64,000 bases of DNA from Psychrobacillus vulpis (GTDB taxonomy: Bacteria > Bacillota > Bacilli > Bacillales_A > Planococcaceae): positions 1-64,000 of the forward strand of contig NZ_VDGI01000010.1 of assembly GCF_006861825.1 (NCBI RefSeq), read 5' to 3'. The position numbers were made by a program, and so were the translations under genes. The stretch's first letter is position 1. Each line of letters opens with the position of its first letter. Under the pieces are notes generated by a model. That model saw only the letters and a program-made list of their open reading frames with translations, did no database searches and was not told where the DNA came from. Below are positions 1 through 64,000 of the stretch, piece after piece.

Positions 1-28
1 TATCTAGGGTAAACTTTAATTGGGTCAT
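1..28 (-). CDS. IS256-family transposase, first nine codons only
   Basis: A start codon at 28-26 (minus strand) is preceded by a GAGGAGAG Shine-Dalgarno sequence and opens with MTQLKFTLD, the kind of N-terminus found on many Bacillales IS256-family transposases (MTQL-F-LD). The rest lies outside the window. The family call rests on this short peptide plus the inverted repeat upstream, so it is probable rather than certain. Confidence 0.55.
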
Positions 29-127
29 TATTAATCTCTCCTCATTGTTTATCGTCGTTGAAAACATTGTAACCAAGAGGGATTAATTTGACCCTTTTCC
101 TTTTTACACAATTATATGGACTTAATC
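1..127 (-). mobile_element. End of an IS256-family insertion sequence (cut by window edge)
   Basis: Read on the minus strand the end is GATTAAGTCCATATAATTGT followed by GTAAAAAG (positions 127 down to 100), which closely resembles the terminal inverted repeat I remember for IS256 (GATAAAGTCCGTATAATTGT...). About 70 bases inside it, a gene start with a strong ribosome binding site reads leftwards out of the window. Only the transposase-start end is visible, so the other inverted repeat and the target duplication cannot be checked. The element stops one base before the tandem repeat array that begins at 129. Confidence 0.65.
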
Positions 128-128
128 A

Positions 129-531
129 GTTCAAAAGGCGTAAGTGCAAATTGATTGCCTCTATGCGCAAGTTCAAGAACCGTATGCACAAATTCCGAGA
201 GCATGTGCAAACTCAGTTGCGTTATCCGCAAGTTCAAAAGGAGTAAGTGCAAATTAATCGCCTCTATATGCAAGTTCAGGAGCCGTATGCACAAATTCCG
301 AGTGCATCCGTAAACTCATTTGCTTTATCCGCAAGTTGAAAGGCGTAAGTGCAAATTGATTGCCTCTATGGGCAAGTTCAGGAGCCGTATGCGCAAATTC
401 CGATGGCATGCGAAAACTCATTTGCGTTATCCGCAAGTTCAAAAGGCGTAAGTGCAAATTGATTGCCTCTATGTGCAAGTTCATCTCCTCCAAGCGCAAA
501 TTCAGGAGCCTCATCGGCAAATTAGAGGCGC
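129..531. repeat. Nested tandem repeat, four units of about 103 bp made of 20-21 bp sub-repeats
   Basis: Four head-to-tail units start at 129, 232, 335 and 437 with lengths 103, 103, 102 and a divergent last unit. Each unit is built from five related sub-repeats of about 20-21 bases, each with a GCAAATT or GCAAGTT core. The unit length is not a multiple of three, and the open frames crossing it change frame from unit to unit and have no ribosome binding sites, so I treat it as non-coding. No gene is seen between 129 and 722. Confidence 0.85.
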
Positions 532-561
532 TGCACCCTTTCTATTATTCAAAAAGGAAAC

Positions 562-594
562 AAAAAAAGACACACTGTTTTTCAATGTGTCTTT
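562..594 (-). terminator. Rho-independent terminator of the M24 peptidase gene
   Basis: AAAGACACA and TGTGTCTTT pair around an 11-base loop; on the minus strand the stem is followed by a run of seven T. It lies about 130 bases beyond the stop codon of the leftward peptidase gene. Confidence 0.75.
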
Positions 595-722
595 CATTTG
601 TTGTACAATTTATTCGTTCTATTATTAGATTTAGAGATTTATTTCAAACAAAACACAACATCTCCATGACAGTTAGGAAACTGACTCCTCGCTTCTCGGG
701 GAAGACATTGGCGTTTGTTTTC

Positions 723-1814
723 TTATAATACGATTAACTCTTTAGGGAACTTCGTAAGTACTTCGACACCATCTGCTGTGACAACTACATCATCTTCAAT
801 TCGAACTCCTGTAATTTCAGGGTGGTATATTCCAGGCTCAATTGTAAATACCATGCCGGTTTCTAGTTTCATATCATTTACACCGGTGATTGATGGGAAT
901 TCATGAACAGAGATGCCAAGTCCGTGTCCTAAACGATGTGTAAAATATTCTCCATAACCAGCCTCAGTAATTACATCGCGAGCAGTTTTATCTAATTCCA
1001 TAGCTGTAATACCTGGTTTTACAGCGTTTACCGCAGCTTCTTCCGCACGGCGGACTGTTTCGTATATCTCACGCTTCTCGGCACTTGGTTCGCCAAAAGC
1101 TACTGTACGTGTGATGTCTGAGCAATAGCCGTTGTAAACAACGCCAAGGTCAAATAATACAAAGTCGCCTTTTTGGATTTTACGGTCCCCAGGGTTACCG
1201 TGTGGAGAGGCGGTTTTAGGTCCACTTAATACCATTGTATCGAATGCCATTTGTGAACCACCTTTATCTTTTACAGCTAGTTCAATTGCTGTTAATATTT
1301 CTAATTCCGTTTTACCTTCTGCAATTTCTTTGCATCCGACTTCAATTGCATAATCTGCAAGTTCTGCTGCTTTTCTCATATTTACTAATTCTTCTTCTGA
1401 TTTAATGACACGTAATTCATTAATTTTTTCATCCAGTCTTGAAATTTGAACAGAAGGTATTCTATCTAGAATCGCTTCTTGACGTTCAACTGTCAAATGG
1501 GCTTTTTCAATTGCTAATGTATTTATTGACCCAACTTTTTCTTGTATATTTTGGACTAAAATATCCCAAGCATTTTCTGTATCTTGATGACCAACAATAC
1601 CTCCCGTCCACCCAGTTGCTAATGCATCTGGAACTTCCATTTGTGGGCAAATAATGAATGGAGTTTTATCTTTAAAAATCGCAACACCGAGTAGTCGTTC
1701 ATGTGGATTGCTTCTGAATCCTGTGAAATAAAAAACATTATCTGGAGTTGTTATAAACGCTACATCAATATTGTTTGATTGTAAAAAACTTTGAATTTTT
1801 TCTACTTGTTTCAT
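723..1814 (-). CDS. M24-family Xaa-Pro peptidase (PapB/YkvY-like)
   Basis: Predicted cytosolic metallopeptidase of 363 residues that would remove residues from Xaa-Pro peptides. The N-terminal third is the creatinase-type domain and the C-terminal two thirds the pita-bread fold. The five metal ligands of the family are all present: D222 (in FDLG), D233 (in SDITRT), H297 (in GHGLG), E326 (in EPGIY) and E340. Length matches B. subtilis YkvY. AAAAGAGGTG precedes the ATG. The gene is divergent from the ytkL homologue, and a terminator lies downstream. Dipeptidase versus aminopeptidase activity cannot be told from sequence. Confidence 0.88.
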
Positions 1815-1927
1815 CTAGGCACCTCTTTTAAATTTTATATGTTAAGAATATCAGAATAAAGGATTTCTAGCATCTATGTTGAATGAGAATAAGAGAATAA
1901 ATATGTATTAAAAGGAGAGAGTAGACG

Positions 1928-2608
1928 ATGAAAATCAGTTACCACGGACATTCAGTTGTAAAAATTAAAACAAGTACACATACAATTTTAATTGATCCAT
2001 TTATAACGGGGAATAGTTTAACCGATTTAAAAGTCTCTGATGAAAAACCAGATGCAATTTTGTTGACTCATGGACATAACGACCATGTTGGCGACACTCT
2101 TGAAATTGCTAAGCAATGCAATGCACTAGTAGTTGCAACATTCGAGCTAGCTGAATACTTAGAGACATTAGGTGTTAAAACACATGCAATGGGGATAGGT
2201 GGTTCATATACTTTTGATTTCGGCCAAGTAAAATATACGCAAGCTTTTCATAGTTCTTCATTTACAACTACAGAAAATGAAACTATTTATACTGGAACGC
2301 CAGGAGGAATATTATTTACTGCTGAAGGAGAAACGGTTTATCATGCTGGAGACACAGCACTTTTTGGCGATATGCAGTTAATAGGTAAGAGAAATAATAT
2401 TGATATTGCCTTTTTACCAATTGGGGATAATTTCACAATGGGGCCAGAAGATGCGGCATATGCAACTGAACTTTTAAATCCTAAAATTGTAGTGCCGATT
2501 CACTATAATACATTTCCTCCAATTAAACAGGATCCAACAAAATTTGAGGAATTAGTAAAAAATTCAGAAGTTCAACTACTAAACGCAGGGGATTTTGTAC
2601 AAGTGTAA
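1928..2608 (+). CDS. ytkL: Metallo-beta-lactamase-fold hydrolase, UPF0173 (YtkL)
   Basis: A 226-residue protein of the UPF0173 metal-dependent hydrolase family; substrate unknown. The HxHxDH zinc motif is intact at H48, H50, D52 and H53 (THGHNDH), with later ligands in [10 protein letters not shown] and PIHYNTF. AAGGAGAGAG lies 6-8 bases before the ATG. It is the first of several genes (ytkL, ytoI, ytpI, nrnA, dnaE) whose order is the same in B. subtilis, which supports the orthology. Confidence 0.88.
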
Positions 2609-2672
2609 CGATGCTGGAAAAAATGCGAAATGTGGTACAATAGACGAATAACAATCGTTTGGATGTGACTAC

Positions 2673-3980
2673 ATGACAACAAAACACGAGCAAATTTTAG
2701 CATATATAGAAAAACTACCTGTAGGGGATAAAATATCGGTAAGACAAATTGCGAAAGATTTATCTGTTAGTGAAGGAACTGCATATCGTGCCATAAAAGA
2801 AGCAGAGACAAGAAGGCTTGTTAGTACAATTGAACGAGTTGGGACTATTCGGATCGAATTAAAGAAAAAAGAACATTTCGAACGACTTACTTTTGCGGAA
2901 GTTGTAAATATAGTAGATGGGCAAGTTCTGGGAGGAAAAGCAGGCCTTTATAAAACATTAAATAAGTTTGTCATTGGTGCAATGCAAGTAGAAGATATGA
3001 TGCGTTATGTTGAGCCTAGCAATTTACTTATCGTTGGAAACCGTTTTAGAGTACATGAACATGCTTTACGAGCAGGTGCAGCGGTACTTGTGACAGGTGG
3101 TTTTGATGTTTCAGAAAAAATTAAAAAAATAGCAGATGATTTGGAGTTACCTGTCATTTCCACGAGCTACGATACTTTTACAGTCGCTACGATGATTAAT
3201 CGAGCAATCGACGATCAACTTATCAAAAAAGATGTACTTCTTATTGAAGATATATATATTCCCCTTAAAGATACTACGTTTTTACGTACTCATGATTATG
3301 TGAAGCATTATCGAGAATTGAATGAGTTAACGACGCACGGAGGATTTCCGGTTGTTGATCAGGCAAATAGATTGGTTGGCATAGTGACAGCTAGAGATGT
3401 GATAAGTAGAGATAGTATCGAATTGATAGAAAAAGTGATGACGAAACATCCTATTTCCATTACCTTGAAAACAAGTGTAGCATCAGCAAGTCATCGAATG
3501 ATTTGGGAAGGAATCGATTTGATGCCTGTTGTTGGGGACAACAATCATTTAGAAGGTGTAATAAGTAGACAAGATGTCTTGAAAGCTTTGCAAGCGGCAT
3601 CTAGACAGCCACAAAATGGTGAAACAATTGATGATATTGTAAAACAGCAAATAAAATCAGTGTCGACAGAGGATTTTATTTTTGAATTTGTTGTGACACC
3701 GCAAATGACAGATCACTATGGTGCAATGTCCTATGGCGCTTTTTCCATACTACTAACAGAGACAGGATCACAAACATTAAAAATTCGAAAACGTGGAGAA
3801 AGTGTTGTAGAAAATATGACTATTTATTTTTCGAAACCAATACAATTAGAAAGTATTCTTCGCGTGCACACTAGAGTGTTAGAAATGAGTAGAAAAGTAG
3901 CGAAAATGGATTTAGAAGTATTCAATGAAAAACAACTTGTAGGTAAAGCAATGATAACGTATCAGTTGTTAGAACGATAA
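2673..3980 (+). CDS. ytoI: HTH-DRTGG-CBS-CBS-hotdog regulatory protein (YtoI)
   Basis: 435-residue cytosolic protein with four modules. Residues 1-65 form a winged helix with a DeoR/GntR-like helix-turn-helix (VRQIAKDLSVSEGTAYRAI). About 70-180 is a DRTGG domain. About 190-310 holds two CBS domains likely to bind adenine nucleotides. About 325-435 is a thioesterase-like hotdog domain. The arrangement is that of B. subtilis YtoI, whose function is not established. The Shine-Dalgarno is weak (GGATG). The stop codon is followed at once by a hairpin shared with the convergent ytpI gene. Confidence 0.88.
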   Translation: MTTKHEQILAYIEKLPVGDKISVRQIAKDLSVSEGTAYRAIKEAETRRLVSTIERVGTIRIELKKKEHFERLTFAEVVNIVDGQVLGGKAGLYKTLNKFVIGAMQVEDMMRYVEPSNLLIVGNRFRVHEHALRAGAAVLVTGGFDVSEKIKKIADDLELPVISTSYDTFTVATMINRAIDDQLIKKDVLLIEDIYIPLKDTTFLRTHDYVKHYRELNELTTHGGFPVVDQANRLVGIVTARDVISRDSIELIEKVMTKHPISITLKTSVASASHRMIWEGIDLMPVVGDNNHLEGVISRQDVLKALQAASRQPQNGETIDDIVKQQIKSVSTEDFIFEFVVTPQMTDHYGAMSYGAFSILLTETGSQTLKIRKRGESVVENMTIYFSKPIQLESILRVHTRVLEMSRKVAKMDLEVFNEKQLVGKAMITYQLLER

Positions 3981-3982
3981 AA

Positions 3983-4013
3983 AAATGATGCAGCTCTCTT
4001 AGCTGCATCATTT
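3983..4013. terminator. Bidirectional terminator between ytoI and ytpI
   Basis: AAATGATGCAGCT pairs perfectly with AGCTGCATCATTT around a five-base loop. It begins three bases after the ytoI stop and includes the last codons of the convergent ytpI gene, so it can serve both. Confidence 0.85.
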
Positions 4014-4316
4014 ATTTAAACTAAGTTCCTCTTCCACGAACTTTCCGTAGTGCTTGGATGCTTTAAAATTGTGAAACATAAAATAGCCTCCAAGAAAGAT
4101 AAATAATCCTGAAATGACATAAGTAACGGATGAAGGAAAAACTAGTAAATAATTAAATCCAAAAAACAATAAGAATGCTCCTAAACAAATAGAGGCTTTC
4201 GCAGAAAACCACTTTTTTCGTATAGGTAAATTAGTTCGAAACTGTTTCGTTTTGAAATAAAAATACCACACAAATGAAACAATAATTGCAAATACTAATA
4301 TTCCATTAAGTATCAT
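4008..4316 (-). CDS. ytpI: Small membrane protein YtpI
   Basis: 102 residues with three hydrophobic segments (about residues 3-19, 43-62 and 67-83), separated by a basic loop, which suggests a three-span membrane protein. Position between ytoI and nrnA and length match B. subtilis YtpI. No function is known. Its 3' end lies inside the shared terminator with ytoI. Confidence 0.8.
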   Translation of the reverse strand: MILNGILVFAIIVSFVWYFYFKTKQFRTNLPIRKKWFSAKASICLGAFLLFFGFNYLLVFPSSVTYVISGLFIFLGGYFMFHNFKASKHYGKFVEEELSLNK

Positions 4317-4410
4317 TATGAACCTCCAATAAAAAGATAAGCTTCCATCATTGTAAAGGGAAAATGGTTAAAATGCGAATAGTAAACTTGATTAAGCGAG
4401 GGAATATGAC

Positions 4411-5346
4411 ATGAAAAGACAAATCATTGACACAATCGAAGGATATGACACAATTATTATACATCGGCATGTAAGGCCAGACCCTGATGCATATGGCTCT
4501 CAAATAGGGTTGAAAGAGCTTATCTCGTTAAACTATCCAAATAAAAAAGTATTAGCTACTGGAAATCATGACAGTACATTAGACTTTTTAGCACAGCCAG
4601 AAAATGTTACGGATGAGGACTTTCAAGATGCTTTAATTATTGTTACAGATACAGCAAATACAGAAAGAATAGATGATGATCGATATAAACTTGGTAAGTA
4701 TGTTATTAAAATTGATCATCATCCAAATGATGATACATATGGAGACTTACTTTGGGTTGATACGAATGCAAGTTCAGTGAGCGAAATGATTTGTGAACTT
4801 TTTGAAGAAGCGAAAGCTTATAAAGGCTGGAAGATGGACAAGGTTGTTGCAAGGTTACTTTTTGCTGGAATTGTAGGAGACACAGGAAGATTCATGTTTC
4901 AGAGTACTACTTTGCAAACAATGAAGTATGCTGGTGATCTACTTTCATATGAATTTAACCGTACAGACCTTTTTAATGGTATGTATGAGATGGATAGAAA
5001 TCTACTTCACTTAAAGGGTTATGTGTATGAAAACTTTGAGATGGATGAAAACGGAATTGGATTTGTTAAACTGACAAAAGAGATTTTACAAAAATATAAT
5101 GTAGCAGAGTCCGAAGCCTCATTATTAGTAGGTTCTTTAGCAGAAGTAAAAGGAATGAAAAGTTGGGTATTCTTTATTGAAGATATAAAAGAAATCCGTG
5201 TACGCCTACGTTCTAAAGGTCCAGTTATCAATACCATTGCAAAAAAATATGGTGGTGGAGGTCATCCACTTGCTTCTGGAGCTTCTGTAAAGACATGGGA
5301 GGAAGCAGATCAAGTTATCGAGGACTTAAAAAAAGCTGTAAATTGA
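4411..5346 (+). CDS. nrnA: Bifunctional oligoribonuclease / pAp phosphatase NrnA
   Basis: DHH/DHHA1 phosphoesterase of 311 residues that degrades nano-RNAs and dephosphorylates 3'-phosphoadenosine 5'-phosphate in the family. The catalytic motifs are complete: HRHVRPDPDAYGS (residues 18-30), TDTAN with D80, the DHH triad at 102-104 and GDTGR with D157. The C-terminal DHHA1 motif is GGGGHPLASGA. A GAGGGAA ribosome binding site precedes the ATG. The stop codon is followed after ten bases by the dnaE start, so the two genes are probably co-transcribed. Confidence 0.93.
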   Translation: MKRQIIDTIEGYDTIIIHRHVRPDPDAYGSQIGLKELISLNYPNKKVLATGNHDSTLDFLAQPENVTDEDFQDALIIVTDTANTERIDDDRYKLGKYVIKIDHHPNDDTYGDLLWVDTNASSVSEMICELFEEAKAYKGWKMDKVVARLLFAGIVGDTGRFMFQSTTLQTMKYAGDLLSYEFNRTDLFNGMYEMDRNLLHLKGYVYENFEMDENGIGFVKLTKEILQKYNVAESEASLLVGSLAEVKGMKSWVFFIEDIKEIRVRLRSKGPVINTIAKKYGGGGHPLASGASVKTWEEADQVIEDLKKAVN

Positions 5347-5356
5347 GGTGTTTTAT

Positions 5357-8300
5357 ATGGAAACAGTATATCCACAAATTGTGACATCAGCGGATATGCT
5401 GAAAAGTACAATTCAATTGGAGCAACTCATCCAAAAATTGAAAAAGAATAACGCGAAGGCAGCCGCTATTACAAACAGTAAATTGTATGGTATGTTGCCT
5501 TTTTGGCATGAATTAAAAAAACAAAAAATTCATCCGGTAATTGGATTATCGATTCGAGTACAGTTGGACACCCAGTCATGTTCGATCATCATTTACGCTA
5601 AGAATAATGATGGATATGAAAATTTATTAAAAATTTCTAGTAGTTTGGAAACAAGAGAACTTTCCGAATTACCAAAAAAGTGGCTTCAAGCGTACAAAAA
5701 AGGTTTAATTGCACTTTATAAATGCGATCAACACTTTTCACAAGAAGGAATCGTAGAGCTTAATGAAATATTTGGAGTATCTAACCTGTATGTTGGAATA
5801 GAACGTCCCAATGGAATAAAACAAGAAATGGAAAAGACAGTAATACCGTTTGTAGAACAATTATCGATTCCTATCACTGCGTTTCATATGAGTAGATATA
5901 TTGAAAAAGAAGATGCGTTTGCGTTTGAAGTGTTACATGCAATGGAGCAATCAGTAAAAATGTCCGATGCAAATCGTTTAAAGCCTTCAAATGATTCCTA
6001 CCATCTTCTTACTAATGAAGAGTGGGTAAATTGGTTTTCAGATGCTCCTCATTGGCTCAAAAATACGGAAGTAATGTTAAACAGTTGTCATGTATCATTT
6101 GAAAAAACAACACATTATATGCCAAAGTTTCCTTTGCCACCATCGATATCTGCGAAAGATTATTTGCATAAACTTTGCGAAGATGGATTGAAATTACGTG
6201 TGAATAATATAACTCCATCATATATAGAACGACTAAATTATGAACTTCAAATAATTAGTAAAATGCAATATGAGGACTACTTCTTAATCGTCCAAGATTT
6301 TATGAAGTTTGCAAAACAAGCAGAAATATTAACTGGTCCTGGTCGAGGTTCTTCTGCAAGTTCTCTCGTTGCTTATTCCCTTTTTATTACGAATGTAGAT
6401 CCACTAAAATATGGTCTCCTGTTCGAGAGATTTTTAAATCCCGAGCGAATTACTTTGCCGGATATTGATATCGACTTTGCTGATTCAAAAAGAATGGAAG
6501 TAATACAATATGTTGCTGAAAAGTATGGGAAGCAGTATGTATCTCAAATTATTACCTTTGGAACATTATCGGCAAAAGCAGTTGCAAGAGAAGTGGCTAG
6601 AGTATTTGGATTTGAGTCATCTACTTTAGAAGCTATTTCTTCCTTTATTCCATCAAAACCTGGAATTTCATTAAAAGAAGCGTATGATCAATCTCAAAAA
6701 CTTCGTGAGTTCGTACAAACTGAAGAAATTCGAAAAAAATGGTTTCAAGTTGCATTAGCTCTAGAAGGATTACCAAGAAATGCATCTACTCATGCTGCAG
6801 GTATAGTACTTTCTCCAGTTCCACTTGTCGATGTAGTACCAATACAGAATGGTCATGATGACATTTTTTTAACCCAATGGCCAATGAACGAAGTGGAGCA
6901 AATCGGTTTATTAAAAATGGATTTCCTCGGGTTAAGAAATTTAACAATTATTGAGCGGATCTTAAATCTAATTAACTATAATAGATCCTCCAAATTATTG
7001 TTAGAGGATATTCCATTAATTGATGAACAAACTTTAATCCTTTTACAAAATGGAGATACAACAGGTGTTTTTCAATTAGAATCACCTGGTATGCGGAATG
7101 CTTTAAAACAAATAAAACCAACAAAATTTGAAGACATAGTAGCAGTAAATGCACTTTATAGACCTGGTCCGATGGAGAGTATCCCGCTTTATGCTAAACG
7201 GAAGCTGGGGCAGCAAGCTGTTATATATGAACACCCTGTATTAGAACCAATTTTGAATGAAACATACGGCATTATTGTATACCAAGAACAAATCATGCAA
7301 ATTGCTTCCCAAATGGCAGGCTTTACTTTTGGAGAAGCGGATTTACTTCGAAGAGCTGTAAGTAAAAAAAATCGAGACATTTTGCAGAAAGAACGTACTC
7401 ATTTTGTTCAAAAGGCAATACATCTAGGGCATACAGAAGAAGCTGCTTCATCTGTGTATGATTTAATCGTTCGATTTGCAGATTACGGATTTCCGAAGAG
7501 TCATGCTGTAGCATACAGTATAATTTCTTATCAAATGGCTTATTTGAAAGCCCATTTCCCTGTCCCGTTTTACTGTGCACTATTAAGTACTACAGCAGGA
7601 AATCAGGAAAAGCTGAATCATCTATTAATCGAAATGAAACAAAAAGGTATAACTGTACTACCGCCATCTATTCATAAGAGCAATATTTATTTTTCAGTTG
7701 AAAACGGAAGTGTACGTTTTGGATTGCAAGCGATTAAAGGAGTTACCCATTCGTTTACACAAAAATTGGTGGAATTAAGAAAGAAACAATCTGGAAAATG
7801 GAATGATATTTTCGATTTAGCTTCCGATTTAACAGCGATTCATTTTACTAGAAAAAATATTGAGCCTCTTATTAAAGCTGGAGCTTTAGATGATTTTAAA
7901 GAAGAACGATCAACTTTACTGGCGACATTAGACCCAGCAGTAAAATATGCAAAGCTTGTAAGTCCAACGGAGGACAGTGATTTGTTTGAAGGGGATAATA
8001 TTCATTTTGGAAAATCAAAATATATAAAAATGGATCCATTTCCATTAATGACAAAACTACAATTTGAAAAAGAAGTTTTAGGTCAATACTTCTCAGAGCA
8101 TCCAACTGTATCTATGAAAAAAAGTATGGGAGAAAAAATAGAAAACATTTGGGACGTGCAACAATCGATTAAAGAATGGAAAGTTAAAGTAGTTGGTCTT
8201 ATTCAAGAAGTAAAAAAAATTCGGACCAAAAAGGGAGAATCGATGGCTTTTCTAACTATTCAAGATGAGACCGGAAGTATTTCCGTAACTTTATTTCCAG

Positions 8301-8416
8301 AAGAATATGCAAAATTTAATTCATTATTAGAGGAATTGTCAATCGTTGTCGTAGAAGGTAAATCGGAGCGCCGAAATGGACGTACTCAAATATTAGGGAA
8401 ATTAGTATTGAGATAA
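5357..8416 (+). CDS. dnaE: DNA polymerase III alpha subunit DnaE, with degenerate PHP domain
   Basis: Replicative C-family polymerase, 1019 residues from the ATG at 5357. An upstream in-frame GTG at 5348 is part of the GAGGTG Shine-Dalgarno sequence, so I place the start at 5357. The catalytic region is intact: PDIDIDF at 368-374 and the third aspartate D522 in KMDFLGL. A C-terminal OB fold (about 930-1010) ends the protein. B. subtilis DnaE, as I recall it, is about 1115 residues and continues about 85 residues beyond the OB fold; that tail is missing here. The N-terminal PHP domain has lost its HxH metal motif. Confidence 0.93.
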   Translation: METVYPQIVTSADMLKSTIQLEQLIQKLKKNNAKAAAITNSKLYGMLPFWHELKKQKIHPVIGLSIRVQLDTQSCSIIIYAKNNDGYENLLKISSSLETRELSELPKKWLQAYKKGLIALYKCDQHFSQEGIVELNEIFGVSNLYVGIERPNGIKQEMEKTVIPFVEQLSIPITAFHMSRYIEKEDAFAFEVLHAMEQSVKMSDANRLKPSNDSYHLLTNEEWVNWFSDAPHWLKNTEVMLNSCHVSFEKTTHYMPKFPLPPSISAKDYLHKLCEDGLKLRVNNITPSYIERLNYELQIISKMQYEDYFLIVQDFMKFAKQAEILTGPGRGSSASSLVAYSLFITNVDPLKYGLLFERFLNPERITLPDIDIDFADSKRMEVIQYVAEKYGKQYVSQIITFGTLSAKAVAREVARVFGFESSTLEAISSFIPSKPGISLKEAYDQSQKLREFVQTEEIRKKWFQVALALEGLPRNASTHAAGIVLSPVPLVDVVPIQNGHDDIFLTQWPMNEVEQIGLLKMDFLGLRNLTIIERILNLINYNRSSKLLLEDIPLIDEQTLILLQNGDTTGVFQLESPGMRNALKQIKPTKFEDIVAVNALYRPGPMESIPLYAKRKLGQQAVIYEHPVLEPILNETYGIIVYQEQIMQIASQMAGFTFGEADLLRRAVSKKNRDILQKERTHFVQKAIHLGHTEEAASSVYDLIVRFADYGFPKSHAVAYSIISYQMAYLKAHFPVPFYCALLSTTAGNQEKLNHLLIEMKQKGITVLPPSIHKSNIYFSVENGSVRFGLQAIKGVTHSFTQKLVELRKKQSGKWNDIFDLASDLTAIHFTRKNIEPLIKAGALDDFKEERSTLLATLDPAVKYAKLVSPTEDSDLFEGDNIHFGKSKYIKMDPFPLMTKLQFEKEVLGQYFSEHPTVSMKKSMGEKIENIWDVQQSIKEWKVKVVGLIQEVKKIRTKKGESMAFLTIQDETGSISVTLFPEEYAKFNSLLEELSIVVVEGKSERRNGRTQILGKLVLR

Positions 8417-8452
8417 ACTGTACATTTATCGTGCAGTTTCAGATTGAAAACA

Positions 8453-8494
8453 AAAGGCAGTTGGAATGAGCTTAATCCCAACTGCCTTTAAAAT
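8453..8494 (+). terminator. Terminator downstream of dnaE
   Basis: AAAGGCAGTTGG pairs perfectly with CCAACTGCCTTT around a 13-base loop and is followed by AAAATTTTT. A weaker hairpin (8416-8439, AACTGTAC/GTGCAGTT) precedes it and is repeated at 11393-11416. Confidence 0.8.
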
Positions 8495-8605
8495 TTTTCT
8501 TAATTTTGTTCAATAAATCTCTAGCATTAACGAGAAGCTGATGTGGCTTTTAAAATAAAGTTTGATCAAAAATACCACGAAAACCCAGATTTTACGATAA
8601 ATAAA

Positions 8606-8646
8606 AAGAATCCATTTTGAAAAAAGATTGATCAAAATGGATTCTT
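8606..8646 (-). terminator. Minus-strand terminator with no gene in front of it
   Basis: AAGAATCCATTTT pairs with AAAATGGATTCTT; only on the minus strand is the stem followed by TTTTTATTT. No reading frame leads into it from the right, only the promoter-like site at 8736-8768. Confidence 0.55.
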
Positions 8647-8735
8647 ACCCAGCAGATTTAAGTTTAGTTTTTATAAAAAAGTTTTAATCACTTTCGAGGT
8701 GCCTAAAGATTATTTTCGACTTGGCTAAAAATGAT

Positions 8736-8768
8736 ATAGTGACTCCTATTACGTAGCGTGAGGGTCAA
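8736..8768 (-). promoter_or_regulatory. MerR-type operator/promoter remnant
   Basis: On the minus strand TTGACC is followed by CTCACGCTACGTAATAGGA, which resembles the dyad ACCCTCACGTTACGTGAGGGT seen at MerR-family promoters; the second half is degenerate and no good -10 box is seen at 19-20 bases. No MerR gene is present. The 8500-8802 stretch holds only this site and the hairpin at 8606-8646. Confidence 0.35.
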
Positions 8769-8802
8769 GCATTTATCTTTTTTTGAAAACGGTGCAACTT
8801 TC

Positions 8803-9993
8803 TTAAAGCATCGCATCTTCTTTATAAAGTAAGGGTAAGCTTATTAAAAGCATAACGATCCCTAGTCCTAAAAAATATAGTGGCATCGCAAGGACTGTTC
8901 CGTTATGGAAAACGCTCATACCATAGATTGTAGCGCTGACGAGTAAATAATAACCTAAGCTAAATATCGCACCCGCAGAACCAATGACGTCTTGAAAGTC
9001 AATGAGCGCTAAGCTTAAACAGTTTGGTAAAGCGGTACCTGTACCAAATAAAATAATGAACACACTAACAATCATGGTTGGCATTTGTAATGAAATCGAT
9101 AAAAAATGTACCGATGTAGCGAGCAATGTACCGATGAGCATAATGGCTAATCCGCGTACGATAATCTTCTCAGGTTTTGTGTGGCTAACGAGTCGTTTAG
9201 ATAGCATCGCACCTGCGATAGAAGCGAGCGCAACGATAATGCCTAAAAAACCATACATCGCACTTGTTAGAGTAAAGTATTGCGTAAAAATAAATGGTGC
9301 TTCGGTATAATAGCTAAATAATACACCGTTAATACCGCCAATTAATACGCCGTAGCGCCATAGACGCGCATTTGTAATCATGCGCTTCACTATTGGTAGT
9401 ATAGGCTTCATTTCGATTGTAGTAAGCGCTGTTTCAGGTAACCGTAAAAACGCATAGCAAAATACAATAACGCTCATAGCAATTAACACCCAAAATACGA
9501 CTTTAAAGCCAAAATAATAATCGGTAAAGCCACCGATTAACGGGCCAAGGGCAGGTGTGAAGGCAAGGGCAGCTGAAATTTGAGCAAACAATTTATGACG
9601 CTCAACACCAGAAAAGCTTTCGCGTAAAATCGTTTGAGTCACGACAGAGCCAACACTTGCACCAAACGCTTGAATAAAGCGTGCGACTAATAAAACCGCC
9701 ATTTCATTTGCTATTAAACAAAGTACGTTACCAACAAAATATAAAAACAGCCCATAAAGCATTGCCTTGCGACGACCGATTTTATCGGATAAACGCCCAA
9801 AGAAAAATACTCCGAAGGCAAGAGCGATAAAGTACACACTCATCGTAAGCTGTGCATCACTCATAGAAGTTTCAAACGCTTCTGCGATAGAAGGTAATGA
9901 TGGGCTAAAAATAGTTTCACTAATTTGTGGGAAGCCTACTAATACAATCAGTAATAATAAGCTAAGTGTTTTGTTTTCGATGTTTTTCTTCAA
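8803..9993 (-). CDS. Bcr/CflA-type MFS drug efflux transporter
   Basis: 396-residue major facilitator superfamily protein with about 12 membrane spans. The loop 2-3 signature GRLSDKIGRRKAMLYG and the motif FGASVGSVVTQTILRE are typical of the Bcr/CflA drug:proton antiporter group (DHA1). The start is a TTG preceded by GGAGAGGA. The codons are visibly richer in GCG and CGC than in neighbouring genes, suggesting acquisition. It sits inside the accessory segment between dnaE and the acc operon, bounded on both sides by 20-bp iterons, and is preceded by a 27-codon ORF whose stop overlaps its ribosome binding site. Substrate unknown. Confidence 0.85.
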   Translation of the reverse strand: MKKNIENKTLSLLLLIVLVGFPQISETIFSPSLPSIAEAFETSMSDAQLTMSVYFIALAFGVFFFGRLSDKIGRRKAMLYGLFLYFVGNVLCLIANEMAVLLVARFIQAFGASVGSVVTQTILRESFSGVERHKLFAQISAALAFTPALGPLIGGFTDYYFGFKVVFWVLIAMSVIVFCYAFLRLPETALTTIEMKPILPIVKRMITNARLWRYGVLIGGINGVLFSYYTEAPFIFTQYFTLTSAMYGFLGIIVALASIAGAMLSKRLVSHTKPEKIIVRGLAIMLIGTLLATSVHFLSISLQMPTMIVSVFIILFGTGTALPNCLSLALIDFQDVIGSAGAIFSLGYYLLVSATIYGMSVFHNGTVLAMPLYFLGLGIVMLLISLPLLYKEDAML

Positions 9994-10005
9994 AATAATC
10001 CTCTC

Positions 10006-10089
10006 CTAGATAATTATAGGTTTGAAAGAAAAACATCGTAGCGTGGGAAATGGTGGCTTCACAAGTTTAATTTTTTCTAAATCACTCAT
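10006..10089 (-). CDS. 27-codon upstream ORF, candidate leader peptide of the MFS gene
   Basis: ATG at 10089 with AGAAGGAAGTG 5 bases upstream starts a peptide beginning MSDLEKIKLVKPPFPT and ending FKPIII. The TAG stop at 10008-10006 overlaps the start of the AGGAGAGG ribosome binding site of the efflux gene, so ribosomes leaving this frame sit on that site. Such coupled upstream frames are known before antibiotic resistance genes. It could instead be a chance frame, but the good ribosome binding site and stop position argue for translation. Confidence 0.5.
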   Translation of the reverse strand: MSDLEKIKLVKPPFPTLRCFSFKPIII

Positions 10090-10113
10090 GAATTCACTTC
10101 CTTCTAATTAAAA

Positions 10114-10199
10114 ATTATACCAACCAAAGGGATAAAACGGTGCAACTTATTTATAAACGGTTAATCTTTTTTATAAACGATCGAACTTTATTTCAAACC
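10114..10199 (-). promoter_or_regulatory. Extended -10 promoter of the MFS gene with 20-bp iterons
   Basis: The minus strand reads TGGTATAAT (TATAAT at 10119-10114) just before the leader ORF. Upstream, on the plus strand, units at 10140-10159, 10160-10179 and 10180-10199 are direct repeats of 20 bp (for example GTTAATCTTTTTTATAAACG), with a weaker one at 10120-10139. They cover the -35 region and beyond, so they may be an operator. Confidence 0.5.
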
Positions 10200-10299
10200 A
10201 ACAGCTGAAATCAATCTGAACATCCAATTTACGAACTAAATGGTCTTGTCTTGTGGCTCAATCAAATCGTACCACAATCCACACTCTACTTTTTTTTTT

Positions 10300-10662
10300 A
10301 GAAAATCGTTGAAAAAGGCGACACTCCTGCGGAATAGCGTTAGTCGAAGACCCCGCAGTTAAGCGAGAAGGGTATTGAGAAAGTGTTATTCCAAAAATTT
10401 TCTATCAAATAGTCGTTATAAGAGAATTTATCGCTTTGTCATTCGCTTTCCGCGGGCGAGCGACGAGCCTCCTCCTTCGCTCTGCTTCGTGCGGGGTCTC
10501 GTCTGTCTCGCTTTCCCGCAGGAGTCTCATGCGTCACGCTAAATTCTCTTAAATAAATACAGCAAATAGTTCCTACAAAAATACTAATTCGAGTTTTCAG
10601 TGCCCTCGTAGTGAGGAGACTGAGGCGACGCCCGCGGAAAAGGGCCGTTTCAACGATTTTTT
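10300..10662 (-). repeat. A repeat, copy 1, split by a B element
   Basis: The outer arms AGAAAATCGTTGAAA and TTTCAACGATTTTT are inverted repeats, and the GC-rich core contains GACCCCGCAG and CGCCCGCGGAAA. Removing the 238-bp B element and a 10-bp duplication leaves 115 bp, almost the length of the intact copy at 10752-10868. The copy is decayed. The 10200-10299 stretch to its left holds nothing I recognise. Confidence 0.8.
10369..10606 (+). mobile_element. B element, copy 1: 238-bp inverted-repeat element (MITE-like)
   Basis: Begins AGGGTATTGAGAAA and ends TTTTCAGTGCCCT, a mutated version of the perfect 14-bp inverted ends of copy 2 at 53425-53662, which has exactly the same length and is nearly identical inside. 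It carries no protein. The core itself resembles an A repeat and is flanked by AAGAGAATTTA and TAAATTCTCTT. Flanking decamers (TTAAGCGAGA and CGTAGTGAGG) are decayed versions of CGAAGCGAGG. Confidence 0.75.
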
Positions 10663-10751
10663 TTTAATTGGACTATTTTGGACAACCCCATCTGGAATAG
10701 TCAATTATTGGGGCTTTTTTAGTGCTTCATCCAAACTCCTTTTTTAATTCT

Positions 10752-11346
10752 AGAAAATCGTTGAAAAAGGCGACACTCCTGCGGGAATAGCGTTAGTCGA
10801 AGACCCCGCAGCGAAGCGAGGAGGCTAAGGCAACGCCCGCGGAAAGGGAGCCATTTCAACGATTTTCTTATTTCTTGGATTTTGGACAACCTCATCTGAC
10901 AACGTCGATTTATAACACTTTTTTCAGTGCCTTCAGCATAGGGATTGCACTGAAAACCTCTCTATTTTTCATGTTTTACTTTTTTATTTTTAGAAAATCG
11001 TTGAAAAAGGCGACACTCCTGCGGGAATAGCGTTAGTCGAAGACCCCGCAGCGAAGCGAGGAGGCTGAGCTACGCCCGCGGAAAGGGAGCCATTTCAACG
11101 ATTTTCTTATTAATTGGACTTTGGACAACCTCATCTGACAACGTCGATTTATAACACTTTTTCAGTGCCCTCAGCATAGGGATTGCACTGAAAAACTCTC
11201 TATTTTTCATGTTTTACTTTTTCATTTTTAGAAAATCGTTGAAAAAGGCGACACTTCTTTGGGATTAGAGATAGTCGAAGACCCCGCAGCGAAGCGAGGA
11301 GGCTAAGGCAACGCCAGCGGAAAGGGAGCCGTTTCAACGATTTTCT
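10752..11346 (-). repeat. A repeats, copies 2-4, in tandem with a 238-240 bp period
   Basis: A copies at 10752-10868, 10992-11107 and 11230-11346 share arms AGAAAATCGTTGAAA / TTTCAACGATTTTCT and a GC-rich core. The about 120-bp spacers after copies 2 and 3 are also nearly identical, so the array arose by tandem duplication. Each spacer holds an inverted repeat, TTTTTCAGTGC ... GCACTGAAAAA, that matches the ends of the B element. No gene is seen from 10090 to 11502. Confidence 0.85.
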
Positions 11347-11392
11347 TAGGAAAACCTGAGCTATTCTAAATAAAAATAAATATACAAAACTG

Positions 11393-11418
11393 AACTGTAC
11401 ATTTATTGTGCAGTTTTT
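11393..11418 (+). terminator. Hairpin with T-run, second copy of the dnaE downstream hairpin
   Basis: AACTGTACA pairs with TGTGCAGTT and is followed by six T. The same 24 bases, with one difference, occur just after dnaE at 8416-8439. Confidence 0.7.
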
Positions 11419-11420
11419 TC

Positions 11421-11474
11421 TTTACGTTTTATCGATAATTTTGTATCATATTAACTACGAGTGGTCAGACCACT
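11421..11474 (+). promoter_or_regulatory. Promoter and FadR-type operator of the GntR-accDA operon
   Basis: TTTACG (11421-11426), 17 bases, TATCAT (11444-11449) form a plausible sigma-A promoter. The palindrome AGTGGTCAGACCACT at 11460-11474 follows at the expected start of transcription and contains TGGTC-GACCA, the core recognised by many FadR-subfamily GntR regulators. This suggests autoregulation of the operon by its first gene. Confidence 0.6.
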
Positions 11475-11502
11475 TTGTAATTAATGGAAGAGTGTGGGGA
11501 GT

Positions 11503-12147
11503 ATGAATCCAAAAAATAATTCCAGCAAAAGGTTTTTGGAAATAGTGAAACAACTGAGAGAGCTTATTCACCAAGAAAACGTTGCAGTTGGTGGGAAATT
11601 GCCATCAGAAAGGGAACTGGCGGAACGTTTACAAGTTGGAAGGTCAACAGTTAGAGAAGCGCTCAGAAGTTTAGAATTACTTGGGTTAATTGAAACGAGA
11701 AGAGGGGAAGGAACCTTTCTTTCTGACTTTCGTAAACATCAATTAGTAGAATTATTATCTACCTTTATATTACAGGAGTCTACTTCTAAAAAAGATGTAC
11801 ACAAAACAAGGGAAACTTTAGAAAAAGAAGCGATTCGTACTTTATGTCATTCAGAGAATTATACAAAACATTCCATTTGGGATGCATTTATAGTGAAATT
11901 ACAACACGAAGAAGTATCTAGAGAGGATATCATTCGTGAAATAATTATTACATCCAATAATCGACTAGCATTGAAAATATGGTTCTTATTAAAACAATTC
12001 GCTGGTGAACCGTATAGAAGTCAAATGAGCATAGATGAAAAAAATGTTTGGATACAGCTGCTTACTAGTTTGAAAAATGGTGATGAACTTATGTCAATAT
12101 CTCTTTATAACGAATGGCTTTTGTTAATGGATAGGAGAGAAATATAA
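11503..12147 (+). CDS. FadR-subfamily GntR transcriptional regulator
   Basis: 214 residues from ATG 11503; an in-frame GTG at 11494 is only one base from the GGAAGAG site, which sits 10 bases before the ATG. Residues about 10-75 are a GntR winged helix (GGKLPSERELAERLQVGRST, then VREALRSLELLGLIETRRGE). The helical remainder matches an FCD-like ligand domain. The stop codon abuts the accD start, so regulator and carboxyltransferase are one transcript. Context implies control of malonyl-CoA supply. The effector is unknown; an acyl-CoA, as for E. coli FadR, is a guess. Confidence 0.82.
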   Translation: MNPKNNSSKRFLEIVKQLRELIHQENVAVGGKLPSERELAERLQVGRSTVREALRSLELLGLIETRRGEGTFLSDFRKHQLVELLSTFILQESTSKKDVHKTRETLEKEAIRTLCHSENYTKHSIWDAFIVKLQHEEVSREDIIREIIITSNNRLALKIWFLLKQFAGEPYRSQMSIDEKNVWIQLLTSLKNGDELMSISLYNEWLLLMDRREI

Positions 12148-13017
12148 ATGATACGAGATATTTTTAGAAAAAATCATAAAAAGAAGTATGCAACAATACC
12201 TACTGATAAGGCAAAACATGATGTACCTGAAGGAATCATGATGAAATGTCCTGAATGTAGAAAAAACGTTTTTACAAAGGACTTAATGAAAAATTTAAAA
12301 GTATGTCCTTCTTGCGGTCATCACATGAAAATGACTGCTTTTGAACGTGTTGAAATCTTTTTAGATGAAGGTTCTTTCGTTTCAATGGACGATCATTTGC
12401 AAACAGATAACCCTTTAAATTTTCCAAGCTACACAGAAAAAATAAAATCAGATATGAAAAAAACTGGTATCAACGAAGCAGTTTTAACTGGTACTGGCGA
12501 AATAGAAGGACAACAAATCGTTGTTGCAATTATGGATTCACACTTTAGAATGGGGTCTATGGGCTCTGTTGTAGGTGAAAAGATAACGAGGGCTGTAGAA
12601 AAAGCAACTGAGCTACAAGTGCCTTTTATTATTTTTACTGCAAGCGGGGGAGCTCGAATGCAAGAGGGGATACTATCCCTCATGCAAATGGCAAAAACAT
12701 CTGTTGCTTTAAGAAGACATAGTGATAACGGGCTATTATATATTTCGATTTTGACACATCCAACAACGGGTGGTGTATCAGCTAGTTTTGCCTCAGTTGG
12801 CGACATTAACTTGGCTGAGCCGAAAGCATTAATTGGATTTGCTGGTAGAAGAGTTATTGAACAAACAGTTCGTGAAAAGCTTCCAGAAGATTTTCAAACG
12901 GCAGAGTTTTTACTGGATCATGGTCAGCTAGATGCAGTCATTCACAGGAAAGACATGCGTAATACTGTCTCATCAATTGTGAAAATGCATGTTCAAAAGG
13001 AGGTTACAACATGGTAA
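12148..13017 (+). CDS. accD: Acetyl-CoA carboxylase carboxyltransferase subunit beta
   Basis: 289 residues. With AccA it transfers carboxyl from carboxybiotin to acetyl-CoA, giving malonyl-CoA for fatty acid synthesis. The N-terminal zinc ribbon has C34, C37, C53 and C56 (CPEC...CPSC). The crotonase-like fold carries [11 protein letters not shown] and [11 protein letters not shown]. It starts on the base after the GntR stop codon and overlaps accA by seven bases, indicating translational coupling and equal subunit amounts. Confidence 0.95.
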
Positions 13018-13964
13018 AAGCACTACCATTTGAAGAGCCGATTGTTCAACTAAAAACGAAAATTGATGAACTAAAAGAATACACTGCCAATGCAGATGTA
13101 GACATGACAGCTGAAATTGAAAAGTTAGAAGAAAGACTGAAAAAACTAGAACAAGATATTTATGAAAATATGCAACCTTGGGACCGTGTTCAAGTAGCAC
13201 GTCACCCTGGTCGTCCAACTACTAGAGATTATATTCAATTAATATTTACTGACTTTATCGAACTTCATGGCGACCGATTATATGGAGATGATGCAGCAAT
13301 CATTGGTGGTATTGCGTTATTAGACGGTAAACCAGTAACTGTAATTGGGCATCAAAGAGGACTAGATACAAAAGAAAATATTAAACGTAATTTTGGTATG
13401 CCACATCCAGAAGGTTATCGAAAAGCACTTCGATTGATGAAACAAGCTGAAAAGTTTAACCGACCAATCATTTGTTTTATCGATACAAAGGGGGCTTATC
13501 CAGGAAAAGCTGCTGAAGAACGCGGTCAAAGTGAAGCAATTGCTCGAAACCTAGTTGAGATGGCTGGATTAAAAGTACCAGTTGTCAGTGTAGTAATTGG
13601 AGAAGGTGGAAGTGGAGGTGCACTAGGTTTAGGTGTTACAAATCATATCCATATGCTTGAAAATTCTACTTATTCAGTAATATCGCCAGAAGGAGCAGCT
13701 TCAATCTTATGGAAAGATTCATCACTTGCAAAACAAGCTGCTGAGGCGATGAAAATTACCGCACCTGATTTAAAAGAGATGAAAATCATCGATACTGTTA
13801 TCAAAGAAGTACATGGTGGAGCACATAGAGATATAGAAGCACAGGCATCCTATATGAAAGAAACTCTCTTAAACTCCCTTCGAGAGCTTTCTAAATTAAC
13901 TGTAGATGAATTAATAAATAATAGATACGATAAATTTAAGCAAATTGGAGACTTTACTGAGTAA
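13011..13964 (+). CDS. accA: Acetyl-CoA carboxylase carboxyltransferase subunit alpha
   Basis: 317 residues; partner of AccD in the heterotetrameric carboxyltransferase. A coiled-coil N-terminus (about 1-50) precedes the crotonase fold with [22 protein letters not shown] and [12 protein letters not shown], the expected CoA and carboxybiotin binding loops. AAAAGGAGG lies inside the end of accD. A terminator at 14082-14110 ends the operon. Between stop and terminator, TTGAGAGACGCTT and GAGCGTTTCAA can form a longer imperfect stem. Confidence 0.95.
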
Positions 13965-14081
13965 TATGGATTGGACAGTTGAGAGACGCTTGTAGGCTTT
14001 GCTGTTATTATACGGTTATTGATCATACGAGCGTTTCAAGACAGTCAAAGGATTCTCTTCGAACATAGTTTATTAAATTTG

Positions 14082-14110
14082 AAATGTGTCTGACGGACAC
14101 ATTTTTTTTT
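14082..14110 (+). terminator. Terminator of the accDA operon
   Basis: AAATGTGTC pairs with GACACATTT around a five-base loop and runs into nine or more T. Confidence 0.85.
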
Positions 14111-14127
14111 GCTTAATTTCGTGATAA

Positions 14128-15126
<999 letters not shown>

Positions 15127-15163
15127 AAATGCGATATATTTTTTTTATAGAAAGGATTAGACA

Positions 15164-16924
15164 ATGAGAAAAACAAAAATAGTATGTACAATTGGACCTG
15201 CAAGTGAATCAGAGGAAATGTTACAAAAATTGATTGAAGCAGGTATGAACGTTGCTCGATTAAACTTTTCCCATGGAAGTCATGAAGAACATGCGGCTAG
15301 AATTCAAAAAATAAGAGAAGTTTCAATCAAAGCTGGAAAAATTGTAGGGATTCTATTGGATACAAAAGGCCCTGAAATTCGAACGCATAAAATGGAGAAT
15401 GATGCAATTGAGTTGCAGTCTGGTCAAACAATTGAAATCTCTATGACGGAAGTTTTGGGAAATGTTGATCGTTTCTCGATTACATACGAAAAGTTAATCG
15501 AAGATGTGAAAGTGGGTTCCATTATTTTACTTGACGATGGATTAATCGAATTAATCGTAACGAAAATAAATGAGAACGAAGGAATTATTACAACATTTGT
15601 TCAAAACGCAGGTACTCTAAAAAATAATAAAGGCGTTAATGTACCAGGTGTATCCGTCCAACTACCAGGGATTACAGAAAAAGATGCAAAAGACATTTTA
15701 TTTGGTATTGAGCAAGGAGTAGATTTTATCGCGGCATCTTTTGTTCGTCGAGCTAAAGATGTGTTAGAAATTAGAGAGTTGCTTGAACATAATAATGGTT
15801 CGCATATTCAAATTATCCCTAAAATTGAAAACCAAGAAGGCGTCGATAATATTAACGAAATCATTCAAGTTTCGGATGGTTTAATGGTTGCGAGGGGAGA
15901 TCTTGGTGTTGAAATCCCAGCGGAAGAAGTACCTCTAGTTCAAAAAAGTCTAATTCAAAAATGTAATATCGCAGGTAAGCCAGTTATTACAGCGACTCAA
16001 ATGTTAGATTCGATGCAGCGTAATCCAAGACCTACTCGCGCTGAAGCAAGCGATGTGGCTAATGCAATTTTAGATGGTACGGATGCTATTATGCTTTCAG
16101 GGGAAACTGCTGCAGGGTTATATCCAGTAGAATCTGTCCAAACGATGGATAAAATCGCAAAAAGAACAGAAAATGCAATAGATTATCGATCTATTGTAAC
16201 AAAGTTAAGTAAAGCACGTGAAGTAAACTTAACGGATGCCATTGGTCAAGCAGTTGCACATACAGCGATAAATTTAAAAGTAAAAGCTGTAATTGCACCT
16301 ACAGAGAGTGGTCATACTGCGAAAATGATTTCTAAATTTAGACCGGGTGTTCCGATAATAGCGGTGACTTCTTCTATTCAGCCTTCAAGGAAATTAACAC
16401 TTGTTTGGGGTGTCTATCCGATTGTCGGTAAAAAAGCACATTCAACAGATGAAATTTTAGAAGTAGCAGTAGAAGAAAGTATCCTTCATCATTATGTGAC
16501 TCATGGTGATCTAGTTGTCATCACAGCAGGAGTTCCAGTAGGAGAAGCAGGTACTACTAACTTGATGAAAGTTCACGTCATTGGTGATATGGTTGCTAAA
16601 GGTCAAGGAATTGGTAAATTAACATCGTTTGGGAAAGCTATAGTAGTGAATAATGCACGAGACTTACTAGGACAAGACACTTCTGATAGTATCATTGTAA
16701 CGATTGGTTCTGATCGCGAAATGATGCCAGCAATTGAAAAATGTAAAGGACTAATTACAGAAGAGGGCGGGTTAACTAGCCATGCTGCTGTAGTTGGTTT
16801 AAGCTTAGGTATTCCTGTAATTGTCGGTGTAAACGATGCAACAAAACTAATTAGTAATGGTCAAGAATTAACAATTGATGCTGAAAGTGGCGTTATTTAT
16901 CACGGACAAGCAAGTATTATTTAA
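15164..16924 (+). CDS. pyk: Pyruvate kinase with C-terminal PEP-utilising domain
   Basis: 586 residues, longer than the about 470-residue core because it carries the extra C-terminal domain (about 475-586) typical of Bacillales, with [14 protein letters not shown] resembling the phosphohistidine domain of PEP-utilising enzymes. Core motifs present are [22 protein letters not shown] and the effector region. GAAAGGATT precedes the ATG. It converts PEP and ADP to pyruvate and ATP as the last step of glycolysis. Confidence 0.95.
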
Positions 16925-16931
16925 GGTTTTT

Positions 16932-16987
16932 TTGACATGATTACTATATAATCTATAATTGCCTCACCAACTAAAGGTGGGGCAATT
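16932..16987 (+). promoter_or_regulatory. fxsA promoter overlapping the pyk-end hairpin
   Basis: TTGACA (16932-16937), 16 bases, TATAAT (16954-16959). The hairpin AATTGCCTCACC/GGTGGGGCAATT (16957-16987) starts inside the -10 box and probably ends the pfkA-pyk transcript, although its T-run is poor. Confidence 0.6.
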
Positions 16988-17007
16988 ATTATATGGAAGG
17001 TGATTGT

Positions 17008-17400
17008 ATGAAATGGCTAATTAGTTTATTCATTGTTATTCCTGCAGTAGAATTGTATATTTTACTACTATCAGGAAAAGCGATTGGAGTTAGTAATACA
17101 TTTCTTCTTATATTAGCAAGTGGAATTGTCGGTGCGTATTTTGCAAAACGACAAGGAATGAAAGCATTTCGCGAGGTTTCAGATAGTATTAAAAATTATC
17201 AAGCACCAGGTGATGCTGCTATAAATGGAATATGCGTCTTTGTTGGATCAATTTTAGTCATTTTACCTGGTTTTATTTCGGATATTATCGGGATTTTATT
17301 ATTGTTTGGCCCAACAAGAAATTTATTTAAACCACTTATTTATAAATGGATTAGAAAAAAAATGAAAAATGGTCAAGTAATCGTTATGAAGTCTTTGTAA
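17008..17400 (+). CDS. fxsA: FxsA family membrane protein
   Basis: 130 residues from ATG 17008, which has GGAAGGTG five bases upstream; an earlier in-frame ATG at 16993 overlaps that site. Three to four hydrophobic segments (about 3-20, 27-45 and 75-100) indicate a membrane protein. In E. coli, FxsA overexpression relieves phage T7 exclusion by F; its role in Bacillales (YtzA) is unknown. It converges on, and overlaps by 17 bases, the ytvI gene. Confidence 0.85.
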   Translation: MKWLISLFIVIPAVELYILLLSGKAIGVSNTFLLILASGIVGAYFAKRQGMKAFREVSDSIKNYQAPGDAAINGICVFVGSILVILPGFISDIIGILLLFGPTRNLFKPLIYKWIRKKMKNGQVIVMKSL

Positions 17401-18352
17401 AATCAGACCATTTGTTTGCGAATAAATAAATGAATGGACTAAATAGAATCCCAATAAAACCAAATATCAAAATGGCTGTCGCGCTTAGGAAGAATACGTG
17501 AACAGCCTTTATTTGCATAGAAGAAGACCATAGTACGGACTCTACAATATGCCTAGTTAATTGTACAAATATATATAAAAGAAACACGATTATTCCAACT
17601 GTATGTTGATCGACTAGAAAAAAATAAATACTGAGTGGAATCATAACTAGGCCAGTCCCTAAAAAGGGTACACTATCAACTAAAGAAATTAGAAAAGCGT
17701 ACTTAATTGGTTGTTCCATTCCTAATACGAAAAATCCAGCTGATAAAAGAAACAAAGTTAAGAAAAATAATTTTAGTTCCACAGAAATAAATTTGTTCAA
17801 TACTCCCGAAACTTTGTTAAATGCTTTTTGACACAGAGGTCTTGTTTGCTTTGGAAAGTATACGAGAAACCAGAGACGATCCTTCAAAGATTCATGCAAA
17901 GAAAAAAACAAACCCATGCTAAAAAGTAGAAGTTCAAAAAAATAAGATGGCAAATGCGTCAAATACACGAGAAGATCGTTCATAAATTTGTTTAATAATG
18001 TTTGAAATTTTCCTTCAAACATTAAAAAAATAGGATGCCTTTGTATTTCAGCTACTGGCAATTTTACTAAATGGGCATGAATAAGTGGGATTATATCAAT
18101 GAGAGTTTGTACCAAAAAGAATAATAATAAAAGAACTCCAGATAAAATGACAGCTTCTGTAAGCAATACACTTAATGTAATTGGAAGTTTGAATTTTTTA
18201 TAAAAGAAATTAGTAATTGGGTATAAAAAATATCCACATAAAATTGCTAATGCTAGAGGGTAGGCTATAAATGATAGCAGTATAATAATAGTAATGGGGA
18301 TCCATTGTGTCAGAACTTCTTTCTTATTTATTTGAAAAGCAATCATTTTCAC
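17384..18352 (-). CDS. ytvI: AI-2E/PerM family permease YtvI
   Basis: 322 residues with about seven to eight membrane segments, including paired N-terminal spans and the family region FLGTGLVMIPLSIYFF, of the AI-2E (PerM) transporter family. B. subtilis YtvI is about 370 residues, so this is somewhat short. The start could be GTG 18352 or ATG 18346; both have only GGGTG-like sites nearby. It is oriented against its neighbours fxsA and citZ. Substrate unknown. Confidence 0.78.
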   Translation of the reverse strand: MKMIAFQINKKEVLTQWIPITIIILLSFIAYPLALAILCGYFLYPITNFFYKKFKLPITLSVLLTEAVILSGVLLLLFFLVQTLIDIIPLIHAHLVKLPVAEIQRHPIFLMFEGKFQTLLNKFMNDLLVYLTHLPSYFFELLLFSMGLFFSLHESLKDRLWFLVYFPKQTRPLCQKAFNKVSGVLNKFISVELKLFFLTLFLLSAGFFVLGMEQPIKYAFLISLVDSVPFLGTGLVMIPLSIYFFLVDQHTVGIIVFLLYIFVQLTRHIVESVLWSSSMQIKAVHVFFLSATAILIFGFIGILFSPFIYLFANKWSDFTKTS

Positions 18353-18397
18353 CCATTCTTTTCAAAAAATTAGTAGATAGAAAGTTATTTTTTAATA

Positions 18398-18442
18398 ATC
18401 TTAAGCGTTTTCATTCACAAAATCGCCTATATTGATTATAAT
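18398..18442 (+). promoter_or_regulatory. citZ promoter with a cre-like site
   Basis: TTCACA (18414-18419), 17 bases, TATAAT (18437-18442). Across the -35 box, 18398-18415 reads ATCTTAAGCGTTTTCATT, matching the CcpA cre consensus except at the first TG. This would fit glucose repression of citrate synthase, as in B. subtilis. Confidence 0.45.
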
Positions 18443-18544
18443 ACGATAGTAAGCATTACTAAGGTACATATCATTAACAGATGAATCTTTATTTACCGTT
18501 TTTTGTAGATGAAGTTCTATTCTGTAAAAGAGGGAGAGATTTAT

Positions 18545-19660
18545 ATGACAGCAACTCGTGGTTTAGAAGGAGTTGTAGCAACGCAGTCTGCCATCAGCTC
18601 AATTATTGATGACACACTTACATACGTTGGCTATGATATCGATGATTTAGCAATTAATGCAAGTTTTGAGGAGGTAGTATTTTTACTTTGGAATAAACGC
18701 CTTCCTAAAGCAGATGAACTAGCGGAATTAAAACAACTATTAGCTGATAATATGGCTGTTCCCCAAGAAATTCTTAATCATTTTACTACTTATCCAATAT
18801 CAAACGTACATCCTATGAGTGCTTTAAGAACTGCCGTTTCTATGTTAGCATTATATGATGATGCTGCAGAAGATATGTCAGATGAGGCTAACTACTTAAA
18901 AGCTATTAAACTTCAGGCAAAACTTCCAACTCTTGTGACAGCTTTTTCTCGAGTTCGTAAAGGACTTAAACCAGTTGCTCCTAAAACAGATCTAGGCTAT
19001 GCTGCAAATTTCTTATACATGCTTTCTGGCGAGTTACCAGAAGATATTGAAATCGAAGCATTCAATAAAGCACTAGTACTTCATGCTGACCATGAACTAA
19101 ATGCTTCTACATTCACTGCACGTGTTTGTGTTGCGACACTTTCAGATATTTATTCTGGTGTAGTTGCTGCAATCGGTGCTCTAAAAGGACCATTACACGG
19201 TGGAGCAAACGAGCAAGTAATGAAGATGTTATCAGAAATTGGTTCCGTTGAAAAAGTGGACTGGTATATTAATGATAAATTAGCAAACAAGGAAAAAATT
19301 ATGGGCTTTGGACACCGTGTTTATAGAAAAGGTGATCCACGTGCTAAACACTTACGCGAAATGTCAAAAAAATTAACAAGTATTCGTGGCGAGTCGAAAT
19401 GGTATGAAATGTCTGTTAAAATTGAAGAAATCGTTACTGGTCAAAAGAATTTACCACCTAACGTAGACTTCTATTCAGCATCTGTATATCATTCATTAAA
19501 TATCGATCATGATTTATTTACACCAATTTTTGCTGTATCTCGTGTGTCTGGTTGGACTGCACACATTCTAGAGCAATATTCAAACAATCGTTTAATCCGT
19601 CCTCGTGCAGAGTATGTTGGACCGGGCATGCAAAAATATATCCCAATTGAAGAAAGATAA
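18545..19660 (+). CDS. citZ: Citrate synthase
   Basis: 371 residues from ATG 18545, chosen because GAGGGAGAG lies just before it; the frame is open further upstream. It condenses acetyl-CoA and oxaloacetate. Catalytic residues are recognisable: the histidines in GPLHGGANEQ and GFGHRVYRKGDPR and the aspartate in PNVDFYSA. First gene of the citZ-icd-mdh cluster. A hairpin (AGGGC...AAACAT/ATGTTT...GCCCT, 19681-19710) between citZ and icd could adjust downstream expression. Confidence 0.95.
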   Translation: MTATRGLEGVVATQSAISSIIDDTLTYVGYDIDDLAINASFEEVVFLLWNKRLPKADELAELKQLLADNMAVPQEILNHFTTYPISNVHPMSALRTAVSMLALYDDAAEDMSDEANYLKAIKLQAKLPTLVTAFSRVRKGLKPVAPKTDLGYAANFLYMLSGELPEDIEIEAFNKALVLHADHELNASTFTARVCVATLSDIYSGVVAAIGALKGPLHGGANEQVMKMLSEIGSVEKVDWYINDKLANKEKIMGFGHRVYRKGDPRAKHLREMSKKLTSIRGESKWYEMSVKIEEIVTGQKNLPPNVDFYSASVYHSLNIDHDLFTPIFAVSRVSGWTAHILEQYSNNRLIRPRAEYVGPGMQKYIPIEER

Positions 19661-19739
19661 TAAGGAATTATTATTAGATTAGGGCTGAAACATACAATGT
19701 TTACGGCCCTATGATTATGATAGTAGGAGGAAATTGAAA

Positions 19740-21002
19740 ATGACAAACAAAATCACTGTAGAAAATGGTGTACTAAACGTACCAAACACAGCAATTATTC
19801 CTTTCATTGAAGGTGACGGAACTGGTCCAGATATTTGGGCAGCAGCGTCAAGAGTATTAGAAGCTTCAGTAGAAAAAGCATATAATGGCGAAAAGAAAAT
19901 CGAATGGAAAGAAGTACTTGCTGGTCAAAAAGCATTTGATCAAACTGGCGAGTGGTTACCACAAGAAACTTTAGATGTGATTAAAGAATATTTAATCGCT
20001 ATTAAAGGACCTCTTACTACACCAATCGGTGGCGGTATTCGTTCACTAAACGTTGCATTACGTCAAGAGCTAGATCTATATACTTGCCTTCGCCCAGTTC
20101 GTTATTTCACAGGTGTACCATCTCCTGTTAAACGTCCTGAAGATACAGATATGGTTATTTTCCGTGAAAATACAGAAGATATCTATGCTGGTATTGAATA
20201 TGCAAAAGGTTCAGATGAAGTGAAAAAGCTAATTGAATTTCTTCAAAATGAAATGGGTGTTAACAAAATTCGTTTCCCTGAAACTTCAGGTATCGGTATT
20301 AAACCAGTTTCTGAAGAGGGTACAAAACGTCTAGTTCGCTCTGCACTTAACTATATTATTAAAGAAGGTCGCGAATCTTTAACACTTGTTCATAAAGGTA
20401 ACATCATGAAATTCACTGAAGGTGCTTTCAAAACTTGGGGTTACGAAGTAGCTGAACAAGAATTTGGCGATAAAGTATTTACATGGAATCAGTACGACAA
20501 AATTAAAGAAGAACAAGGTACAGAAGCTGCTGATAAAGCACAATCAGATGCTCTTGCGGCAGGTAAAATCTTAGTAAAAGATTCTATCGCTGATATCTTC
20601 TTACAACAAATTTTAACTCGTCCAAAAGAGTTCGATGTAGTTGCAACAATGAACTTAAATGGTGACTATATTTCTGATGCACTAGCTGCTCAAGTTGGTG
20701 GTATTGGTATCGCTCCAGGTGCTAATATTAACTATGTAACTGGTCATGCCATTTTTGAAGCAACTCACGGAACAGCTCCAAAATATGCTGGTCTTGATAA
20801 AGTAAACCCTTCTTCCGTTATTCTTTCAGGTGTATTAATGCTTGAACATCTTGGCTGGAATGAAGCTGCAAAATTAATCATGGATTCAATGGAAAAATCT
20901 ATTGCTTCTAAAGTTGTTACTTACGACTTTGCTCGTCTAATGGACGGAGCGACTGAAGTAAAATGTTCAGAATTCGCAGATGAACTAATTAAAAACATGT
21001 AA
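19740..21002 (+). CDS. icd: Isocitrate dehydrogenase (NADP)
   Basis: 420 residues from ATG 19740, with AGGAGG nine bases upstream (a TTG at 19734 is less likely). It oxidises isocitrate to 2-oxoglutarate. Visible motifs are [24 protein letters not shown] and HGTAPKYAG. The serine that is phosphorylated in E. coli lies in the region [18 protein letters not shown]. Follows citZ by 79 bases. Confidence 0.95.
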
Positions 21003-21028
21003 GAAGTTATTGAAACTTGGTTTTATTA

Positions 21029-21055
21029 GAGAGGGTTTTTCCCTCTCTTTTTATA
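21029..21055 (+). terminator. Hairpin between icd and mdh
   Basis: AGAGAGGG pairs with CCCTCTCT around TTTTT and is followed by TTTTTAT. It may partially terminate transcription before mdh. Confidence 0.7.
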
Positions 21056-21078
21056 TAAAATAAAAGGAGAGTTTCGAA

Positions 21079-22017
21079 ATGACATTGAAACGAAATAAAA
21101 TCTCAGTAATCGGTGGCGGATTCACTGGTGCTACAACTGCATTCCTACTAGCTCAAAAAGAACTAGGAGATATTGTTTTAGTCGATATTCCTCAAGCTGA
21201 AAATCCAACTAAAGGGAAAGCATTAGATATGGCTGAAGCTGGTCCAGTTCAAGGCTTTGATGCAAGTATCATTGGAACTTCAAACTATGAAGATACAAAA
21301 GACTCAGATGTAGTGATCATTACAGCTGGTATTGCTCGTAAACCAGGAATGAGCCGTGACGATCTAGTTCAAACAAACCAAAAGGTTATGAAAGCTGTAA
21401 CTAGTGAGATTGTTAAATATTCTCCAAATACAATAATCATTGTATTAACTAACCCAGTTGATGCAATGACTTACACTGTTTATAAAGAATCTGGTTTACC
21501 AAAAGAACGTGTTATCGGGCAATCAGGCGTACTTGATACTGCTCGTTTCCGTACGTTTGTTGCTCAAGAATTGAACCTATCTGTTAAAGATGTAACTGGT
21601 TTCGTTCTTGGTGGACACGGTGATGACATGGTTCCATTAGTAAGATATTCATACGCGGGTGGTATTCCATTAGAAACACTAATCGATGCAGCTCGTTTAG
21701 AAGAAATTGTTGACCGTACTCGTAAAGGTGGAGCTGAAATTGTTAACCTTCTTGGTAATGGTTCTGCTTACTATGCACCAGCTGCATCATTAGTTGAGAT
21801 GGCGGAAGCAATTCTTAAAGATCAAAAACGTGTATTACCATCTATCGCTTACTTAGAAGGTGAATATGGTATGAACGGTATTTATCTTGGAGTACCAACT
21901 GTATTAGGTGCAGATGGAATTGAAAAAATTATCGAATTAGAACTAACAGAAGAAGAGAAAACATTATTAAATAAATCTGCTGATTCTGTTAAAGCAGTTA
22001 TGAACGTTCTAGCTTAA
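21079..22017 (+). CDS. mdh: Malate dehydrogenase
   Basis: 312 residues of the lactate/malate dehydrogenase family. The Rossmann motif is [10 protein letters not shown] (11-20) with D36 selecting NAD. R87 and R93 in ARKPGMSR select the dicarboxylate, which marks it as malate rather than lactate dehydrogenase. H180 (LGGHGDDMV) is the proton donor and D153/R156 lie in the DTARFR motif. AAAAGGAGAG precedes the ATG. The strong hairpin at 22064-22095 closes the cluster. Confidence 0.96.
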
Positions 22018-22063
22018 TATTATGTAAATCAGCTGCTTGTCAGTGAATTTGCATTTAATGGTG

Positions 22064-22095
22064 ATCGAGCAGGTGAAAAACCTGCTCGATTTTTT
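22064..22095 (+). terminator. Terminator of the citZ-icd-mdh cluster
   Basis: ATCGAGCAGGT pairs with ACCTGCTCGAT around a five-base loop, followed by TTTTT. Confidence 0.88.
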
Positions 22096-22468
22096 ACTTC
22101 TCAGGAGTTATCTAATTTGGACTTTTAGATAACTTTCTACAAGCGCTTCTACGTACAGACTCAACTATCGCTGCAGAAGAATGTGCGCCTGACGGTTACT
22201 TACTTTGTTCTTAGGTGTTTTCGGACTGTTTTGGACAGGAGGACTACTTACTATTCCATTACTGGGATTTTGAATGGTAGGGACGGCCCCTTCAGCATTT
22301 CCCTCTTTTGATACTACAAAAAATTGAAATGTTATAGAGGAGAATTGAATATGTCAGCTCCTATTTAACGTTGAAAACATCCACCACAAGATTATCAAAA
22401 AGCGATAGGGGGAGGAGAAGCAGTCACTTACCCTACTTCTTAAAGGTTTTTTAAGGTAATGGTATAGT
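22096..22468. other. Gene-free stretch with repeat remnant and a promoter
   Basis: No convincing frame is present. About 22135-22160 (CTACAAGCGCTTCTACGTAC, then AGACTC) matches 51003-51027 with few changes, so both are probably copies of a dispersed repeat. Near the right end TGGTATAGT (22460-22468) is an extended -10 box pointing to the MaoC-phoPR genes. Confidence 0.4.
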
Positions 22469-22568
22469 AGATGTGTATTCCTAAGAAGTCCAGAAATGAT
22501 AAGCGCCTTGCACTTTTACTGCACTTATTGTTAAGATAGAGGTAGTTTAATGAATGGGGGAAGACGTA

Positions 22569-23018
22569 TTGTTATTGGGGAAAATAAGCAAAATGGGTAG
22601 AAAGATTGAAGATCTTTCTGTTGGCGATAAATTAACCATTACTGAAAAGATGGAAGACAAAGATTTGCTTCTGTATCTAGGGTTAACAAATGATAACAAT
22701 CCATTATATATTCAGCATGATTATGCATCCCAAACACTTTTTGAGAAACCAATTGTTCCGCCGATAATGTTAACAGGAATAATAACGTCTGCTATATCAA
22801 AGTATTTACCTGGACCAGGATCTCATTTAAGAAAGCAATCGTTAAACTTTCCAATACCAACATATCATTATTCTGTCATTGACTTTACCTTCGAAGTGAA
22901 AGAGGTCCATGTTCATACAAACGAGGTCGTGATTCAAGTATTTGCACAAAATCAGGATGAACAAACAGTAGTGGAAGGTGTATTCCATGTTTCACCACCA
23001 TTGCTAAAAAATAAATAG
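22569..23018 (+). CDS. MaoC-like hotdog dehydratase domain protein
   Basis: About 149 residues forming a single MaoC-type hotdog domain. IEDLSVGDKL is the usual family opening, and LGLTNDNNPLYIQHDYA carries the Asp and His expected for the hydratase site (D-x4-H); the substrate is unknown. The start is uncertain: TTG 22569 has GGGGGAAG five bases upstream, and the frame is open a little further upstream. It lies directly before phoP and may share its transcript. In family terms it could act on an enoyl thioester. Confidence 0.75.
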   Translation: MLLGKISKMGRKIEDLSVGDKLTITEKMEDKDLLLYLGLTNDNNPLYIQHDYASQTLFEKPIVPPIMLTGIITSAISKYLPGPGSHLRKQSLNFPIPTYHYSVIDFTFEVKEVHVHTNEVVIQVFAQNQDEQTVVEGVFHVSPPLLKNK

Positions 23019-23090
23019 ATTTACTTAAGAACAGTCTTTGTAGTCGATTGATTTGGAATGGGGGTTTCAAATCAACTTGGAGGCCAAAAA

Positions 23091-23807
23091 ATGAGAAAAG
23101 TATTGGTAGTAGATGATGAAAGCTCAATCGTAACATTATTAAAATATAATCTAGAAGAAGCTGGTTTTGGTGTTATTACAGCTAGTGATGGTTTAGAAGG
23201 ATTAAATCTAGCATTAAACGAACAGCCAGATGTAATAGTACTAGACTGGATGCTACCTCATATGGATGGCATGGAAATATGTAAAGAGCTTAGATTAAAA
23301 AAAATTCAAACACCTATTATTATGCTTACTGCAAAAGATGAAGAGTTTGATAAAGTTCTCGGTCTTGAGTTAGGTGCAGATGATTATATGACAAAACCGT
23401 TTAGTCCGAGAGAAGTAACTGCCAGAGTAAAAGCAATGATACGCCGTTCTGGCATGTCTTCTGAAACTCAAAACACGGAACAAAAGCCTACAGAGGAGCA
23501 ATACACTTTTGGTCCACTACAAGTTTTTCCTGAACGCTTTGAAGTTTTATTAAGCAACGAACAAATTGAATTTACTCCAAAAGAATTTGAGTTACTTGTT
23601 TATTTAATTGAAAATAAAAATAGAGTTTTAACACGAGATCAGCTGTTAAGTGCTGTATGGAATTATGATTTTGCAGGAGATACTCGAATTGTGGATGTAC
23701 ATATTAGTCACTTAAGAGACAAAATTGAAGTAAATAGCAGAAAGCCGATATTCATTAAAACGATTCGAGGTCTTGGGTATAAGTTCGAGGAGCCAAAGTC
23801 TCTATGA
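23091..23807 (+). CDS. phoP: Phosphate regulon response regulator PhoP
   Basis: 238 residues from ATG 23091, which has TTGGAGG upstream (the frame is open to 23058). The receiver domain has the DDE pair near residues 9-10, the phosphoacceptor D in VLDWMLP and the K in TKPF. The C-terminal half is an OmpR-type winged helix (FTPKEFELLVYLIE; RTIRGLGYKFE). It overlaps phoR by four bases. In B. subtilis PhoP controls phosphate uptake and teichoic/teichuronic acid switching. Confidence 0.9.
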   Translation: MRKVLVVDDESSIVTLLKYNLEEAGFGVITASDGLEGLNLALNEQPDVIVLDWMLPHMDGMEICKELRLKKIQTPIIMLTAKDEEFDKVLGLELGADDYMTKPFSPREVTARVKAMIRRSGMSSETQNTEQKPTEEQYTFGPLQVFPERFEVLLSNEQIEFTPKEFELLVYLIENKNRVLTRDQLLSAVWNYDFAGDTRIVDVHISHLRDKIEVNSRKPIFIKTIRGLGYKFEEPKSL

Positions 23808-25339
23808 GAACCTTTCAATCACGAATTTTACGTACGTATTCTATATTAATTGGGTTAATATTAGCTGGACTAGGAGTTGTCCTTGGACAGCTTTTTCCTG
23901 TTTTTGTAGATCGTTCTGCACAATCAGTCATCAGTTCAAAAATGGATACGTTATCTGACTATTTGAGCACAACGGATTTAACAAAAAATGAGCAACAAGC
24001 TGTCATTCAACAAATGTCCTCAAATCTCAATAGTGACGTCTCTATAAGTGAGCAACATTCGCTATGGCTATTTTTATTTCTTACGTTCCTAATAGCTTTT
24101 CTTATTGCATTGTTACTAGGGTCAAGTATTTTTAAAAAATATGCCCAACCAATTGAACACTTAACAGAAACTGCAATGGAACTCGCTCGAGGTAACTATC
24201 GAATTAGAGCATTTGAAGATGATTTTTCTGGTATGTCCATGCTCAGTAATTCTATTAATATTCTCGCTCGTAATTTACATGATATTTCAGTTATGCGTGA
24301 AACGGAAAAAGAACGTTTAAAGACATTGATTGAGAATATGGGCAGTGCGTTAATTATGATTGATCGAACTGGAATCGTGACAATAGTCAATCGATCGTTT
24401 TTAGAACAATTACAAATTTCTTTAGAAAATATTGATGGTAAACTTTTTAGCAAAATTGGATTGCCTGAAAAAATTGAAGAGTTTATCGATAAATTATTTT
24501 TAACAGAATCCTCTAGCAGAGAGCAAATTCAATTCCAAAGAAATTTACACACATATTATAAGGATGCTTATGGTGCACCAGTCATTGGAGAACACGGAAA
24601 ATGGCTTGGGATTGTAGTAGTGATGCATGATATAACGGAACTTGTAAAATTAGAACAAGTTCGAAAAGATTTTGTGGCGAATGTATCTCATGAACTAAAA
24701 ACACCGGTCACTTCTATTAAAGGATTTTCGGAGACATTATTATACGGTGCGTATAAAAATGAAGAAACATTACTTTCTTTTCTAGAAATTATTCATAAAG
24801 AAAGTAATCGATTGCAGGTGCTTATTAACGATTTGCTGGATTTATCAAAAGTGGAGCAAGTAGGCTATGAAATCTCATTACAAAAAGTAAGACTTAGTGA
24901 TATTCTAAATCGTGGGCTGGAAATGACGACACATTTAGTGGAAGAAAAAAATATGATGATTGAATCGATAGTAGATGAAGAGGTCTATGTATTAGGAGAC
25001 ACAAATCGATTAATCCAAATAATGATGAATTTACTCGCAAACGCCATTAACTATTCACCGGAAAATACAACTGTAAGAGTTAATATTTTTAAAAACCAAA
25101 AATATGGAATTTTTCAAATTAGAGATGAAGGAATAGGGATTTGCGAATCTGAGATTAATCGAATATTTGAACGTTTTTATCGTGTCGATCGGGCAAGAAG
25201 TAGAAACTCTGGGGGTACAGGTCTTGGACTTGCTATCGTGAAACATCTCGTTGAGGCACATCACGGATTAATAGAGGTAGAAAGTAAAGTTGGAGAAGGT
25301 ACAGTATTTAATGTGTACATTCCAATTGCTAAAAGTTAA
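23804..25339 (+). CDS. phoR: Sensor histidine kinase PhoR, short extracytoplasmic loop
   Basis: 511 residues: membrane spans at about 11-33 and 87-108, HAMP about 110-160, PAS about 170-280, HisKA with H296 in VSHELKTP, and HATPase with an N-box around 413, DEGIG and GGTGLGL. ATGA overlap with phoP shows coupling. B. subtilis PhoR is about 579 residues with a large extracytoplasmic PDC-like domain; here only about 50 residues lie between the spans, so the external domain is essentially absent. It presumably senses through the PAS domain or membrane. Confidence 0.9.
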   Translation: MRTFQSRILRTYSILIGLILAGLGVVLGQLFPVFVDRSAQSVISSKMDTLSDYLSTTDLTKNEQQAVIQQMSSNLNSDVSISEQHSLWLFLFLTFLIAFLIALLLGSSIFKKYAQPIEHLTETAMELARGNYRIRAFEDDFSGMSMLSNSINILARNLHDISVMRETEKERLKTLIENMGSALIMIDRTGIVTIVNRSFLEQLQISLENIDGKLFSKIGLPEKIEEFIDKLFLTESSSREQIQFQRNLHTYYKDAYGAPVIGEHGKWLGIVVVMHDITELVKLEQVRKDFVANVSHELKTPVTSIKGFSETLLYGAYKNEETLLSFLEIIHKESNRLQVLINDLLDLSKVEQVGYEISLQKVRLSDILNRGLEMTTHLVEEKNMMIESIVDEEVYVLGDTNRLIQIMMNLLANAINYSPENTTVRVNIFKNQKYGIFQIRDEGIGICESEINRIFERFYRVDRARSRNSGGTGLGLAIVKHLVEAHHGLIEVESKVGEGTVFNVYIPIAKS

Positions 25340-25350
25340 CGGAGGTAATT

Positions 25351-26565
25351 ATGAATAACCAACCTTTTATTCCTATCATTATAGGGACAGACATAAACGC
25401 ATACAATATGGCAATTTCATTCCATGAGGAATATAATATAAAACCGATTTTGGTTGGGAAAGAAGAAATGTCTTTTACTAAATTGAGTAATGTAATAGAG
25501 CATGTTGAAATCCACGCAAATCTTTGGGATAAAAATGCGTTTGTTTATGTTTTAACTCAGATTGCAGATAAGTACAAGACTAATGGCAAGCGATTATTAC
25601 TCATAGGTACGAACGATTTTTATGTACGATTAATTATCGAAAATGCAACAGCGTTGAAAAAAATGTATGTTTTTAACTACATGACTGAAGATCTAATGAA
25701 TAATCTACTTGTCAAATCTAATTTTTACAAGTTATGTGAAGAACACGGAATCGATGCGCCGAAAACATATTACTATTCTTGTTTAAAGAAAGAGCCTTTC
25801 ACAGAAGAAGTTCTTTTCCCTTTAATCATAAAACCTAGTAACGGAGTTCAATATTATAAAAATAAATTTCCAGGACAACAAAAAGTGTATCGCGTAGAAA
25901 CTCGTCAAGAATTGAATGATGTAATAAACCAAGTGAATGCAAGTGGGTATGAAGAAGATTTAATCATACAAGATTATATTCCTGGAGACGACACGTATAT
26001 GTGGGATTCCGTTATTTACATGAGTTCAAAAGGAAAAGCTCAGTTGAGTACATTTGCACAAGTTGTATTACAAGAACATACTGTTACAGCAATAGGTAAC
26101 TATACTGCACTTATTACAAGATATAATGAAGAAATGATGAAAAAGCTTTTACACTTTTTAGAAGCAGTAGGATATGTAGGATTTGCAAATTTCGATTTGA
26201 AATTTGATGAACGTGACGGGAAATTTAAAGTATTCGAAGTGAATATTAGACAAGGTCGTTCTAGTTATTACACAACGGCTCTAGGGCATAATATGGCAAG
26301 ATATTTTGTAGATGATGTTATTTATGAAAAAGAAAAACCACTCACGTTGTTAAATGAACACTATTTATTCACCGTTGTTCCGAAAATAGTATTAAACAAA
26401 TTTGTTGAGAATAAAGAGATTCAAAAGGAAGTTCGAATGCTTATCAAAAAAGGGAAATGGGGAAACCCGCTTTTTTATAAAAAGGATAATCATTTTACCC
26501 GGAAACTTTATTTGTTAGCTCGCCAGTTTAACTATTATAAAAAATATAAAAATAATAATTGGTAA
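25351..26565 (+). CDS. ATP-grasp carboxylate-amine ligase, D-aspartate ligase-like
   Basis: 404 residues. An N-terminal domain of about 110 residues opens with IIIGTDINAYNMAISFHEEY. The ATP-grasp domain follows: PLIIKPSNGVQYY (Lys and Ser of the ATP site), IIQDYIPGDD and the metal-binding FEVNIRQGRSSYYTTALG. This layout resembles enterococcal D-aspartate ligase (Aslfm), which adds D-Asp to the lysine of the peptidoglycan precursor. Related bacteria with A4-type walls (Lys or Orn with D-Asp or D-Glu) need such an enzyme. It starts 11 bases after phoR with AACGGAGG and is likely co-transcribed. Substrate is inferred. Confidence 0.7.
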   Translation: MNNQPFIPIIIGTDINAYNMAISFHEEYNIKPILVGKEEMSFTKLSNVIEHVEIHANLWDKNAFVYVLTQIADKYKTNGKRLLLIGTNDFYVRLIIENATALKKMYVFNYMTEDLMNNLLVKSNFYKLCEEHGIDAPKTYYYSCLKKEPFTEEVLFPLIIKPSNGVQYYKNKFPGQQKVYRVETRQELNDVINQVNASGYEEDLIIQDYIPGDDTYMWDSVIYMSSKGKAQLSTFAQVVLQEHTVTAIGNYTALITRYNEEMMKKLLHFLEAVGYVGFANFDLKFDERDGKFKVFEVNIRQGRSSYYTTALGHNMARYFVDDVIYEKEKPLTLLNEHYLFTVVPKIVLNKFVENKEIQKEVRMLIKKGKWGNPLFYKKDNHFTRKLYLLARQFNYYKKYKNNNW

Positions 26566-26647
26566 GGAAAAATTTACATTGTATTTATAATAGATTTACA
26601 ATTATTTGTTACATTTAAATAGACCCCTTTTCCAAACGATTTACCTA

Positions 26648-26677
26648 AAAAAAGCTAGCGCTATGCTAGCTTTTTTT
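26648..26677 (+). terminator. Terminator after the phoPR-ligase operon
   Basis: AAAAAAGCTAGC pairs with GCTAGCTTTTTT around a five-base loop, followed by more T. Confidence 0.9.
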
Positions 26678-26825
26678 ATTGCTTAGAAATAATGAGCTTA
26701 TTCTAGTTGCAGAAAACATATTCTACTATGTTCCTAAAATAACAAGTTCATTTGGTTTTTCTTATTTTTGAAACTTAATGCGAGGTTAGACCGTAAAAGA
26801 GATATACATAGAAAGGGGAAATAAT

Positions 26826-27827
26826 ATGAGTACAAAAAGATTAATCTCTATTATTGCAGTTTCATTTATTGGAATTATTTTATTATCTGCAGTTTTTACT
26901 TCCTGGTATACAGTAGATGAATCGGAACAAGCAATAGTGATTACATTTGGTGAAGCAAGTGATCCTATTACAGAATCAGGATTAAAATTTAAACTGCCTT
27001 GGCCAATTCAAAAAGTAGAAAAACTTTCGAAAGAGACATTCGGTCTTAAATTCGGATATAAACAAACACCTGATGGAAAGGTGGATTCATTTGATAAAGA
27101 CACCAAAATGATAACTGGGGACGACAATATCGTCTTAACCGATTTAATCGTTCAATGGAAGATTACAGATCCGAAAGCATATTTGTTTTATTCGGAAAAT
27201 CCTCAAGAATTACTTCATGATGCAACATCTGCCTCCATTCGTTCTGTTATAGGAAATTCGAGAATAGATGATGCATTAACTTCAGGAAAAGCACAAATTG
27301 AAGCAGATACAAGAGATTTACTAGCTTCTTTAATAGAGAAATATAATGTTGGGATTACAGTTCTGTCTGTTAAATTACAAGATGTTGAGCTTCCAAATGC
27401 TGAAGTTCGTTCGGCATTTACTGCTGTAACTGATGCGGAAGAAACAAAGAATACAAAAGTCAATCAAGCGGGTAAATACGAGAATCAAAAAATGAGTGAA
27501 GCAGAGGGAGAAAAGGACGCTATTATTTCCAATGCTACTGGATATAAAATTGCTCGAATCGAACAAGCAAAAGGAGATGTAGCCCTTTTTAATAAGCTCT
27601 ATGCGGAATATCAACATAATAAAGAGATTACGAGACAACGACTTATTATGGAAACGCTCGATGCAGTGTTACCAAATGCGCAAATTTATATTATGAATGA
27701 TGAAGGTGGTACGATGAAGTATTTACCACTCCAAACAATGGATTCAAATAAACAAACTCCACCTCCTGCAACTTCATCGAACGAAACAAAAACTGAGGAA
27801 GGGGATGGAAACAATGACGGAAAATAA
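26826..27827 (+). CDS. hflK: Band-7/SPFH membrane protein HflK
   Basis: 333 residues: one N-terminal membrane span (7-27), then an SPFH/prohibitin domain (YTVDESEQAIVITFGEASDPITESGL...) and a helical tail rich in Glu, Ala and Lys. The last 30 residues are low complexity. In E. coli HflK forms with HflC a large cage that controls the FtsH protease. AGAAAGGGGA precedes the ATG, and it overlaps the hflC frame. HflKC between phoR and polA is not part of the B. subtilis order. Confidence 0.86.
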   Translation: MSTKRLISIIAVSFIGIILLSAVFTSWYTVDESEQAIVITFGEASDPITESGLKFKLPWPIQKVEKLSKETFGLKFGYKQTPDGKVDSFDKDTKMITGDDNIVLTDLIVQWKITDPKAYLFYSENPQELLHDATSASIRSVIGNSRIDDALTSGKAQIEADTRDLLASLIEKYNVGITVLSVKLQDVELPNAEVRSAFTAVTDAEETKNTKVNQAGKYENQKMSEAEGEKDAIISNATGYKIARIEQAKGDVALFNKLYAEYQHNKEITRQRLIMETLDAVLPNAQIYIMNDEGGTMKYLPLQTMDSNKQTPPPATSSNETKTEEGDGNNDGK

Positions 27828-28785
27828 AAACCCTTTTTCTAACTTAGAAGCAAAGTTTAAAACAGTTGAAAACAAACCTAAAAAAGAAAAAGCACCAATC
27901 GATTTTAAGAAACACTATAAATCGTTTATTACTATATTTATAGCATTTATTGTTATAGTAATAGCCTTCGCAAATGTTTATGTTGTAAAAGAAGGAGAAT
28001 ATAAAATAATCCGTCAATTCGGAGAGATTGTGGGAGAGAAAGAAACACCTGGAATCTATATGAAAATACCATTCATCCAAAGTGTGACGACAATACCAAA
28101 ATATCAAATGAATTATAAACTTTCTGAAAAAGAAATAAACACGAAAGATAAGAGACGCATTATCATTGACAATTACGCTGTATGGAGAGTTGTTAATCCG
28201 AAGGAAATGATTAAGAATGCCGGAAGCTTAGTGAATGCAAGTTCTCGTATGGAAGAATTCATTTATTCTGTTGTACGTTCGGAGCTTGGTCAGCTAGAGT
28301 ATAGTGAAATAATAAATGATGAGAATTCATCTCGAGGTAGCTTAAATGATCAAATTACGATGCATGTAAATGAACTTTTACAAAAAGATAAATATGGAAT
28401 AGAAGTAGTAGATGTTCGTATAAAACGTATTGATCTTCCTGAAGAAAATGAACAATCTGTTTATAATGAGATGATTTCAGAACGTCAAAAAATAGCGCAA
28501 AAGTTTTTGTCCACTGGTGACGCAGATAAACGACGCATAGAGGCTGAAACAGATCGTAAAGTAAAAGAAATGCTAGCAAGTGCTAAAAAGAATGCTGCAA
28601 TTATTGAGGCAGAAGGAGAAGCGGAAGCTGCGAAAATTTATAACGAAAGTTTTTCAAAAGATCCTGAATTCTATTCTCTTTACCGGACACTTGAATCATA
28701 CAAAAAAACAATTGGAGATGATACGATGATTATTATTCCATCTGATTCTCCGTATGCAAAATTATTGTCTGGTTACTTACAATAA
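27814..28785 (+). CDS. hflC: Band-7/SPFH membrane protein HflC
   Basis: 323 residues from ATG 27814, nine bases after AAGGGG; the ATG at 27805 is too close to that site. A basic N-terminal cytosolic extension (1-37) is followed by one span (about 38-57) and the SPFH domain (YVVKEGEYKIIRQFGEIVGEK). The conserved helical segment MISERQKIAQKFLSTGDADK is the HflC signature. The start lies inside the end of hflK, showing translational coupling, and a terminator follows. Confidence 0.86.
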   Translation: MTENKNPFSNLEAKFKTVENKPKKEKAPIDFKKHYKSFITIFIAFIVIVIAFANVYVVKEGEYKIIRQFGEIVGEKETPGIYMKIPFIQSVTTIPKYQMNYKLSEKEINTKDKRRIIIDNYAVWRVVNPKEMIKNAGSLVNASSRMEEFIYSVVRSELGQLEYSEIINDENSSRGSLNDQITMHVNELLQKDKYGIEVVDVRIKRIDLPEENEQSVYNEMISERQKIAQKFLSTGDADKRRIEAETDRKVKEMLASAKKNAAIIEAEGEAEAAKIYNESFSKDPEFYSLYRTLESYKKTIGDDTMIIIPSDSPYAKLLSGYLQ

Positions 28786-28791
28786 TACGCG

Positions 28792-28846
28792 CCGTCATTT
28801 TCCTTTCTTCTTACTCACGTGGTAAGATATAGGGAATGACGGTTTT
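28792..28846 (+). terminator. Terminator of hflKC
   Basis: CCGTCATT pairs with AATGACGG; an inner CTTAC/GTAAG stem extends it. TTTTATTTATTT follows. Confidence 0.7.
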
Positions 28847-28903
28847 ATTTATTTGTCGCAACTAAGCGGTATTTTACGCATTTAAAATAAGGAGTGAACG
28901 TTT

Positions 28904-31531
28904 ATGTCATCTGAAAAAATTCTTTTATTAGATGGAAATAGTCTCGCATATCGAGCATTTTTTGCATTACCTTTACTAACTAATGAACATGGCATTCATA
29001 CAAATGCTGTTTATGGTTTTACATTAATGCTTCAAAAAATAATGGAAGAAGAAAATCCAACTCATATGTTAGTCGCATTTGATGCTGGTAAAACTACTTT
29101 TAGACACTCAACTTTTGGCGAGTATAAAGGGGGAAGACAAAAAACTCCACCAGAGCTTTCCGAACAATTTCCATATGTACGAAAGTTGATAGATGCATAT
29201 GGGATAAAAAGGTACGAGTTAGAAATGTTCGAAGCGGATGATATTATCGGAACGCTATGTAAGCAAGCAGAAGAAAAAGGTCAACAAGTAATTGTAGTAT
29301 CCGGAGATAAAGACTTAACACAGCTTGCAACAGAAAATACTACCGTATATATTACGAGAAAAGGTATTACAGATATTGAAAAATATACTCCTTCCCATGT
29401 GGAAGAAAAATACGGGTTAAGCCCTCTTCAAATTATTGATATGAAAGGTCTCATGGGGGATGCTTCAGATAATATTCCGGGTGTTCCTGGAGTTGGAGAA
29501 AAAACTGCAATAAAATTATTAAAAGAACATGGTTCTGTAGAAAATCTGTATCAAGCATTAGACACAGTTAGTGGAGCGAAGTTGAAAGAAAAGCTTGTTG
29601 CAAACGAAGATCAAGCTAAAATGAGTAAAATACTTGCAACGATTGAGACAAATGCACCAATCGAAGTATCTGTAGATGATTTGACATATAGCGGTCCAAA
29701 TATGGAAGAGGTTACGTCAGTATGGAAAGAACTTTCATTTAAAACCCTATTAGAGAAGTCGGAATATGTAACAGATGAACAAACAAGGACAGAAATAAAA
29801 TTTGAAGTTTTGGAGAATGTAAATCAGTCAATTCTTAAAGATACGATGGTAGTTCATCTCGAAATGTATGGTGAGCAATATCATACAAGTGAACTATTAG
29901 GAATTGCTCTATACGATGGAGAAAAATCATATTTTATTCCTGGCTCCATGGCTTTTCAATCAAAAGCTTTTTGTGAATGGTTAGAAGATGAAAATAAAGT
30001 TAAGTACTTAGTTGATTCAAAAGCTGTTCAAGCTGTCAGTAAAAAAAATAATGTGAGCTTACATGGAGCTGATTTTGATCTACTACTTGCCGCATATATT
30101 GTGAATCCTTCCATTTCGTCCGAAGATGTAGCTACTATGGCGAAAGAATTTGGTTACTTTGATGTGCTGACAGATGAAAACGTATATGGAAAAGGTGCTA
30201 AAAAGGCGACTCCTGAGTTGGATAAGCTAGGAGAACATGCAAGTAGAAAAGCACAAGCTGTCTGGAAACTAAAACCAACCCTGGAAGAAAAACTTCATGA
30301 AAATGAACAATATTCGTTGTATAAAGAATTAGAATTACCGCTAGCATCGATTCTTGGAACAATGGAGTCGGAAGGTGTAAAAGTAGAAGCAAAAGTTTTG
30401 AAAGAAATGGGAGTAGATTTAGAACAAAAGTTGCTTACCATAGAAAAAGATATATATGAACTTGCAGGAGAAGAATTTAATATTAACTCCCCTAAACAAT
30501 TGGGCGTCATATTATTTGAAAAAATCGGATTAACTCCATTGAAAAAAACGAAAACAGGCTATTCAACAGCTGCAGATGTACTTGAGAAGCTTGAGAGTGA
30601 GCATGAAGTTATTTCACATATTTTAAACTATCGTCAATTAGGGAAGCTTCAATCAACGTATATCGAAGGTTTGATGAAAGAAATTCATGAAAATGACCAA
30701 AAAATTCATACACGCTATCAACAGGCCCTGACTTCTACAGGGCGATTAAGCTCCATAAATCCTAACCTTCAAAATATACCGGTTCGTTTAGAAGAAGGAA
30801 GAAAAATTAGAAAAGCATTCGTTCCATCCAAACCTGATTGGGTTATGTTTGCTGCTGATTATTCGCAAATTGAGCTTCGAGTACTTGCTCATATGTGCGA
30901 GGATGAAAAACTTGTCGAAGCATTCAATCATGATATGGATATTCACACGAAAACAGCGATGGATGTATTCCACGTAGAAAAAGAAGATGTGACCTCTGAT
31001 ATGCGAAGAGCTGCTAAAGCAGTTAACTTTGGAATCGTATATGGTATTAGTGATTATGGTTTATCACAAAACTTAAATATAACAAGAAAAGAAGCAGCAA
31101 CGTTTATAGAACAGTATTTGAATAGTTTCCCTGGTGTAAAGGGATATATGGATGATATCGTTCGTGAAGCAAAACAAAAAGGATATGTAACAACAATCTT
31201 AAAAAGAAGAAGGTATTTACCTGAAATAACGAGCTCTAATTTTAATTTACGTAGTTTTGCAGAGCGAACAGCTATGAATACACCTATCCAAGGAAGCGCA
31301 GCGGATATTATAAAAAAAGCAATGATTGATATGGCGAAGCGATTAGAAGAAGAAAAAATGCAAGCCAAAATGTTATTACAAGTACACGATGAATTAATTT
31401 TTGAGGCACCAAAGGAAGAAATAGAGCGTTTAGAAAAAATTGTACCAGAAGTAATGGAATCAGCTATTAAGCTAATAGTTCCTTTAAAAGTGGAGTATGC
31501 TTATGGTCCATCTTGGTATGATACGAAGTAA
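28904..31531 (+). CDS. polA: DNA polymerase I
   Basis: 875 residues. The N-terminal 5'-3' exonuclease (about 1-290) has LLDGNSLAYRAFFAL, EADDIIGT and SGDKDLTQL. The middle domain lacks the DxE and other acidic residues of proofreading exonucleases, as in other Bacillales. The polymerase domain carries motif A (DYSQIELRVLAH), motif B (RRAAKAVNFGIVYG) and motif C (VHDELIFE). It fills gaps and removes RNA primers. mutM and coaE follow within 13 bases each, forming a repair operon. Confidence 0.95.
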   Translation: MSSEKILLLDGNSLAYRAFFALPLLTNEHGIHTNAVYGFTLMLQKIMEEENPTHMLVAFDAGKTTFRHSTFGEYKGGRQKTPPELSEQFPYVRKLIDAYGIKRYELEMFEADDIIGTLCKQAEEKGQQVIVVSGDKDLTQLATENTTVYITRKGITDIEKYTPSHVEEKYGLSPLQIIDMKGLMGDASDNIPGVPGVGEKTAIKLLKEHGSVENLYQALDTVSGAKLKEKLVANEDQAKMSKILATIETNAPIEVSVDDLTYSGPNMEEVTSVWKELSFKTLLEKSEYVTDEQTRTEIKFEVLENVNQSILKDTMVVHLEMYGEQYHTSELLGIALYDGEKSYFIPGSMAFQSKAFCEWLEDENKVKYLVDSKAVQAVSKKNNVSLHGADFDLLLAAYIVNPSISSEDVATMAKEFGYFDVLTDENVYGKGAKKATPELDKLGEHASRKAQAVWKLKPTLEEKLHENEQYSLYKELELPLASILGTMESEGVKVEAKVLKEMGVDLEQKLLTIEKDIYELAGEEFNINSPKQLGVILFEKIGLTPLKKTKTGYSTAADVLEKLESEHEVISHILNYRQLGKLQSTYIEGLMKEIHENDQKIHTRYQQALTSTGRLSSINPNLQNIPVRLEEGRKIRKAFVPSKPDWVMFAADYSQIELRVLAHMCEDEKLVEAFNHDMDIHTKTAMDVFHVEKEDVTSDMRRAAKAVNFGIVYGISDYGLSQNLNITRKEAATFIEQYLNSFPGVKGYMDDIVREAKQKGYVTTILKRRRYLPEITSSNFNLRSFAERTAMNTPIQGSAADIIKKAMIDMAKRLEEEKMQAKMLLQVHDELIFEAPKEEIERLEKIVPEVMESAIKLIVPLKVEYAYGPSWYDTK

Positions 31532-31543
31532 GGAGTTTTTGTA

Positions 31544-32416
31544 ATGCCTGAATTACCAGAAGTAGAAGGACTTGTTCGATCATTAAAACCAATTGTTACT
31601 GGTAAAACAATACAATCGGTAGAGGTATCGGAAACAATAATGACATCTAAAGCAAATGGGAAAGAAGCAGTTTTAAAAGGGACTGATGTACAAAGCTTTT
31701 GTGAGTCAATGCCTCGAATGACAATCAAACAGATTGAAAGAAGATCTAAATATATTTACTTTCATGTAATAAAAGATGGCATCCCGTATTTACTTGTTTC
31801 CCACCTCGGAATGTCAGGAGCTTGGTTCTATGTAAGAGGCTTACATGAAATTATTGAAGAAAAATTCAAGCGTCATACGCATATCATCTTCTATTTTGAA
31901 GAAGGTGGTATGCTTGTTTATGCAGACATTCGCCGTTTTGGAGAGCTTCGATTGTTAAAAAAGGAAGAAGATTATCCGCCTTTGTTATTAATGGCCCCAG
32001 AGCCGTTTGACTTGAATGCACTAGATCATTACTTAGAAATGAGTACTCTCCCTAAATATGAAAATAAACCAATTAAAGAATTCATTATGGACGGACATGT
32101 TGTTTCTGGATGTGGCAATATATATGCAACAGAAGCGTTATTTCGAATGAGAATTCACCCAAATCGCAAAGTAAAAAGGATTAGCAAGGAAAGAAAAATA
32201 CAGTTATTCCATGAAATCGTCATTGTACTTTTAGATAGTATTGAAAATGGAGGAAGTAGCATTTCTGATTATCGCAAAATAAATGGTGAATCAGGGAATA
32301 TGCAAAACAGATTACAAATGTACGGCAAAAAAGAATGTCCTGTTTGCCATGCAAAAACGGTACAGAAAACAATTGGTGGAAGAACTTCTACTTATTGCGG
32401 ATCATGCCAGAGGTAA
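31544..32416 (+). CDS. mutM: Formamidopyrimidine-DNA glycosylase
   Basis: 290 residues, starting MPELPEVE, where processed P2 is the catalytic nucleophile and E3 the acid. The helix-two-turn-helix carries VVSGCGNIYATEALFRM. The C-terminal zinc finger has CPVC and CGSC. It excises 8-oxoguanine and ring-opened purines. Twelve bases after polA, with AAGGAG upstream. Confidence 0.95.
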   Translation: MPELPEVEGLVRSLKPIVTGKTIQSVEVSETIMTSKANGKEAVLKGTDVQSFCESMPRMTIKQIERRSKYIYFHVIKDGIPYLLVSHLGMSGAWFYVRGLHEIIEEKFKRHTHIIFYFEEGGMLVYADIRRFGELRLLKKEEDYPPLLLMAPEPFDLNALDHYLEMSTLPKYENKPIKEFIMDGHVVSGCGNIYATEALFRMRIHPNRKVKRISKERKIQLFHEIVIVLLDSIENGGSSISDYRKINGESGNMQNRLQMYGKKECPVCHAKTVQKTIGGRTSTYCGSCQR

Positions 32417-32428
32417 TGGAGGTTACAA

Positions 32429-33022
32429 ATGATTATAGGGTTAACTGGAAGTATAGCAAGTGGGAAAAGTACGGTTTCCAATATGTTAAAGAATTTAGGA
32501 TATCCAATTATTGATGCGGATGTAGTTGCCCGCATTGTAGTGGAAAAAGGAACGAAAACGCTAGAAACAATAAAGGAAGTATTTGGAGAAGAGATTATTT
32601 CAGAAGATGGCTCACTAAATCGTGAAAAATTAGGAGATATCATATTCAATAGTCCACATAAACGAAAGCAATTAAATGACATAATACATCCAGCAATCCG
32701 GGAAGAGATGCTGCGACAAAAGGAAGAATTATTAACAGAAGGACATAAAACAATTGTAATGGATATTCCATTATTGTTTGAAAGCAAGCTTCAATCTTAC
32801 GTAAATAAAATTTTGGTCGTTACTGTGACAGAAGAAACTCAGCTTGCAAGATTGATGGCTCGTAACAATTTTACGTTGGATGAAGCAAAGGCAAGAATTC
32901 AATCACAATTGCCGCTTTCTATTAAAGAACAAGGTGCAGATGCAGTTATTTATAATAATGGCACAATACAATCTACAGAGGAACAACTAAAGAAAATATT
33001 AGCTATTTGGAAAAGTGAGTAA
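32429..33022 (+). CDS. coaE: Dephospho-CoA kinase
   Basis: 197 residues. P-loop GLTGSIASGKST at residues 4-15 and the substrate motif DADVVAR; it phosphorylates dephospho-CoA in the last step of coenzyme A synthesis. It follows mutM by 12 bases. The B. subtilis ytaF gene, normally between mutM and coaE, is absent. Confidence 0.95.
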   Translation: MIIGLTGSIASGKSTVSNMLKNLGYPIIDADVVARIVVEKGTKTLETIKEVFGEEIISEDGSLNREKLGDIIFNSPHKRKQLNDIIHPAIREEMLRQKEELLTEGHKTIVMDIPLLFESKLQSYVNKILVVTVTEETQLARLMARNNFTLDEAKARIQSQLPLSIKEQGADAVIYNNGTIQSTEEQLKKILAIWKSE

Positions 33023-33077
33023 TCTGAAAAAAAAGAAATTTGCGGATTTTTGTATAAGGGCTACATGATTTCTAAAA

Positions 33078-33088
33078 TGTGTTATACT
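33078..33088 (+). promoter_or_regulatory. gapB promoter -10 box overlapping a CcpN-type site
   Basis: TGTGTTATACT is an extended -10 sequence (TGTTATACT) and at the same time matches every position of the CcpN consensus as I remember it (TRTGHYATAYW). In B. subtilis CcpN represses gapB and pckA on glycolytic carbon. No clear -35 box or second site is seen. Confidence 0.55.
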
Positions 33089-33142
33089 AATGCCAGGTTA
33101 TAAAATATAAAGTATCACACAGTTACGGGAGGACTTTTTTAC

Positions 33143-34147
33143 ATGACAGCTTCAATAGCAATAAATGGGTTTGGACGAATTGGAAGAATGGTATTCCGCC
33201 AAATAATTTTACAAGATGATGTAAATGTAGTTGCAATTAATGCTAGATATCCATTGGAAACACTAGCACATTTAATTAAATATGATTCCACACATGGCAT
33301 TTTCCCTGGAGAAGTCCAAGTTGAAAATGAAGCTTTAATTGTAAATGGCAAACGTGTTCAAATCGTTAATGATCGTGATCCAGCGAATTTACCTTGGAAA
33401 GAATTGAATGTTGACATAGTAATCGAATCTACAGGGCAATTTAACGATGGTGAAAAAGCAGCACTTCACCTTACCGCTGGGGCTAAAAAAGTAATTATCA
33501 CTGCTCCTGCAAAAAATGAAGATGCAACTATCGTAATTGGTGTAAATGACGATAAATTAGATTTAACTAATCATCATATTATTTCTAATGCTAGCTGTAC
33601 TACAAACTGTTTAGCACCAGTTGCAAAAGTGTTAAATGACACTTTTGGAATTGAAAATGGATTAATGACAACTGTCCATGCATATACGAATGATCAAAAC
33701 AATTTAGACAATCCGCATAAAGATTTAAGACGTGCTCGTTCTTGCGGACAATCTATTATTCCAACTTCTACAGGAGCTGCAAAAGCGCTAACGCTAGTTC
33801 TTCCTGAATTACAAGGTAAAATTCACGGAATGGCACTTCGAGTTCCAACACCGAATGTTTCTTTAGTAGATTTAGTAGTAGATTTGCAGAAAGATGTAAC
33901 GGTAGATGAAGTAAATGCTGCATTTATTAAAGCATCTGAAGGATCTATGAAAGGAATTCTAGGATTTACAAAAGAACCACTTGTTTCCATTGATTTTAAT
34001 ACAACTACATTTTCTTCCACTGTAGATGGATTAACAACAATGGTAATTGGTGACCGTAAAGTTAAAGTACTCGCTTGGTATGATAATGAGTGGGGTTATT
34101 CTGCTCGAGTTGTTGATTTAACGAAAAAAGTAGCTTCTAGCCTTTAA
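33143..34147 (+). CDS. gapB: Glyceraldehyde-3-phosphate dehydrogenase, gluconeogenic type
   Basis: 334 residues. NAD(P) fold with INGFGRIGR; catalytic C152 in SNASCTTNC. The position after the second strand reads INARY instead of the aspartate that selects NAD in glycolytic enzymes, which fits an NADP-preferring GapB. The gene neighbours (coaE, speD, nrdR) are those of B. subtilis gapB. CGGGAGGA precedes the ATG. A terminator follows at 34154-34190. Confidence 0.92.
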   Translation: MTASIAINGFGRIGRMVFRQIILQDDVNVVAINARYPLETLAHLIKYDSTHGIFPGEVQVENEALIVNGKRVQIVNDRDPANLPWKELNVDIVIESTGQFNDGEKAALHLTAGAKKVIITAPAKNEDATIVIGVNDDKLDLTNHHIISNASCTTNCLAPVAKVLNDTFGIENGLMTTVHAYTNDQNNLDNPHKDLRRARSCGQSIIPTSTGAAKALTLVLPELQGKIHGMALRVPTPNVSLVDLVVDLQKDVTVDEVNAAFIKASEGSMKGILGFTKEPLVSIDFNTTTFSSTVDGLTTMVIGDRKVKVLAWYDNEWGYSARVVDLTKKVASSL

Positions 34148-34153
34148 TTTTAT

Positions 34154-34190
34154 ATCCTCTTTCAAATTTTTTTTGAAAGAGGATTTATTA
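34154..34190 (+). terminator. Terminator of gapB
   Basis: ATCCTCTTTCAAA pairs with TTTGAAAGAGGAT around a short T loop, followed by TTATTATTTG. Confidence 0.8.
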
Positions 34191-34194
34191 TTTG

Positions 34195-34352
34195 TTGCAT
34201 AATTAACTAAAACATCATATAATGAGAATCGTGTACTTCGAGTACATGGACTACTTAAAGGGTTAGGACCTCTTTGGACTAACTTTCCCCCGTGGTAGTC
34301 AACTTTGATTATTCTTTTTTACCTAAAATATTATCAAAGGGGGAAACGGACA
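34195..34352 (+). promoter_or_regulatory. speD promoter and structured leader RNA
   Basis: TTGCAT (34195-34200), 17 bases, TATAAT (34218-34223) give a leader of about 120 nt. It contains TGTACT-TCG-AGTACA (34232-34246), then GACTAC (34249-34254) pairing with GTAGTC (34295-34300) and enclosing GTTAG/CTAAC. Last, CTTTGAT (about 34303) can pair with ATCAAAG directly before the GGGGG ribosome binding site. The folding suggests regulation of initiation; no known riboswitch class is recognised. Confidence 0.5.
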
Positions 34353-34736
34353 TTGGAAACAATGGGACGTCACATTATTGCAGAACTATGGGAATGCGAT
34401 TTCGACAAACTTAACGATATGCCATTTATTGAGCAAACATTTGTTGATGCTGCACTTAAATCTGGAGCAGAAGTCAGAGAAGTTGCATTTCACAAGTTTG
34501 CGCCACAAGGTGTAAGTGGAGTCGTTATTATATCTGAATCACATTTAACGATTCACAGCTTTCCAGAGCATGGTTATGCGAGCATTGATGTATATACATG
34601 TGGTGATTTAGATCCATCAATCGCAGCTAATTATATTGCAGATGCTCTTAATGCTGGAATACGCGAAACGATTGAAATGCCTCGTGGTATGGGTCCAGTT
34701 AATGTTCCTAAGTCACGCATGACAGTTCAAGCGTAA
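34353..34736 (+). CDS. speD: S-adenosylmethionine decarboxylase proenzyme
   Basis: 127 residues from a TTG start (METMGRH), chosen because GGGGGAA lies seven bases upstream and the family begins there; the open frame extends upstream without a site. The proenzyme cleaves itself before S63 in [10 protein letters not shown] to make the pyruvoyl cofactor, and supplies decarboxylated AdoMet for spermidine synthesis. [17 protein letters not shown] is fully conserved. Confidence 0.94.
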
Positions 34737-34757
34737 TAGACTTAAGCCGAATGAGTT

Positions 34758-34785
34758 AGCAGAGGAAGCGATTCCTCTGCTTTTT
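34758..34785 (+). terminator. Terminator of speD
   Basis: AGCAGAGGAA pairs with TTCCTCTGCT around GCGA, followed by TTTTT. Confidence 0.9.
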
Positions 34786-34804
34786 CGATTTTATTGAAGA
34801 ATAT

Positions 34805-34813
34805 TGTTATAAT
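34805..34813 (+). promoter_or_regulatory. nrdR extended -10 promoter
   Basis: TGTTATAAT at 34805-34813 lies about 40 bases before the nrdR start; the -35 region is weak, as usual for extended -10 promoters. Confidence 0.55.
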
Positions 34814-34852
34814 GAATATACAAATTATCGTAAGGAATTAGGAGAGGTAAAT

Positions 34853-35317
34853 ATGAGATGCCCAGCTTGTCAGTATAATGGCACAAAAGTTGTCGATTCA
34901 CGTCCAGTTGATGACAATAAGGCAATTAGAAGAAGAAGAGAATGTGAGGATTGTGGATTTCGATTTACTACATTCGAAAAAGTAGAGGAAACTCCATTAA
35001 TTGTTGTAAAAAAGGACGGCTCTCGTGAAGAGTTTAGTCGTGAAAAGGTATTGAGAGGATTAATACGTGCATGTGAAAAAAGACCGGTTGCATTAGATCA
35101 ATTAGAGGATATTGTATTTTCTATTGAAAAAGAGCTAAGAAGAACCGGAAATTCCGAAGTGAAGTCTGAAGAAGTCGGAGAAAAGGTAATGGACAAACTG
35201 TCACAGGTTGATGAAGTTGCTTATGTAAGATTTGCTTCCGTATACCGTCAATTTAAAGATTTAAATGTTTTTATAGAAGAACTTAAAGAAATTTTAAAGA
35301 AGAATCCATCTTTATAA
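34853..35317 (+). CDS. nrdR: Transcriptional repressor NrdR
   Basis: 154 residues. Zinc ribbon with C3, C6, C31 and C34 followed by an ATP-cone domain (about 49-139) that binds ATP/dATP; represses ribonucleotide reductase genes. AGGAGAGG precedes the ATG. It heads the nrdR-dnaB-dnaI cluster, the same order as in B. subtilis. Confidence 0.95.
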
Positions 35318-35417
35318 GAAAAGTGGTAGATGCCTTTTTGTTCCAAGCTTGCGCAGATGGCGTCTGAAGTAAATTTTTATCTTATCAGATATAAAAGGAG
35401 AGTAGGTGCAATTGACG

Positions 35418-36773
35418 ATGTTATATAAGGAGCTACAACCAGCTGACATGTATATGATTCGATTGCCATATTCTTTTTCAGACTATGATCGTCAATTATT
35501 AACATTATTTTATCAACCATTAGTTGGGGCAGAATGCATTAGTTTGTATTTAACATTGTGGGCAGAGGGAGAGTCAAAAAACGACGAACAATGGCCACAT
35601 TATCAGCTTATGAATGTATTAGGTGTTTCCATTAGCAAAGTTTTTCAAGCAAGAATTGCGTTGGAAGCGATTGGATTACTTCGTACATGGCAAAAGTCTG
35701 AAAGTGATGGACGAATTTTTTATTACGAGCTTTCAGCCCCATTAGATGCAGATGCATTTCTTAAGGACCCTTTATTGTCGATGTTTTTGTTAAATAAAAT
35801 AGGTGAAAATGCATATAAACAGTTACGCACCCGTTTCATCCAGACGGCGAATTGGAACGATGGATTTAAAGATGTCTCCCGTACATTTGTAGATGTTTTT
35901 AAACCATCTACTAAAACAGGTCATTCTGTTTCTTATGAAGATGAATTCGAATCTAAACAAAGAAATTCATCACTTCCTTTTTATTATGAGGAATTTGACT
36001 TTTCTTTATTGCAGGAAGGATTATCTGAGCAACTTGTTCCAAAATCAGCGATGACGATTGAAGCAAAGGAAGTAATTGCAAAACTTGCTTTTTTATATAA
36101 TTTACATCCAGTTGAAATGCAAAAAGTAGTCATTCTGGCCTTAGATGATGAACTACATCTTTCGGAGGCAAGATTAAAAAAAGCATGCGCAGATTATTAT
36201 AAACTAACAGTTTCGAAAAAGGCTCCTGTCATTCAAAATGTCGCTAAGGTTAAAAAAACTACTGCTATCAATAAAATGCCATTGACGAAAGAAGAGGAGC
36301 TTATTCATTATCTGGAAACGACTCCCCCTGCTGCAGTTTTAAAAGATATAGCGAATGGAAAAGAACCGATTTTAGCGGATGTTCAGTTAGCGAACCATTT
36401 AGTAACTCATTATAATATGCCAATAGGAGTTGTAAATGTTCTACTCCAATATGTCTTATTGCGAACGGATATGAAATTAACAAAAAACTATGCTGAAAAA
36501 ATTGCATCTCACTGGATGAGAAAAGATGTAAAAACAGCGAAAGAAGCAATGGAACTCGCTAGAAGTGAACATGAACAGTATATTAAATGGAAAAATGAAG
36601 GTTCTAAGCAGAAGAACTATGCGAAAAAACCAACAAGAGAAGAGAAAGTACCTGATTGGTTTTATAAAAAAGATGGAGAAAAGAAACAGTCTGGAATTGA
36701 AAGTAATGGAATACAAAATATAGATGAAGAACGAAAAAAATTGTTAGCTGATTTGAATGCATTAAAAAGGTAG
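35418..36773 (+). CDS. dnaB: Replication initiation and membrane attachment protein DnaB
   Basis: 451 residues, the Bacillales DnaB (not the helicase), which with DnaD and DnaI loads the replicative helicase. The N-terminal DDBH1 winged helix opens DRQLLTLFYQPLVGAECISL, and two DDBH2-type regions with the YxxxIxxxW-like LTKNYAEKIASHWMRKDV lie at about 330-395. The tail is charged. ATG 35418 or TTG 35412 are both possible: AGGTG is 9 bases from the ATG, GGAGAG 9 bases from the TTG. It abuts dnaI. Confidence 0.88.
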   Translation: MLYKELQPADMYMIRLPYSFSDYDRQLLTLFYQPLVGAECISLYLTLWAEGESKNDEQWPHYQLMNVLGVSISKVFQARIALEAIGLLRTWQKSESDGRIFYYELSAPLDADAFLKDPLLSMFLLNKIGENAYKQLRTRFIQTANWNDGFKDVSRTFVDVFKPSTKTGHSVSYEDEFESKQRNSSLPFYYEEFDFSLLQEGLSEQLVPKSAMTIEAKEVIAKLAFLYNLHPVEMQKVVILALDDELHLSEARLKKACADYYKLTVSKKAPVIQNVAKVKKTTAINKMPLTKEEELIHYLETTPPAAVLKDIANGKEPILADVQLANHLVTHYNMPIGVVNVLLQYVLLRTDMKLTKNYAEKIASHWMRKDVKTAKEAMELARSEHEQYIKWKNEGSKQKNYAKKPTREEKVPDWFYKKDGEKKQSGIESNGIQNIDEERKKLLADLNALKR

Positions 36774-36782
36774 GTGGGAAAA

Positions 36783-37721
36783 GTGGAGCGAATTAATGAA
36801 ACTTTAAAAAGAGTTGTTCAATCACCAGAATTTTCTTCAAGACTTGAAGAAATGAAAAGAGAAGTATTAGAAAATCCAGGTATTCAAAAATTTTTAGAGG
36901 ATAATGCAACCGACATTTCAAAGCAGATAGTTGACCGTAGCTTGAGTAAGTTATATGAATATAAGTCACAGTCTCTGAATTGCGCTTCTTGCCAGTCACT
37001 AGAATTATGTGTGAATTATATGAAAGGCTACGAACCTAGGTTAGTGTTAGATCGCAATCTAATCGATTTAGAATATGTTCGTTGTAAGCGAGGAATTATT
37101 GAGGATGAACGAAGAAAAGTAACTTCTATGATTGATAGTATTCATATGCCAAAAGAGGTAATGGAAGCTCATCTTACTAATGTAGATGTAAATGATGGCA
37201 GTAGAGTAGTCGCGGTTCGTGCAGCAGTAAACTTTCTAGAAGAATGGGAGCGGACAAATACATTGCCTACAAAAGGGCTCTATATCCACGGTAAGTTTGG
37301 TGTTGGAAAATCTTACTTGCTTGGTGCATTAGCCAATGAATTGGCGGCAAGACATGTACATTCTGTAGTCGTATATGTTCCAGAATTTTTACGTGAGATG
37401 AAACAAGCGATTCAAGACCAATCTCTTGCGGAAAAAATAGAGTTTGTTAAAAAAGCGCCTGTTTTAATGCTCGATGATATTGGGGCAGAAACAATGTCAA
37501 GCTGGACAAGAGATGAAATACTCGGAACAATACTTCATTTCCGAATGTCAGAACAACTCCCTACATTTATGTCTTCTAACTTTAACTATGACGAATTAGA
37601 ACATCATTTATCCATTACTCAACGTGGAGAAAAAGAAGTGGTAAAAGCTGGCCGTATTATGGAGCGAATTCGTGCACTTACAATTCCAGTACCACTTAAC
37701 GGAAAGAATTGGAGAGAATAA
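36783..37721 (+). CDS. dnaI: Primosomal helicase loader DnaI
   Basis: 312 residues from GTG 36783, five bases after AGGTGG, giving MERINETL like the B. subtilis protein (an earlier GTG at 36774 lies in that site). N-terminal zinc-binding domain with C67, C70, C76 and C101, then an AAA+ domain with Walker A GKFGVGKS (170-177) and Walker B VLMLDDIGAE. It loads DnaC helicase with DnaB. Confidence 0.93.
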   Translation: MERINETLKRVVQSPEFSSRLEEMKREVLENPGIQKFLEDNATDISKQIVDRSLSKLYEYKSQSLNCASCQSLELCVNYMKGYEPRLVLDRNLIDLEYVRCKRGIIEDERRKVTSMIDSIHMPKEVMEAHLTNVDVNDGSRVVAVRAAVNFLEEWERTNTLPTKGLYIHGKFGVGKSYLLGALANELAARHVHSVVVYVPEFLREMKQAIQDQSLAEKIEFVKKAPVLMLDDIGAETMSSWTRDEILGTILHFRMSEQLPTFMSSNFNYDELEHHLSITQRGEKEVVKAGRIMERIRALTIPVPLNGKNWRE

Positions 37722-37764
37722 TAAAAAATAATCTTTTCTGATGAAATAGGATAGGTCCTAAAAG

Positions 37765-37796
37765 AGAACGAAGATATATATCTTCGTTCTTTTTTT
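37765..37796 (+). terminator. Terminator of nrdR-dnaB-dnaI
   Basis: A 26-base perfect palindrome, AGAACGAAGATAT/ATATCTTCGTTCT, is followed by a T-run. Confidence 0.92.
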
Positions 37797-37833
37797 GATT
37801 TATAACAGATATAATAATTGATTGAAAATACTA

Positions 37834-37904
37834 TTGCTTTTTAAATATTATCCATTATAATTGAAATTGATAATCGTTTTCAGTGATATTATCGATAATT
37901 ATTA
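37834..37904 (+). promoter_or_regulatory. Iron transporter promoter with Fur boxes
   Basis: TTGCTT (37834-37839), 16 bases, TATAAT (37856-37861). TGATAATCGTTTTCA at 37868-37882 matches the 7-1-7 Fur consensus TGATAATNATTATCA at most positions, and TGATATTATCGATAATTATTA (37884-37904) provides overlapping further half sites. Together they lie over the transcription start, so iron-dependent Fur repression is likely. Confidence 0.75.
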
Positions 37905-37918
37905 AGGAGAGAAAATAA

Positions 37919-38995
37919 TTGAAAAAAATAATTAGTTTATTTGTGATAAGCTTGCTTCTTATCCTAGCAGCTTGTGGAAATGAGTCAAGCGATCCTGCAA
38001 AGAAGTCTAGTACTACAGAAAAAGAGGAAACGGTTACTGAAAGTAAAGAAGTTAATTTATATACAAGTCGCCATTATGATGTGGATGATGAGCTATACGC
38101 TAAATTTGAAAAAGAAACTGGTATTAAAGTAAATGTAATTAAAGGCGAAGCGGATGAGTTATTAGAGCGCATTAAACGTGAAGGTGATGCAACTCAAGCA
38201 GATCTTCTTTACACAGCAGATGTTGGTCGTTTGTATCGTGCAAAAGAAGATGGGGTTCTTCAGGCTGGTTCAAGTGAGCTATTAGACAAACAAATTCCTA
38301 AGAAATTTCAAGATAATGACCAAATGTGGTATGGTTTGACGAAACGTGCACGTGTTATTATATATAATAAAGACAAAGTAAAACCAGAAGAGTTATCTAC
38401 ATATGAAGCTTTAACGGAAGACAAATGGAAAGGCCGTGTGCTAATTCGTTCTTCAGAAAATGTATATAACCAATCTTTACTTGCTTCCTTTATCGACATT
38501 AATGGGGAAGAAAAAGCAAAAGAATGGGCAGCTGGAATTGTTAATAATTTAGCACGTAACCCTGAAGGGGGAGATCGCGACCAAGCAAAAGCGATTGCTG
38601 CAGGTATTGGTGATGTTGCTATAATGAATACTTACTATTACGGCCAAATGCTAAATTCGGAAGATCCTGAAGAAGTAAAAGTTGCGGAAGGATTAGGTGT
38701 TTACTTCCCGAACCAAGAAACTACAGGAACACATGTTAATATTAGTGGAGCAGGAATTGTAAAGCATTCTAAAAATAAAGAAAATGCTATTAAGCTTCTT
38801 GAGTTTTTATCTGCTCCAGAAGCACAAGAAACATTTGCAACTGCAAACTTTGAATATCCTGTAAACGTTGATGTTGAACCTTCAGAACTTCTAAAGTCTT
38901 GGGGAGATTTTAAAGAACAAGATATTCCGCTTTCTGTTTTAGGTGACAATAACGCTAAATCTATTATGATTTTCAACGAGGTTGGTTGGAAGTAA
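37919..38995 (+). CDS. fbpA: Ferric iron ABC transporter, substrate-binding lipoprotein
   Basis: 358 residues. TTG start with AAGGAGA upstream. Lipoprotein signal with LAAC, so C19 is lipidated. The mature protein is a FbpA/FutA-type binding protein with NLYTSRHYDVDDELY near the start and the iron-ligand tyrosines in NTYYYGQM. The Fur boxes and the following permease and ATPase support Fe(III) uptake. The hairpin CCCTTGC/GCAAGGG at 39008-39031 before the permease probably leaves more copies of the binding protein message. Confidence 0.88.
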   Translation: MKKIISLFVISLLLILAACGNESSDPAKKSSTTEKEETVTESKEVNLYTSRHYDVDDELYAKFEKETGIKVNVIKGEADELLERIKREGDATQADLLYTADVGRLYRAKEDGVLQAGSSELLDKQIPKKFQDNDQMWYGLTKRARVIIYNKDKVKPEELSTYEALTEDKWKGRVLIRSSENVYNQSLLASFIDINGEEKAKEWAAGIVNNLARNPEGGDRDQAKAIAAGIGDVAIMNTYYYGQMLNSEDPEEVKVAEGLGVYFPNQETTGTHVNISGAGIVKHSKNKENAIKLLEFLSAPEAQETFATANFEYPVNVDVEPSELLKSWGDFKEQDIPLSVLGDNNAKSIMIFNEVGWK

Positions 38996-39007
38996 TTAAG
39001 AGTACTC

Positions 39008-39034
39008 CCTTGCTGATAATTTCGGCAAGGGGTT
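39008..39034 (+). terminator. Intercistronic hairpin between fbpA and fbpB
   Basis: CCCTTGC pairs with GCAAGGG around a ten-base loop, with only a short T-run, so it probably attenuates rather than ends transcription. Confidence 0.55.
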
Positions 39035-39066
39035 TCTTGCTATTATAAACTGAGGTGTTTTCTTCG

Positions 39067-40698
39067 ATGAAGAGGCTTATGCTAAATGTAAATAGTTGGA
39101 CTATTTCAGCATGTTTCATAATTATTTTATTGTTTCTACCCAATCTTACAATTTTGAAGGGAGTTTTTGTTCCCTCTAATGAAAATTGGGATCATTTGAA
39201 AAACTTTGTTTTACAAGATTACATACAAACATCTGTTTTATTAGTAGTTTTTACAGCTTTTTTTAGTATCGTAATAGGATTAAGTCTTGCTTGGCTTATT
39301 GCACAATATCAATTTCCTTTACGAAACTTTTTAAAGTGGGCGCTAATTTTGCCCTTAGCCATACCTCCATTTATTGGAGCATATACATATCACGGTATAG
39401 TAAACTATACTGGTGTAATTCAAAAGACCCTACGCAATGAATTTGATATAGCAGTTAACCCTTCTTTTTTTGATATTATGAATATTCCTGGTGCAATATT
39501 TATTTATACGCTGTTTTTGTATCCTTATGTTTATACGATTACGCGCATTTTTTTATCCAATCAATCTGCTTCATTGATCGAAAGTGCTAAAATTCTTGGG
39601 AAAGGACCTTGGCAAATATTCTTTCAAATAGTAATACCGATCTCAAGAGTCGCAATCATTGGAGGGTCAAGTTTAGTTGTTCTTGAAGTATTGAATGATT
39701 ATGGTGTAGTTAAATATTTTGGTATTCAAACATTTAGTACGGCAATATTCCAAACGTGGTTTGGGTTTGGTGACATAGAAACGTCCATTAAATTGTCTGC
39801 TTCATTAATGGGATTTGTTATATTAATTTTAGTTTTCGAGAAACTACTTAGAGGAAAAAAACAGTTTAGTTTCGCTTCGACCAAAGTGAAGCCATTGCCA
39901 TTAATTAAGTTGGTTGGTTTGAAAGCCTTATTTGCAACTTCCTATGTTTCAGTCATTTTTTGTTTCGCATTTTTAATTCCAGTTGCTCAGTTAGTGAGTT
40001 GGTTTATATTAACTTTTGGAAAAATTCCAATCGATGAATTTTTTCTCCATATAAAAAATTCAGTACTTGTAGCTGGAATTAGTGCAACGATAATTATTTT
40101 TTGTGCGCTTATTGTAGGGAACTTCAGTCGCATAGTCAAAGGGAAATATGTAAAATTACTTCCTAAGGTTACTGTGCTTGGTTATTCGATTCCTGGTGCA
40201 GTTATTGCTGTTGCAGTAGTTACTTCATTTATTGCATTAGATCGTTTTCTCTCTCCTCTTTATTCAGCTATGGGAATAGATTCAAAGCTTGTTTTAAGTG
40301 TGAGTATAGTAATGTTAATTACTGCTTATATCATTAGATTTTTTGCTATTGGTTACAATGCAATAGAATCTGGTTATGATAAAATTGGTGTCGATTTTAG
40401 TCATGCATCTCGTATGCTTGGGGCAGGTTTGATAAAAACATTTGTCAAAGTGGATCTTCCAATGATGAAAGGTGCCATAATAAGTGGATTTATCCTTGTT
40501 TTTATAGATATTATGAAAGAAATTCCATTAACTTTAATATTGCGTCCGTTTAATTTTGATACACTTGCAACAAAAGCTTTTCAGTACGCAAGTGATGAAA
40601 GAGTCATGGCAGCTTCACAAGCTTCTCTTTTCATTATTACGATAAGTGCAATTGCCATTTTTGTGTTTCATTATTTACTTGAAAAGGAGCCAAGATAA
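39067..40698 (+). CDS. fbpB: Ferric iron ABC transporter, permease
   Basis: 543 residues from ATG 39067 (GAGGTG nine bases upstream). Twelve or so membrane spans arranged as two fused permease domains, each with an EAA-like loop (ESAKILGKGPWQIFFQIVIP; HASRMLGAGLIKTFVKVDLP). This is the FbpB/CysTW-type double permease of iron transporters. Only one base separates it from fbpC. Confidence 0.9.
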   Translation: MKRLMLNVNSWTISACFIIILLFLPNLTILKGVFVPSNENWDHLKNFVLQDYIQTSVLLVVFTAFFSIVIGLSLAWLIAQYQFPLRNFLKWALILPLAIPPFIGAYTYHGIVNYTGVIQKTLRNEFDIAVNPSFFDIMNIPGAIFIYTLFLYPYVYTITRIFLSNQSASLIESAKILGKGPWQIFFQIVIPISRVAIIGGSSLVVLEVLNDYGVVKYFGIQTFSTAIFQTWFGFGDIETSIKLSASLMGFVILILVFEKLLRGKKQFSFASTKVKPLPLIKLVGLKALFATSYVSVIFCFAFLIPVAQLVSWFILTFGKIPIDEFFLHIKNSVLVAGISATIIIFCALIVGNFSRIVKGKYVKLLPKVTVLGYSIPGAVIAVAVVTSFIALDRFLSPLYSAMGIDSKLVLSVSIVMLITAYIIRFFAIGYNAIESGYDKIGVDFSHASRMLGAGLIKTFVKVDLPMMKGAIISGFILVFIDIMKEIPLTLILRPFNFDTLATKAFQYASDERVMAASQASLFIITISAIAIFVFHYLLEKEPR

Positions 40699-40699
40699 G

Positions 40700-41407
40700 A
40701 TGTTTATAGCAATTGAAAATGTATGCTTTTCTTATTCTAACTCGAAAGAAAATGCAATTGATGGGTTTAGTATGACTATTGATAAAGGTGAAGTGATTTC
40801 GATATTAGGAAGAAGTGGTAGTGGCAAAAGCTCCATTTTACGTATTTTAGCAGGATTAGAATTGCCAACTAAAGGAACATTTAAGATAGCTGATAATATA
40901 TTATTTAATCATAATATTTTTGTTCATCCGGAAAAGCGTGGGATTGGTTTAGTTTTTCAAGATTATGCCCTGTTCCCTCATATGACAGTAATTGAGAATA
41001 TTAAGTTTGGCTTATTTAAATTAAGTAAAGATGAAAAGAAAAAAAGATTGAAGGAAGTTTTAGAATTAGTAGAATTAACAGGCTTTGAAAATAGGTACCC
41101 GTATCAATTGAGTGGTGGTCAACAGCAACGAGTTGCGATTGCGCGAGCACTTGCGCCAAAGCCAAATCTTCTACTTCTAGATGAACCTTTTTCAAATTTG
41201 GATGCAGAATTACAGTATAAAATTCGAAAAGATTTACGTGATATATTAAAGAAAGCTAATATCACATCTATTTTCGTAACACATGATGAAAATGATGCTC
41301 ATGCTTTAGCAGACAGAATAGTGAAAATTGATAAAGGTAGAATTGTCAAGATTGGTAGACCTTGCGATATGCTAGGTACCCCAATTAAAGATGGAGTATT
41401 GCAATAA
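40700..41407 (+). CDS. fbpC: Ferric iron ABC transporter, ATP-binding protein
   Basis: 235 residues from ATG 40700, one base after the permease stop, with AAAGGAG upstream; the frame continues upstream inside fbpB without a site. Walker A GRSGSGKS (37-44), signature LSGGQQQRVAIARAL, Walker B LLLLDEPF and the H-loop VTHDEND. It is short for FbpC (about 350), lacking the C-terminal TOBE regulatory domain. Confidence 0.9.
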   Translation: MFIAIENVCFSYSNSKENAIDGFSMTIDKGEVISILGRSGSGKSSILRILAGLELPTKGTFKIADNILFNHNIFVHPEKRGIGLVFQDYALFPHMTVIENIKFGLFKLSKDEKKKRLKEVLELVELTGFENRYPYQLSGGQQQRVAIARALAPKPNLLLLDEPFSNLDAELQYKIRKDLRDILKKANITSIFVTHDENDAHALADRIVKIDKGRIVKIGRPCDMLGTPIKDGVLQ

Positions 41408-41409
41408 GG

Positions 41410-41445
41410 GTGAGCAAAAAATGCTTGCAATTTTTTTTACTCACT
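41410..41445 (+). terminator. Terminator of the iron transporter operon
   Basis: GTGAGCAAAAAAT pairs with ATTTTTTTTACTCAC around GCTTGCA. The stem contains the -35 box of the next promoter. Confidence 0.65.
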
Positions 41446-41453
41446 AGTATACT
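41425..41453 (+). promoter_or_regulatory. thrS promoter
   Basis: TTGCAA (41425-41430), 17 bases, TATACT (41448-41453). The spacer is the T-rich arm of the upstream terminator. Confidence 0.65.
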
Positions 41454-41464
41454 TTCTTCCATAA

Positions 41465-41717
41465 GTATATTTGATGCGTTGAAGAGGACAACAATCAGTT
41501 TGTACGACTTTTTAGAGAGAGAAGCCTTGGCTGTAAGCTTCTTAAGTATCGGCAATCGATTTACCACCTCGGAGCAGTAGCTGTGAATTCATTTAGCAAC
41601 TACCGGTCACCGGCCCGTTAGCCGATGCAGAGCTTCGTCTATTATTTGTATGGATAGACAGAAGAAGGGTGGAACCACGATTGAACCTCGTCCCTTTTTA
41701 GGGACGGGGTTTTTTTA
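41465..41717 (+). ncRNA. T-box leader of thrS
   Basis: The T-box sequence GGGTGGAACCACG is at 41667-41679, followed by a terminator stem (CCTCGTCCC/GGGACGGGG, to 41710) and T-run. Upstream is a long structured stem I region with candidate threonine specifier triplets ACC (about 41562). Uncharged tRNA-Thr would stabilise the antiterminator and permit thrS transcription. Confidence 0.9.
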
Positions 41718-41812
41718 TTGTTTTTACAAAAAAATGTTAGTGTTGTTCTACTTAGTTTGTACCTAATTTCTAGGTACCCTGCGCTTTTCTAATTATAAAA
41801 GGAGTGTTCAAA

Positions 41813-43744
41813 ATGTCAGATGTTATTAAGTTAAAATTTCCAGATGGAGCAGAAAAGGAATTTCCAATTTCTACAACAACAGAAGAAATTGCTCAATCAA
41901 TTAGCCCTGGGTTACGCAAAAAAGCATTGGCTGGTAAATTAAGTGGACAATTGATCGATCTAAAAACTCCAATAACAAAAGATGGAGATATCGCAATTAT
42001 TACACCAGAATCAGAAGAAGCATTAGAAATTTTACGTCACAGTTCAGCACATTTACTAGCACAAGCAGTAAAACGTCTATTTAAAGACGTGAAACTTGGT
42101 ATTGGTCCGGTTATTGAAAATGGATTCTATTATGATATCGATTCCCCAGAACCAATTACTGCAGACGATTTAGCGACAATCGAAAAAGAGATGAAAAAAA
42201 TTATCAATGAAAACATTGAAATTATTAGACATGATGTCTCTCGACAAGCAGCATTTGAAAAATTCAAAGCAATAGATGATGAATATAAATTAGAGCTATT
42301 AGAAGCAATTCCAGAAGACGAGCAAGTATCTATTTACGAGCAAGGTGATTTTTTCGATCTTTGCCGTGGTGTCCATGTACCATCAACTGGTAAATTAAAA
42401 GAATTTAAATTGTTAAGTATTGCAGGAGCATATTGGCGTGGAAACAGCGACAATAAAATGCTTCAACGTATATACGGTACTGCATTCTTCAAAAAAGAAG
42501 ATCTTGCACATCATCTACAAATGCTAGAAGAGGCAAAAGAACGTGACCATCGTAAAATTGGGAAAGAACTAGATTTGTTCATGAACTCTCAAAAAGTGGG
42601 TCAAGGTTTGCCACTTTGGTTACCAAACGGTGCAACAATTCGTCGAGTAATCGAACGATATATCGTAGATAAAGAGCTTAAACTTGGCTATAAACATGTG
42701 TATACACCTGTACTTGGATCTAAAGATCTTTATGAAACATCTGGTCACTGGGAACACTATCAAGATTCTATGTTCCCTCCGATGGAAATGGATAACGAAA
42801 CATTAGTATTGCGTCCGATGAACTGTCCACATCATATGATGATTTTCAAAAATGGTATGCATTCTTACCGTAATCTGCCGCTACGTATCGCTGAGCTAGG
42901 TACAATGCATCGTTATGAAATGTCTGGTGCTGTTTCAGGATTACAACGTGTACGTGGAATGACTTTGAACGATGCTCACCTTTTCGTGCGTCCTGACCAA
43001 ATTAAGACTGAATTCCAAAAAGTAGTGGAGCTAATCATTTCTGTCTATAAAGATTTTGACTTAAAAGACTATTCATTCCGTCTATCTTACCGTGATCCAC
43101 AAGATACAGAGAAATATTTCGATGATGATGCAATGTGGGAAAAAGCACAAAATATGTTAAAAGAAGCAATGGATGAGCTTGGATTAGATTATTTTGAAGC
43201 GGAAGGCGAAGCAGCGTTCTACGGACCGAAATTAGACGTTCAAGTTAAAACTGCTATTGGTAAAGAAGAAACGTTATCAACTGTTCAACTTGACTTCTTG
43301 TTACCAGAACGTTTCGATTTAACTTATGTTGGGGAAGATGGTAAACCGCATCGTCCAGTTGTAATCCACCGTGGTGTTGTTTCTACAATGGAGCGATTTG
43401 TTGCATTCTTAATCGAAGAATACAAAGGTGCATTCCCAACTTGGTTAGCACCAGTTCAAGTAGAAATTATTCCAGTTTCCAATGAAGTGCACTTCGATTA
43501 TGCTAAACAAATTGAAGGAAAATTAGTTGCCGCTGGTTTACGTGTAGAAATGGATGACCGCGAAGAAAAACTTGGTTATAAAATCCGTGAAGCACAAATG
43601 CAAAAGATTCCATACATGCTTGTTCTTGGAGATAAGGAATTAGAAGCAGGTAATGTTAACGTACGTAAATACGGTGAACAACAATCAGAAAGTATTCCAT
43701 TTGAAGAATTTTTAGTACGTATTCAACAAGAAGTACAACATTAA
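41813..43744 (+). CDS. thrS: Threonyl-tRNA synthetase
   Basis: 643 residues from ATG 41813 (AAAGGAG upstream), the usual length. Domains in order: TGS (1-65), the SAD editing domain with [15 protein letters not shown] (HxxxH), class II catalytic core with [10 protein letters not shown] and motif 2 [12 protein letters not shown], and the anticodon-binding domain (about 540-643). Controlled by the T-box upstream. Confidence 0.96.
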
Positions 43745-43796
43745 AAAGAAAAGTGGAAGCTTCTGTAGCCTTTAAATTCTAAATCAAAAAATATTG

Positions 43797-43825
43797 TTGA
43801 CACAGTATATGTGTCATGGTATAGT
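43797..43825 (+). promoter_or_regulatory. infC operon promoter
   Basis: TTGACA (43797-43802), 17 bases, TATAGT (43820-43825) preceded by TGG, an extended -10. Confidence 0.8.
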
Positions 43826-43857
43826 TATTAAGGTTATTGAATACAAGTTTGTGGTAT

Positions 43858-43994
43858 AAGAAGAGGCTGCCCGCTTCTCACCTGTTTGACACATTATGTT
43901 GTTGACTGGTAAGCACACGATCGACTGTAACATGTAGGTTGCTACATGTCTCATATCGGCGGGCAGACATAAATCTTATGTCTGTCCGCTTTTT
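43858..43994 (+). ncRNA. L20 leader (ribosomal protein autoregulatory leader)
   Basis: Between the promoter and infC lies a structured leader that ends in a terminator, GCGGGCAGACATAA/TTATGTCTGTCCGC plus T-run (43958-43994). The upstream segment CTGCCCGC (about 43867) can pair with GCGGGCAG, forming an alternative antiterminator. This is the arrangement of the L20 leader, where excess ribosomal protein L20 causes early termination. Confidence 0.8.
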
Positions 43995-44082
43995 TGTTGG
44001 ATCGAATCGGCGTAAGTAATTCGTTAATTCGGAATTTATGCCCAAACCATGTATTCGCGACACTATTTGGAGGTGGATTGTT

Positions 44083-44601
44083 ATTAGCAAAGACATGTAT
44101 GTAAACGATGGCATTCGAGCACGCGAACTACGAGTTATAGATCAAAATGGTGATCAGCTTGGTTTAAAAACACGTAATGAAGCTCTTGAAATTGCAGGTC
44201 GTGTAAATTTGGATCTTGTCCTTGTGGCTCCTCAAGCCAAGCCGCCGGTCGCTCGTATCATGGACTATGGTAAATTCAAATTTGAGCAGCAAAAGAAAGA
44301 TCGTGAAGTTCGTAAAAATCAAAAAATCATCGTAATGAAAGAGGTTCGTTTGAGCCCAACAATCGATGAACATGATTTCCAAACGAAATTGAAAAATGCG
44401 ATCAAGTTCCTTGAAAAAGGAGATAAAGTGAAAGCATCTATTCGTTTTAAAGGTCGTGCCATTACTCATAAAGAGATTGGTCAACGAGTATTAGATCGTT
44501 TTGCTGAAGCTTGTACGGAAGTATCCACAATCGAGTCAAAACCGAAAATGGATGGCCGTAGCATGTTCTTAGTGCTTGCACCAAAGAACGAAAAACAGTA
44601 A
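44083..44601 (+). CDS. infC: Translation initiation factor IF-3
   Basis: 172 residues. I place the start at the ATT codon 44083, six bases after GGAGGTGG, giving (M)[15 protein letters not shown] like other IF-3 proteins; no ATG or GTG fits that site. AUU initiation is the classic feature of infC and lets IF-3 control its own translation. N-domain 1-80, linker, C-domain with the [13 protein letters not shown] signature. Confidence 0.93.
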
Positions 44602-44631
44602 TAGAGTACAATTGTTTAGGAGGAATTCGAC

Positions 44632-44832
44632 ATGCCGAAAATGAAAACTCACCGTGGAGCTGCGAAACGTTTCAAAAAAACGGGTACAGGTAAATTAAAA
44701 CATGACCGTGCTTTTGGAAGCCACTTATTCGCTAACAAATCTACTAAAGCTAAACGTAAACTACGTAAAACTAAAGTAGCTTCTTCAGGCGATTACAAAC
44801 GTATCAAAACTTTACTTACTTACATGAAATAA
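44632..44832 (+). CDS. rpmI: 50S ribosomal protein L35
   Basis: 66 residues, strongly basic, [20 protein letters not shown] at the start, which is diagnostic for bL35. AGGAGG upstream. Second gene of infC-rpmI-rplT. Confidence 0.97.
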
Positions 44833-44878
44833 TAAGAGAAATTCAATCATTCGAAAGAATAGCAGGAGGTAATGAACT

Positions 44879-45238
44879 ATGCCACGCGTAAAAGGCGGAA
44901 CAGTGACGCGCAAGCGTCGTAAAAGAGTATTAAAATTAGCTAAAGGTTATTACGGTTCAAAACATACACTATATAAAGTAGCAAACCAACAGGTTATGAA
45001 ATCTTTAATGTATGCATACCGTGACCGTCGTCAAAAGAAACGTGATTTCCGTAAATTATGGATTACACGTATCAATGCGGCAGCTCGTATGAACGGACTT
45101 TCTTACAGCCGTTTAATGCACGGATTAAAATTAGCTGAAATCGAAGTTAACCGTAAAATGTTAGCTGATCTAGCTGTAACTGATGCAGCAGCATTTACAC
45201 AACTTGCAGATGCAGCAAAAAAAGCTATCAATAAATAA
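44879..45238 (+). CDS. rplT: 50S ribosomal protein L20
   Basis: 119 residues with [19 protein letters not shown], the rRNA-binding N-terminal tail of bL20, and the globular C-domain that also binds the operon leader. GCAGGAGG precedes the ATG. Terminator follows at 45247-45280. Confidence 0.97.
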
Positions 45239-45246
45239 TAATTCAC

Positions 45247-45280
45247 AAAAAGACTGATAGAAGCTCTATCAGTCTTTTTT
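45247..45280 (+). terminator. Terminator of infC-rpmI-rplT
   Basis: AAAAAGACTGATAG pairs with CTATCAGTCTTTTT around a five-base loop with T-run. Confidence 0.92.
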
Positions 45281-45294
45281 GTACTAGGAGTTAT

Positions 45295-45582
45295 ATGATG
45301 ACAGAAATAATCCTTTTCTTTATATTTATCATGTCTTTTATTGCTTTTGTAGTAATGGGCTATGATAAATCACAAGCTAAAAAACATGGAAAGAGAGTTC
45401 GAGAGAGAACCTTGTGGATGCTAGCCATATTTGGTGGTGGTATTGGTGCTTATGTAGGAATGCAAATGTTTCGGCATAAAACAAAGCATACAAATTTTCG
45501 TGTTGGGTTCCTAATGCTATTAGTTTTATATGCTTTTTTAATATTTTGGATAGTAAAAACCAACAACTCTTTTATCATATGA
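45295..45582 (+). CDS. ysdA: DUF1294 membrane protein YsdA
   Basis: 94 or 95 residues: ATG 45295 is four bases and ATG 45298 seven bases after AGGAG, so the second may be used. Two to three spans (2-20, about 42-58, 72-90) and the DUF1294 pattern GYDKSQAKKHGKRVRERTLW plus GGGIGAYVGMQMFRHKT. Function unknown. Same position as B. subtilis ysdA. Confidence 0.85.
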   Translation: MMTEIILFFIFIMSFIAFVVMGYDKSQAKKHGKRVRERTLWMLAIFGGGIGAYVGMQMFRHKTKHTNFRVGFLMLLVLYAFLIFWIVKTNNSFII

Positions 45583-45599
45583 GCTGTTGGTTTTTATCA

Positions 45600-45983
45600 T
45601 TATTCATCTTTCATTAATTGCTCTATTGGACTCTTCCAGTTGATTTTGGCTGATGGGTAATTCATTTTAATTTCGTTTTGTAGAAAACGGAAATCACCTT
45701 TTGTAAAGCCTTGCAGCTTTGAAGAATCCTTTGTCCACACGAAAATAGACACTACTTCAAATGCTTGATCTGTAGTACCTAAATATTTTTCTCCTTCAAA
45801 TAGGGCACCTTTATACGTAATGAAAAAGTTTTTTCGGACATTTTTTATATCATCATAAAAATAATACTGTTCTTTTTCGTATGCCTCGTCCAGTTTTCGC
45901 TTAGGATCAAATAAATAACGAAGAATTTTATAAAAAGCATATATTATAATGACAATTATTAGCAATCGAAGTAAATGGATCAT
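45600..45983 (-). CDS. ysdB: YsdB-like membrane-anchored protein
   Basis: 127 residues from ATG 45983, which has AAGGAGGA upstream; the open frame beyond it has no site. One N-terminal span (3-24), then a charged cytosolic or external domain with FFITYKGALFEGEKYLG and a Trp-Pro-rich end. Position between ysdA and ysdC and length agree with B. subtilis YsdB, a member of the sigma-W regulon. It lies on the strand opposite to its neighbours. Confidence 0.72.
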   Translation of the reverse strand: MIHLLRLLIIVIIIYAFYKILRYLFDPKRKLDEAYEKEQYYFYDDIKNVRKNFFITYKGALFEGEKYLGTTDQAFEVVSIFVWTKDSSKLQGFTKGDFRFLQNEIKMNYPSAKINWKSPIEQLMKDE

Positions 45984-46076
45984 AACAAATGTCCTCCTTG
46001 TAAAATACATAGTAACTGCTATACGATAGAGAAGGTAGTTTGGTTTCAAAATAAATTAAAATTTTTGGAGGAAATA

Positions 46077-46562
46077 ATGAATTTAGAAAAACTTTTTACG
46101 ATGCAGCAGGCATTAGACGAATATATTCAATCAAATAAACAGGTGAAGGAAGATGTATTTTCGAAAAAAGGGCTGGCTTTACTTGTAGAATTAGCAGAAC
46201 TAGCCAATGAAACAAGATGTTTTAAATTTTGGAGTGAGAAAGGCCCATCAGGGCAATATGTAATACTTGAGGAGTATGTGGACTCGATCCATTTCTTACT
46301 TTCACTTGGAATTGAGAAAGGATTTACTGATCTAGAAAGTTGGCCTATCGAAAATATAGAGGCTGAGTTAACGGATCTTTTTCTTTTAACAAATGAAGCA
46401 ATAATATCATTTTTGAAATCTCCAACTAGAAATAATTATGAAAAAATGTGGGTGCTGTATGGAGCAATCGCTAAGAACTTGGGCTTTAGCGGTGAAGAGG
46501 TGTTACAGGCATACATACAAAAAAATGAAACAAATTATGAACGCCAGAAAAGTGGTTATTAA
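46077..46562 (+). CDS. Dimeric all-alpha dUTP diphosphatase
   Basis: 161 residues from ATG 46077 with TTGGAGGAA upstream. It belongs to the MazG-like all-alpha NTP pyrophosphatases: E38, E41, then NETRCFKFW and EEYVDSIHFLLSLG (with D69) form the metal and substrate site of the dimeric dUTPase family. It would hydrolyse dUTP to dUMP, limiting uracil in DNA. It is unrelated to trimeric Dut and resembles phage and Bacillales enzymes. Confidence 0.85.
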   Translation: MNLEKLFTMQQALDEYIQSNKQVKEDVFSKKGLALLVELAELANETRCFKFWSEKGPSGQYVILEEYVDSIHFLLSLGIEKGFTDLESWPIENIEAELTDLFLLTNEAIISFLKSPTRNNYEKMWVLYGAIAKNLGFSGEEVLQAYIQKNETNYERQKSGY

Positions 46563-46639
46563 ATAATTTCTATGAAACCAAATCAAACGCAAACCGTAAA
46601 AATTACTAGAATTATAAGTATTTTTTGGAGGTGTTGCCA

Positions 46640-48547
46640 ATGAAAAAGATGGTTGCCATAATTGTATTATTACTTATGACTTTTTCCTTTAGTGGGATTG
46701 CAGAGGCAAAGTCCTATTCAATCGATTCGGTACATATTAAATCATGGATTCAACCAAATGGAGATCTTTTAGTTAATGAAGTATTTACTTATAATTTTGA
46801 CGGGGAATTTAATAATCTCAGCCGATCCTTCCCTAAAATACACGATAATAATGTAATAAACTTCTATGCTTATGAACTATCTCAATTAAAACCAGAGCCT
46901 GGTTTTATAGATGATGCTACGCTCAAACAATTAAAAGTATCTAAAGAGAATGGAGTTTTTCGAACTAAAATAAATAAAGAGAATCAACAAGTTTCATTTT
47001 TATATGTATATACATTAAAAAATAGTATAAAAGCATATGATTCTTATAGTGAATTGAAAGTAACCTATTTTGAGAATGTGGATGCACATGATCAGAACAT
47101 TAATAATGTGATAATTGATTTTATTCTTCCAAGCACAACGGATCCAACTAATTTTGATGGTGTGCTATTTGATAGAAATGCAATGAAAACTGAAAGGTCA
47201 CAGTACGGAATTAGATTTAAGACACCAATTTCGGAAGCATACACCGAAACAAAGACAAGCTTTTTCTTTCCATCTTCCATGATGACTAATATGAAAAGAA
47301 CGATTGCTCCAATTCCTTTACAACAAGCATTAGAAAATGAAAAGCAAAAACAGAAAGAAATGGAAAAGCGTATTTCTTATTTAGATAAGCTTCTTGTAAT
47401 TATCCCAAAAGTTACGCAAGGTATACTTATAGTCGTCATTATTCTTTTTTTATTACCACAAAGGCATTTTTGGAGAAAAGGTTCAAAAGAGGATGTAATG
47501 AATACAGATATTTTATATTTATACTTTGTTGATCGAGCTGGTAAGCCAAATACTAAAACATTTTTGGCGGGGTTATTTTCGATGGTAGAAAAAGGGGCTG
47601 CGACTGTAAGGAAGACAAAAGCAGCACTGCGTTTCAAAGAAGATTCTCATGCACCAAAGGAAACACTGGATTTTCGATTGGTTAAAGGAGCATTAGCAAC
47701 TTCTGATTTTGAGAAACAGATGATTGATTGGCTTTTTACAACAAGGAGTAACTCCAGAAAATGGGCATTTCATTTACATGACGCTGCTGGTGCTGCTAGA
47801 AATAGCAAGACGTCCAGTTATTTTCATGGAAGAGTAAAAGACTTTAAAAAGAAGCAGATGAAATGGCATCGGTTAGTAGAAAGAGATTTAGAGGAAGCGG
47901 GAACTTTTAATCGTATGCTTCCCTTCATAATACTAAGCCTGGCAACAATCATATTATCTACAATGACAGCTTTTTCCTATTATGCAGACTTACAAAGCGG
48001 TTGGGGAATTGGATTTGTATTAGGTCTAACATTATTGTTTCTACTAGTATTATGGGTAAAAAAACGTCCAAATATATTTTTTAGTATATATATTATTATT
48101 ATGTACTTTGCAACAACTCCTCTAGTTAATAATAAATTAGTCGATATTTTAGTGAATTTGTTATTCATGGTCACGGTTTTATATATAGTACTTCCAAGAA
48201 ACATATTATCCATGAATGCAGTTCGTGCAAAGGATGCAATACGTTCATTTAGAAGTAGCGTTAAATCAGGAATACCTGTTCATTTAAGTGATAACGATCA
48301 AGAAAAATGGGTTATCAGATCGTACCTACTTGGTAGAAAAAATAAAATAAAATCTTCTGTGCAAGATGTATCGGCTCCTCTTGCTGCCTTGTTATTAACA
48401 TCAACGGATCCAATTGACTATGTCACTCAGTCATGGAAATGGACTAAAGCTGCTTCATCTGATGGAGGAGCCTCGTGGGGAGGATCTTCTAGCGGAGGAG
48501 CTGGAGGAGGTAGCGATGGTGGTGGCGGCGGAGCTGGAGCAGATTAA
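46640..48547 (+). CDS. DUF2207 membrane protein with glycine-rich tail
   Basis: 635 residues from ATG 46640 with TTTGGAGGTG upstream. Signal peptide to about A25 (AEA-K), then an extracytoplasmic DUF2207 domain (about 26-250), a span (about 258-278), a cytosolic region, and further spans at about 430-450, 455-470 and 478-520. The end is almost pure Gly/Ser (last 25 residues), like other family members such as YciQ. Function unknown. Confidence 0.82.
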   Translation: MKKMVAIIVLLLMTFSFSGIAEAKSYSIDSVHIKSWIQPNGDLLVNEVFTYNFDGEFNNLSRSFPKIHDNNVINFYAYELSQLKPEPGFIDDATLKQLKVSKENGVFRTKINKENQQVSFLYVYTLKNSIKAYDSYSELKVTYFENVDAHDQNINNVIIDFILPSTTDPTNFDGVLFDRNAMKTERSQYGIRFKTPISEAYTETKTSFFFPSSMMTNMKRTIAPIPLQQALENEKQKQKEMEKRISYLDKLLVIIPKVTQGILIVVIILFLLPQRHFWRKGSKEDVMNTDILYLYFVDRAGKPNTKTFLAGLFSMVEKGAATVRKTKAALRFKEDSHAPKETLDFRLVKGALATSDFEKQMIDWLFTTRSNSRKWAFHLHDAAGAARNSKTSSYFHGRVKDFKKKQMKWHRLVERDLEEAGTFNRMLPFIILSLATIILSTMTAFSYYADLQSGWGIGFVLGLTLLFLLVLWVKKRPNIFFSIYIIIMYFATTPLVNNKLVDILVNLLFMVTVLYIVLPRNILSMNAVRAKDAIRSFRSSVKSGIPVHLSDNDQEKWVIRSYLLGRKNKIKSSVQDVSAPLAALLLTSTDPIDYVTQSWKWTKAASSDGGASWGGSSSGGAGGGSDGGGGGAGAD

Positions 48548-48559
48548 CCTGTTGAAATT

Positions 48560-48588
48560 TTGAAAATACAAACGTTTTAGAATATAAT
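48560..48588 (+). promoter_or_regulatory. ysdC promoter
   Basis: TTGAAA (48560-48565), 17 bases, TATAAT (48583-48588), about 30 bases before the start codon. Confidence 0.65.
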
Positions 48589-48619
48589 GGATAAGAATAA
48601 TATTTAGGAGGTCGAAATA

Positions 48620-49708
48620 ATGACGAAGCTAGATGAAACATTAACTATGTTAAAAGATTTAACGGATGCAAAAGCAATTCCGGGAAATGAACGCGAAGCA
48701 CGAGAGGTTATGGAAAGATACATAGCACCTCATGCGGATAAAATCGAATATGATAATCTAGGAAGTTTAATCGCTGAAAAAGTCGGCGATGCAAATGGTC
48801 CTAAAATTATGGTTGCAGGACATTTAGATGAAGTTGGATTTATGATTTCTAAAATCGATGATAAAGGTTTCTTAAGTTTTCAAACAGTAGGTGGCTGGTG
48901 GTCACAAGTAATGCTCGCTCAACGTGTAACAATTGTGACTCGTAAAAGGGGAACAGTTACTGGTGTCATTGGTTCGAAACCTCCACATATATTAACTCCT
49001 GAAGCACGTAATAAAGCAGTAGATGTAAAAGATATGTTTATCGATATTGGTGCTTCTTCCAAAGAAGAAGCGATAGAGTGGGGAGTATTACCTGGAGATA
49101 TGGTTGTTCCTTATTTCGAATTCTCAGTAATGAACAATGAAAAATTACTTTTAGCAAAAGCATGGGATAATCGAATTGGTTGTGCAGTTGCGATTGACGT
49201 ATTAAAAGGATTGAAAGATGAAAATCATCCGAATATTGTATACGGTGTAGGAAATGTACAAGAAGAAGTTGGTCTTCGAGGTGCTAAGACTTCTACTGTA
49301 AAAGTTAAACCAGATGTTGGCTTTGCAGTTGATGTTGGAATTGCAGGAGATACACCTGGGATTACAGCAAAAGAATCGACTAGTAAGATGGGAGCAGGTC
49401 CGCAAATCATTTTATTTGACGCATCAATGGTGTCACATAAAGGATTACGTAACCTTGTAGTAGACACTGCTGAAGAAAATAATATTCCTTACCAATTTGA
49501 AATGATTCCTGGCGGTGGTACAGACGCAGGGGCTATGCATATTACATTAGATGGAGTACCTGCACTATCAATCGGAATTGCAACCCGTTATATTCATTCA
49601 CATGCAGGTATTCTACATCGTGATGATTATGAAAATACAGTAAAACTAATAATAGAAGTAATAAAAAAATTAGATCAAGATACAGTAAACAAAATTAAAT
49701 TCGAATAA
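48620..49708 (+). CDS. ysdC: M42 family metallo-aminopeptidase YsdC
   Basis: 362 residues. M42 glutamyl/deblocking aminopeptidase fold. Zinc ligands visible: H68 and D70 in AGHLDEVG, the D of AWDNRIG, the E pair in QEEVGLRG, the D in VDVG and the H in YIHSHAG. These enzymes form dodecameric shells. AGGAGG precedes the ATG. Terminator at 49716-49757. Confidence 0.93.
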
Positions 49709-49715
49709 TAATGGA

Positions 49716-49757
49716 CGTCTAGAAGGGTTTTAATACTTACACTTCTAGACGTTTTTA
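49716..49757 (+). terminator. Terminator of ysdC
   Basis: CGTCTAGAAG pairs with CTTCTAGACG around a 16-base loop, followed by TTTTT. Confidence 0.88.
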
Positions 49758-49767
49758 TTATAATAAA

Positions 49768-49813
49768 AATGTATAAAAATTCAATTGACTTTATGTTTAT
49801 TCATAATTATAAT
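49768..49813 (+). promoter_or_regulatory. argF promoter with ARG box
   Basis: TTGACT (49785-49790), 17 bases, TATAAT (49808-49813). AATGTATAAAAATTCAAT at 49768-49785 matches 15 of 18 positions of the B. subtilis ARG box as I remember it (CATGAATAAAAATTCAAG) and abuts the -35 box. A second, inverted partial box (ATGAATAAA on the minus strand) lies in the spacer. Arginine repression by AhrC/ArgR is likely. Confidence 0.65.
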
Positions 49814-49852
49814 AGGTGATACATAAATATACGTTAAAAGGAGTTTTTATAA

Positions 49853-50818
49853 ATGAAATTACTTGAGTGGGTATACTTAAAAGTTGTCGATAGTTTAAAG
49901 GGTAAAGATCTACTAACACTTTTAGATTACTCAAAAGAGGAAGTGAGTGAGTTAATCCAACTGGCAGACGATTTGAAAAAATTGACGAAGGCAGGTAAGT
50001 GTCCCCCTTTATTAGAGGGTAAAACATTAGGAATGATTTTTGAAAAACATTCCACACGTACTAGAATTTCATTTGAAGTTGGCATGAAGCAATTAGGTGG
50101 GAACGGAATGTTTATGCATGCACGTGATCTTCAAATTGGCCGAGGTGAATCTGTACATGATACAGGGCATGTATTATCCGGTTATTTAGATGGAATTATG
50201 ATTCGTGCGAATTCACATGAAATGGTGAAAGAACTTGCTGAACACGCAAGCATTCCTGTTATTAACGGATTAACCGATATGTATCACCCTTGCCAAGCGT
50301 TAGCTGATATTTTAACGATTTATGAAGTGAAAGGGAATATGAAGGGATTAAAGATTGCCTATATTGGAGATGGAAATAATGTTGCCCATTCTTTAGTAAT
50401 TGCGGCTGCATACATGGGGATGCATATTGCTGTTGCAACACCAATTGGATACGAACCAAATGATGAAATTATCCAAAAAGCCACTGCGATCGCACTAGAA
50501 AACGGCGGCTCTCTATATGTTTCAAATGATCCATTAGAAGCAGCTGTAAATGCAGATGTTATTTACACAGATGTTTGGACCTCAATGGGGCAAGAAGAGG
50601 AAGCAGCTAAACGACTTGCAGACTTCAAAAACTTTCAAATTAATGATGAGCTTGTAGCAAATGCAAAATCAGACTATATGTTTTTACATTGCTTACCTGC
50701 ACATCGAGAGGAAGAGGTTTCAACTTCTGTGATCGACGGACCAAACTCTTATATTTTTCAACAAGCTGAAAACCGCTTGCACGCTCAGAAAGCAGTGCTT
50801 GCATCAGTAATGGCATAG
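49853..50818 (+). CDS. argF: Ornithine carbamoyltransferase
   Basis: 321 residues. STRTR (67-71) binds carbamoyl phosphate, [11 protein letters not shown] and the HCLPAH motif bind ornithine; the product is citrulline. AAAAGGAG precedes the ATG. No other arg gene is in the window, and it has its own promoter, ARG box and terminator, so it is a stand-alone biosynthetic gene. Presence of an arginine deiminase system elsewhere, which would suggest a catabolic role, cannot be excluded. Confidence 0.93.
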
Positions 50819-50923
50819 ATAGTAAATGAAACACCGGGATGAACTGGCAGGGTTTGCCACCATACCGTAAATAGTCTAACGCGATGTCGATCGTCAAGAT
50901 GGATGGCTTCATCGCTACATAGG

Positions 50924-50960
50924 AAGAGTGATTCGGGAGACGCTGAATCACTCTTTATTA
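50924..50960 (+). terminator. Terminator of argF
   Basis: AAGAGTGATTC pairs with GAATCACTCTT around a ten-base loop, followed by TATTATATTTT. Confidence 0.82.
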
Positions 50961-51280
50961 TATTTTAGGAAATTATAAAATTCTGTACATAAGTTATATT
51001 CCTACAAGCGCTTCTTCGTCCAGACTCCAGCGCCTAGTCCTCGAGGTCAAATGTAAATAGCTGCAGTGACTTGAGTTACTTTGCCCCTCGCATCTTTTCG
51101 GAAATCATGTGACAGTCGTATGACCTTCGCCCTCCTACAAGTTCAAACTGTTAAAGCTTTGGGGAATGAAGGAATTGATACTGTCTTATTCTAATACTCC
51201 AGAAATCACATCTTCCAAAAGGTAATGTACTTAAAATAAACAGGGAATATAACTCGTATTAAAATATCAAATAAAAGTTA
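50961..51280. repeat. Gene-free stretch with a decayed dispersed repeat
   Basis: About 51003-51150 includes CTACAAGCGCTTCTTCGTCC, then CTCCAGCGCCTAGTCCTCGAG and TTGCCCCTCG, a combination I recognise from dispersed repeats in Bacillus and Lysinibacillus intergenic regions. Its left part matches about 22135-22160. No gene is seen. Confidence 0.45.
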
Positions 51281-51287
51281 AGTTGAA

Positions 51288-51357
51288 TTAACATAATGTT
51301 AATAATAGTTGACTTTATGTTAACAATACATTACATTATGAATATAATAGTTAACAT
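51288..51357 (+). promoter_or_regulatory. Promoter with ATGTTAAC operator sites
   Basis: TTAACA (51320-51325), 17 bases, TATAAT (51343-51348). A perfect palindrome TTAACATAATGTTAA lies upstream (51288-51302), ATGTTAAC covers the -35 box (51318-51325) and GTTAACAT sits at the start of transcription (51350-51357). The placement suggests autoregulation by the XRE protein that follows. Confidence 0.6.
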
Positions 51358-51377
51358 CTCGGAAGAAGGTTTTTTAA

Positions 51378-51587
51378 GTGCTCAAAAATCGTGTAAAAGA
51401 ATTGCGTGCAAGATTTAGTTACACACAAGGTGAACTAGGGGAAAAAGCTGGGGTGACAAGACAAACGATTGGATTTATTGAGAAAGGTGATTTTTCACCA
51501 TCCATTACGCTCTCTTTAAAACTTGCTCATATTCTAGAGTGTAAAGTGGATGAACTATTTTGGTTAGAAGGAGAGGAATGGAAATGA
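51378..51587 (+). CDS. XRE-family transcriptional regulator (YozG-like)
   Basis: 69 residues, essentially only a Cro/CI helix-turn-helix (YTQGELGEKAGVTRQTIGFIE). GTG start with AGAAGG upstream. ATGA overlap with the next membrane protein gene shows a two-gene unit of the common small XRE regulator plus membrane protein type. Target probably includes the four half sites in its own promoter. Confidence 0.82.
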   Translation: MLKNRVKELRARFSYTQGELGEKAGVTRQTIGFIEKGDFSPSITLSLKLAHILECKVDELFWLEGEEWK

Positions 51588-52084
51588 AAAAAGATTTTCG
51601 GGTTCAGTACCCACTATGGCAAATTGGTTTTATGTTAATTTTTATGTTATTTGCTCTTGTATTAACTGGAGCAGTAACTAATTTTGTTAATGATGCAACT
51701 TCATTTTCTTATTCAGTTGAACTAGGAGCATTAGAAGGATTAATAATGTTATTAATCATACCACTATACTTAATTTTACTTATTGCATTTACCAGTAAGT
51801 TATCTAAATTCAACAAAGAACATCCGACAAGTAAATTAACAATTTGGAGAAATAGACCTTTAGAGTATGTAGAAGATGATGAAGCTTGGCAGATGATAAC
51901 TAGAAACGCAACGCAAAAGGTATACACTTTCTTTTCATGGTCATTGCCATTATCAGCAGTTTTCCATTTATTTGTTCCGAGTTCAAGCTTACTAATCATT
52001 ATAAATATCGGAATTCTTTCTTTATTTCAATATCTCATTTATTATTTCCATGTACGAAAACATGTAAAAAGCGAAGATGAATAA
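51584..52084 (+). CDS. Four-span membrane protein coupled to an XRE regulator
   Basis: 166 residues from ATG 51584 with GAAGGAGAGG upstream. Hydrophobic segments at about 13-33, 47-70, 115-132 and 134-152 suggest four spans with a charged central loop. I do not recognise a characterised family. The overlap with the XRE gene suggests the two work together, perhaps with the membrane protein sensing a signal or antagonising the regulator. Confidence 0.7.
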   Translation: MKKDFRVQYPLWQIGFMLIFMLFALVLTGAVTNFVNDATSFSYSVELGALEGLIMLLIIPLYLILLIAFTSKLSKFNKEHPTSKLTIWRNRPLEYVEDDEAWQMITRNATQKVYTFFSWSLPLSAVFHLFVPSSSLLIIINIGILSLFQYLIYYFHVRKHVKSEDE

Positions 52085-52087
52085 AAA

Positions 52088-52127
52088 ACAATCCGTGAAG
52101 AGCTACTCTTCTTCACGGATTGTTTTT
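52088..52127. terminator. Bidirectional terminator between the membrane protein gene and sspI
   Basis: AACAATCCGTGAAGA pairs with TCTTCACGGATTGTT; A-run on the left and T-run on the right serve both convergent genes. Confidence 0.92.
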
Positions 52128-52332
52128 ATTTGAATGCAGTTGCAAGTTCGTTTAATACAGAATCTCGTTTTGTATCATCCGCCATCTTCCACCATTTTTC
52201 AAAGAATACGCCAAGACCAGGAAGTAAATGTTCTTCGCCTCTTTTAATCGCATCTTCTACTACTTCGCGAATATCGGTTGCTGAATTACCTTTCATATTC
52301 GCCGAAATTGCTTCCCGAATTTGAAAATCCAT
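52126..52332 (-). CDS. sspI: Small acid-soluble spore protein I
   Basis: 68 residues, MDFQIREAISANMKGNSATD at the start and a conserved LPGLGVFFEKWWK, which is the SspI family. It is made in the forespore and packed into spores. GAGGAGTGA precedes the ATG. Its presence shows the organism forms endospores or descends from one that did. Confidence 0.95.
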   Translation of the reverse strand: MDFQIREAISANMKGNSATDIREVVEDAIKRGEEHLLPGLGVFFEKWWKMADDTKRDSVLNELATAFK

Positions 52333-52514
52333 TTTTCATCACTCCTCGCAATTATCTTCCCCAAACTCTCGCAAGCTATACATGAATTTGTTACACTTAT
52401 TTAAGATTAGAGAAAGTTGCCGTATAGTCATTGTACTAGCAACTGAAGACTAGACAGATACTAAGGAGAAAGTTATACTTTGTTATCTTTAATAAAAAAG
52501 GCGGTTACTTATAT

Positions 52515-53276
52515 ATGAAACGAATTGAATCCCCACAAAATTCACTAGTAAAGCATTGGAAAAAGCTATTAAGTGTTCGAAAAGAACGAGATAAAACAGG
52601 CGAATTTATTATAGAAGGTTATCATTTGGTAGAAGAAGCAATTCAGAAAAAAGAAAACGTATTAACGATCATGATAAGTGATAATTGTAATATTCCATTG
52701 AGTTGGGATGTAGAAAATTTAGAAGTAGTAGAAATAAATGAAGTGATAAAAAACGAACTTGCTGAAACAGAGCATACACAAGGAATATTTGCACATTGTA
52801 AACAAAAAACTGTGGAAGGACAAGAACAGTTGGACTGGAATCGTCTCCTATTAATAGACGCTGTTCAAGACCCTGGTAATATTGGGACGATGATTCGTAC
52901 TGCAGATGCAGCGGGAATAGATGCAGTTATTCTTGGAAAAGGGTCTGCAGACGCATACAATCCTAAAACACTACGTTCTGCACAAGGATCACATTTCCAT
53001 ATTCCCGTTGTAAAAGGTGACTTACATGAATGGGTGGAGCAGTTAAAAAATCGAAATGTAACTGTTTATGGTACTGCTTTAGAAAATTCTACACCATTTA
53101 ATGAAGTAGTGAAAAGTAATACGTTCGCTCTAATCGTTGGAAATGAAGGTAGTGGTATTGACAAAGAGCTACTTCAACAAACTGATCAAAATATTATAGT
53201 GCCACTTTTAGGACAAGCCGAATCATTAAATGTAGCAGTTGCAACAGGAATACTATTGTACGGATTGTCATTATAA
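52515..53276 (+). CDS. ysgA: TrmH/SpoU family RNA 2'-O-methyltransferase (YsgA)
   Basis: 253 residues: N-terminal L30e-like substrate domain (about 1-95), then the SPOUT methyltransferase with DAVQDPGNIGTMIRTADAAG (motif 1), ALIVGNEGSGI (motif 2) and VPLLGQAESLNVAVATGILLY (motif 3). Predicted to methylate 23S rRNA or tRNA ribose. It lies between sspI and pheS as in B. subtilis, but a 1.5-kb repeat-rich insert now separates it from pheS. Confidence 0.9.
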   Translation: MKRIESPQNSLVKHWKKLLSVRKERDKTGEFIIEGYHLVEEAIQKKENVLTIMISDNCNIPLSWDVENLEVVEINEVIKNELAETEHTQGIFAHCKQKTVEGQEQLDWNRLLLIDAVQDPGNIGTMIRTADAAGIDAVILGKGSADAYNPKTLRSAQGSHFHIPVVKGDLHEWVEQLKNRNVTVYGTALENSTPFNEVVKSNTFALIVGNEGSGIDKELLQQTDQNIIVPLLGQAESLNVAVATGILLYGLSL

Positions 53277-53343
53277 CGCGCAAATAAAAACAATATCGCA
53301 AGTAAGTGATGAAATGTTGTGCATTATTGAAATAATGCGTATT

Positions 53344-53815
53344 AAGGTTCTAATTAAGTTACCGATAGGATTTAGCGCTCTGGCGTTCGCTTTCCGCGGG
53401 CGCTGCCTTAGCCTCCTCGCTACGAGGGCACTGAAAAAGTGTTATTCTAATAAATTTTCTATCAAATAGTCGTTAAGAGAATTTATCGCTTTGGCATTCG
53501 CTTTCCGCGGGCGAGCGACGAGCCTCCTCCTTCGCTCTGCTTCGTGCGGGGTCTCGTCTGTCTCGCTTTCCCGCAGGAGTCTCATGCGTCGCGCTAAATT
53601 CTCTTAAATAAATACAGCAAATAAGTTCTACCAAAATACTAATTCGAGTTTTTCAGTGCCCTCCTCGCTACGCTGCGGGGTCTTCGGCTAACGCAATTCC
53701 CGCAGGAGTCTCACGCCGCCGCTTTGAATCAGATATTAAGTAGTTTTTCTATGTTTTAATTCAGTAAATTGCAATAATCAATAAGCGGTTCATTGGAAGC
53801 AACCAATTCAATTTT
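53344..53815 (+). repeat. A repeat cluster 2, unit 1, carrying B element copy 2
   Basis: Unit of 472 bp. It equals the 224-bp neighbouring unit plus exactly 248 bp, that is a 238-bp B element and a 10-bp target duplication. The A core (CGCTTTCCGCGGGCG, CTCCTCGCTACG, CTGCGGGGTCTTCGGCTAAC, TTCCCGCAGGAGTCTC) is the reverse complement of the cores at 10752-11346. Confidence 0.88.
53425..53662 (+). mobile_element. B element, copy 2: 238-bp MITE-like element with perfect target duplication
   Basis: Ends AGGGCACTGAAAAA and TTTTTCAGTGCCCT are perfect 14-bp inverted repeats. CCTCGCTACG immediately precedes (53415-53424) and follows (53663-53672) the element, and occurs once in the uninterrupted neighbours, so it is a target duplication. 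It carries no protein and must depend on a transposase elsewhere. The core is A-like and bounded by AAGAGAATTTA/TAAATTCTCTT. Confidence 0.88.
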
Positions 53816-54250
53816 AAGGTTCTAATTAAGTTGCCGATAGGATTTAGCGCTCTGGCGTTCGCTTTCCGCGGGCGTTGCCTTAGCCTCCTCGCTACGCTGC
53901 GGGGTCTTCGGCTAACGCTATTCCCGCAGGAGTCTCACGCCGCCGCTTTGAATCAGATATTAAGTAGTTTTTCTATGTTTTAATCCAGTAAATGGCAATA
54001 ATCAATAAGCGGTTCATTGGAAGCAACCAATTCAATTTTAAGGTTCTAATTAAGTTACCGATAGGATTTAGCGCTCTGGCGTTCGCTTTCCGCGGGCGTT
54101 GTCTTAGCCTCCTCGCTACGCTGCGGGGTCTTCGGCTAACGCTATTCCCGCAGGAGTCTCACGCCGCCGCGCAAAATCCGATATTATGTAGTTTTTCAAT
54201 GTGTGACTCCAGTAAATGGCAATAATCTACAAGCGAATCATTGGAAGCAA
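53816..54250 (+). repeat. A repeat cluster 2, units 2 and 3 in tandem
   Basis: Units starting at 53816 and 54040 (224-bp period) share the A core and flanks such as GGTTCTAATTAAGTTACCGA and GCGGTTCATTGGAAGCAACC. Short frames across them have no ribosome binding sites and are not genes. The flanks differ from the arms used in the 10300-11346 cluster, so the shared mobile part is the core. Confidence 0.88.
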
Positions 54251-54355
54251 CCAATTTTGATATTGTATTATGCATAATTTAGAAGATGCGTAACATTTCG
54301 AAGTATACGCGTAATACTTATTGGAAAATCTTATCAGATAAATAAAGCGGATATA

Positions 54356-54450
54356 GTTGCCGTAGCGCGTAGTGCCGCATGGCCGAAGTCATGAGACCCA
54401 CTCGTGCGCAGCACGAGTTGGCTCATGCAAGGTGCGGCTAGCGCGAAGGC
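54356..54450. repeat. GC-rich long hairpin of another repeat type
   Basis: CATGAGACCCACTCGTGC pairs with GCACGAGTTGGCTCATG around GCA (54390-54427, two mismatched positions), enclosed by a partly complementary TAGCGCG...CCGCA / TGCGGCTAGCGCG pair. No T-run follows. The remaining 54250-54510 sequence shows no gene. Confidence 0.6.
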
Positions 54451-54510
54451 TTACAAATCCTAAATGTCACTGTATAAGTAATTGTTGCACATAATATAAA
54501 AAAGTCATAC

Positions 54511-54539
54511 TTGAAGAAAAGTTTAGAACTCCGTATAAT
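54511..54539 (+). promoter_or_regulatory. pheST promoter
   Basis: TTGAAG (54511-54516), 17 bases, TATAAT (54534-54539), giving a T-box leader of about 270 nt. Confidence 0.7.
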
Positions 54540-54545
54540 AGACTA

Positions 54546-54813
54546 TAATTTGATATATAAAAGCTGTCATCGGGAAAAGTATATATGACGATTCGATATA
54601 AAGGGATTTTACACCTTGACTGAAAGTGTAAAAGGAGAATGCATATAGAAGTTCACCCCGCTAGCTGCCACCGGGACCAGCAAATGCTGTAAAGGTGTGC
54701 CGGTGTAGAGCCGTTAGTCGAATTGAGTGATTGCACATTTTTATCGTGCAATAATCAGGGTGGTACCGCGAAATTAGTCCTCGTCCCTTTTATAGGGGCG
54801 GGGTTTTTTATTT
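54546..54813 (+). ncRNA. T-box leader of pheST
   Basis: The T-box CAGGGTGGTACCGCG is at 54756-54770, followed by a terminator stem (CCTCGTCCC/GGGGCGGGG, 54779-54803) and T-run. A phenylalanine specifier triplet TTC is present in the stem I region (about 54652). Uncharged tRNA-Phe is expected to release termination. Confidence 0.9.
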
Positions 54814-54831
54814 TGGAAGGAGGAAGAAAAG

Positions 54832-55869
54832 ATGGAAGCACAACTTCAACAGTTAAAAGAAGAGGCATTACAGAAAATTGAAGCTTCTCAAAATGTGAAA
54901 GAATTAAATGATGTGCGTGTTGCATATTTAGGAAAAAAAGGACCGATTACGGACTTACTAAAAGGAATGGGTAAGCTTCCTGCAGAAGAACGTCCGAAAA
55001 TGGGGGCACTTGTCAATCTAGTTCGTGAAGAAGTAACAGAAGTATTAGAAGCTCGTATGACTCTTCTTCAAGAACAAGCAATTCAAGAGCAATTAGAAAA
55101 AGAATCCATTGACGTAACATTACCAGGTCGTCCTGTGAAAACAGGAAATCATCATCCTTTAACTCGTGTAGTAGAAGAAATTGAAGATTTATTTATTAGC
55201 ATGGGATACGAGATAGCAGAGGGACCTGAGGTAGAAAAAGACTATTACAACTTTGAAGCGTTAAACTTACCAAAAGGTCACCCAGCACGTGATATGCAGG
55301 ATTCTTTTTATATTTCAGAAGACATTCTACTACGTACTCACACGTCTCCGGTACAAGCGCGTACGATGGAAGCAAAACAAGGAAAGCCAATTAAAATTAT
55401 TTGCCCAGGTAAAGTGTACCGTCGTGATAATGACGACGCGACACATTCACACCAATTTACACAAATCGAAGGCCTTGTTATTGGTGAAAATATTCGCATG
55501 AGTGATCTAAAAGGAACACTTTCTGTATTTGCGAAGAAAATGTTTGGAGAAGATCGTGAAATTCGTTTACGTCCAAGTTTCTTCCCGTTCACTGAACCTT
55601 CAGTTGAAATGGATATTTCTTGTTTCAAATGTGGCGGCAGTGGCTGTAACGTTTGTAAGAAAACTGGTTGGATTGAAATTTTAGGAGCTGGCATGGTTCA
55701 TCCAAACGTTCTAGAGATGGCTGGATATGATTCGAAAAAGCTTTCTGGCTTTGCATTTGGTATGGGACCAGAACGTATTGCAATGTTGAAATATGGAGTG
55801 GAAGATATTCGTCATTTCTATACAAATGATGTGCGTTTCTTATCGCAATTCCACCGAACAGAAGTGTAA
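54832..55869 (+). CDS. pheS: Phenylalanyl-tRNA synthetase alpha chain
   Basis: 345 residues. N-terminal coiled coil (1-90), class II core with [21 protein letters not shown] (motif 2 region), [28 protein letters not shown]-like [13 protein letters not shown] and [17 protein letters not shown] (motif 3). GGAAGGAGG upstream. Twelve bases from pheT. Confidence 0.96.
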
Positions 55870-55881
55870 GGAGGAAATGAC

Positions 55882-58293
55882 ATGTTAGTTTCTACGAAAT
55901 GGTTAGCGGAATATGTGAATACACAAGGACTTGATCCGAAAGAATTAGGGGAAAAAATTACTCGTTCAGGTATCGAAGTCGATGCAGTAATAGATCGTTC
56001 TCACGGAATGACAAATGTAGTAGTTGGGTATGTGAAGGAATGTGTGAAGCATCCAGAAGCAGATAAGTTGAATATTTGCCAAGTTGACGTTGGAGAAGAA
56101 ACAACACAAATTATTTGTGGAGCTCCAAACGTTGCAGAAGGGCAAAAAGTAATTGTTGCTAGACCAGGAGCAGTACTTCCAGGTGGTATGAAAATTAAAA
56201 AAGCAAAACTTCGCGGAGAAGAATCGAACGGTATGATTTGTTCTCTTCAAGAGCTTGGTATTGAGGGAAGACTTGTTCCAAAAGCATATGCAGAAGGAAT
56301 TTACGTGCTACCTGAAACAGCGACCGTTGGAGAGAGTGCACTTCCACTACTTGGATTAGATGATACTGTGCTTGAACTTGGTTTAACACCAAACCGTTCG
56401 GATGCTCTAAGTATGCTAGGGGTAGCGTATGAAGTAGGTGCGATTTTATCAGAGGATATGAAATATCCAGAAGCAGGATATACGGAAAGCAATGAAAAAG
56501 CTACTGATTATTTAAGCTTACGAGTAGATGCAATGTCCGAAAATCCAATGTACGTAGCAAAAGTAGTAAAAAATGTGCAAATTAGTGAATCACCACTTTG
56601 GCTACAGCACCGCCTAATGGCAGCTGGCGTTCGACCACATAACAACGTAGTAGATATTACAAACTACGTATTGATGGAATACGGTCAACCACTTCACGCA
56701 TTTGATTACGATCGTCTTGCAACGAAAGAAATCGTTGTTCGTCTTGCAAATGAAGGCGAGAAAATAGTCACACTTGATGATCAAGAGCGTACACTTAAAT
56801 CGAATCATTTAGTCATTACAAATGGTAAGGAGCCAGTTGCACTCGCAGGAGTGATGGGTGGAGCAAATTCCGAAGTACATGACGGTACAACGACGGTAGT
56901 AATCGAATCTGCTTACTTTGCTAGTGGAACTGTTCGTCAAACTTCAAAAGACCATAGCTTACGCAGTGATGCGAGTGCTCGTTTTGAAAAAGGTGTCGAT
57001 CCGAATCGCGTGATTGCAGCAGCTGAACGTGCGGCAAGTCTGCTAGCAGAACTAGCTGGTGGAGAAGTATTAGCTGGATCTGTAATTGTTGACGAATTAG
57101 ATAAAGAGCCAGTTGAAGTTGTTGTATCTCCGGACTTTATCAATAATCGTTTAGGTATGAAAATTTCATTAGAAGAAATGACTTCTATCTTAACGAGACT
57201 AAAATTTGACTTTGAAGCTGCTAATGGGTTTTTATATATTAAAGCTCCAACTCGCCGTCAAGATATTAAAATTGAAGAAGATATTGTCGAAGAAATTGCT
57301 CGTATGTATGGCTATGATGAAATTCCAATGACATTACCAGTGGGAGAATCTATTCCTGGTGGACTAACATCTTACCAAGCAAAGCGTCGACAAGTACGTG
57401 CTTATTTGGAGGGTGCTGGCCTTTATCAAGCAATTACGTATTCATTAACTTCTAAAGAAATGTCTCAAAAATTCGCTTTAGAAACTGCTCCAGTAACGGA
57501 ATTATTAATGCCAATGAGTGAAGAGCGCAGCACACTTCGTCAAAGCCTAATCCCTCATTTACTTGATGCAGTTACTTATAATACTGCCAGACAAGCAGAA
57601 TCTGTAGCACTTTATGAAGTAGGATCTGTCTTCTTAGGTGAAACTGAATCAGGTCTACCTCATGAACAAGAACATTTAGCAGCAGTAATTGCTGGTAAAT
57701 GGGTGGACCATAGCTGGCAAGGTGAGCGAAAAGCAGTCGATTTCTTCGTGTTAAAAGGAGTTGTCGAAGGATTAATGGAACTCCTTGGACTATCAAAAGA
57801 ACTTACTTTTGAGCGTGCTATCGTGGACGGATTACATCCAGGACGTACTGCTTCTATAAAACTTGCAGGTGAAGAAATTGGTCTAATCGGTCAATTGCAT
57901 CCATCTGAGCAAAAAACACGCGACTTGAAAGATACGTATGTAGTGGAATTAAACTTAGCCAAAGTATTGAATAAAGAAGTCGAAGTATTGTATCATGAAC
58001 CGGTTTCTAAATTCCCTTCGATCTCACGTGATATTGCATTAGTAGTAGATAGCGAAAAAGAAGCTGGCGAACTTCAAGCAATAATCCAGTTATCGGGTGG
58101 TAGACTATTAAAAGGTGTGCATCTTTTCGATTTATACGAAGGAGAAAAAATGGAGCCAGGCAAAAAATCGGTTGCTTTCTCTCTAACTTATTTCGATCCA
58201 GAGCGTACATTAACAGACGAAGAAGTTGTAAACGCACATAACAAAGTATTAAAAGCACTTGCAGAACAAGCAGGGGCAGAGTTACGCGGATAA
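55882..58293 (+). CDS. pheT: Phenylalanyl-tRNA synthetase beta chain
   Basis: 803 residues, the normal Bacillales length. EMAP-type tRNA-binding domain (about 40-150, [19 protein letters not shown]), B3/B4 editing domain (about 210-400), B5, and C-terminal anticodon-binding domain (about 710-803, [19 protein letters not shown]). Forms the alpha2beta2 enzyme with PheS. AAGGAGG precedes the ATG; a terminator follows. Confidence 0.96.
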
Positions 58294-58299
58294 GAATAT

Positions 58300-58334
58300 G
58301 GAGCAGCACCAATAATGGTGTTGCTCCATTTTTT
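58300..58334 (+). terminator. Terminator of pheST
   Basis: GGAGCAGCACC pairs with GGTGTTGCTCC around AATAAT, followed by ATTTTTTC. Confidence 0.92.
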
Positions 58335-58415
58335 CTTTTCAACGATTTATTGTTGATTATTATTCTTAGTGATAATAAGTGTTGTCCATATGAAAAGAAT
58401 GATTTTGTCTATTGA

Positions 58416-58702
58416 ATAATTAGGATAAAAAATGAAACTAATGTAATAGGAATACCTACTCGTTTATTAAATCATATGACAGGTGGATTAGAAAATATTG
58501 TAGTTAATATTGGTATAATAGGAGACATAATAAGAGACCGATATTGTATGTATTGGGTGCAAAGAATTTACCTAATAGATATGACAGTAACTTTGCGGAC
58601 TCAAAAATAAACGAAGCTATGAAACTTGTGTATGAAGAATATTTAAAGCAACAGTATAAAGGAGAATTATCAAATTCTTCTATTAAAAAAGGAAACTTCT
58701 AG
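58416..58702 (+). pseudogene. Decayed gene, frame-shifted C-terminal remnant
   Basis: One frame (58416-58610) reads ...NVIGIPTRLLNHMTGGLENI... and stops; from 58550 the next frame continues VLGAKNLPNRYDSNFADSKI... through EAMKLVYEEYLKQQYKGEL to a stop at 58702. Joined they look like the end of one protein broken by a frameshift near 58550. There is no start codon with a ribosome binding site, and stops precede 58416. I do not recognise the family. A terminator hairpin is retained after it. Confidence 0.5.
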
Positions 58703-58724
58703 ATTTAGTGAGTTTCCTTTTTTT
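58685..58724. terminator. Bidirectional terminator between the pseudogene and the sigma-54 activator gene
   Basis: AAAAAAGGAAACT pairs with AGTTTCCTTTTTT; A- and T-runs on both sides. Confidence 0.8.
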
Positions 58725-58733
58725 CGTTATATA

Positions 58734-60482
58734 TTATTTATAGAAAGTTGGCTTTTCAAGATCATGCTTTTTTATATGGTATTGCAAACTTTGGCGAGTA
58801 ATGCCAAGCTTTTTGGCAGCTTGTGAAACATTCCAATTTGCTAGTTTTAAAGTCGCTTCAATTAGTTGTTTTTCTGTATTATTAAATATTTTTTTTAGTG
58901 GCCTTTGTATAATGTCTCCTTGTTCTAAGGAATTAGCAGGAAGAACAGTAACAATTTTTCCACGCATATAAGATGGAAGATGCTCTACTTCCATTTTTTC
59001 AGCAGTCTCAGGCACACGGATGATGAGGTTTTCAACCAAATGCTCTAGTTCACGTATGTTTCCTGGCCAAGGATATCGTAACAAACTTTCATGTAACGCA
59101 TTGGAAATGTCGGGAACGTTTTTGGATAATTTTTCTTGATATGTTGTTAGGAAGTAGCTTATGAAAAAATGAACATCCTCTGTACGTTCTCTCAAAGGCG
59201 GGATATAAAGACTCGTATGAGCAATTCGATAAAACAAGTCAAGTCTCATCTTATTTTCTGCAATTAGTTTTTCAGGATCCTCGTTGCACGCACTAATAAT
59301 CGTACATTTTATAGGTGCGACATCATTTGAGCCTACTTTGCGAACGAGCCGTTCTTGTAGTACCCGCATTAACTTGGATTGCAATGTGATTGGCATAGAG
59401 TTAATTTCATCTAAAAAAAGAGTGCCATCTTGAGCATATTCAAACAGTCCTATTTGGTCTGTTGCACCTGTAAATGCACCTTTTACTGTTCCGAATAATG
59501 TACTTTCTAGTAAAGTTTCTGGGATTGCAGCACAATTTATCGCTACGAATGGTTTATCTGCTCGAGGACTATGATTATGCATGCTTTGTGTAAACAACTC
59601 TTTTCCTGTACCCGTTTCTCCAACAATTAATGTATCTGCATTATGTATCGATACATTTTGTGCTTCTTTTATAAGGTCTAACAGTACTAAGCTTTTTCCC
59701 TTAATATCATTAAATGTATAAATGGTTCCATTTTTTGAATGGACTTTCTCTTGAGTTATAACATTTGCTTGCCTTTTTAACTCTATAGTTTGATGAAGAC
59801 GGTCTTTAAGTCTTGATTCATTTGTACTTATAGAAAAGACAGAGATGGTTTTCCCGTCTTTTTGGATTGGGAATGTACTATAGTTCACATATTTCGGTAT
59901 CCCGTTAATAGTAGAGTGTGCTCGATACCTTGAGTAAATTGGTTTGCCTGTTTTAAATGTATGTTTGTGCTCTGAATATTGTGGGTTGTAATTATAAACA
60001 GACCATAAATGTTTTCCGATAATGTCTTTGCTTGTTAAGCCTTCCATTTTCTCCTGTGCTTCATTGTATAAAGTTATTTCTCCTTCAGAGTTACTCATCA
60101 TTACTCCTTCATCTAAAGAATCTATAATTTTTTCAAGACAATACAGCCGTTCCTCCGTAATTGATATTTCGTTTTCTCTAATACATAAAAAAATATAATC
60201 AACATCACTAGAAAGGACTTTGACTTCTACAGTAAAGTCTTTTTTATTTAAAGAGAGGGGAAATGTTTCGTTATGGATGAAACGAACATTATCACATTCA
60301 ATGAAACTATTAATAGGAGTACCTTCGACCACTTTTAAAGGAACATCCTCATTTAAATCATGCCAGAGGATTTCATAATGCTCATTTAAGGCGATGACTC
60401 CATCCACAAAACTTCTTATGATTGATCCGAATGAAGAAACAGTCAAAGTACTCTTACTCCTTCCGATTATAAAATTATCCAT
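58734..60482 (-). CDS. Sigma-54-dependent transcriptional activator (RocR-like)
   Basis: 582 residues. Two sensory regions (about 15-110 and a PAS domain about 112-225), AAA+ domain with Walker A GETGTGKE (288-295), the sigma-54 contact loop GAFTGA (335-340), Walker B TLFLDEI (354-360), and a C-terminal Fis-type helix-turn-helix (AAKKLGITRQSLQYHIKK). B. subtilis RocR has one sensory domain and is about 460 residues. It is divergent from the urocanase-like gene, which has a sigma-54 promoter, so that operon is the likely target. Effector unknown. Confidence 0.9.
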   Translation of the reverse strand: MDNFIIGRSKSTLTVSSFGSIIRSFVDGVIALNEHYEILWHDLNEDVPLKVVEGTPINSFIECDNVRFIHNETFPLSLNKKDFTVEVKVLSSDVDYIFLCIRENEISITEERLYCLEKIIDSLDEGVMMSNSEGEITLYNEAQEKMEGLTSKDIIGKHLWSVYNYNPQYSEHKHTFKTGKPIYSRYRAHSTINGIPKYVNYSTFPIQKDGKTISVFSISTNESRLKDRLHQTIELKRQANVITQEKVHSKNGTIYTFNDIKGKSLVLLDLIKEAQNVSIHNADTLIVGETGTGKELFTQSMHNHSPRADKPFVAINCAAIPETLLESTLFGTVKGAFTGATDQIGLFEYAQDGTLFLDEINSMPITLQSKLMRVLQERLVRKVGSNDVAPIKCTIISACNEDPEKLIAENKMRLDLFYRIAHTSLYIPPLRERTEDVHFFISYFLTTYQEKLSKNVPDISNALHESLLRYPWPGNIRELEHLVENLIIRVPETAEKMEVEHLPSYMRGKIVTVLPANSLEQGDIIQRPLKKIFNNTEKQLIEATLKLANWNVSQAAKKLGITRQSLQYHIKKHDLEKPTFYK

Positions 60483-60527
60483 AGTATAGCATAATTCTGA
60501 TTATTTAGAAGAGTCTGCATGTAAAAT

Positions 60528-60618
60528 TTATCTGCACCGTAAAAGAACCTTTTATCCAAAGGGATTCTATCGTTTTAGTTGAATATTTTGAAAAAATAGA
60601 AAATGTTATCTGCGATAA
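60528..60618. promoter_or_regulatory. Candidate upstream activating sites for the sigma-54 activator
   Basis: TTATCTGC occurs at 60528-60535 and 60606-60613, and the second copy is part of the dyad TTATC-TGC-GATAA (60606-60618). They lie about 130-220 bases before the -24/-12 promoter, the usual distance for enhancer sites of such activators. The rest of the 326-base gap shows no other clear feature. Confidence 0.4.
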
Positions 60619-60744
60619 TTATTTTTATGAACGTTTGAAAAATTGGTGAAATAGTTTCGTTGAAAATACAAAAACCCAACTAATTGTCGGTGTTACATAG
60701 ATAATTCGAAAAAAAAGATTTTTCTACTTAATAATTATTAGAAT

Positions 60745-60760
60745 TGGCACGACACTTGCA
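60745..60760 (+). promoter_or_regulatory. Sigma-54 (-24/-12) promoter
   Basis: TGGCACGACACTTGCA matches the consensus TGGCACG-N4-TTGCA exactly. It is 49 bases before the ATG of the urocanase-like gene. Confidence 0.88.
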
Positions 60761-60808
60761 TTATAGAAAAGTGTGAAACCAATTACATTATTTTAGGGGG
60801 AATTATCG

Positions 60809-62527
60809 ATGACAACACCAGAAATTTTATATTCCGTAAAAGCGCAAAGAGGACCAGAGCTACGTTGTAAAGGTTGGAGACAAGAGTCAATACTACGAAT
60901 GCTTGAAAACAATATGGAGAACGCAGAAAAACCGGAAGAGCTTGTAATCTACGGCGGTATCGGGAAAGCAGCACGTAACTGGGAGTCTTACCATGCCATT
61001 GTTAAATCGTTAAAAGAGTTAGAAGATGATGAAACATTGGTTGTGCAATCTGGAATGCCAGTAGCGATTTTCAAAACACATAAATACGCACCAACTGTAG
61101 TAATGGCGACAACAAATATTATGAAAGCAGACTGGCCGACATTTTATGATTTACAAGACAAAAACTTAACAATCTATGCAAACTATACAGCGGCACCTTG
61201 GGAGTATATCGGAACGCAAGGTGTTATCCAAGGAACATTTGAAACACTTTCGGCGATTGCGCGCTTACATTACAACGATTCGCTTGTTGGGAAAATCCTT
61301 TTGACTGCAGGTGCAGGAGGGATGGGTGGAAACCAAACACGCGCGATGACAATGCATGGTGGAGTAGCAATTCTTTGCGACTCGAATGTCGAAATCATTC
61401 AACGTCGAATTGATAAAGGCTTCATCGATGAGATAGCTGGTTCGTTAGATGAAGCGATTGCAAAAGCGAAAGAATATGCAGCAGCAGGAAAGCCACTTGG
61501 AATTGCCGTTGTAGGAAACGCGGCCGACATTTACGAGGAAGTTTTAGAAAAAGGGTGGTTACCTGATATTTCTACTTCGATGACGCCTGGTCATGACCCA
61601 ATTTCGTACTTGCCAGCTGGATACACAGTGCAAGAAGCAGAAGAACTTCGAGATACGAATCGTGAGTTGTATTTAGAAAAAGCGCGTGAAACGATGGTGC
61701 GTGAATTAGAAGCGCTTATTAAATTCATGGATTTAGGGGTTCATTCGTTTGAATACGGCACAAGTCATCGGAAAGAATGTATCGATGCGGGCATGGATGC
61801 AACAGAAGCGAAGCGTCTTCCAGGTTTCGTAGCGGAATACATCCGTCCACTATTCTGTGAAGGCCGCGGACCGTTCCGTTGGGTTTGCTTATCAGGAGAT
61901 GCGGAAGATTTACGAAAAATTGACGATATGATTTTAGAAAAATTCAGCGATGATCACCTTGTAACACGATGGATCAAATTAGCGAAAGAGCATATTCCAA
62001 TTGAAGCACTTCCTGCACGTATTTGTTATATGGGATTCGGACAGCGTAAAGCATTTGCCCTAGAAGTAAATGACATGATTCGTCGTGGGGAACTATCTGG
62101 CCCTGTTGCTTTTTCCCGTGATAACTTAGATTCTGGTTCTATTGTGAACCCAACATTTGAATCAGAAAACATGAAAGATGGCAGTGATTTAATCTCTGAC
62201 TGGCCGATGTTGAATGGACTTCTGAACGCAGTTGGTATGTGTGACTTGATCGCAATTCAAGCGAACTATTCGATGGGAGAAGCGGTTCATACAGGCGTAA
62301 CAATGGTTGCGGATGGAACAGCGGAATCCGATATGAGATTAGAAGTAGCCATGACAGTAGACTCCGGAATTGGGGTAGTTCGTCATGCACAAGCGGGCTA
62401 TGAAACTGCCCAGGACGTTGCAAATGGGAAAGGTAAGCTAACGAAGGAAAGCATCAAAATCCCATTATGGTGGAAGCCGGAAGCTACATTTGGTCCAAAA
62501 GATGTGAAGAAAGAAGTTAATGCTTAA
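60809..62527 (+). CDS. Urocanase-family hydratase, divergent
   Basis: 572 residues, urocanase fold throughout: VIYGGIGKAARNWESY, QSGMPVAIFKTH, YIGTQGVIQGT, the NAD loop GAGGMGG (168-174), HDPISYLPAGY, C350 with GPFRW (354-358) and DNLDSGS. Urocanases hydrate urocanate to imidazolonepropionate using NAD as electrophile. Compared with the canonical HutU sequence as I remember it, the HHGGGVGMG-S-H-G region is QANYSMGEAVHTG (484-496) and GQMTAGSW is ANYTAAPW, so the substrate may be a modified urocanate. GGGGGAAT precedes the ATG. Driven by the sigma-54 promoter. Confidence 0.82.
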   Translation: MTTPEILYSVKAQRGPELRCKGWRQESILRMLENNMENAEKPEELVIYGGIGKAARNWESYHAIVKSLKELEDDETLVVQSGMPVAIFKTHKYAPTVVMATTNIMKADWPTFYDLQDKNLTIYANYTAAPWEYIGTQGVIQGTFETLSAIARLHYNDSLVGKILLTAGAGGMGGNQTRAMTMHGGVAILCDSNVEIIQRRIDKGFIDEIAGSLDEAIAKAKEYAAAGKPLGIAVVGNAADIYEEVLEKGWLPDISTSMTPGHDPISYLPAGYTVQEAEELRDTNRELYLEKARETMVRELEALIKFMDLGVHSFEYGTSHRKECIDAGMDATEAKRLPGFVAEYIRPLFCEGRGPFRWVCLSGDAEDLRKIDDMILEKFSDDHLVTRWIKLAKEHIPIEALPARICYMGFGQRKAFALEVNDMIRRGELSGPVAFSRDNLDSGSIVNPTFESENMKDGSDLISDWPMLNGLLNAVGMCDLIAIQANYSMGEAVHTGVTMVADGTAESDMRLEVAMTVDSGIGVVRHAQAGYETAQDVANGKGKLTKESIKIPLWWKPEATFGPKDVKKEVNA

Positions 62528-62627
62528 TTTAGCAATAAAATGACTTAGGAAAGCAGTAGTTTTCAGTTTTTACCAATTTAGATTTCCAATAGTATGGAAA
62601 AAATATTAACTATAAGGGGACAATGGA

Positions 62628-63443
62628 ATGAAAAAATTTTCACTTCTAATTATTGTCATGATTCTCTCATTAATTCTAGCAGCTTGTGGTACTAGCAACA
62701 CTAATGCAGAAGCCGATGGATCAAATGGAGAAAAGAAAAAGTTGAAGATCGCGACAGAAGCAAACTATGCACCTTTTGTCTTTTTGGATCAAGGGAAGAT
62801 GAAAGGCTTTGACGTTGACTTTATGAATGCAGTGGCAAAAGAAGCAGGTTATGAAATTGAGCTTGTCAATGTAGGTTGGGATCCTTTATTTGTTGAAGTG
62901 AAAGATAAGCTTTCTGATTTAGGGATCTGTGCAATTACTATTAATGACGTACGAGAACAAACCTATGATTTTTCCGTTCCATACTATTTATCAACAAACG
63001 AAATTTTAGTTCCCGAAGGTAGTGATATTAAAAGTGCTGCTGATTTAAAAGATAAAGTTGTTGCAGTTCTAGGTGGTACGACAGGACAAGAAGCAGTGGA
63101 AAGCATTCTTGGAGTAAATCATCCTAATATTAAAAAATTCGACAATAATAATCTAGCTATTTTAGAAATGCTTAACGGTGGAGCAGACGCAGTTGTAGCT
63201 GATAATGCAGTTGTGGAAGAATACGCAAAAAATAATGCAGACAAAAAACTTGCAGTGATTAAAGATGATGAAGGATTTGAGAAAGAATTTTACGGCCTTA
63301 TGTTTCCAAAAGGCAGTGAGTTGAAAGCTGAATTTGATGTGGCTGTTACAAAAGTTCTGGAAAATGGAACATATGCGAAAATCTATGAAGAGTGGTTCGG
63401 TTCAGAACCAGATGTAGCAACAATACTTGCGCAACAAAAATAA
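62628..63443 (+). CDS. Amino-acid ABC transporter, substrate-binding lipoprotein
   Basis: 271 residues. Lipoprotein signal ending LAAC, C20. Family 3 solute-binding protein (polar amino acids): LKIATEANYAPFVFLD, GFDVDFMNAVAKEAGYEIE, GICAITINDVREQTYDFS, GTTGQEAVE. AAGGGGACA precedes the ATG. It follows the urocanase-like gene by 100 bases and precedes a permease, so it likely imports the compound degraded by that pathway. Confidence 0.88.
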   Translation: MKKFSLLIIVMILSLILAACGTSNTNAEADGSNGEKKKLKIATEANYAPFVFLDQGKMKGFDVDFMNAVAKEAGYEIELVNVGWDPLFVEVKDKLSDLGICAITINDVREQTYDFSVPYYLSTNEILVPEGSDIKSAADLKDKVVAVLGGTTGQEAVESILGVNHPNIKKFDNNNLAILEMLNGGADAVVADNAVVEEYAKNNADKKLAVIKDDEGFEKEFYGLMFPKGSELKAEFDVAVTKVLENGTYAKIYEEWFGSEPDVATILAQQK

Positions 63444-63456
63444 GTGAATAAATCAT

Positions 63457-63490
63457 ATTGCGTAACTCCTATAAAGTAGTTACGCAATTT
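63457..63490 (+). terminator. Intercistronic hairpin between binding protein and permease
   Basis: ATTGCGTAACT pairs with AGTTACGCAAT around a ten-base loop, followed by TTTTGG. Probably lowers permease expression relative to the binding protein. Confidence 0.65.
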
Positions 63491-63509
63491 TGGTTAAGGG
63501 GGGAAATCA

Positions 63510-64000
63510 ATGGATTTTAGACTAGACATCTTGGTAGAATATATTCCTTTCTTCTTAAAGGGAACTTTACTAACAATTGGGTTGTCGATAGCAGGAATTA
63601 TTATAGGAACAGTATTAGGTTTGCTAATCGGACTTGGGAAAATGATGCGTAACAAGCCTATTGCTTTTCTATTTAACTGCTATATTACTTTTTTTCGTGG
63701 TACTCCATTATTCGTGCAAATCTTATTAATCCATTTTGGCGTTGTACCTATGTTAATAGGACATACAAACGGCATAGTTGCTAGTATTATTGCGCTGTCA
63801 TTAATTGCAGGGGCATATATCGCAGAAATTTTCAGGGCAGGGATACAGTCAATTGATAAGGGGCAAATGGAAGCATCACGTTCTTTAGGTATGAATCATG
63901 TTCAATCTATGAAAGATGTTATTTTACCCCAAGCTTTTAAAAGAATGATTCCACCTTTGGGAAATGAGTTCATTGTACTTATAAAAGAATCCTCACTGGC
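63510..64000 (+). CDS. Amino-acid ABC transporter permease, cut by the window end
   Basis: Frame opens at ATG 63510 with AAGGGGGGAAA upstream and runs to the window end (163 codons). It begins MDFRLDILVEYIPFFLKGTL, has spans at about 20-40, 56-78 and 88-105 and the EAA loop EASRSLGMNHVQSMKDVILPQA, typical of HisMQ/GlnP-type permeases of polar amino acid transporters. The ATPase presumably follows outside the window. Confidence 0.88.
   Translation, partial: MDFRLDILVEYIPFFLKGTLLTIGLSIAGIIIGTVLGLLIGLGKMMRNKPIAFLFNCYITFFRGTPLFVQILLIHFGVVPMLIGHTNGIVASIIALSLIAGAYIAEIFRAGIQSIDKGQMEASRSLGMNHVQSMKDVILPQAFKRMIPPLGNEFIVLIKESSL

Follow-up and report, generated by a model that had tools for sequence, protein, structure and literature searches.

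The window, the whole 64,000-nucleotide stretch analysed here, contains two copies of a short repeat, B, each set into the tip of a hairpin repeat, A. The orientation of B relative to its host differs between the two loci. This arrangement raises the question of whether B entered the same point of two hairpins independently, whether a composite of A and B was copied as a block, or whether B inverted in place between its ends.

Two B elements and their host hairpins

The source genome is a 4.02 Mb draft in 76 contigs. The two B copies of the window are 94% identical. Copy 1 has inverted ends of the GAGGGCACTGAAAAA type and lies at the tip of an A hairpin between decayed 8-bp duplications. Both copies run in the same direction and their host hairpins run opposite ways. 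The features are as follows.

10309..10367, minus strand: first half of the host A hairpin of B copy 1, interrupted by B (BLAST interval 10309-10374)
10360..10367, plus strand: left target duplication of B copy 1, TAAGCGAG, 3/8 mismatches to the right copy
10368..10607, plus strand: B copy 1, MITE of 240 bp, left end AAGGGTATTG (decayed), right end CAGTGCCCTC
10608..10615, plus strand: right target duplication of B copy 1, GTAGTGAG
10608..10643, minus strand: second half of the host A hairpin of B copy 1 (BLAST interval 10607-10643)
10761..11333, minus strand: tandem array of A units beside B copy 1, hairpin cores at 10761-10855, 11001-11094 and 11239-11333
53381..53721, plus strand: host A2 hairpin split by B copy 2, halves at 53381-53424 and 53660-53721
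53416..53423, plus strand: left target duplication of B copy 2, CTCGCTAC, exact match to the right copy
53424..53663, plus strand: B copy 2, MITE of 240 bp, ends GAGGGCACTGAAAAAGT / CAGTGCCCTC
53664..53671, plus strand: right target duplication of B copy 2, CTCGCTAC, exact match to the left copy
53853..54169, plus strand: two more A2 hairpins in a 224-bp array, without B, at 53853-53945 and 54077-54169

A first-pass annotation had placed two B elements at an equivalent hairpin-tip site in opposite orientation relative to A, and the sequence of both loci bears this out. The duplications of copy 1 are decayed, as had been noted, with three mismatches, and those of copy 2 are exact. Other details were revised. 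The repeat pair itself is sound, but B measures 240 bp rather than 238 bp once its full ends are counted. A single decamer had been named as the target; the common site stands, but the duplicated target is 8 bp and not 10. The same A repeat had been assigned to both loci. The hosts at 10 kb and 53 kb do have a hairpin core in common, but they belong to two different repeat classes. Inversion of B in place, offered as an alternative, is not needed.

A units in the array near copy 1 end as B does, with GGGCACTGAAAAA at 11158-11170 on the minus strand, and diverged ends are also present. The units lie head to tail with an 8-bp AGCATAGG between them (10935-10942 and 11173-11180), as if the element and one target duplication had been multiplied together. 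A search of the 53-kb A2 array allowing up to 2 mismatches found no GGGCACTGAAAAA-type end except B's own; the 224-bp A2 tandem repeats at 53660-54331 have the same hairpin core without the common transposon ends. A further GC-rich palindromic stretch lies at 54350-54440, upstream of a pheS T-box leader, and direct repeats spaced by about 103 bp lie at 134-503. At the Rfam gathering threshold A and B match no family, and a single T-box was detected. A-class cores, including that of B, occupy 881 of the 64,000 bases of the window.

Orthologous empty sites were sought for each locus in 9 of 18 same-genus relatives. At the 10-kb locus, 8/9 relatives have dnaE beside the gntR region with no A or B match between them, and one relative (G016) has a diverged B-like piece. 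All of 8417-11390, comprising a minus-strand MFS-type transporter gene and the A and B repeats, is absent between dnaE and gntR-accD in 8/9 relatives. At the 53-kb locus a B copy with ends was found in 0/9 relatives, one contig being too short to judge. Two genes lie within about 15 bp of each other there in 3/9 relatives, and the upstream gene was unmatched in one. An A hairpin without B was found at neither locus in the nine relatives searched for each.

Relation of B to an IS1182-family insertion sequence

The ends of B, GAGGGCACTGAAAAA(GT/CT), match those of an insertion sequence (IS) in the same genome. GGGCACTGAAAAA has 128 matches in the genome and its reversed control has 0. Among the fetched loci, the element types with these common ends are B, the 10-kb-type A units, shorter elements and one IS, whose right end encodes a transposase C-terminus. 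The transposase at L153:2018-3475 is 486 aa long and contains the domains DUF772, DDE_Tnp_1 and DDE_Tnp_1_6. Transposase scores on NF033551 are 366.8 and 350.9 bits against a cut-off of 270, which assigns it to the IS1182 family. The L153 copy, the best in the source genome, runs into a contig end. No whole copy was seen in this genome, and its IS ends are known from separate contig ends. In other Bacillota, terminal inverted repeats surround one transposase gene within an exact duplication in 50 of the 80 named loci described below. Single N bases at L029, L048 and L055 join different element ends and are probably scaffolding joins between IS copies. An IS256-type transposase (PF00872, 4 places) was considered as the parent and rejected, as the IS ends with the common terminal sequence encode an IS1182 C-terminus.

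Because B is too short for a transposase gene, it is best called a MITE. Its core is itself an A-like hairpin, and its target duplications have 0-1 mismatch in some copies and are decayed in others. As judged by its ends, B is a MITE of an IS1182-family IS, and the common ends suggest that it is probably mobilised in trans by a transposase of that family. REP elements moved by RAYTs are short palindromes with a Y1 HUH transposase; the size and ends of B point away from them. B-like sequence, mostly the hairpin core alone, was matched in 27/61 genomes searched. The A-like nature of B, the transposon ends common to B and the 10-kb-type A units, the likely IS1182-family parent and an additional landing site where the stem begins, at its base, were all beyond the reach of the first-pass annotation.

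Landing sites of B and of its probable parent element

A genome search for B gave 57 matches, about 43 of them long; 40/304 candidates were scored, so copy numbers are lower bounds. At least 47 distinct B copies from the fetched loci had both ends in reach. In 35/47 both flanks lie in the same A-class site. Among these copies, tip insertions with agreeing flanks number 22 parallel and 4 antiparallel to the host hairpin, copy 1 of the window belonging to the minority of 4/26, and insertions at the stem base, CCTTTCCG, number 8 parallel and 1 antiparallel. Of the remainder, a single flank was recognised in 7, the two flanks disagree in 1, and 4 lack any A-class flank. A hairpin-site label was found on at least one flank of 43/47 B copies compared with 588/20,000 random window positions, and on both flanks of 35/47 compared with 54/20,000. 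Chance is excluded as an explanation of B placement. B also has a preferred direction, being parallel to its host in 30 and antiparallel in 5 of the 35 both-flank cases (p=2e-5).

The insertion point was examined in 19 tip copies whose duplications match exactly or with a single mismatch. Both motifs required for scoring were present in 16, and in 16/16 of these the end of the duplication lies 5 bases before GGGGTC, while its distance from the first GCCTC-like motif ranges between 5 and 13. The 3 further copies have near-exact duplications without the required motifs. The duplications of the host hairpins (CTCGCTAC, CTCGCTTC, CGCAGGCT, CTCCACTT, ACTGCCGTT, GCTGCGCT and variants) represent several classes. 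About 10 B copies have one common host class; many of the 16 scored copies are in one class, so part of the agreement in spacing is expected. Two 8-mers recur as B targets in this genome. B was also found inside B (C23:47017-47503 and C13:17726-18200), and an A-type end adjoins B tip sequence at L041. Recurrent insertion at one hairpin point in both orientations, which the first-pass annotation had taken as the mark of a targeted site, was thus found in several hairpin classes. Its proposal of independent insertions into one site agrees with the equal spacing in 16/16 scorable tip insertions and with duplications that match each copy's own host hairpin.

A composite of A and B might instead have arisen once and been copied, with B or A inverted later. 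14 flank pairs among 93 flanks do have at least 250 bp in common beyond 150 bp from B, part of them being other A or B repeats and at least one a duplicated block. Two copies in L067 resemble a tandem duplication, as they are 98.7% alike over 302 bp and have the same decayed duplication. Some B copies spread together with their surroundings. However, 77/93 outer flanks lie outside the common pairs, the duplications match the local hairpin, the hosts include different hairpin classes and B itself, and both the tip and the stem base serve as sites. Spread as a block, which had been named beforehand as the outcome that would count against targeting, does occur, as in L067, but fails to explain the whole set. 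It is contradicted for most copies, and we regard it as very improbable as the general explanation. The B insertions are better read as repeated, mostly independent events at one structural site.

The right end of the IS was matched over at least 86 bases in at least 12 places of the source genome (40/71 candidates scored), and 7/12 places are within 150 bases of a contig end. Distinct IS end flanks collected in this genome number 15, of which 12 belong to right and 3 to left ends, and some may be two ends of one copy. All 15 are CCTTTCCG, the site at the stem base of A hairpins. Adjacent 150-bp flanks on the same side show roughly 4-24% divergence where long alignments exist, which argues that these ends are mostly separate insertions. 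No hairpin loop is predicted at the stem-base site. Since all the IS ends collected here occur there, sequence matters as well.

IS insertions in other species were collected in two sets. For the first, the best 80 of 484 loci from named Bacillota were fetched, and 50/80 were resolved with both ends, an exact duplication and 60-bp flanks; the other 30 were cut by contig ends, were missing ends or had imperfect duplications. The duplications are 8 bp in 27, 9 bp in 22 and 7 bp in 1. Empty sites were rebuilt by joining the flanks, and stem scores of at least 16 were counted. The duplication lies over a hairpin loop reaching this score in 44/50, compared with 181/4900 random positions, 60/1957 positions 40-250 bp away (3.1%) and 89/2000 flank shuffles. 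An A5 tract lies on the left in 31/50, a T5 tract on the right in 31/50 and both in 21/50; the opposite tracts were seen in 1 and 0 of 50. We read these tracts as belonging to intrinsic terminators, and many of the hairpins hit appear terminator-like.

The second set began with 110 candidate loci, some of which were not IS copies. Of these, 40 provided new distinct insertions, 25 were duplicates and 45 had no resolved insertion. 8/40 had been inspected previously. The stem score was reached in 22/40, compared with 46/1600 local controls (2.9%) and 67/1600 shuffles. Insertions without a strong stem make up 6/50 of the first set and 18/40 of the second. The hairpin rule is therefore partial and weaker in the second set. 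An IS1182 copy at L171:745-2434, in a collagen-like repeat gene, is such an exception: its 8-bp duplication is exact, but a strong hairpin is absent. Among strong-stem cases, the dyad of the hairpin falls at the midpoint of the duplication in 25/43 of the first set and 10/21 of the second. At A-class tips the duplication is not centred on the predicted dyad and lies at a fixed distance from the 3' arm. An A-class tip was struck in 5/90 IS insertions of other species, with a spacing of 5 bases in 4 and 4 bases in 1. In the first set duplication length fitted the parity of the palindrome in 35/42, but this parity rule failed to replicate in the second (13/21, p=0.19) and was dropped.

Replacement of the hairpin as by IS1272 was not found among the insertions with exact duplications, which are of 7-9 bp and occur in 50/80 named loci and in the 40 further insertions. 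Stems are retained over most of these 90.

Selection could in principle imitate targeting if insertion were random and survivors remained only in harmless hairpins or terminators. Terminator-like sites are where such survivors would be expected. However, in either set only about 3% of positions 40-250 bp off reach the stem score, and survival would not pin the insertion point to one base in 16/16 tip copies. We consider it highly implausible that selection rather than targeting accounts for the pattern.

A more serious alternative is that the transposase reads a short motif, C-rich on the left and G-rich on the right of 8-9 bases, and that hairpins merely carry this motif. Two 8-mers are reused repeatedly in the source genome, 15/15 IS ends are at one of them, and the stem-base site has no predicted loop. 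C is enriched at -3/-2 (27 and 28 of 49) and G at +2/+3 (31 and 31 of 49) around the duplications. The recurrent 8-mers and the C-rich left and G-rich right arms suggest that sequence also plays a part. However, across species the duplicated sequences vary while the stems persist (44/50 against 89/2000 flank shuffles), and the fixed spacing to GGGGTC is held in hairpins of differing tip sequence. Recognition of a motif alone is accordingly an unlikely explanation, and target choice by hairpin shape with some contribution of sequence is preferred.

Proposed mechanism and known systems

It is likely that B is an IS1182-family MITE whose target choice depends largely on hairpin shape and to some extent on sequence, and that copies 1 and 2 arose by separate insertions, in opposite orientations, into two different hairpins at an equivalent structural point. 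The sequences themselves show the ends, the duplications, the recurrent fixed insertion point, both orientations, the nesting and the enrichment of IS insertions in hairpins of other species. An IS1182-family transposase would act on B in trans and would choose targets mainly by hairpin shape, sequence assisting. The hairpin would presumably be extruded as DNA, and the element would be joined to the two strands of its tip at points staggered by 8 or 9 bases. Such staggered joining would leave a copy of the tip at either side of the insert. Most hairpins struck in other hosts resemble intrinsic terminators. In the source genome B mostly strikes the cores of A-class repeats, a number of which are themselves MITEs that share its ends, and also other B copies, producing nested elements. 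The hairpin within the elements may be maintained as a landing site.

The leader of the IS, from its left end to the gene, bears on this last point. It is short (105-182 bases) in 32/50 resolved IS and long (285-330 bases), with a large hairpin, in 18/50. Both tip motifs, each with at most 1 mismatch, were found in 11/18 long leaders, 1/32 short leaders and 83/1800 shuffled long leaders. The MITEs retain the ends and the hairpin without the gene. The mobile element thus contains the target that B prefers and, in some species, the one preferred by the IS. We tentatively propose, as a possibility just short of an even chance, that this Bacillota IS1182 group reads DNA shape, duplicates hairpin tips and bears its own target in leader and MITEs. 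The spread of hairpin MITEs would then multiply safe sites, a self-building landing pad that spares genes.

To our knowledge, target choice by DNA secondary structure has been proposed for few DDE transposases. The 90 natural IS insertions with exact duplications, together with a landing site fixed to the base, provide material for testing structure-guided insertion. B inserts mostly in hairpins much like its own, so that the host genome fills with ready landing sites. The results also suggest an origin for GC-rich hairpin repeats in the bacterial family of the host, which may be target-carrying relics of one IS family. Hairpin repeats of the B kind would be one cause of breaks in draft assemblies.

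The following comparison draws on the available portions of the cited papers. IS1272 and TnSha1, IS1182-family elements of staphylococci, target hairpins that have no fixed sequence and that include several terminators (PMC4923244, PMC5678879), and a review by Siguier and colleagues, quoted in both papers, states that some IS1182 members target palindromes. B and its parent resemble them in transposase family, in hairpin targets and in the use of both orientations at one target. The outcome of insertion differs. TnSha1 deletes part of the hairpin (PMC4923244), and with IS1272 the stem-loop is lost and no duplication is made (PMC5678879). Unlike IS1272, which removes part or all of the stem-loop, B and the parent IS duplicate 8-9 bp at the loop and the arms remain. 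PMC5678879 depicts a loop-duplicating form, pathway (c), among the possible ones. For IS1182, ISfinder records duplications ranging from 2 to 60 bp (PMC7335449). IS1182 elements are over-represented between convergent genes, where terminators lie (PMC9208149); the words 'hairpin' and 'palindrom' are absent from the available text of that paper. Among the papers listed in literature searches (up to 20 per search, of up to 1,144 matching), with most subscription journals outside their coverage, no title or abstract opening dealt with IS1182 loop duplications or with hairpin MITEs of Bacillaceae.

Bacterial MITEs are short, have no transposase gene and have terminal repeats and duplications like those of autonomous IS (PMC10969869). 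B is like them in being short and gene-less with IS-like terminal repeats and duplications, but unlike MITEs generally its long GC-rich hairpin core is itself the preferred landing site. The same source describes QMITE2 of Coxiella as an IS1111 target through a REP, and its available text contains neither 'nested' nor 'IS1182'. REPs (repeated extragenic palindromes) are preferred targets of several IS transposases (PMC1525189), and here too a repeated palindrome family is the preferred target of a transposase. Unlike the REP case, the B-type hairpins reside in MITEs that belong to the IS family itself and in a part of its IS copies. Hairpin targeting by the IS1182 family is thus already known from IS1272, whereas duplication of the loop and a landing hairpin carried by the element itself look like new features.
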